Origin: a virus
Direction: 5' to 3' (one strand)
IMG/VR virus record: IMGVR_UViG_3300031772_000252
Coordinates: 1 to 25,498 of that record
Length of the DNA: 25,498 nt
The notes beneath the pieces are model-generated. The model had not been told where the DNA came from, did no database searches, and worked only from the letters and a program-made list of their open reading frames with translations. A program made the position numbers and the translations under genes. Positions 1 to 25,498 of the stretch are shown here, piece after piece. Numbering within the stretch: position 1 is the stretch's first letter; each line of letters opens with the position of its first letter.

Positions 1-219
1 CACTTCTACGAGTGTCAAGTTATAGCCAGTTACAGCATATATTTCTACACTGGTGATTTTTCCAGTTCCATCGGCTGGATTAACAATAACCATATATGTG
101 TCTGTAAACTTTTCACTGGTTCTGTTTGTTGCAGCTGCACCTACATCAATTTCAGTGGCCATTACAACCATTTGAAATATTAAAAAAATAAGAAAAACAA
201 CTAATAATATTTTTTTCAT
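1..219 (-). CDS. Signal-peptide protein, tail-fibre region (partial, 3' end outside window)
   Basis: Seventy-three codons are visible and the frame runs off the left edge. The start is the ATG at 219, preceded by GGAG about 7 bases upstream. The N-terminus is Met-Lys-Lys followed by about 18 hydrophobic residues and a likely signal peptidase I site near VVMA|TE, so the product looks exported or membrane-anchored. The mature part begins TEIDVGAAATNR and continues with beta-strand-like sequence. It lies two bases after the stop of the homing endonuclease and downstream of the fibre-like gene, which also has a signal peptide. I do not recognise a family from the visible part; a receptor-binding or host-surface protein is an inference from position only. 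Confidence 0.75.
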   Translation of the reverse strand, partial: MKKILLVVFLIFLIFQMVVMATEIDVGAAATNRTSEKFTDTYMVIVNPADGTGKITSVEIYAVTGYNLTLVEV

Positions 220-221
220 AA

Positions 222-989
222 TTATTCTCCTTTCGTGGCAAATTTATATTGGTAGCATTGAACTGGACATTTGCCTATAAAATTTAGGAAATCTTTGGTT
301 GAATGAGCAGAAATACGAATACTATTTATACTCGGCAATCTTGTTATTTTGAATCCTAAATTTATTAATTTCTTAATTAATCTTTTAACATCTGAAATAA
401 GAAATCCACAAGTAAATAAAACAATATATGGCCTTCCTCCTCTTTTGTCATGTCTTAAACAACCATCTCCAATTACCCATTGCCTACAAGTCAAAGAAGT
501 TAATTTAATATCTTTAGGAACTATCTTTTTGCCGTTGGGATACCAATGTTTATAGATAGGAAATAATTCTGCATAAGCATAGGAAGCATGAGAATAACTA
601 TAATAATTTCGTTCTTTGTGATATCGTTCTTTTATTTCTCCTCCTTCTATTCCAAATGATTTCAATATATTTGCTATATATTGTATATATTCAAAATGTT
701 TTGAACTATATCTAAACCTCGCAGAATGAAGAGATCGACAATTTAAACTACCATCACCAAGAAGTTCCCCTGAAATCCATTCGATCGCTTTTCGTGATAA
801 CTTGCAATGATTTTTCACTTGTTTAAGGGAATTAGCCTCGCCTACAGAACGAATTGAGATATTAAATTTTATCATCCAATATCTTATAGTCAAATTACTT
901 ACCTCACATATTTCGGCAATCTGAGGGATATTCAATTCTTTATTCCAATATTTATTAAATAACCAATTTTTATCTTTATATTTTTTCAT
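222..989 (-). CDS. HTH-LAGLIDADG homing endonuclease, free-standing
   Basis: This 255-residue protein should be a site-specific DNA endonuclease that promotes spread of its own gene. Residues 10-48 form a helix-turn-helix (NIPQIAEICEVSNLTIRYW). The first LAGLIDADG-type helix is at residues 70-80 (EWISGELLGDGSL), ending in the metal-binding acidic residue, and a second shorter copy is at 170-178 (QWVIGDGCL). Two motifs in one chain suggest a monomeric two-lobed enzyme. The gene sits between two signal-peptide tail-region genes, with its stop two bases from the next ATG, and has its own promoter. There is no sign of an intron or intein around it, so it is free-standing. Exact subfamily is uncertain; the family assignment is fairly safe. 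Confidence 0.85.
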   Translation of the reverse strand: MKKYKDKNWLFNKYWNKELNIPQIAEICEVSNLTIRYWMIKFNISIRSVGEANSLKQVKNHCKLSRKAIEWISGELLGDGSLNCRSLHSARFRYSSKHFEYIQYIANILKSFGIEGGEIKERYHKERNYYSYSHASYAYAELFPIYKHWYPNGKKIVPKDIKLTSLTCRQWVIGDGCLRHDKRGGRPYIVLFTCGFLISDVKRLIKKLINLGFKITRLPSINSIRISAHSTKDFLNFIGKCPVQCYQYKFATKGE

Positions 990-1009
990 TTGTTACCTTT
1001 AATGCTTAT

Positions 1010-1038
1010 ATTATAACACTTTCGAGTATTTTTATCAT
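1010..1038 (-). promoter_or_regulatory. Extended -10 sigma-70-type promoter for the homing endonuclease
   Basis: Reading on the minus strand, a perfect -10 box TATAAT lies at 1015-1010 with the extended TGn element just before it (TGT at 1018-1016). A -35 hexamer ATGATA (4 of 6 matches to TTGACA) lies at 1038-1033 with a 17-base spacer. Transcription would start near 1003, about 14 bases before the endonuclease ATG, leaving only room for the ribosome site AAAGG. This is the best promoter I can find in the window. Confidence 0.7.
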
Positions 1039-1047
1039 ATTTTTTTA

Positions 1048-2304
1048 TTACAATTCTCCAACGTCAATCGAGGGCGAGAAAAAGAGGATATCGGCCGACT
1101 TGGCATAGCCTGTTCTTTGAATCTGGTTTCCTATCGTAGTTGGGCAAGTAGAAGTCATTGCCCCTGCCGTTGCCGCAGAAACATAAACCATCGCACCTGC
1201 AAACTCAAAAGCAGAGTCATCCCTTATATAACCCATTACTAACATCTTACAAGTCTGACCATCGGCTTTTGCTTCAAGAGCAATTCTTAATCCTGGCATA
1301 GTTGTCGAAGCATCTGCTTTAGCTTTTTTCCACTCTTTATCGGTAAAATTAAAATACAGTAATTGTCCAAAGACAACACTTTCACCTACTGGCTGACTAT
1401 CAGTAATACCTGACCAAGTATGATCAGAAGCTAAAGCATTATAAAAGTCAAACTGTGTATCGGTATTTTGGCTATGCTTCTTTGTTACTGCGTCGGCCAC
1501 ATCAGTATCGGTATTAGTGCCTTCCTCGATTATTCCGGTAGCATTGTTAATTTTAGCTATTTTACCAGCGGTAAAAGCTCCTGTTTTAGTTATTTCATCA
1601 ACCAAAATTGCCTTAATTTCTGCATCGGTATCTACAGTAGGATCAGCTTCTACTGCAAATTCTAAGGCAGTCTCCCCAACATTTACCCTAGCAAACTTTA
1701 ACGAACTGCCAGTATAATTGGCCGGGGTATCGGTTAAGTCGGTAAACTTCAAAGCAGCAAGTTCCGAATCAGTAGCAAGGGTAATTCCCCATATTTCTTC
1801 CATCTCTGCCTGAGCGTCAATTGCTGTCTTTAAATAATAACTACCCAAAGCAGTAGAGAGTTCAGTTGATGTAATAATATCTAATAACCAGATATCTTCC
1901 ATTTCAGGTAAGGTATCTATAGCAGTCTTTAAATAATATAAATCTAAATCCCCATCATTAACCAGAGATACGCCCCATATAGCCTCCATCTTTGCCTGGG
2001 TATTTATTTCCGTCTTAAGATAATAAAGTCCATCACCGGCGTCTAAACGAGCCTTTATTGTATCGTATGTGCCACTTGGGTTAATTCCCAATTCTGTTTC
2101 TATAGCGATAACTGCCGCATTTGTGTCATTTGGCACCGCTGCCCTGGCCGTGGTAGCAAGAGGATCCGGATAATCCACTTCAACGCTCGTATCGGTATCG
2201 ATCGCACCGGGATAATCTGTCCCACTTCCACCTCCAAGCTCATATCCTAAAGCTATTCCAGAAAATAATAATAAAATAATTATTAAAAATAATATTCTTT
2301 TCAT
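1048..2304 (-). CDS. Tail fibre-like protein with signal peptide and YYLKT repeats
   Basis: The 418-residue product begins with a textbook signal peptide (MKR, then a hydrophobic run to about residue 20, SGIALG). Residues 54-90 contain a segment often seen in phage fibres (PNDTNAAVIAIETELGINPS). Residues 94-186 hold three imperfect repeats starting YYLKT. Residues about 255-285 (DVADAVTKKHSQNTDT) are another common fibre element. The last 130 residues form a glycine- and beta-rich domain (GQLLYFNFTDKEW to the C-terminus) resembling small head-decoration or fibre-tip domains. The start at 2304 is supported by GAGGAG 6 bases upstream. Role as receptor-binding fibre is inferred from these elements and from its place after the tape measure and distal tail genes. 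The signal peptide is odd for a virion protein. Confidence 0.75.
   Translation of the reverse strand: MKRILFLIIILLLFSGIALGYELGGGSGTDYPGAIDTDTSVEVDYPDPLATTARAAVPNDTNAAVIAIETELGINPSGTYDTIKARLDAGDGLYYLKTEINTQAKMEAIWGVSLVNDGDLDLYYLKTAIDTLPEMEDIWLLDIITSTELSTALGSYYLKTAIDAQAEMEEIWGITLATDSELAALKFTDLTDTPANYTGSSLKFARVNVGETALEFAVEADPTVDTDAEIKAILVDEITKTGAFTAGKIAKINNATGIIEEGTNTDTDVADAVTKKHSQNTDTQFDFYNALASDHTWSGITDSQPVGESVVFGQLLYFNFTDKEWKKAKADASTTMPGLRIALEAKADGQTCKMLVMGYIRDDSAFEFAGAMVYVSAATAGAMTSTCPTTIGNQIQRTGYAKSADILFFSPSIDVGEL
1747..2025 (-). repeat. Three tandem protein repeats (YYLKT units) inside the fibre gene
   Basis: Units begin at residues 94, 123 and 156 of the fibre-like protein and share the pattern YYLKTxI, three to four residues, ME(x)IW, then a short hydrophobic stretch and D/S-x-EL. 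Unit length varies from 29 to 33 residues. The DNA of the units has diverged, so the array is old or under selection at protein level. Confidence 0.75.
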
Positions 2305-2321
2305 AACATTCTCCTCTCTTT

Positions 2322-2987
2322 TTATGCCGTAGAAGGCACCGGTTCTCTTAATTTTAAAATAAATTTTCCTACCAATTTAGAACTATTCCAGCCCGTTAAC
2401 ATATTTAAAGCTCCTCCATCTTTAAAATATACGTCCAAAGTATTTTCTAAAAATGGTAGTTTTAAAGTATGAAGCCCAGGTGATTCCAATATAGCTTTAA
2501 ATAAATTTAAATTACTTAAAAATTCTGCTTTTGTATTTGCTTTTATATAGCAAAATAAAATTATATCCCTGGGTTCAAAATGAATATCATCGGCATCAGT
2601 GTAGGATTCCTCTCCATTGGAATCAGGCCAGCTATGGGCTATTTCACCTTTTCTTTTCAGAAAATCTAAGGTTCCGTTAACTTTTTGGACATAAACTCCA
2701 TAGGTAGCTGCCAAGTCATGAGACGAAGAAATAGTTACTGAAGCTCCTGCTGCTTCTGCGGTTAAACTCCCGGTAACTACGTTGATAGTTCCTGCCACAA
2801 CTGAAATGATGGTATAATTACCATTATTCGAAGTAGAACCAGAAACGGTAATTACATCCCCTGCTGCAAGACCAATCTCTAAAAATTTAGCGGCAGCTTG
2901 AATTATAGTATCCTCTCCTGCCCCACCATCTATAAAGGCAATATCAGTTCCTGTAACCTTACTACCGATTAAATATCCGGATTGCAT
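2322..2987 (-). CDS. Distal tail (Dit)-like tail protein with N-terminal beta insert
   Basis: A 221-residue protein encoded directly after the tape measure, where siphoviruses normally carry the distal tail protein that joins tube to tip. Residues about 15-90 are a beta-rich module (LAAGDVITVSGSTSNNG, then NYTIISVVAGTINVV) of a type reused in many phage structural proteins. The C-terminal half has the pattern of tail-tip proteins: KAILESPGLHTLKLPF, an aromatic VYFKDGG segment and FILKLREPVP at the end. The ATG at 2987 follows GGGGG in the tape measure's last codons. Position is the main evidence; sequence similarity to Dit is only suggestive, so another tail-tip component is possible. Confidence 0.6.
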   Translation of the reverse strand: MQSGYLIGSKVTGTDIAFIDGGAGEDTIIQAAAKFLEIGLAAGDVITVSGSTSNNGNYTIISVVAGTINVVTGSLTAEAAGASVTISSSHDLAATYGVYVQKVNGTLDFLKRKGEIAHSWPDSNGEESYTDADDIHFEPRDIILFCYIKANTKAEFLSNLNLFKAILESPGLHTLKLPFLENTLDVYFKDGGALNMLTGWNSSKLVGKFILKLREPVPSTA

Positions 2988-2989
2988 AA

Positions 2990-5900
2990 TTAAGCACCCC
3001 CAATCGCCCTTAAATATTCGCTTTCTAAAGATATTCCCTTACTTAATTTATCATTTATGTCTTTCAGGTATTTATTATATTCAGTATTATCGGCAATTCT
3101 TGAGTTAATTATTATTATGCTTTCCATATTGGAAAGTATGTCTACGGTATTAATTCTAATCGCTTGGAATTGTCCTGCTAAAAGCCCGGCTGTTTCTTCT
3201 GTTATGCCTGCAATTGCTCCGGTTAATCCTTTTCTCCCTGCCTCTTCTAATTCCATACCTGCTGATTCTAAAACCTCTTGTATTGCTTCCCATTGTGTTT
3301 CTGCAGCTTCAATCATTTCTTGATATGTTCCGGTTAGATCCTCTATTTCTTCAGGTGTTAGCCCGCCTTCAGAAAGAATAGCAAATTGATCATACCAATC
3401 CTCGATATATTTTGTAATTATAGTTCTCTTAAAGGCGTCTAAAATTGCTTTTCTCATCATATCGTTAAAAGTATCGGCAAAAACCTGGGCCGAATCTAGC
3501 CCTTGAGAAAATCCTTCAGCGATGGCATCGGCAATTGATTCAGTGGTGGTTCCGGTAAGAATTTCTTGATATTGCTGATACAGATTAGCTATTTCTGCAT
3601 TGGCGCTTTCTATAGCAGATAACCATTCTTCTATCTTTTCTTGATCAACTTCGCTCCAGGTCCACCATAAAAATTGTCCGTAAGCTTCTTTTTCAGCCTC
3701 AATCATTTTATTATATGTATCAATTTGATCCTCGAGTAAATCAATTGTATCTTGTATTGCCTCGGTCTTTGCCGTTCCAGAAGATTGACTTAATATCGTT
3801 TGCTGTTTTTGTAATTCAAGAGTAATCGCTTGTAATTCTTCTCTAAGTTCGGGAACGTCAGAATAAGTTTTTACGAATAGATTGATAATACTATTTATAG
3901 CAGCCGCTATTCCGCTTATAATCCCGGCAATATTGCCAGTTGAAAAACCAATTGTTATCTCACCAATTCCGCCAATTAAATCAGCCATATCATTTATTGC
4001 TTCTTCAAGTTCTGTGTCAAAATTTCCCACAACGTCGGCCAAAGCATGCAGGGTGTCAACCGTTTTATTAATTTCGTTATTTATATTTTCCCATATTTGC
4101 TTTTGTGATTCAGCGATATCTTTATCGAGTAGAATAATGATATCGGCATATTCAGAATATTTTACTTTCATCTCTTCGAGGGTTTTAATTTTATCTTCTA
4201 ATTCTTTATTATTTAGATCTTCCCCATATTCGGCTAATTTATAATCTATTTCTTGTTTTGCTTTACTAAATTTAACCTCTGCAATTAACTGCTCTTCTAT
4301 AATCTTTAATCTGTCCCGTTCATATTTAACATCGGTTAGCAATAATAATTCGTTAGTTTTCTCCTGAATTGAAACAATCTTTTCTTCTGTTGTCTGATAA
4401 GATTCAAAATAAGATTGTAATATTTTTCTCTTCTCATCAACTGCTGCTTTTTCGGCATCAGTAATTTCTTTTAATTTATCATTTACGAATATGAAGTATT
4501 CTTTATTAGCTTCCATTTCTTTTCCAAGTCCCGCTTTGGCTATTTCAAGTCTTAATTTATAATTATTGTCTAATTCATCTGTTTGTTTCCCCAGATTTTC
4601 CTTAAATATAGTCAATGCTGTTTCTGCTATCTCTTTATTATATTTATCATTAATTTCTAATATATTTTTATTGTGCTGTTCTACCGCCCCTAAATATTCA
4701 GTAGATCCCTCTTCGTAATTTTTGATTATAGATTTGAAATTATCTTTTTCTGCTTTAAGGTCTTTATCCCTTGCCTCTGTTATATACCCGAAGAGTTCAT
4801 CTTCTATCTTCTTCTTTTTTTCTATTATAGTTTTATTATATTCGTATATATCATCGGTAATTATTTTGGTTAATTCGGCATTGTCTTTATATTTTGTTAA
4901 TATTTCAGATAAATATTGACTATAATTTTCGCCATCCATAACAAGTTGTGCATTGTGTTCTTTTACATATTCTTCTCCGAATTGGTCTACATCGCTGGTA
5001 TATCTTTTATATTGACTTGCCATATATTTTAATTTATCTTCTATATCTTCGATTTCTTTGTCGGTAATAGTAGGAATAACCGTGGGTTCTTCTTCAGGAG
5101 GTTTTCCGGGTTCAGGAGTAATCACAATCGGTTTTTCTCGTGTTTTTCTTAATTCCTCTAAGGATTTAGTTAAAATATCTACCATTTCATATGATTTTTC
5201 TTGATTTTGATTTAATTGGTCTTCTTCTAATGCTCTTTTTTCGGTTGCCAAAGATAAATCTTTTTCCAATTTCAGATATTCATTATTATCCCTTAAACGT
5301 ATCTCTATCATATCATTTAACTGTTCTTGCTCATATAATTCATATTCCCCGCCTGTTACTATCCACTTCGCTAAGTCCTCTTCGGCTTTAATTTGTTTAT
5401 TAATTCTTTTTATTTCTTTATCTCCCGCATCTTCGTTCCTATCATATAATTCTTTAGCTAAATCCGCCCGGCGCATTTCAATCTTCGCCTGTGCTAGGTC
5501 TAATTCCATTATCCTTATACTTAAATTTATAGTTCCTTCTTTAGCTAAACTTAAAATATCGATAGAAGTGGCAGCACCTTCGACAGCCTTTCCAAGAGTG
5601 GGGAAGTATATAGCCAGAGCTTCTTCTGCTGCGTGTAGGTGGGTTGTTTCTTCTTTGGTAAGTTCTGTTTTGCCTCGTAGATTTTCTACTGTAGCGATTA
5701 AATCATCAATTCTATTCTGTTTACTTTTTAGTGTATTAGTTAATTCCGAATAAGCCCTTGATAACTCGGAAAACTCATCATTAGTCCCGCTCATCGCCTG
5801 ATTAATTCCACGAGCTATATTGTTCATAAATCCGAGCAAACTATCTCCGAGAGGTTTCAACTTTGCCATTATATTATTTTTCATAATCGCCATTTGATTT

Positions 5901-6886
5901 TCGGTAGTATCTACCATGATCTTGAAGGCTTCAGAAGTGGCGCCAGTAGAGTTTTGTACTTCTATTAAGGCTTTATTAAATTCCTCGCCTTGGTCGCTCG
6001 CAACGGCAAGTAAGCCAGTCAAACCCCTGATATTAGGAAATAATATACTTAATTGTTCGATATTTCCACCTGTAGCGGTAATCAAATCATTGAGGAAAGT
6101 TTTAAATCCTTTTCCTCTTATAGCAGCTGTATCAAAGTCAATGCCCAATTCTGAAATTAATTTTTTTGCCTCTTCACCAGGCGTAATAATAGCATTGAGC
6201 ATACCTCTAATACCCGTCATCATTTCAGGAGTCTTAAGAGTTCTAGTGCCTTGAGCAATAATTGCCATCAAATCATCGAAAGCAAGTCCAGCTTGCGCTG
6301 CCAATCCTGTAACCGTAGTAATCTCGGGTCCAAGTTCTTCCATATTTGTCTTGCCAAGTCGAACAACGGTAAAGAGTTTATCCGATATATTCGTTGCATT
6401 CCCTGCTGCTTCTCCATAGGCATTTATAATACTCGTCAAGGCATCGGCGGCTGTGAAGGTATCAGTTACACCTCCCACTGCTAGTTCCATAGATTGTCGA
6501 AGTATATCCATAGCTTCAGCACCATCGATGCCAGCACTGATAATCTGATAAAGTGCTTTTGTGAGTCTTATGGCACTTTCAGGACCAGTTTTTGACATAT
6601 CTATAATTTCTTGGGATATTCCTTCAAAATTGCCTTGTACCATTTTTGAGATAGTCTGGACTTCCTTCATGGCAGTTTCAAATTCTTTAGAAAAATTGTA
6701 GGCTTGTTTGGTTATTTTTGCAAAAACAAGGGCTGCACCAATGCCTAACCCAGCAAAAATATCCATTCCAGTTATACTACGAGTTAAAGTACGTAATATT
6801 CCCTTCGCCTGGACTGCTCCTGTTTGTAATCCCGTATTATCGATTTTTGTCCGCCAAAAAAGCGAACCTCCGGTTTCTAGTGCCAT
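2990..6886 (-). CDS. Tail tape measure protein (TP901 type)
   Basis: At 1298 residues this is the largest product. It sets tail length and is ejected ahead of DNA. Residues about 70-360 match the TP901-type tape measure core (KEFETAMKEVQTISK, TKALYQIISAGIDG, GLAAQAGLAFDDLMAIIAQG). A hydrophobic stretch at 40-62 and another at about 958-1000 (IGGIGEITIGFSTGNIAGI) could insert into membrane. Residues about 370-950 are charged, heptad-rich coiled coil. With the usual scaling of about 0.15 nm per residue the tail would be near 190 nm, which is an inference. The start at 6886 is set by AAGGTGG, which lies within the last codons of the upstream glycosyltransferase, so the two are translationally linked. 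Confidence 0.95.
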   Translation of the reverse strand: MALETGGSLFWRTKIDNTGLQTGAVQAKGILRTLTRSITGMDIFAGLGIGAALVFAKITKQAYNFSKEFETAMKEVQTISKMVQGNFEGISQEIIDMSKTGPESAIRLTKALYQIISAGIDGAEAMDILRQSMELAVGGVTDTFTAADALTSIINAYGEAAGNATNISDKLFTVVRLGKTNMEELGPEITTVTGLAAQAGLAFDDLMAIIAQGTRTLKTPEMMTGIRGMLNAIITPGEEAKKLISELGIDFDTAAIRGKGFKTFLNDLITATGGNIEQLSILFPNIRGLTGLLAVASDQGEEFNKALIEVQNSTGATSEAFKIMVDTTENQMAIMKNNIMAKLKPLGDSLLGFMNNIARGINQAMSGTNDEFSELSRAYSELTNTLKSKQNRIDDLIATVENLRGKTELTKEETTHLHAAEEALAIYFPTLGKAVEGAATSIDILSLAKEGTINLSIRIMELDLAQAKIEMRRADLAKELYDRNEDAGDKEIKRINKQIKAEEDLAKWIVTGGEYELYEQEQLNDMIEIRLRDNNEYLKLEKDLSLATEKRALEEDQLNQNQEKSYEMVDILTKSLEELRKTREKPIVITPEPGKPPEEEPTVIPTITDKEIEDIEDKLKYMASQYKRYTSDVDQFGEEYVKEHNAQLVMDGENYSQYLSEILTKYKDNAELTKIITDDIYEYNKTIIEKKKKIEDELFGYITEARDKDLKAEKDNFKSIIKNYEEGSTEYLGAVEQHNKNILEINDKYNKEIAETALTIFKENLGKQTDELDNNYKLRLEIAKAGLGKEMEANKEYFIFVNDKLKEITDAEKAAVDEKRKILQSYFESYQTTEEKIVSIQEKTNELLLLTDVKYERDRLKIIEEQLIAEVKFSKAKQEIDYKLAEYGEDLNNKELEDKIKTLEEMKVKYSEYADIIILLDKDIAESQKQIWENINNEINKTVDTLHALADVVGNFDTELEEAINDMADLIGGIGEITIGFSTGNIAGIISGIAAAINSIINLFVKTYSDVPELREELQAITLELQKQQTILSQSSGTAKTEAIQDTIDLLEDQIDTYNKMIEAEKEAYGQFLWWTWSEVDQEKIEEWLSAIESANAEIANLYQQYQEILTGTTTESIADAIAEGFSQGLDSAQVFADTFNDMMRKAILDAFKRTIITKYIEDWYDQFAILSEGGLTPEEIEDLTGTYQEMIEAAETQWEAIQEVLESAGMELEEAGRKGLTGAIAGITEETAGLLAGQFQAIRINTVDILSNMESIIIINSRIADNTEYNKYLKDINDKLSKGISLESEYLRAIGGA

Positions 6887-6887
6887 T

Positions 6888-8075
6888 TTATTCCACCTTA
6901 ATTAAATTTTTCTTTGCATTCTCTTGATTAAAAATATCCCAACGTATAGGTAACCTATTATTATTCAATCCAATTCCAAAATTCATATATTCCCCTGCTT
7001 TTTCATAGTCCTTTTTCTCGAATTCATAAATAGCCAGCCAATTGAGAATTTCAGGAAGCACAATTTTTGAATTATTAATTAATAACCGTTCATATAAACT
7101 CCCCTTTGTTTTACAAATATCGAGTGCAATATCAAAATATTTTTTTGCCTTTTCATTATCCTTGCTGGTCCAATAATTCCCTAACATCAAATATATTTGA
7201 GAGATCCTGCTCGAATAATGACAGGCCTCTCTTTCTATTCTTTCCGCATTTTTTATATCATCTTTAGCTAAATATGACCCCACCAGATTAACAAAAACTT
7301 CAAGAAAGGCATTCCAGCCCTCATTATAATTTTCCTTTCTCATCTTTTTTATCCATATCTCACCATGGCGAATCGTATTCTCAAAATCTCTGGTGACATA
7401 GTATGTCTTTACTAAATGAGTTAAATTATGCAGGTTATCCGGATGTTCTTTAAACTCTTTTTGGAGCATCGGCAAACTACGCGCCATTTTATTATCTAAT
7501 AATTTTTCGCCCTTTTCCCCCTGGAAAATATATCCATAATGATTAAAGATTATATGAGGGGCAAAAAGATAGGGGGGCTTGCAAATTGGTTTATTATGGA
7601 CCGCCTGCTCAAAATGGAAACCACTCTCATTTTTGAATATTCTGGGCTGCAGCATTTCTGAATATTGTTTTAGGTCCCGGGTATAGTAGTTATATAAATT
7701 TACAAATACCGTTGGTTCTTTATATTCTGGGTTCAGAATTATATCCTCTAACAAGTATAAGCATTCATGACGCAATTCCTCATCGGCATCCATATACATA
7801 ATTTTATCCCCGATAGCCTTTCCGATCCCATAATTGCGGGCTTTGCTGAAATCCCAGGGGATAAATTCTTTTTTATATACCTTGTCAGTAAATTTTTTAG
7901 CAATATTTATCGTCCTGTCTGTAGATCCGGTATCTACTATAATTAATTCGGTAAGCAGTTTTAGTGTTTTATCATCTTTCATTTGAATAATAGGTAAAAA
8001 AGAATCTAGGCATCTTTGTAAATTTGCTTCCTCATTTTTAACGATCATACAAATTGATAATTTTGGTTTTTCCAT
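6888..8075 (-). CDS. Family 2 glycosyltransferase with C-terminal TPR region
   Basis: The 395-residue protein has a GT-A fold glycosyltransferase domain in its N-terminal half: SICMIVKNEEANLQRCLDS (residues 7-25), VDTGSTDRT (47-55), FSKARNYG (76-83) and the metal/sugar-nucleotide DXD motif DAD at 96-98. From about residue 200 it becomes helical with TPR-like repeats (a unit such as NEKAKKYFDIALDIC). This layout is the same as in SunS-type peptide glycosyltransferases and in other GT2-TPR enzymes. It is inserted between a C39-like peptidase gene and the tape measure gene, a place where tail operons normally have no enzyme. Substrate is unknown; a virion protein, a peptide or a surface polymer are all possible. 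RBS AAAGGA precedes the ATG. Confidence 0.88.
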   Translation of the reverse strand: MEKPKLSICMIVKNEEANLQRCLDSFLPIIQMKDDKTLKLLTELIIVDTGSTDRTINIAKKFTDKVYKKEFIPWDFSKARNYGIGKAIGDKIMYMDADEELRHECLYLLEDIILNPEYKEPTVFVNLYNYYTRDLKQYSEMLQPRIFKNESGFHFEQAVHNKPICKPPYLFAPHIIFNHYGYIFQGEKGEKLLDNKMARSLPMLQKEFKEHPDNLHNLTHLVKTYYVTRDFENTIRHGEIWIKKMRKENYNEGWNAFLEVFVNLVGSYLAKDDIKNAERIEREACHYSSRISQIYLMLGNYWTSKDNEKAKKYFDIALDICKTKGSLYERLLINNSKIVLPEILNWLAIYEFEKKDYEKAGEYMNFGIGLNNNRLPIRWDIFNQENAKKNLIKVE

Positions 8076-8087
8076 TTAAATTTCCTT

Positions 8088-8450
8088 TTATAGATTAATT
8101 TTGATAAATGATGTCTCCCTTTCAAAAGTATCTAATTTCATTTTTATTCCACGTGCCGGATCATAATATTTATTATTATTCCAGACACACCAGTGTCTAT
8201 TCTTATATCCAGTGTAATGAATAGTGACCATACAGAGTTTTGGTTTATTATTGTTTTTTATTCTAACAGCTTTATTACTACAGGATATCCCCTTTTTTTG
8301 TAAGGCATAATATACTTTTTTTGTGTTTGTTTTGCCTTTTGAATCAAATAATTTTATTGATTCTTTAAGAGATATTCCGGCAATCATTGCCACGCATGCC
8401 TGGCCACACAAATTTGAATTATCAGGTTGTCTAATTAAATTAATTGTCAT
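8088..8450 (-). CDS. Small C39-like (papain-fold) cysteine peptidase
   Basis: A 120-residue protein with the features of a minimal C39-type peptidase: an N-terminal Gln (Q8) and catalytic Cys15 in QPDNSNLCGQACVAM, and a C-terminal His86 in RHWCVWNN followed by Asp97 in YYDPARG. These supply a Cys-His-Asp triad and an oxyanion Gln. It has no signal peptide, membrane helix or ATPase domain, unlike bacteriocin exporters. Its ATG overlaps the stop of the frameshifted tail chaperone in an ATGA, so it is read as part of the tail operon. Possible roles are virion protein processing, a tail-tip peptidase or a partner of the adjacent glycosyltransferase; none is proved. Confidence 0.72.
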   Translation of the reverse strand: MTINLIRQPDNSNLCGQACVAMIAGISLKESIKLFDSKGKTNTKKVYYALQKKGISCSNKAVRIKNNNKPKLCMVTIHYTGYKNRHWCVWNNNKYYDPARGIKMKLDTFERETSFIKINL

Positions 8451-8698
8451 AATAAACCATCCAATTCATTTATATCTCTTATCTCTAAATCTTTCGCCTT
8501 TTTCTTTTTCTCATCTCCGGACTTATAACTTGGAATTGAACTCATTAACATCACTAAGTTAGCATAACTATAATTCCACAAAATATCTCTCATGGACATC
8601 TGGGGAAAATAATGCATGAGCCCACCGATTATTCGCCAGGGGTTGTTTCCTTCCTGGTCTGTAGAAGATTCATCCCCTTTATCGAAACTAAAGACGCC
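8447..8698 (-). CDS. Tail assembly chaperone, T-type extension made by -1 frameshift
   Basis: This open frame has no start of its own. It continues in the -1 frame from the slippery site in the upstream chaperone gene for 83 codons without a stop, ending TGA at 8447, which overlaps the ATG of the next gene. The encoded segment (NNPWRIIGGLMHYFP, then DILWNYSYANLVMLM, ending in a lysine-rich tail) has the look of lambda G-T type extensions: an aromatic helical region with DILW and ANLVM. The full G-T product would be 247 residues (164 in the zero frame plus 83). The short and long forms normally coat the tape measure and recruit tail tube subunits. Without the frameshift this 180-base stretch would be an unexplained gap in an otherwise tightly packed operon. 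Confidence 0.85.
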   Translation of the reverse strand, partial: GVFSFDKGDESSTDQEGNNPWRIIGGLMHYFPQMSMRDILWNYSYANLVMLMSSIPSYKSGDEKKKKAKDLEIRDINELDGLL

Positions 8699-9189
8699 AA
8701 AAAAGGGTTCATATCCATTTGTTGAACTATTACCGTCATTAGTTTCAACCCCTCCTTCGCGGTCAGGTTTTCATTCAAAAATTTAATTAATTTTTTTGAC
8801 GGTTCTTTTTCTCTATTAACAATTCCGTAGGCAATCATTTTGATTAACTTGTCTTTATTCTCAATTACATTTTTTGCTCCTAGATCTAAAAGATTAATCT
8901 CCTTCCCCTCATTTTTCATAGCCCCTACTAGTTCATCAGTATTTAAATCCAATAGAATTTCGCTGATTTTTAACAATGTTCCCATCTTAATAGGATAGAT
9001 AACGAATTTTCTTTCAGAAGAAATTAAATGAAGTTTATTAAGCATATTTTTATGAGTTATGGTTATTCTGAAGTCTACCCCCTTCTCTAAAATGGAGTCG
9101 ATAGCGCCCTGACGAATTTGATTATTTTTAATATCACTCGGGGCCCCGAGCTTATCCTTAATTTCTTTTTTCTTATTCTTCTCAGGCAT
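8629..9189 (-). CDS. Tail assembly chaperone, short (G-type) form
   Basis: This 186-residue, mostly helical cytoplasmic protein lies between the tail tube gene and the tape measure region, the standard place of the tail assembly chaperone. It has a charged N-terminus, a short beta/loop region around residues 40-70 (KFVIYPIKMG) and helices to the end. The zero-frame product ends 22 residues after the slippery site; ribosomes that slip make the longer G-T form. The start at 9189 follows AAGGAG. No sequence motif defines the family, so the call rests on order, size, helical content and the frameshift, which together are strong. Confidence 0.85.
   Translation of the reverse strand: MPEKNKKKEIKDKLGAPSDIKNNQIRQGAIDSILEKGVDFRITITHKNMLNKLHLISSERKFVIYPIKMGTLLKISEILLDLNTDELVGAMKNEGKEINLLDLGAKNVIENKDKLIKMIAYGIVNREKEPSKKLIKFLNENLTAKEGLKLMTVIVQQMDMNPFLASLVSIKGMNLLQTRKETTPGE
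8698..8707 (-). other. Programmed -1 frameshift slippery site
   Basis: On the minus strand the sequence CCCTTTTTTG covers two overlapping X-XXY-YYZ heptamers in the zero frame: C-CCT-TTT (8707-8701) and T-TTT-TTG (8704-8698), across codons Pro162, Phe163 and Leu164 of the chaperone. The first allows clean re-pairing of both tRNAs. I did not identify a clear downstream stimulatory stem by eye, and the upstream AAGGAGGGG is about 45 bases away, too far for the usual Shine-Dalgarno stimulation. Confidence 0.8.
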
Positions 9190-9271
9190 ATTTTCTCCTT
9201 ATTTAAATCTATACCCGCCCCATATAGAAATATTATCAGGGCGGGTCAAATAATTCTTATTCTGTTTCTTT

Positions 9272-9757
9272 CTACTGAACCGTCATTACGATTGGGGAAC
9301 CAGTGACAGGCATCAGCACATCAGCGCTAAAGGTAATCTGCCCGGATTCGGTCTTGGCAAATTTCAATTCTCCGCCAGCATAAAGAGAAGCTCTTTTAAT
9401 TACGAATTTTAATTGTTTTCCATTTATCTTTTTAGAAATAATCTGGAAAGCTCTCTCACTTATTACTATTGCTGTGACAGGAGCTGTCCAGATAGTTGTA
9501 AGACTCGCAGTGCCCCCGAAAGCATCCTCCATTATACTTACTCCCATATCCCTTGTAGCAAATTCTATAGTCTTTTTGCCTGCGGTAATTAGCTGCACAT
9601 CGGGATATTCAGTTTCCTCACAAAACAGATCAGCTATCGAGGGTGCATTAAGTACGATATGCGCACTGTCAGGAACTATATGCTCTATGGTAGCCAGAGA
9701 AGCAACAGACGGTCCTATTTTTATTGATTCTAATCCTATCAATCTTATATTACTCAT
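9272..9757 (-). CDS. Major tail tube protein
   Basis: A 161-residue beta-rich protein that should form the stacked hexameric rings of the tail tube. It begins MSNIRLIGLESIKIG, has a central region suited to a tube fold (IEFATRDMGVSIMEDAFGG) and ends with beta strands (GQITFSADVLMPVTG). It follows the tail terminator gene and precedes the chaperone, the normal order. Its ribosome site is the strong GGAGG, within a small hairpin almost identical to the one before the major capsid gene, which fits a high-copy product. The identification rests on order, size, composition and this translation signal. Confidence 0.82.
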   Translation of the reverse strand: MSNIRLIGLESIKIGPSVASLATIEHIVPDSAHIVLNAPSIADLFCEETEYPDVQLITAGKKTIEFATRDMGVSIMEDAFGGTASLTTIWTAPVTAIVISERAFQIISKKINGKQLKFVIKRASLYAGGELKFAKTESGQITFSADVLMPVTGSPIVMTVQ

Positions 9758-9762
9758 TTTAT

Positions 9763-9777
9763 ATTACCTCCAGTAAT
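9763..9777 (-). promoter_or_regulatory. Shine-Dalgarno hairpin of the tail tube gene
   Basis: The minus-strand sequence ATTACTGGAGGTAAT forms a 5-bp inverted repeat (ATTAC/GTAAT) with most of the Shine-Dalgarno in the loop, five bases before the ATG. It abuts the stop of the upstream gene. The same arrangement occurs at the major capsid gene. Confidence 0.55.
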
Positions 9778-10176
9778 TTATTTTTCTATGAAACAATTTA
9801 TTCTTAAGTTAACGTATGACATTGAAATCTGATCAACATCATTTAATAGTATCTGGTTCACAATATCAAAAACATAGTAATTTGAAATGTTATTGTATGC
9901 TTCTATTACTGCTGTTACTGCATCGGTTGTCGCTCTTAATTTCACTATATCGGGGGTCCCATTGTCAAAATTTTTGCAGTAGCAATTAACCATAAAAGTG
10001 GCATCGTTTATTATTTCGTCCCCGTTATGGTTAGATAAAGGAATTATCACGATATCCTGCAATTCGGAATTTAAAGGCTTTTTATTCCTATAGACCCTGC
10101 CATCAATTGTATTCTTAACCGAATCTATATTAATAATAGGATATAATATATCGTTTATATCGAATGTCGTTTTCAT
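9778..10176 (-). CDS. Tail terminator / tail completion protein
   Basis: A 132-residue protein of the size and place of the siphovirus tail terminator (lambda gpU or DUF3168-type), which caps the tube at the head-proximal end and stops its growth. It starts with helical MKTTFDINDILYPI, then has GRVYRNKKPL and a segment with a Cys/Asp-rich strand (FMVNCYCKNFDNGTPD), a helix (TDAVTAVIEAYNN) and closing strands. It overlaps the preceding gp10-like gene by four bases (ATGA), a sign of coupled translation, and RBS AAAGGA is present. Assignment is by position, length and strand-helix pattern. Confidence 0.72.
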   Translation of the reverse strand: MKTTFDINDILYPIINIDSVKNTIDGRVYRNKKPLNSELQDIVIIPLSNHNGDEIINDATFMVNCYCKNFDNGTPDIVKLRATTDAVTAVIEAYNNISNYYVFDIVNQILLNDVDQISMSYVNLRINCFIEK

Positions 10177-10598
10177 AAGCTATATTCCTTTATCTTTAAC
10201 TTCAAGAGGGCTTTTGCTGCCGGTACGCTTCCGGTAATTACATCGTAACCCTTCGATTCCACAGCTGCAGCATATTCCATGCCTGCAATTACAATCAAGA
10301 TAAACCCTTTATTATTTTCTTTTAATACTTCTTCTGCTATTTTCTTCGCTTGAGATTTACCCTCAGCTTTCCCTTCTACATTTTCCTGAATAATATTTCC
10401 ATCTCGAGCGATTATATATCCAATTGAACTTCTTAAATTCCCTGTTTGGTCTTTATATGTTCTTGTATTCCTAGCATCATTAACGAAATTTTCGCCTACC
10501 ATGGCCAAGGTCCAAATGATCCTTTGTTCTATGCTGACTGTAAATCTATCTATTCGTCCGTCTACATCCCCTTGTGAAAATCCAGGAATCAAAGGCAT
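10173..10598 (-). CDS. HK97 gp10-like head-tail joining / tail component
   Basis: The 141-residue product has the typical pattern of the HK97 gp10 family: an N-terminal helix (IEQRIIWTLAMVGENFVNDAR), the element DQTGNLRSSIGYIIARDG, a helical linker, and the C-terminal IVIAGMEYAAAVESKGYDV. The conserved AGMEYA and E-KGYDV signature makes this one of the clearer small-protein calls. The protein takes part in joining the tail to the head. Its start follows the stop of the head closure gene by one base, with only a weak ribosome site, so re-initiation is likely. Confidence 0.85.
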   Translation of the reverse strand: MPLIPGFSQGDVDGRIDRFTVSIEQRIIWTLAMVGENFVNDARNTRTYKDQTGNLRSSIGYIIARDGNIIQENVEGKAEGKSQAKKIAEEVLKENNKGFILIVIAGMEYAAAVESKGYDVITGSVPAAKALLKLKIKEYSL

Positions 10599-10599
10599 A

Positions 10600-10908
10600 T
10601 TAACACTTCATTTCTACATGTTTTTGAAATTCAAACAATTGTAAAATTATATGTTCCTTGTTAAAAAAAGTTAATTTTGCATTATCAGGAACACTTCCCG
10701 CGCCAGTAAATATTTGAGAAAATACAGCCCAGCTATATCTGATCATATCCCCGGATTCCCCTATAATATATTTAGTTGAATTCGGTTGAATATTACAGAT
10801 AATCCCTATCGTTACTAAAGTCCCTTCTTCATATATTCCGATTGAATTATATGTTCCAGGAGTGTAATAACTTAAGGTGGCCGTATGAGGGTATCTTTCT
10901 ATTACCAT
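10600..10908 (-). CDS. Head closure protein (SPP1 gp16-like)
   Basis: A 102-residue beta-rich protein in the place of the head closure or stopper protein, which seals the portal channel after packaging. It begins MVIERYPHTATLSYY with strands typical of these small barrels and contains CNIQPNSTKYIIGESGDM, where the conserved IQP turn of this family is visible, and closes with LQLFEFQKHVEMKC. Its ATG lies inside the last codons of the adaptor gene (7-base overlap) with GGAG 7 bases upstream. The family call rests on size, the IQP element and gene order. Confidence 0.72.
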   Translation of the reverse strand: MVIERYPHTATLSYYTPGTYNSIGIYEEGTLVTIGIICNIQPNSTKYIIGESGDMIRYSWAVFSQIFTGAGSVPDNAKLTFFNKEHIILQLFEFQKHVEMKC

Positions 10909-11195
10909 ATTGCTTCTCCATTAACTGTTGGTTCGTCCTCATCATATTTTTTCAAAATTCTCTTTGCCATTGCGATTAGCTGAGCTCCACTATATTTTAC
11001 CGTAAAAGACCCTTCTTTTAACTCGGGGTGTGCAGCAAGGGTAAAATAGAGGGATGCGGCGGCCAAATCTATGTCTTTAGAATTAACTGCCGCATAAGTC
11101 CCTCCGGTTGCAATATTTCTATCCAAAAGAAGTTTCTCTAACAAGTTATCATTCTTATATTCAGTTTGTGATTGTAGAGCCTCTTTGTTGGTCAT
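10902..11195 (-). CDS. Head-tail connector / adaptor protein
   Basis: A 97-residue, mainly helical protein directly after the major capsid gene. In this order it should be the adaptor that docks below the portal (HK97 gp6 or SPP1 gp15 type). The sequence contains two helices (LLEKLLLDRNIATGG and DIDLAAASLYFTLAAHPE) and a C-terminal helix (AQLIAMAKRILKKYDED). It starts five bases after the capsid stop with no strong Shine-Dalgarno site and overlaps the next gene, so expression is probably coupled. No diagnostic motif is present; the call is mostly positional. Confidence 0.62.
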   Translation of the reverse strand: MTNKEALQSQTEYKNDNLLEKLLLDRNIATGGTYAAVNSKDIDLAAASLYFTLAAHPELKEGSFTVKYSGAQLIAMAKRILKKYDEDEPTVNGEAIW

Positions 11196-11200
11196 TTAGA

Positions 11201-12322
11201 TTATGTACCCCATGTAGTCGCATTTTCAGTATCAAGAGAAAGCACTCTATCTATTGTGGGCCAGGACGGAAATGCGTTCAGTTCCCCTTTGGTATATTCA
11301 GCCACAGGATCAACATCAGACCATTTAGAGATTAGAACCGGCCCTTTCTTGGCTTGAATCACTTGTTTTGGAGGGTTTGTCTCTTCGGCGATAGGTCCAT
11401 AGAGCATATCTCCACAATTTAAATCTTCAAGGAATGTTACATATCTATCCTCTCCACCAGAATCTAACCAGGGATCAACCGATGTGATGTTATGTCCTGC
11501 ATCCTCATAACTTATCCTGGTATCAATTATCATTATTTGTGGGAATCCCTCGGATTTTAAAGCATCATTTGCCACTTCAAGTGTAGGAGCTCTTTTTACC
11601 TTAGTTCCGCCATATAAAGCAAATGGTATTACAAAGTCCTGGACCTGAGCCGAAACTCTAAATGCCAGCCACTTAGAACGATTCATCAACATATATCCGG
11701 GTGTTATTCCAAGATCCCGAGCCGCCTCCAGAACAGCTTCTATGTCAGTTATAGGCTTAGAAGTGGCAGCAGTAGCGATTGTCCAATAAGCGGTAATAGC
11801 AAGTGCCGCCACAACTTTTTTATTAGCTGTAGGAAGTCCAAAATCAATAGCCTCTTCAGTTACCACTCCTGCAGCATTCGTAATCGTGGAAAGAGTTATT
11901 TGTCCCTTAGACAGCGCTTGAAATATTACCCATTCCAATCTGGCATTTATACCATCTACGCAGTCATCTACATCTCCAAATACAAGATCAAGTAAAGCCA
12001 TCTGTTCTGGCCTCGCCTGGGCTTTTAGTATGTTATAAGTATTCAAATCCATTTCTGTCATTTTCTTTTTCATTCTGATAGAAGGGATTTCTCCTGATAA
12101 TTTGCTTACAGTCCTTCTGGTTTTTAAAGGTGCACTTGTATCATACGCAACTATATCAGCAGCCACTCTATTCCCCTTGCTTCCGACTAATGTTTCGTAA
12201 GTCAAGAAAGGAGTTGCCTTCAAAGGAAAGAATGTAGGCCAAAATAGTTTTTCATATACTCGTGCAATAAGATAAGCTTGTAAGCTCTTTTTATCTATTT
12301 CTTTTAATAATGAATATTCCAT
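11201..12322 (-). CDS. Major capsid protein (phage capsid family E type)
   Basis: A 373-residue HK97-fold shell protein. The N-terminal region carries features of capsid protein family E (lambda gpE type): ARVYEKLFWPTFFPLKATPF, then TLVGSKGNRVAADIVAYDTS and GEIPSIRMKKKMTE. The middle segment (DIEAVLEAARDLGITPGYMLMN) and the C-terminal third (GPVLISKWSDVDPVAEYTKG) also fit. There is no cleavable N-terminal delta domain, in agreement with a separate scaffold gene upstream. Translation is driven by GGAGG in a small hairpin six bases before the ATG. It lies between decoration and connector genes. Confidence 0.93.
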   Translation of the reverse strand: MEYSLLKEIDKKSLQAYLIARVYEKLFWPTFFPLKATPFLTYETLVGSKGNRVAADIVAYDTSAPLKTRRTVSKLSGEIPSIRMKKKMTEMDLNTYNILKAQARPEQMALLDLVFGDVDDCVDGINARLEWVIFQALSKGQITLSTITNAAGVVTEEAIDFGLPTANKKVVAALAITAYWTIATAATSKPITDIEAVLEAARDLGITPGYMLMNRSKWLAFRVSAQVQDFVIPFALYGGTKVKRAPTLEVANDALKSEGFPQIMIIDTRISYEDAGHNITSVDPWLDSGGEDRYVTFLEDLNCGDMLYGPIAEETNPPKQVIQAKKGPVLISKWSDVDPVAEYTKGELNAFPSWPTIDRVLSLDTENATTWGT

Positions 12323-12327
12323 CTTAT

Positions 12328-12342
12328 ATTACCTCCGGTAAT
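12328..12342 (-). promoter_or_regulatory. Shine-Dalgarno hairpin of the major capsid gene
   Basis: The minus-strand sequence ATTACCGGAGGTAAT is a perfect 6-bp inverted repeat (ATTACC/GGTAAT) with loop GGA, five bases before the capsid ATG. The Shine-Dalgarno is partly in the stem. The tail tube gene has almost the same 25-base leader, although the two genes are 2.5 kb apart and otherwise unrelated. Confidence 0.55.
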
Positions 12343-12369
12343 TTATTTAATTTTAATTTTTAATCTTTC

Positions 12370-12957
12370 TTAAGCAAATCGTATTCTGGCGGTGAGATCA
12401 ATCTTGTGCTGACTTGTCACGAAATATGGTAATTCCGATTCATCCACAGTTCCACGAACAACGGCACCTGCGAAAATATTACCTAACTTGTCACCTTTTT
12501 CATCCCTTACTTGTATGGTATCCCGTAAAATACAGTCTGCATCATACAAAGCAGCTGAAGAACTAACGGCTGCAGCTTCATATAAAACCGCACCGTTAGC
12601 AATTACTTTATGTGCTATCCCAACAGCAATAGCAGTGGATGATACTCTGGTAATTGTTCCAGAAGTTCCTCCCTGTAAAAATATTTTCTCACCGACCTTA
12701 AATAAATGGTCAGCAGGTTCAACTGCCAAAATGGTAGTATTTGTAACCCCCGCAGCAGTCAATTTTACAGTTTTTATCACATTATACAGTCCCGCACTAG
12801 AAGCGTCAGCATTTAACAATGCTCCCTTTTTAATTTCTTTGGTAGCGGTTGGGAATCTATTAGTTTTTATAGTTACTCCGCCAGGAATATCTTCTAATAT
12901 CTTTAAAAACACAGGGTCATATACGACCCCTTCCTCTTTTTTAATTTGTAAACTCAT
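12370..12957 (-). CDS. Head decoration / capsid accessory protein
   Basis: A 195-residue protein between scaffold and major capsid genes, the usual place of head decoration proteins. The N-terminus has KTNRFPTATKEIKKGALLN, a pattern seen in small capsid-stabilising proteins where a KG-alpha/beta turn is followed by a short barrel. Residues about 68-125 form a beta-barrel-like segment (LKLTAAG-type start, HLFKVGEKIFLQGG, TSGTITRVSSTAIAV), and the C-terminus DLTARIRFA ends in a strand. RBS AGGAG lies 10 bases before the ATG. Function is inferred from position and composition; a head fibre is an alternative. Confidence 0.68.
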   Translation of the reverse strand: MSLQIKKEEGVVYDPVFLKILEDIPGGVTIKTNRFPTATKEIKKGALLNADASSAGLYNVIKTVKLTAAGVTNTTILAVEPADHLFKVGEKIFLQGGTSGTITRVSSTAIAVGIAHKVIANGAVLYEAAAVSSSAALYDADCILRDTIQVRDEKGDKLGNIFAGAVVRGTVDESELPYFVTSQHKIDLTARIRFA

Positions 12958-12978
12958 TATATTTTATCTCCTATACAA

Positions 12979-13734
12979 TTATTTTTTTACTTTGATTTCT
13001 TTGCCTTTCTTGATTTCTTCTTCCGATAATCCTTGAAAAGGTTGCCCTTCAGGTCCTTCATTTTTTCCTTTAGCAAAACTGATCGCCATTTCTTCTCCAA
13101 TAGTCCCTGCTGGTTCGCCTTTCGGAGGGACCTCTCCATCTTTAAGTTTTTTATCAATTTCGGCTTGTTTAAAGTCCAGAACTTTGTCCTTCAAACTCTT
13201 AATGCTTTCTTCAATATCTTCGTCTTTATCAACCGTAATATAAGATAGGAATCCTTCATTTAAACCTGCTTTTTTTAGAGCATCTTTGATTAAAGTCTCC
13301 CGCTTTGTCTTAACAGTTGTTCCACTCAGATCCTTTACTAAATTAGTTAAATTAATAACTTCTCCAGTTAGATCCGATATTTTCTTTTCGGTATCGCTCA
13401 TATTTGCCTGCTCTTTCTTTTTCTTTTCCTCAGCTTTTCCTTTTGCCGTTGCCTCTTCTTTTTCTTTTGCCAATTTCAAATCATGGGTTGTAACGGCTTG
13501 CGATACTCTCCGGTCCGTCTCACTCTGTAAATACTTTTTGAAACTTTCTTCCAGCCCAGCTTCTTTAATGGCCTCAACAAGCTGTTCCGGTGTGAGTTCA
13601 ATTTTCCCTTTTAATTTTTCAATTTCTGCGTCAATTTGACTTGCATCGGTCACCTTGATTTTTTCTGCTAATCCCTCATCAAACCCTGCTTTTTTCATTG
13701 CTTGTTTAATTAAAGTTGTTAGCTTCTCATCCAT
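12979..13734 (-). CDS. Capsid scaffolding protein
   Basis: This 251-residue, highly charged and largely coiled-coil protein lies directly before the decoration and capsid genes. Scaffolds act inside the procapsid and are lost before packaging. Residues 75-145 form a continuous helix with many Lys and Glu (TTHDLKLAKEKEEATAKGKA onward, then DTEKKISDLTGEVINLTNLV). Two related segments flank it, KQAMKKAGFDEGLAEKIKV at residues 9-27 and KDALKKAGLNEGFLSYITV near 150-168, indicating an internal duplication. The C-terminus is basic (KKGKEIKVKK), as expected for contact with capsid subunits. RBS AAGGAG precedes the ATG. No protease domain is present. Confidence 0.82.
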   Translation of the reverse strand: MDEKLTTLIKQAMKKAGFDEGLAEKIKVTDASQIDAEIEKLKGKIELTPEQLVEAIKEAGLEESFKKYLQSETDRRVSQAVTTHDLKLAKEKEEATAKGKAEEKKKKEQANMSDTEKKISDLTGEVINLTNLVKDLSGTTVKTKRETLIKDALKKAGLNEGFLSYITVDKDEDIEESIKSLKDKVLDFKQAEIDKKLKDGEVPPKGEPAGTIGEEMAISFAKGKNEGPEGQPFQGLSEEEIKKGKEIKVKK

Positions 13735-13766
13735 TTTATTTTCTCCTTATAATTTTATTTTTTAAT

Positions 13767-13836
13767 AAAAAAAGAGCCAACTCAAAAAGACTCGATCATA
13801 AAGTCTTTTTAGATTGGCTCTCTATCTTGGAGCTCT
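13767..13836 (-). terminator. Rho-independent terminator T1, upstream of the scaffold gene
   Basis: On the minus strand AGAGCC at 13821-13816 starts a 20-bp stem with one mismatch (inner arms ending AAAAAGACT and AGTCTTTTT, loop of nine bases), closing with GGCTCT at 13778-13773 and a run of about seven T. Just before the stem is AGAGCTCCA (13836-13828), shared with terminator T2. The scaffold ATG is only about 33 bases after the T run and no promoter fits in between, so downstream transcription must depend on read-through. Confidence 0.85.
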
Positions 13837-13863
13837 GTTTAATTATTTATTTTTTCTTTATTT

Positions 13864-13892
13864 ATATTACAACATTTTTTTATATTTTACAA
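13864..13892 (-). promoter_or_regulatory. Weak candidate promoter ahead of terminator T1
   Basis: TTGTAA (13892-13887) and TAATAT (13869-13864) are separated by 17 bases, each with four of six matches to consensus. A transcript from here would start near 13857, carry AGAGCTCCA about 20 bases in, and meet T1, giving a leader of about 90 bases. The surroundings are extremely AT-rich, so a chance match is quite possible. Confidence 0.3.
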
Positions 13893-13921
13893 GTTCAACA
13901 ATAAAATAATTCTATTCCCTT

Positions 13922-14203
13922 TTACTTTTTCGATATTGCCTTTTTTAATCTTTCTGCTGCTTTTATTACTTTTTCCTTAGTCGCTGCCTCAAAAGTCCCC
14001 TTGTTTTCTTCGCAATGTGTTCTTGCTGCTAATTCTGTATAGGCATCTATCGGATAGCGAAATGCCTGGGTCGTGGTCGTGGTCTTCCCCTTCAATCTTC
14101 CGATAATGATAGATAATTTCCCCGATTCGATCGTTTTGAAACTATCGGACTGAAAAAGACTAGGACTTTTGATTCTGCAGGAATGAAAATTGGGATATGG
14201 CAT
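13922..14203 (-). CDS. Conserved small phage protein (MPYPN...HSCR type), head-module associated
   Basis: The 93-residue protein starts MPYPNFHSCRIKSPSLFQ, followed by a strand region GKLSIIIGRLKGKTTTTTQAF and RYPIDAYTELAARTHCEENKG. This N-P-x-x-H-x-C-R, GRLKG, T-Q-x-RYP and A-x-x-H-C arrangement recurs as a small domain in phage head modules, alone or joined to prohead proteases; here no protease is attached. Molecular role is unknown. I chose the ATG at 14203 rather than the in-frame GTG at 14212 because that GTG lies inside the Shine-Dalgarno AGGAGGTGA, which stands at ideal distance from the ATG. It is the last gene before terminator T1. The C-terminus is a basic helix (AAERLKKAISKK). Confidence 0.75.
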   Translation of the reverse strand: MPYPNFHSCRIKSPSLFQSDSFKTIESGKLSIIIGRLKGKTTTTTQAFRYPIDAYTELAARTHCEENKGTFEAATKEKVIKAAERLKKAISKK

Positions 14204-14299
14204 CTGGTTCACCTCCTAAATATTTATTTTAGATAAAACTTCTCTAATCCTTCAGAATACCCTCAAATTCAAACGTAGAGTGCCTCTTTTATTGAATCT

Positions 14300-14821
14300 C
14301 TACACTTTTAAGGTAATTTGATAGCCTATTATCCATCTATTATTTATGATTACACTTTTTTTAAAATCATTTTGCGACCATTCGCTTATGTGGGTTTCAT
14401 ATATATTGCCAAACATTGTGCCCTGTCCGCTAATATAATTGGGAGTTGACACTATCCAATGCCTGGCTTTTTTGAGCATTTCAAGCCCTTTTTCTTTTTT
14501 TATATGTTCGATAACATCCATGAATAATACTAAATCATAATTCGCTAATATTCCATCGTTTTTAGTTATATCTTGATTATAAATATTATTATAAATTACA
14601 GCATACCAGGGTAGTCTGGTATATTCCTTAAAAATTTCTATTGCATCTATTCGTTTTTTCCACTCTTCCGGGTATAACCGCCCTTGCCAGACTTCAAGAT
14701 ATTCTCTTAATAGGAAGCCCCATTTTCCAAAACCAGAACCTACGTCAAGAATAGAATCCGGATTGATTCTCATTATTAAATCAATTACCGGACTGATTAT
14801 ATTGGGCCTACTTGATGGCAT
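14300..14821 (-). CDS. Class I SAM-dependent methyltransferase
   Basis: A 173-residue protein with a Rossmann-like methyltransferase core: motif I SILDVGSGFGKWG (residues 23-35), an acidic end of strand 2 at IDAIE (58-62), and motif IV-type DLVLFMDVIEHI (96-107), followed by IVSTPNYISGQG. The DVIEH signature is typical of small-molecule, glycan and methyltransferase-11/23 type enzymes more than of DNA methyltransferases. It lies one base after the stop of a GT4 glycosyltransferase, with the ribosome site inside that gene, so the two probably act on the same product, for example O-methylating a transferred sugar. That joint role is an inference. Confidence 0.88.
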   Translation of the reverse strand: MPSSRPNIISPVIDLIMRINPDSILDVGSGFGKWGFLLREYLEVWQGRLYPEEWKKRIDAIEIFKEYTRLPWYAVIYNNIYNQDITKNDGILANYDLVLFMDVIEHIKKEKGLEMLKKARHWIVSTPNYISGQGTMFGNIYETHISEWSQNDFKKSVIINNRWIIGYQITLKV

Positions 14822-14822
14822 T

Positions 14823-15752
14823 TTAATCCTCTTTTATAATATCTTTAATTTGTCTTAATTGTTTTTCCAGAGTCCACTCTTTTTCTATGATCCAATTTCT
14901 ATATTCATTACTATTATAATCTTTGCTAATTATTTTATTAGTTGCCTCATCAATAGTATTAAAAATAACATTTTTAGGATATAATTCTTTGGCCCCCCTA
15001 AAGTTATGGATTACCGGTTTAATTCCCCTCGCCATTGCTTCAAAAATACCATACCCAAAACTTTCATGTATCGATGTATGAAGCAGGTAATTTTTATCTT
15101 CCCAAAATTTCTCCATATCATCAATCCAGCCGTAGAATTTTACATTATCCTGCAATCCCATTTCCTTGACCATATACTCCAGGTATATTTTATATCTTAG
15201 ATCCTGGAACGAACCTGCCACGTGCAATTTATATCTTTTATCAATGTCAGCTAATTTCTTTAATATTTGTAAAGCCATTTGAGGATTCTTTTTATAATTA
15301 ATGAATCCAACCCAAGATATGTTATATCCGGGTTGCACCTTCTTCCAGTGGGTAGAATCCAGGTCAATCCCATTAGAAACGATTTCTATTTTAACTTTTT
15401 CCTCAATGTCCGGGATAAATATTTTCAGAATTTCTCTGATATGGGGGGCTACCAGAATTAGTCTATTTACTACAAGCCAATTGATCTGTTTAGGAAAATC
15501 CGTAAATATTTCATAGCTGTGAAGTCTAATTATAACTTTTTTACCTTTGATCCCTTCGTAATTCGTTCCTATTATGGCCGTCTGATTGCACCATTCCAGC
15601 CAGATAATATCAGCCCAGTCAATTGCATTATATATATCTTGTTGATTCCTGATCATAAACTTCCTAGTGGTATAATTGTCTGACAATCCTTCAATTATCG
15701 GATCTATAAATTGGTCAAGTCCTGCCAGACATATAAAACCTACCTTTTTCAT
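14823..15752 (-). CDS. Family 4 (GT-B) glycosyltransferase
   Basis: The 309-residue protein has the two-domain GT-B form. The C-terminal domain shows the GT4 pattern: SWVGFINYKKNPQMALQI (residues 146-163), LHVAGSFQD, VKFYGWIDDMEKFW (204-217), and the E-x7-E motif at Glu230 and Glu238 in HESFGYGIFEAMARG. The N-terminal domain is short (MKKVGFICLAGLDQFIDP, IIRLHSYEIF). It would move a sugar from a nucleotide donor to an unknown acceptor in the cytoplasm. The gene sits within the packaging/head operon, next to a methyltransferase; such enzymes in this position are unusual and suggest modification of virion proteins or host glycans. Length is slightly short for the family. Confidence 0.9.
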   Translation of the reverse strand: MKKVGFICLAGLDQFIDPIIEGLSDNYTTRKFMIRNQQDIYNAIDWADIIWLEWCNQTAIIGTNYEGIKGKKVIIRLHSYEIFTDFPKQINWLVVNRLILVAPHIREILKIFIPDIEEKVKIEIVSNGIDLDSTHWKKVQPGYNISWVGFINYKKNPQMALQILKKLADIDKRYKLHVAGSFQDLRYKIYLEYMVKEMGLQDNVKFYGWIDDMEKFWEDKNYLLHTSIHESFGYGIFEAMARGIKPVIHNFRGAKELYPKNVIFNTIDEATNKIISKDYNSNEYRNWIIEKEWTLEKQLRQIKDIIKED

Positions 15753-15765
15753 TTATTTTTCCTTT

Positions 15766-15939
15766 TTATGTCTCGAATTTTTCGCCTGACTCTCTGCTGA
15801 TCGCAATTCCCTGCTTAATGGCCTTAAGTTTTGCCGCCGATTCGGACTTTTTATCGCCAGCAGTATATGTATAACAAGCACCGCTATCCCCATATTTCCA
15901 TCCTGGTTTATCGTTTAATCTACATTTCATTAATGGCAT
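15766..15939 (-). CDS. Small conserved phage protein (MPLMKCR...GWKYG...CYTYT)
   Basis: A 57-residue protein beginning MPLMKCRLNDKPGWKYGDSG and continuing ACYTYTAGDKKSES, then a basic helix with LKAIKQGIAI. The pattern Cys, GWKxG, CYTYT and a Lys/Arg-rich helix recurs in small proteins near phage portal and MuF genes; function is not known. I start it at the ATG at 15939, which has GGAGG six bases upstream inside the end of the preceding small gene. A longer in-frame reading from 16008 overlaps that gene and is not supported. The two cysteines and aromatic turns suggest a small, perhaps metal-stabilised fold, but this is speculation. Confidence 0.72.
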   Translation of the reverse strand: MPLMKCRLNDKPGWKYGDSGACYTYTAGDKKSESAAKLKAIKQGIAISRESGEKFET

Positions 15940-15940
15940 T

Positions 15941-16093
15941 TTATTCCTCCTTCTCAGGTAATTTTTTTTGTTTCTTAATTTTCTTCGGTTCATAAGGCAT
16001 AAAATCAATACCTACAAATTCTTCAACAAGTTCTAAACTGCCGTCAGGTTTCAAAAAAGGATTTTTATTTTTATCTTTTTTTGTTTCGGCCAT
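15941..16093 (-). CDS. Small acidic/basic protein of unknown function, 50 residues
   Basis: A short gene fills the gap between the MuF gene and the 57-residue gene. Its ATG at 16093 shares one base with the stop of the MuF gene (TAATG), and its stop is one base before the next ATG, with the next Shine-Dalgarno in its last codons. The product starts MAETKKDKNKNPFLKPDGSL, has a central ELVEEFVGIDFMPYEPKK and ends in a lysine-rich tail (KKIKKQKKLPEKEE). I recognise no family. The tight fit on both sides is the reason to believe it is translated. Confidence 0.65.
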   Translation of the reverse strand: MAETKKDKNKNPFLKPDGSLELVEEFVGIDFMPYEPKKIKKQKKLPEKEE

Positions 16094-17730
16094 TATTTAT
16101 TCACCCACCTTTTATATTCTATTCCATACTTCTTGGCAAATATTTCCATTGCCTCATGAGTATGTCTTTGACTTGTTACTTTTGATGCAGATTTTACTGC
16201 TTCGTCATATTCAACCCCAGTCTTTATCAAACTCTCACGCCTTAATTCATAAATCGTCTGATATTTATCTTGTAATCTACTATTTTCTAATAAATAAAAA
16301 CTTTTTACTTCGGACCCGGAATGTGGAAACTTTGTGCTATCTGTTATTTTCGCACTATATTCGTATTGAGTTCCTATTGCCCTTATTTCAGTTCCTCTTT
16401 TATATGCTCCTAACATATTAAGATCATCTCCGGAAAAACTGCTATTGGAAGGATGATTATGTGTAAATAGCATATTATCGACATTCATTTTATCAAAATC
16501 TTCTCGTGTGAAATTTACATAATTCTTACTGCCGGATTTTTCAAATACTACATTTCCTTCTTTATCTACCGCAATACAATGTTCTATTTTTGCATCGGCA
16601 TATCTTTCGTTGAATTCTCCTATTCTTATTAATTGCATATTCATCTTTTCAGGCCCAAATATAGGCATGCTTATTCGTGTTATATCTTCTCTAAGTATAA
16701 AGTCCTTTGTAAAATTGTCTTTAATAAAATATGGTATATTCTTATATCCTGCAATCTTAGAAGCATTTTCTTTTATCCAATTCTCCGCTCTTTTAGGAAT
16801 TTTTGAAATATAATTTGATTGAGCGATCTTTCCGGTTTTCATGAATTTAAGAGAATCTTTTTCGTTGAGCATGATCGAAGTTGTATAGCAAAAGCAAATA
16901 GGATGCCACCCACTAAAGATAAACCCCTTCGGGTATTCTCCTGCTAAATTATCGCATATATCTATTTGCGGATGCATACCAGATAAGTGCACCTCTATTC
17001 CTGTCACAAACGGTAATTCTTGCCTTCTCGTATAATCGCTCATTCTATATGCCATATTTACTTCGGTTCTGGTAAGCCTTAACGCATTTTTATAAGAACT
17101 CCTATAAATCCCTGCTCCAGGATGGTAACCTTTGGCCGCCTTGCTTAAAACAAGTTTCCCTTCCTGTCTAACTCTTCTGAATAACCTATTCGGTTCATTC
17201 AAATATTGCTTAATATTCCCTACAATTCCAGCCGCACTTCTTCCGGTAGATATTCCCGAACTAAGATAAAGTTCTAATTGATCCTTCGCTCCATTGGTTA
17301 GATTCCAGACTCGTTCGCTCAGGTTCATTCCCGCTTCGGTTCGGTTAAGAAAAGAATCCAGTGCCGCCAAGTTTAATTGATTAAATGAGGGCGATATAGC
17401 ATCTTTACTTAATTTTATCCCTTCGGTCCAGGTTCCCACCAGTTTATTATTTTTTAAATTAGCCATATCCCAATTGGAAACAATTCCGTTTTTTATGTTG
17501 GTCTGAATATCTTCATGGAGTTTATTTAATATTGTATTTACTTTATCTTCTAATCCTTTATTTATTTTATAGAAAGAACCTTGAGATATTATAGATGGCT
17601 TTTTCAATTCAAAAATGCTAATTCTCTTAGCCAAATCCTTTGACGCCTGGTTTAATGTTGCTTCAATTTTTCTATTGTATTTGATTATATTCTGTATATT
17701 CTTCTTTTCGAATTGATCTTCGATTCCCAT
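16093..17730 (-). CDS. MuF-type minor head protein with C-terminal JAMM-like domain
   Basis: A 545-residue minor head protein. Residues about 150-285 form the MuF/SPP1 gp7 domain, with RLTRTEVNMAYRMSDYTRRQ (218-237), HPQIDICDNLAGEYPKG (253-269) and the closing HPICFCYTT (276-284). Such proteins bind the portal and enter the host with the DNA in some phages. After a linker, residues about 375-465 contain HNHPSNSSFSGDDL (424-437), close to the JAMM metal motif HxH...S-x2-D, following an upstream Glu (IEHCIAVDKEGNVVF). The last residues (HTHEAMEIFAKKYGIEYKRW) form another segment. C-terminal enzymatic or toxin domains on MuF proteins are known. The gene overlaps the dehydrogenase gene by 59 bases. 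Confidence 0.88.
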   Translation of the reverse strand: MGIEDQFEKKNIQNIIKYNRKIEATLNQASKDLAKRISIFELKKPSIISQGSFYKINKGLEDKVNTILNKLHEDIQTNIKNGIVSNWDMANLKNNKLVGTWTEGIKLSKDAISPSFNQLNLAALDSFLNRTEAGMNLSERVWNLTNGAKDQLELYLSSGISTGRSAAGIVGNIKQYLNEPNRLFRRVRQEGKLVLSKAAKGYHPGAGIYRSSYKNALRLTRTEVNMAYRMSDYTRRQELPFVTGIEVHLSGMHPQIDICDNLAGEYPKGFIFSGWHPICFCYTTSIMLNEKDSLKFMKTGKIAQSNYISKIPKRAENWIKENASKIAGYKNIPYFIKDNFTKDFILREDITRISMPIFGPEKMNMQLIRIGEFNERYADAKIEHCIAVDKEGNVVFEKSGSKNYVNFTREDFDKMNVDNMLFTHNHPSNSSFSGDDLNMLGAYKRGTEIRAIGTQYEYSAKITDSTKFPHSGSEVKSFYLLENSRLQDKYQTIYELRRESLIKTGVEYDEAVKSASKVTSQRHTHEAMEIFAKKYGIEYKRWVNK

Positions 17731-18511
17731 TTAAGGTCCCTTTCTCTAATAAATTTACATTTTCTTTATCGGCCATTATCATTACCTCAGGTAGAATTCC
17801 CTTCTTCCTTGCTGCCCTAATCAAAAATTTAATATCTTTGGAAAGACATTTACCCCCTGCCCCCCTGTAACCATCGAATAATGGATCGAGATGCATTGCG
17901 TTGATATACTTATCCAGCTTAAATGCCTCAAATAATTTATAATAGTCTGCCCCATATTTTTGACAGATATCGTATAGTTCATTCCCAAATACTACTTTTA
18001 TGGTATACAGACTATTTAGGGCCACCTTCAATAATTCCGCTTCTACCGGCTTCATCATTATTATTTTATTTTTATTAATTACACGCTTAAATAGTTTTTC
18101 AAATATCTCGAATACTTCTCTTTTCCTGGTCCCTACAATTATTTTATCAGGGCAGATTTCATCCAATAACGCTGTTCGTTCCCGTAAGAATTCAGGCAAA
18201 TAGACAAATTCTCTCTTATATTTTTTTACAAATTTATCTATCGTCCCTGGTATAATAGTTGATCTTATAGTGATTATTCCTTTTCTGTTTTTAAGGTTTA
18301 TATAGCTTACTGCCATTTTAACATCTTCAAATTTCATATCCGCTTTAGTAGGCACACAGACGAATATAATTTCGCATTCAAAAATATCATCGTTCAGGCC
18401 TTTAAATGGATCGTATTGTTTAACCGGATAATTCATATCTTTTAATAATCCGGCAAGGCTGTTTCCGATAACTCCGCAACCCACTATTCCAAGCTCCATT
18501 TTGTTATGCAT
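17672..18511 (-). CDS. Truncated UDP-glucose/GDP-mannose dehydrogenase-family protein
   Basis: The 279-residue protein has the NAD-binding and central domains of nucleotide-sugar 6-dehydrogenases: Rossmann motif GIVGCGVIG (residues 8-16), FVCVPTKAD (50-58), RSTIIPGT (83-90), LPEFLRERTA (105-114), the lysine helix EAELLKVALNSL (157-168) and catalytic Cys222 in GAGGKCLSKD. Full-length members have about 400-450 residues with a C-terminal nucleotide-binding domain; this one stops soon after the cysteine helix, so that domain is absent. The usual Pro in GGxCxPKD is Ser here. Its ATG overlaps the portal stop by eight bases, and its end runs 59 bases into the MuF gene. Activity on free nucleotide sugars is doubtful; another oxidoreductase or binding role is possible. 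Confidence 0.85.
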   Translation of the reverse strand: MHNKMELGIVGCGVIGNSLAGLLKDMNYPVKQYDPFKGLNDDIFECEIIFVCVPTKADMKFEDVKMAVSYINLKNRKGIITIRSTIIPGTIDKFVKKYKREFVYLPEFLRERTALLDEICPDKIIVGTRKREVFEIFEKLFKRVINKNKIIMMKPVEAELLKVALNSLYTIKVVFGNELYDICQKYGADYYKLFEAFKLDKYINAMHLDPLFDGYRGAGGKCLSKDIKFLIRAARKKGILPEVMIMADKENVNLLEKGTLNGNRRSIRKEEYTEYNQIQ

Positions 18512-19883
18512 TATAGGATTCTCCCAGATTTGATGTTTCGCCCTTTTCTTTTTCTAACCTTTTAATATCTTCTTCTGCATCACTCACAAGCGGGTTTTGC
18601 CTTACAGCTTCATCCTGGCTCATTATTATATCCCCTCCGCGGGCCACCGATAAAGATTTCACAATCTCCGTTACACTTTGAGGTAGAATATCCCCAAATT
18701 GAATCGATATATCTAATTCTTCTAAGTTTGTTTTTTCCTTTATATCAGTTACAGATAATATTGCCTTCAATAAATTGATCCTTCTGGTCAACCCCTCTCC
18801 GAATATTTCTTCTTTGTCTTTCGCTTTTAGAATTGAATCCATAAAAAGGAATTTGAGGGCTTCTCCTGAAGTTTTCGTTAATCCCTTAACATTGCTAAAA
18901 GATAGATCCGGGGTTGAAGTTATAGAATAGATAATATCTTTTAAAGTCTCATACTCTAATTTTACGGCTTCCGGCGCATGTTCCCAGGTGAGGTATTCGG
19001 CGTCCCCATAATCCGTTTTGCCCTCAGCATTAACTTCCCCAGTAAACCGTAACATTTTCCCTACTTCTCCTTTTTCCGGTGGATTGGTTATTTTCCCTTT
19101 GATCTTCAATGTAGGCGAACCAAAATAATCATTGGTATCTGCGGATTTAGAGATTAGCATTTCAATTCTATCAATTTCACTTTGCACACTTGCCCATTCT
19201 GGCTCAGCTTGCTCATAATATATTACCGGAATTTTCTTATATAGATTCTCTTTCTTCTCTACTTTCCAGGCTTCCTTTTTTATTCCATAGATAAAGTTTT
19301 CAGCAGTGTAAATATCTATATGCTCATAAGTTTTTTCATCTGCATCTTCTAATTTATACCGTCTCGTGAAGGCATCCATATCACCGTTATTGTTAAAGTG
19401 GGAATATATCTCATCGCCATTTTGGTTACATAATAGAACCACCTTGATATGCTTCACGTTATCACTATCAATTATTACATACCAAAGCTCAGCCACCTTC
19501 GTTTCTACAAATAGCCGGCGTGCCAACTTTTTATTAAAATAATCTAATTTGTTTTTATCCCAAACGTCATTTATTAGTGTGAAGGCTTCCTGATATTTAT
19601 CCTCTTTGTTATCTAATATTAGCTTAGTGGAGTCACCAAATAAAAAGGATACTGCCATATTAACAATCTTTTTTTGATATCGGATAACCAATTTAGCCTG
19701 GGCAATTATCTTTAATGTTGCTCCTTTTCCAGCGGTCTTTGCGGGTCTGTTGAGGATATCATGTTCTCCTTCATACTGCTTTTTGTAAGTCTCGACGTCC
19801 CGCTCTACCGGGTCTTTACATAAAATGGTAGTTAACTTTGTAAAATTAGTTTCATACTTTTCTAAGATCTCTTTTATGTTCAT
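18504..19883 (-). CDS. Portal protein (SPP1 gp6-like)
   Basis: A 459-residue protein forming the dodecameric ring through which DNA enters and leaves the head. It follows the large terminase and precedes MuF, the SPP1-type order. Indicative segments are VIRYQKKIVNMAVSFLFGD (residues about 66-84), the acidic/aromatic middle (IPVIYYEQAEPEWASVQSEI), DTNDYFGSPTLKIKG, the stem-helix region LTKTSGEALKFLFMDSILKA and the C-terminal RRINLLKAILSV. Length fits the family. RBS AAAGGAG precedes the ATG. The last codons carry the ribosome site of the dehydrogenase gene. Confidence 0.92.
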   Translation of the reverse strand: MNIKEILEKYETNFTKLTTILCKDPVERDVETYKKQYEGEHDILNRPAKTAGKGATLKIIAQAKLVIRYQKKIVNMAVSFLFGDSTKLILDNKEDKYQEAFTLINDVWDKNKLDYFNKKLARRLFVETKVAELWYVIIDSDNVKHIKVVLLCNQNGDEIYSHFNNNGDMDAFTRRYKLEDADEKTYEHIDIYTAENFIYGIKKEAWKVEKKENLYKKIPVIYYEQAEPEWASVQSEIDRIEMLISKSADTNDYFGSPTLKIKGKITNPPEKGEVGKMLRFTGEVNAEGKTDYGDAEYLTWEHAPEAVKLEYETLKDIIYSITSTPDLSFSNVKGLTKTSGEALKFLFMDSILKAKDKEEIFGEGLTRRINLLKAILSVTDIKEKTNLEELDISIQFGDILPQSVTEIVKSLSVARGGDIIMSQDEAVRQNPLVSDAEEDIKRLEKEKGETSNLGESYNA

Positions 19884-19905
19884 AATAAGCTCCTTTCATT
19901 TATTT

Positions 19906-21165
19906 TTAAAATATTCCCAGCCCATCAGCGGTATAAGCTTCTTCTTCCTCTCTCTCAAAAATCCTATCATTGAGGGCATAACGAACCTGATCTATGAAGT
20001 GATTATTCCGATCCACTGGCGTATTAATCACTTCTCCATCCTTATTTTTCTGCCATTGATATAATTGAAATTCGTTTATAGCATTCTGGCATTGCCTATC
20101 TATTATGATTTCAAATTGTTTCATATATTGAATACCAAAATTGACACTCCCCGGTCCCTTCTTGGCCGCCAGGGCATTTATCCCATAACCCCTCAATTCT
20201 GCTATTGATTTAGGTTCAGAAGAATCGCACCTTATATATTCCTTACCGATATCCGGTTTCAATCTCGATGCTATAACATCGTTAGTCAATCCCAGCTCAT
20301 ATAATAATTCCTGCAGTATATATAATTTCTTCCCCTTTATGGCCTGCCTTCCCGCTGCACTGGGATCATTTGCAAACCCAAAATCAAGCCCGTTATAATA
20401 GGTCCCGAATGTATTTTTAATTTGAGTAAGATCCTCAATCTTCCAATTGGTGAAAATCAAATCCCCTAAAATTCCCCAGTTCCCCAGAGTGTATACTTGT
20501 CTGTAATATTCATCCTTCTCATTCTCCAGCTCATCTATATCATCTTGTTCTAAAAACCTTAGATTGTCTTTGTAGGTTGTCTTCAGGATCGATAACCTGT
20601 CATCGTGATATTCAAATTCACCTTCTACCCAATTCTTGAAATATTCCTTGAATATCCAGTGAGTCCGGAAAATGGGGTTGAAAACCATTGCTAGACGTTT
20701 TAAGACTTTAGACTTACCCCTCAACCTTTTATATAACTGTTTAACATCGTCCCTTTTTGTTTCGGTTGCTTCTTCTATCAGAATATCAGTAATGACCCCT
20801 TTTTCCGGGATTATCGATTTGAGTTTTTCTGCATCATCCAGCCCCCTGAAAAGGATCTGATATCCAGTAATACAGGTTATGGTCATTTCAGTTTTATTGA
20901 TTTTGAATAATTTCGCTAGATTAAATTCTAAAATAACTTTCCTGATTTCATTGAATACCGATGTCCGCAAGGTATTAGCTGTATTTCTTATTACGAGATA
21001 ATTTCTATTATTTTTTAAAAGATCAATCACGCACCTTTGAGAAATAAATACCGATTTCCCGGCAGAACTTCCCCCGAAGAATATTTGTGTCCTGGTATTA
21101 TTTCTCAGGTAAGGGATATAAATTTCGTTAAAAATTTCTTTATCAGAAATATCAACTTCTATCAT
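19906..21165 (-). CDS. terL: Terminase large subunit (PBSX/Terminase_3 type)
   Basis: The 419-residue packaging motor has an N-terminal ATPase with Walker A GGSSAGKS (residues 31-38), an Arg-rich coupling element IRNTANTLRTSVFNEI (59-74), and Walker B plus catalytic Glu in ITDILIEEATE (125-135). The C-terminal RNase H-like nuclease shows its first acidic strand in YNGLDFGFANDPSA (257-270), a second at YIRCDSSEPKSIAEL, and a third in NHFIDQVRYAL near the end. It hydrolyses ATP to pump DNA into the prohead and cuts concatemers. Its ATG lies inside the small-subunit gene (14-base overlap) without a strong Shine-Dalgarno, so translation is coupled. Confidence 0.96.
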   Translation of the reverse strand: MIEVDISDKEIFNEIYIPYLRNNTRTQIFFGGSSAGKSVFISQRCVIDLLKNNRNYLVIRNTANTLRTSVFNEIRKVILEFNLAKLFKINKTEMTITCITGYQILFRGLDDAEKLKSIIPEKGVITDILIEEATETKRDDVKQLYKRLRGKSKVLKRLAMVFNPIFRTHWIFKEYFKNWVEGEFEYHDDRLSILKTTYKDNLRFLEQDDIDELENEKDEYYRQVYTLGNWGILGDLIFTNWKIEDLTQIKNTFGTYYNGLDFGFANDPSAAGRQAIKGKKLYILQELLYELGLTNDVIASRLKPDIGKEYIRCDSSEPKSIAELRGYGINALAAKKGPGSVNFGIQYMKQFEIIIDRQCQNAINEFQLYQWQKNKDGEVINTPVDRNNHFIDQVRYALNDRIFEREEEEAYTADGLGIF

Positions 21166-21505
21166 CTTCGGGTATTTTCACTTTAACTTTGATTTCTCCG
21201 GGTATATCATATTCAAATTTATCTTTCCATCTATCTTTCGCTCTATTCTTTAACCAGAATATTTGGGCTATTACATTACCCTTTAAAGCACTTGCAAATA
21301 GAGCATCCTCGACTGACTGAGTCCGACTATCTATAATTGAACTTACTTTATTATCAAATCTTTTTGATTTTTTTCGCCATTCCCATATAGTATTACGTGA
21401 CACATTAGCTGATTTGCAAGCATCACTTATTGATACTCCTCCTTCAAGTGATTCAAGGAATGCTTCCTTTTTTTGTTCTTTAATTTCTTTTGATATTTTC
21501 GGCAT
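21152..21505 (-). CDS. terS: Terminase small subunit
   Basis: A 117-residue DNA-binding protein with an N-terminal helix-turn-helix at about residues 12-45 (LESLEGGVSISDACKSANVS, then RNTIWEWRKKS), an oligomerisation region (SVEDALFASALKGNVIAQIF) and a C-terminal tail that should contact the large subunit (YDIPGEIKVKVKIPED). It recognises the packaging start site. A stop codon stands directly upstream of the ATG in frame, fixing the start at 21505. GGGG about 12 bases upstream is a modest ribosome site. Decameric T-rich repeats lie just upstream and are candidate binding sites. Confidence 0.9.
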   Translation of the reverse strand: MPKISKEIKEQKKEAFLESLEGGVSISDACKSANVSRNTIWEWRKKSKRFDNKVSSIIDSRTQSVEDALFASALKGNVIAQIFWLKNRAKDRWKDKFEYDIPGEIKVKVKIPEDDRS

Positions 21506-21520
21506 TTACTTTCGTCGCCC

Positions 21521-21555
21521 CTTTTTGTCATTTTTCTGTCCTTTTTGTCCTTTTT
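21521..21555 (-). repeat. Ten-base-spaced direct repeats upstream of terS
   Basis: On the plus strand CTTTTTGTC occurs at 21521 and 21541, with TTTTTCTGTC at 21531 and another TTTTT at 21551, so a T5 tract recurs every 10 bases, about one helical turn. It lies between terminator T2 and the terS start. A phased T-tract can bend DNA and could form part of a packaging recognition site; this is inference. Confidence 0.5.
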
Positions 21556-21580
21556 ATTTTCATGTCTTATCTTCCCCCCT

Positions 21581-21650
21581 AAAAACAAAAAGGCCAAATC
21601 AAAAGAGCAATTTCTGCTTTTTTAATCTGGCCCTCTAAAGATGGAGCTCT
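21581..21650 (-). terminator. Rho-independent terminator T2, between radical SAM gene and terS
   Basis: On the minus strand an 18-bp stem with one mismatch runs from GGCC at 21632 to GGCC ending at 21592, with a GAAAT loop and a tail TTTTTGTTTTT (21591-21581). AGAGCTCCA at 21650-21642 precedes it, as in T1. The two elements share this leader, a GAG-purine-GCCA stem base and an A-rich inner arm. T2 should end transcripts from the replication/modification block, with terS starting 76 bases later. Confidence 0.87.
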
Positions 21651-21685
21651 ACGATATTTAATTGTTTAAAATCTAATCTTCCTTT

Positions 21686-22516
21686 TTAAAATAATGTAGG
21701 CTGTAAAACCTTTGTTTCTTCTGGGATTATGTTCATTCCGGGTTTCTTAAGGGTTAAATAGTCTTGGTCAATATACTTATCATCTAATTTTATATTCATA
21801 TATTTATATAAATCTTTTTTTATATAGAAATCCTTTCCATATTCTAACAATTTCTTTGCTATTTTATTCCCGAAATCCCGCCAATCTACCTCATGAGATA
21901 AATGGTAATGGTTCATTTTACCTACTTTATATTGGTCGATAAAGGGATAGCTTAATTCCAATAATTGATATGTGATCAATGGCCTGATAACCGGTTCAAA
22001 ACTCACCCAGGTCTTTATGCCTTCATTATGTAATTTTTTTAATACTTCTATTCTTTCTCTCGGCAATGCAGCGTTGGGTTCGTACTCTAAACTTTCCTTT
22101 TCATCCAGTAATGTTAGGGTGGCGCCCACCTTTATTTTTTTGAATTTTTTGAATAGATCCACATCCCTTAAAATTCTTTTGCCGCCCTTAGATAATATTG
22201 CAGTTGGTATATTATATCTTAATAATATCTTTAAAATTTCTCTTGTTGTTTCGTATTCTATATCTGCCTTGCAGTAAGGATCGCCCATAAAGCATAATAG
22301 CACCTGTTCAGTTATTTCTTGCTTTTTTAGTTGTTTCTCTAATTTTTCTAGTATATTTTTTCTTGGTTTTATATCTATACTTGTTATGTATTTTCGGAAT
22401 GGCATAGTTTTTACATAACAATACTTGCAATTATGATCGCAACCGTTATAGATATTCAGAGAATAGGGACTATATTCCCTTGCTTTTCCTCTTGGTTTAT
22501 AGATAATTTCCTCCAT
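21686..22516 (-). CDS. Radical SAM protein, spore photoproduct lyase-like
   Basis: The 276-residue enzyme carries the radical SAM cluster motif C-x3-C-x2-C at Cys26, Cys30 and Cys33 (YNGCDHNCKYCYV). The approach YKPRGKAREYSPYSLNIYNG is characteristic of SplB-like radical SAM proteins. Later elements of the half-barrel are visible: QVLLCFMGDPYCKAD, TAILSKGGKR, VGATLTLLDEKES and WVSFEPVIRPL. It would bind a [4Fe-4S] cluster and cleave SAM to a 5'-deoxyadenosyl radical. Substrate is not shown by sequence; DNA repair or nucleobase modification are candidates because of the neighbouring ParB-like and methyltransferase genes. It starts four bases after the methyltransferase stop, with GGGG nine bases upstream, and is the last gene before terminator T2. 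Confidence 0.85.
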   Translation of the reverse strand: MEEIIYKPRGKAREYSPYSLNIYNGCDHNCKYCYVKTMPFRKYITSIDIKPRKNILEKLEKQLKKQEITEQVLLCFMGDPYCKADIEYETTREILKILLRYNIPTAILSKGGKRILRDVDLFKKFKKIKVGATLTLLDEKESLEYEPNAALPRERIEVLKKLHNEGIKTWVSFEPVIRPLITYQLLELSYPFIDQYKVGKMNHYHLSHEVDWRDFGNKIAKKLLEYGKDFYIKKDLYKYMNIKLDDKYIDQDYLTLKKPGMNIIPEETKVLQPTLF

Positions 22517-22519
22517 TTT

Positions 22520-23113
22520 TTAATATCCCCTTTTATTTATTATATCACGGAAAGCCTTATCTTGCAAGGGTTTTGAAGGAATATATAAATATTTTTTATT
22601 ATTTTTATTGATTATTATTATTTTTTTAATGCCGTTTATTGCGAGATATTGTTTAAATTTCTCTATGCCGTTTCGGTTAAATAGTGTAGGGCATTTCTTA
22701 ATCATATTTTTTGTGTATCCTATTTTTGTTAACATTCTTACAGGTAATCTGCCAAATATACTTTGAACGAAAGTTACAAACAATATTCCTTTGTATTTCT
22801 TTTTGAATATTATTTCCAGTTGTTTAAAAGGAACCCCGTAAGCGTCTAAATCGATGATATCATATTTATCTAAATTCATTCCTTTCAGATATTTTACATT
22901 ATCGCCCTTTAATGTGCTTCCGTAAGATATTCTATCTATCCCCACTACATTTATATTTTTATTTGATTTTTTCTTTATTTCTTTCCATATTCGTGATCGG
23001 CCAGCGAAGCAATCGAGCACTTTTATGCTTTGTTGGTCCGGCAAGTGATTCACTCTTAAATTGATTTTACTGTTCAAATAGGAATTGTCCGTTTTAATTT
23101 GCTGTTTGTTCAT
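22520..23113 (-). CDS. SAM-dependent methyltransferase-like protein
   Basis: A 197-residue protein with class I methyltransferase motifs: VLDCFAGRSRIWKEI (residues 32-46, motif I), VVGIDRISYG (56-65, acidic end of strand 2), and IIDLDAYGVPFKQLE (86-100). The D-L-D-A-Y-G-x-P sequence in motif IV resembles the DxDPYGxP of tRNA guanine-26 methyltransferases (Trm1) more than the NPPY/DPPY of common DNA adenine/cytosine enzymes. Then come GILFVTFVQSIFG and a lysine-rich C-terminus. The start overlaps the ParB-like gene by 20 bases. Nucleic acid is the likely target; base and molecule are unknown. Confidence 0.7.
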   Translation of the reverse strand: MNKQQIKTDNSYLNSKINLRVNHLPDQQSIKVLDCFAGRSRIWKEIKKKSNKNINVVGIDRISYGSTLKGDNVKYLKGMNLDKYDIIDLDAYGVPFKQLEIIFKKKYKGILFVTFVQSIFGRLPVRMLTKIGYTKNMIKKCPTLFNRNGIEKFKQYLAINGIKKIIIINKNNKKYLYIPSKPLQDKAFRDIINKRGY

Positions 23114-23651
23114 ATTCGCCCTTCCCGGTTATTTTATTTTTTATTATCTCTAATTCCTTATTTATTTCATCATAGGAATCTACATCTATGGAAATTAGTA
23201 TATGGACCCTTCTATATTCTCTTATCTCTTCTTCTTTTTCCATATCCTCGGTAGTTTCAAATGTCGGGTTTTCCAGTTCTTCTTCGGTAAATCCCACGTC
23301 CAATAATAATTCCTCATCTTCATTGGCCAGCATATCCCAGTCCCAACCTCCTAGATTCTTGTTTTCCCTTAAATTTGCTTCTTTTAATTCCTTATTGGTT
23401 AGCTTCCTGTTTGGGACCCTTACATCAATTTCCTCATCTCCCCGGCCTAATAGCTGTAATATCTTCATTCGTTGGTGTCCGGATATGATAGTATTATCGG
23501 TATTAATTACCGGGATAGACATAAGATTAAATCTCTTCAAACTTTCCTCTAGATCATTTTTTTGCTTTTCGGTCATTGTTCTGGGATTTTCTTTATAAGG
23601 AATTAAATCATTTATTTTTCGCTGTTCGGTATGCCATTCTAATTTTTGCAT
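23094..23651 (-). CDS. ParB/Sulfiredoxin-like N-terminal domain protein
   Basis: The 185-residue protein starts with the ParB-like fold: INDLIPYKENPRTM (residues 13-26), a helix KQKNDLEESLKRFN, IPVINTDNTIISGHQRMKIL (46-65) with the phosphate-binding GHQR at 58-61, and EIDVRVPNRKLTNKELKEAN. The following GGWDWDMLANEDEELLLDVG is typical of phage ParB-like domains that are fused to DNA methyltransferases; here the methyltransferase is encoded separately by the next, overlapping gene. The C-terminus is acidic. Partitioning is unlikely; roles in DNA modification or nucleotide hydrolysis are more consistent with the context. Confidence 0.85.
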   Translation of the reverse strand: MQKLEWHTEQRKINDLIPYKENPRTMTEKQKNDLEESLKRFNLMSIPVINTDNTIISGHQRMKILQLLGRGDEEIDVRVPNRKLTNKELKEANLRENKNLGGWDWDMLANEDEELLLDVGFTEEELENPTFETTEDMEKEEEIREYRRVHILISIDVDSYDEINKELEIIKNKITGKGEYEQTAN

Positions 23652-23842
23652 GTCTCCCCTTTAACCTCCTTTAAGGTTACCACCAATTTATCTGGATTCT
23701 GATAATCAACTATATTTATTGCTCCGCAGCGGTCTTTATAACATTTAATCTCTATCTTGGTAATTCCATCAATGGTGCACTCTGGTAATAGAAAAAAAAG
23801 ATTTTTGCCACACATTGCACATCTTACTTCTATCCTTTTCAT
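23639..23842 (-). CDS. Mu Com-like zinc-binding protein
   Basis: A 67-residue protein with two cysteine pairs, Cys8 and Cys11 in VRCAMCGKNLF and Cys34 and Cys39 in IEIKCYKDRCGAIN. The sequence I-R-C-x-x-C-x-K-L, then I-E-I-K-C and a G-x-I-N turn is that of Mu Com, which binds mRNA and turns on translation of the Mom DNA-modification gene. In this protein the second pair has four residues between the cysteines rather than the usual two. It overlaps the ParB-like gene by 13 bases. A role in controlling the downstream modification genes is a reasonable inference. Confidence 0.8.
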   Translation of the reverse strand: MKRIEVRCAMCGKNLFFLLPECTIDGITKIEIKCYKDRCGAINIVDYQNPDKLVVTLKEVKGETCKN

Positions 23843-23871
23843 TTTATATTAACCGCCCTTTTAAAGTCAAT

Positions 23872-24312
23872 TCATTCCCAGCCGGGAATCAGCTTTCCAT
23901 ATTTCTCTATCTCTTTATAACTTATTATCTCATCAAAATTTATTTTTAATTCATTTACTAAGAATTTAATCATTTCGCCATTAGTTTTTGACCTAGCATA
24001 TTTATCAGGAATTATAAACTTTAATTTGGCAAATTCTTCTGGGTAATATTTTTTGAATCGCCTTAATTTTGTTTTATCACTTGGTAGAAAATAACCTTTA
24101 ACCTCTATTAAAAAATATGTATCTAAATAATATAATACAAAATCTGGTTTATAGTATTTTTGCCCTCTTTTTATTCTATTAAAAAAATATTCGATAGGCT
24201 CATATTTCCATTTGCATTCTCTTAAATTAAAATATCTGGCAATATTTGCTTCCATTTTGCTTCTAACATATATTCCTATGTCTTTTCTATATCCGCCTTT
24301 GGCTATATGCAT
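23872..24312 (-). CDS. PD-(D/E)XK family nuclease
   Basis: This 146-residue protein has a clear nuclease core: helix Glu21 in VRSKMEANIARYFN, Asp57 in YYKPDFVLYY, and Glu70 with Lys72 in FLIEVKGYF, giving E...PD...ExK. After it comes DKTKLRRFKKYYPEEF, the typical helix of phage resolvase- or TnsA-like members. It may act on replication junctions or foreign DNA. Its ATG directly follows the stop of the HTH gene, with GGAGG in the last codons of that gene, so the two are expressed together. The exact family cannot be set by eye. Confidence 0.82.
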   Translation of the reverse strand: MHIAKGGYRKDIGIYVRSKMEANIARYFNLRECKWKYEPIEYFFNRIKRGQKYYKPDFVLYYLDTYFLIEVKGYFLPSDKTKLRRFKKYYPEEFAKLKFIIPDKYARSKTNGEMIKFLVNELKINFDEIISYKEIEKYGKLIPGWE

Positions 24313-24852
24313 TTAATTGCCTCCAGTTTTATCCATCATACTTTGGACCAAAAACTTATCATGAATAGTTTCTATTGTTTTATAGAATTTTACACGCTCA
24401 TTATTTATCCTATTATTTTCCTTTCTTTTGGCTAGTAATTCAGGACTTACCCTTTGCTCAAAAGTTAATTTTTTAGATTTTACTTTCTCCTTGTCCTCAT
24501 AATCATGATATATTCTATAATCTCCTTCCTTTCTAATTCCCCATTTTTTTAGATATTTGTAAATAGTTTTCATTGTATTACCTTCATTTTTCGCTATTTC
24601 TCTAACTGGCACCTCTTCCCGATATTGACGGATTATATTTTCTTTATTCATTACAAATTTGCTTTTAAATCTCCCATCAGTAGTTCTCTTTATCCCGCAT
24701 TCTCTCAAAAAATCATAAATAGTAACAAAATGGACCTTATATTCTTGGGCAATTTCTGCTATTGGCATGCCTTCTTTTTCTTTTTGGAGTATTGCCTCTT
24801 TGTGATCCATTAACATTTGATGTTTTTTATTTTTGTTTATTTTAACTCTCAT
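24313..24852 (-). CDS. Protein with two helix-turn-helix repeats
   Basis: The 179-residue protein has two homologous HTH units: residues about 18-56 (EGMPIAEIAQEYKVHFVTIY, then DFLRECGIKR) and 71-110 (EEVPVREIAKNEGNTMKTIY, then KYLKKWGIRK). Each has the P-x-x-EIA and TIY-x(3)-L-x(3)-GI pattern of resolvase-like HTH. The remainder is charged, helical and has no catalytic motif that I can see (FEQRVSPELLAKRKENNRIN). It probably binds DNA through paired half-sites. It is co-transcribed with the nuclease gene and preceded by a strongly structured leader. Regulator and nuclease-targeting subunit are both possible. RBS GGAG precedes the ATG. Confidence 0.75.
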   Translation of the reverse strand: MRVKINKNKKHQMLMDHKEAILQKEKEGMPIAEIAQEYKVHFVTIYDFLRECGIKRTTDGRFKSKFVMNKENIIRQYREEVPVREIAKNEGNTMKTIYKYLKKWGIRKEGDYRIYHDYEDKEKVKSKKLTFEQRVSPELLAKRKENNRINNERVKFYKTIETIHDKFLVQSMMDKTGGN

Positions 24853-24889
24853 TTTATTATTTCTCCTTTTATATTTTTCATCTTTATCG

Positions 24890-24973
24890 AAGGCCCTTTT
24901 GTTTAGGTGCTTGAACTAGGAGCCAAAGTTCGGGTTTTGGGAAATCCCTAGCTCCACCTTGCAAAAGAGCCTT
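24890..24973 (-). promoter_or_regulatory. Structured leader RNA upstream of the HTH-nuclease genes
   Basis: As minus-strand RNA this 84-base segment folds into one long compound hairpin. The outer stem pairs AAGGCTCTTTTG (24973-24962) with CAAAAGGGCCTT (24901-24890), 12 pairs with one G-U. Inside are GGTG/CACC, then GAGCTAGG/CCTAGTTC (8 pairs with one G-U), and a terminal CCAAA/TTTGG stem with an 8-base loop. No T run follows, so it is not a simple terminator. It ends 37 bases before the HTH gene and starts at the stop codon of a 25-residue ORF. Confidence 0.6.
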
Positions 24974-25049
24974 ATTTAATAAATAAAATAATCTCATAAT
25001 TGCCATCTTTATGAAGTCTAATTTTTAAATTTTCTAAATTCTTATTCAT
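24972..25049 (-). CDS. Tiny ORF, 25 residues, possible leader peptide
   Basis: The ATG at 25049 overlaps the stop of the preceding gene in an ATGA, so ribosomes finishing that gene could start here. The product is MNKNLENLKIRLHKDGNYEI plus ILFIK. Its TAA covers the first two bases of the 12-bp stem of the structured leader, so a ribosome stopping here would cover part of that stem. No run of rare or identical codons as in classical attenuator peptides is seen. It could instead be a broken remnant or a chance ORF. Confidence 0.4.
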   Translation of the reverse strand: MNKNLENLKIRLHKDGNYEIILFIK

Positions 25050-25273
25050 TTAATTACCATCATCCTTTTCTTATCTTTTAAATATTCTTCCAATTTTTTA
25101 AATCTTTTATCATGGCTTTTAAAAATTTTACTAATGCCAAACAATACATCGACAAGGGTGGCAAGTTCTAGGCTTCGTCCCTTCCTCCGCTCGTAATTTT
25201 CCGTAAACCTGCATATCTTGTTACCCAATTCTTCAATTTTATCTATTTTTTTAAAGTCTTTAATATTAACCAT
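25046..25273 (-). CDS. Small helical protein of unknown function
   Basis: A 75-residue, strongly basic and helical protein beginning MVNIKDFKKIDKIEELGNKI, with central LELATLVDVLFGISKIFKS and a lysine-rich C-terminus (FKKLEEYLKDKKRMMVIK). I choose the ATG at 25273, eight bases after AAGGAG, over the in-frame TTG at 25276. The gene overlaps the end of the helicase-like gene by eight bases. No family recognised; a helical accessory factor of replication is a guess from position only. Confidence 0.65.
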   Translation of the reverse strand: MVNIKDFKKIDKIEELGNKICRFTENYERRKGRSLELATLVDVLFGISKIFKSHDKRFKKLEEYLKDKKRMMVIK

Positions 25274-25498
25274 CAATATCTCTCCTTTCTATTTCGCTAA
25301 CTTCTTTAGCTTTTCTATATATAATTACCTCCCGGTCCTCATCCCTGGGATCAATCCAACGATGATATTCAGGATAGAAATTGTAAGGTAAGCTCCCGGT
25401 GGCCCCATCTTTGCTTTTAGTTATATTTAGTTCCATAAATTCGGGATCATCGCCATCCCTTCTAAGTAAACTCTCCATCTTTAATTTTCTCTCCCAGT
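25266..25498 (-). CDS. Probable DnaB-like replicative helicase, C-terminal fragment (5' end outside window)
   Basis: The frame is open to the right edge; the ATG at 25478 is probably internal because codons for WERKLK precede it without a stop. The visible sequence FMELNITKSKDGATGSLPYN followed by FYPEYHRWID fits the end of DnaB/RecA-fold phage helicases, where a strand with K-x-R/K-x-G-x-T-G is followed by a strand with an aromatic turn (compare the KQRNGPTG motif of DnaB). The C-terminal tail is charged. Only about 77 residues can be seen, so the family is likely but not certain, and Walker motifs would lie outside the window. Confidence 0.55.
   Translation of the reverse strand, partial: WERKLKMESLLRRDGDDPEFMELNITKSKDGATGSLPYNFYPEYHRWIDPRDEDREVIIYRKAKEVSEIERRDIDG

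Follow-up and report, generated by a model that had tools for sequence, protein, structure and literature searches.

Conservation and predicted -1 frameshifting of a probable tail assembly chaperone locus (G/GT) in environmental phages and their Bacteroidota phage relatives

The window, that is the whole stretch of DNA analysed, consists of 25,498 nucleotides of the virus record IMGVR_UViG_3300031772_000252; the chaperone region and the genes on either side of it are read from the minus strand. The zero-frame chaperone ORF, G (8629..9189), runs from an ATG at 9189 to a TAA at 8631-8629 and codes for 186 aa. Its codons 161-164, read directly, are AAC CCT TTT TTG (8709-8698) and include the slippery site CCCTTTTTTG (8698..8707), formed by two overlapping heptamers, C_CCT_TTT and T_TTT_TTG, both in the X_XXY_YYZ phase of G. 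The -1 frame is free of stops from 63 nt upstream of the slip down to a TGA at 8449-8447. Past the slip it defines the T extension (8447..8698), composed of 83 codons, from GGC (8698) to TTA (8450), and of the TGA, which shares an ATGA with the ATG of the next ORF (8450). From the reading of the two frames, a GT fusion (8450..9189) of 247 aa is predicted for either heptamer. A slip at C_CCU_UUU would read base 8701 twice and join 163 to 84 codons, whereas a slip at U_UUU_UUG would read base 8698 twice and join 164 to 83; the two are told apart by residue 164 of GT, Phe in the former case and Leu in the latter. The coordinates and frames given in the preliminary description, including the two overlapping in-frame heptamers and the 83 open codons up to a TGA overlapping the next ATG, agree to the base with this reading.

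G and T lie between the gene for the major tail protein, recognized by synteny, and the tape measure gene, with two inserted genes separating T from the latter. The probable major tail protein (9272..9757, minus strand, 161 aa) matches PHROG 6767 and, by tblastn, the syntenic gene of Riemerella phages; the gene in the same slot is annotated as major tail protein in Porphyromonas phage 005b. The tape measure protein (2990..6886, minus strand, 1298 aa) is matched by PF10145 (E = 2.1e-28) and by several PHROG tape measure families. The inserted genes, both on the minus strand, code for a C39-peptidase-like protein (8088..8450; weak Pfam C39 match, E = 0.015), whose ATG is the one overlapping the T stop, and for a family 2 glycosyltransferase (6888..8075; PF00535, E = 1.2e-18). 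The same C39-peptidase-like gene starts on the T stop, within an ATGA or GTGA, in L001, L030, L032, L033, L034, L036, L039 and L041, while in L009, L038 and L050 another accessory gene begins at the same kind of overlap; in L005, L026 and L031 the overlap is a TTGA. These arrangements suggest a gene insertion slot, and possibly a translational coupling of the inserted gene to frameshifted ribosomes.

Other genes of the window may be recorded here. A LAGLIDADG homing endonuclease gene (222-989; PF03161, E = 4.4e-20) is found among the tail genes, and a radical SAM protein (21686-22516; PF04055, E = 1.8e-13) adjoins a small terminase-like gene. Sugar-related genes are located inside the structural operon, at 6888-8075, 14300-15752 and 17672-18511; the set includes the family 2 glycosyltransferase, a methyltransferase, a group 1 glycosyltransferase and a UDP-glucose/GDP-mannose dehydrogenase-like protein.

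With G and T as queries, searches of viral contigs brought together 31 distinct loci that carry a T domain. An in-phase CCCTTTTTTR is present at the same codons in 30 of these 31 environmental phage loci, the core kept in phase in all T loci but one being CCCTTTTTT followed by a purine; the distant L052 has T_TTT_TTT in place of C_CCT_TTT. Synonymous changes were counted on a tree of 24 distinct sequences, at 43 degenerate codons whose residue is invariant. Only 4 of the 43 showed no synonymous change at all, and two of these four are the slip codons CCT (162) and TTT (163); 7 and 9 changes occurred at the other invariant Pro codons, and between 3 and 5 at the other Phe codons. In the same 24 sequences, codon 161 codes by turns for Asn or Ser, yet its third base is always C; codon 164 is restricted to TTG and TTA, with 5 changes between the two, and is never CTN. 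A further heptamer, A_AAG_GGG, located 24 nt downstream, was considered as a slip site and rejected, being lost in several relatives.

Both frames are under purifying selection at the protein level. The dN/dS ratio is 0.061 for G upstream of the slip and 0.099 for the T frame past the G stop, where the same DNA read in the other frames gives 0.83 and 1.32. The synonymous divergence of the G frame falls from 0.705 to 0.401 on entering the overlap, as expected for dual coding. The probability that the overlap stays open in the window, given the G protein and its codon usage, is about 0.18; the open -1 frame alone is thus weak to modest evidence, and the conservation is strong evidence. Relatives were checked for stops in the -1 frame and for loss of the heptamer: no stops were found, and the heptamer is kept.

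Searches were extended to isolated phages. By tblastn, G of the window found nothing among them, and T of the window produced one match, in BcepNazgul, which was discarded as a chance hit that is not syntenic; T of L045, which is divergent, weakly matched phages of Riemerella, Porphyromonas and Bacteroides. Bacterial genomes scanned with G and with the large terminase contained no relative. In the isolated phages the gene order is tail protein, G, a small T ORF and tape measure, the same as in the window. RAP44, CRP34, CRP2, Versailles, Porphyromonas phage 005b, PJN03 and the gut record L061 all carry T in the -1 frame of G, and every named phage record that was examined has a heptamer at the homologous codon pair. 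The phages differ from the window, which has C_CCT_TTT, in the heptamer used: AAATTTT in RAP44, CRP34, CRP2 and PJN03, GGGTTTT in Versailles and L061, and TTTTTTG in 005b. If protein and codon usage are held constant, a heptamer of this sort is expected by chance at that pair with a probability of 0.06 to 0.24 per lineage, and of roughly 2e-5 for five lineages combined, in a rough product that treats the lineages as independent. The exception among the records checked is L062 (MT836288.1, 1060-1190), a distant gut metagenomic member, which also has T in the -1 frame but reads GAC AGT TTT ACA at the homologous place, with no canonical heptamer.

Profile alignment by hhalign to the Bacteroidota phage proteins gave a probability of 98.3% for G (E = 1.2e-14) and of 97.4% for T (E = 1.5e-11), with the slip codons aligned. 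These comparisons support the homology of both halves to G and T of Bacteroidota phages (Riemerella, Porphyromonas, Bacteroides). In public records of the related phages, G and T are given as separate hypothetical proteins. The G/T region of the Riemerella phages is almost unchanged in L064 (OQ791282.1), deposited as Shigella phage Henu10, where the T ORF is not annotated at all; the stated host of this record may be wrong. A single-chain GT is present in the PHROG collection, as an annotated joined gene or a natural fusion, because the joined readings of RAP44 and PJN03 match PHROG 11996 (208 residues) nearly end to end.

The locus is very probably that of a tail assembly chaperone, G/GT, in a long-tailed phage, where a minority of ribosomes would slip by -1 in CCCTTTTTTG and produce the 247-aa GT. 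Conservation, selection, homology and synteny give good support to the preliminary description, which had proposed a hidden -1 frameshift product of a tail assembly chaperone. The identity of G as a chaperone is very likely, and rests on gene order, on the frameshift architecture and on fold matches to annotated G or chaperone proteins. In profile searches, G matched PHROG 12247 (E = 1.8e-10); by profile comparison, PHROGs 12247 and 15994 are homologous to G, and 11996 and 25685 to T, all four being labelled 'unknown function'. In Pfam neither G nor T matched any named sequence family at threshold, and G of the relative RAP44 scored only 14.5 bits against Phage_TAC_5, with a cut-off of 27. AlphaFold models had pLDDT values of 66 (G) and 57, corresponding to moderate to low confidence. 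When the viral library was searched by Foldseek, the G model resembled the Pre-tape measure frameshift protein G of Xylella phage Sano (E = 0.011, probability 0.99), a predicted fold match at 14% identity, with no sequence family link found. Further matches of the same model (pLDDT 66) are named tail assembly chaperone, with probabilities up to 0.99 and TM scores of about 0.4. In the PDB, the structure search with the G model gave no match, and searches with the G and T profiles gave chance matches only.

Alternative routes to T were weighed against frameshifting. T could be a separate gene, reached by reinitiation just after the G stop from the ATG at 8617 (8615..8617, minus strand), the only ATG, GTG or TTG that the window offers in the open -1 frame before the T core is reached. 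This ATG follows the G stop by 11 nt and persists in most close relatives, and the Riemerella phage records place the T start at an ATG downstream of the G stop; ATG 8617 is however replaced by CTC in L045 and by TTG in L051, and Versailles, L061 and L058 have no ATG, GTG or TTG in the T frame before the T core. It also cuts a conserved block, NPWRxIGGLMHYF, whose first part, NPWRxIGG, precedes the ATG and is conserved also where G stops just before it (L026, L046, L051), and in the T model the first helix, a low-confidence prediction, begins at residue 20. Reinitiation, which moreover leaves the conservation of the slip codons without explanation, was accordingly judged very improbable, and ATG 8617 not to be the T start. 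The separate start for the second frame, which the preliminary description had named as a possible objection, is therefore not borne out, several relatives having no usable one; judging from the sequences compared, frameshifting is the only route to T that fits all these relatives. A change of frame by transcriptional slippage on the T run, yielding mRNAs of altered length, would be less probable still: homopolymer runs do cause it in bacteria, and L052 carries a run of nine T, but six is all that the window and its close relatives have, which falls short of the more than 8 T cited for such runs (PMC3711429), and the invariant CCC would have no explanation. The nine-T run of L052 (about 4923-4931) is placed at the frame change of the most distant T relative, and is long enough for such slippage. 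A sequencing error or a decayed gene might be suspected in one metagenomic record; the layout recurs in some 30 further environmental contigs, as well as in isolated phages, and both frames are under purifying selection, which refutes this explanation.

The frameshift may also be real and occur on the second heptamer, by slippage of Phe and Leu tRNAs on U_UUU_UUG, with Leu replacing Phe at residue 164. The restriction of codon 164 to TTR would fit this reading, as would Porphyromonas phage 005b, which has only T_TTT_TTG at this place, and L052, with its T_TTT_TTT; the TTR limit is, on the other hand, also explained by the Phe codon of the -1 frame. When heptamers were tested systematically in E. 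coli, those of the class H_HH.U_UU.Y, hence C_CC.U_UU.U and A_AA.U_UU.U, were among the efficient ones; the stated rule is cognate re-pairing in the A site, and U_UU.U_UU.G falls outside the efficient class (PMC4066793). C_CCU_UUU, which the preliminary description had regarded as uncommon, is not so for bacteria, as shown by that class. Slippage on U_UUU_UUG, in addition, does not need CCT and the preceding C, both invariant, and the Riemerella phages (A_AAT_TTT) and Versailles (G_GGT_TTT) hold the first heptamer only. Because of the E. coli class, the invariant C and CCT and the relatives with the first heptamer alone, C_CCU_UUU is favoured as the most likely slip point, and a slip on U_UUU_UUG as the main event appears unlikely. 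A contribution of the latter is possible, since it is the only choice in 005b. It is rather improbable that CCCTTTTTTR acts as a double slip site, with both heptamers used to give two GT isoforms, and that ribosomes reaching the T stop restart on the accessory gene, its dose being set by the slip rate. The predicted tryptic junction peptide would be LMTVIVQQMDMNPFFGVFSFDK for a slip on C_CCU_UUU and LMTVIVQQMDMNPFLGVFSFDK for one on U_UUU_UUG.

Stimulatory elements were searched for around the slip site. No significant RNA structure was found downstream (mean z from -0.4 to -0.8), and no Shine-Dalgarno sequence is present at the usual stimulating distance. A pairing of CCCTTT with AAAGGG, proposed by RNAalifold, was rejected as a stimulator, as it includes the slip site and alignment columns that coding holds fixed. 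A Shine-Dalgarno-like string, AAGGAGGGG (8749-8757), occurs within G, some 45 nt before the slip site, and its AAG, GAG and GGG codons are unusually conserved at synonymous sites; as a stimulator of the slip it was discarded, being too far, and no start in the T frame follows it.

The production of a short and a longer tail chaperone by a -1 slip is well known in tailed phages; in chaperones of the lambda type the two proteins are produced at a set ratio, and neither is retained in the virion. As in phage lambda, G/GT is here placed between the tail tube and the tape measure genes, a short G is accompanied by a -1 extended GT, the slip is near the 3' end of G, and the G stop follows soon after. 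The lambda heptamer is G_GGA_AAG, whereas it is CCCTTTTTTG here; also unlike lambda, sequence similarity to the Pfam chaperone families is not detectable, and two unrelated genes are inserted before the tape measure gene. What this locus and its relatives show directly is the architecture, the phase, the constraint on codons, the purifying selection acting on T, the homology and the synteny; slippage itself, its rate and the binding roles are inferred. Most ribosomes would read G to the TAA at 8631-8629, and a minority would slip back by one base in CCCTTTTTTG, most likely with the Pro and Phe tRNAs shifting in tandem on C_CCU_UUU, to which U_UUU_UUG may add, and make a GT with the 83-residue T domain. 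The roles in tail assembly are taken over from lambda (PMC5009743): by analogy, G would be expected to cover the tape measure protein and GT to bring in the tail tube protein through its T part, at a ratio of G to GT set by the slip rate.

Among the open-access papers searched, no description of this frameshift was found for Riemerella, Bacteroides or Porphyromonas phages; an earlier report of CCCTTTT sites is possible. The comparison of these loci indicates a well-conserved -1 programmed frameshift, a known mechanism with new family members, the annotation of which is lacking in the related isolated phages. Frameshifting in tail chaperones would thereby be extended to an unnamed family, made of Bacteroidota phages and environmental phages; PHROGs 12247, 15994, 11996 and 25685 can now be named, and the results suggest that the fused product is missing from the records of about 25 phages. 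Occurring at a single homologous codon pair, C_CCU_UUU, A_AAU_UUU, G_GGU_UUU and U_UUU_UUG would provide a useful natural set for the study of slip rules outside E. coli.
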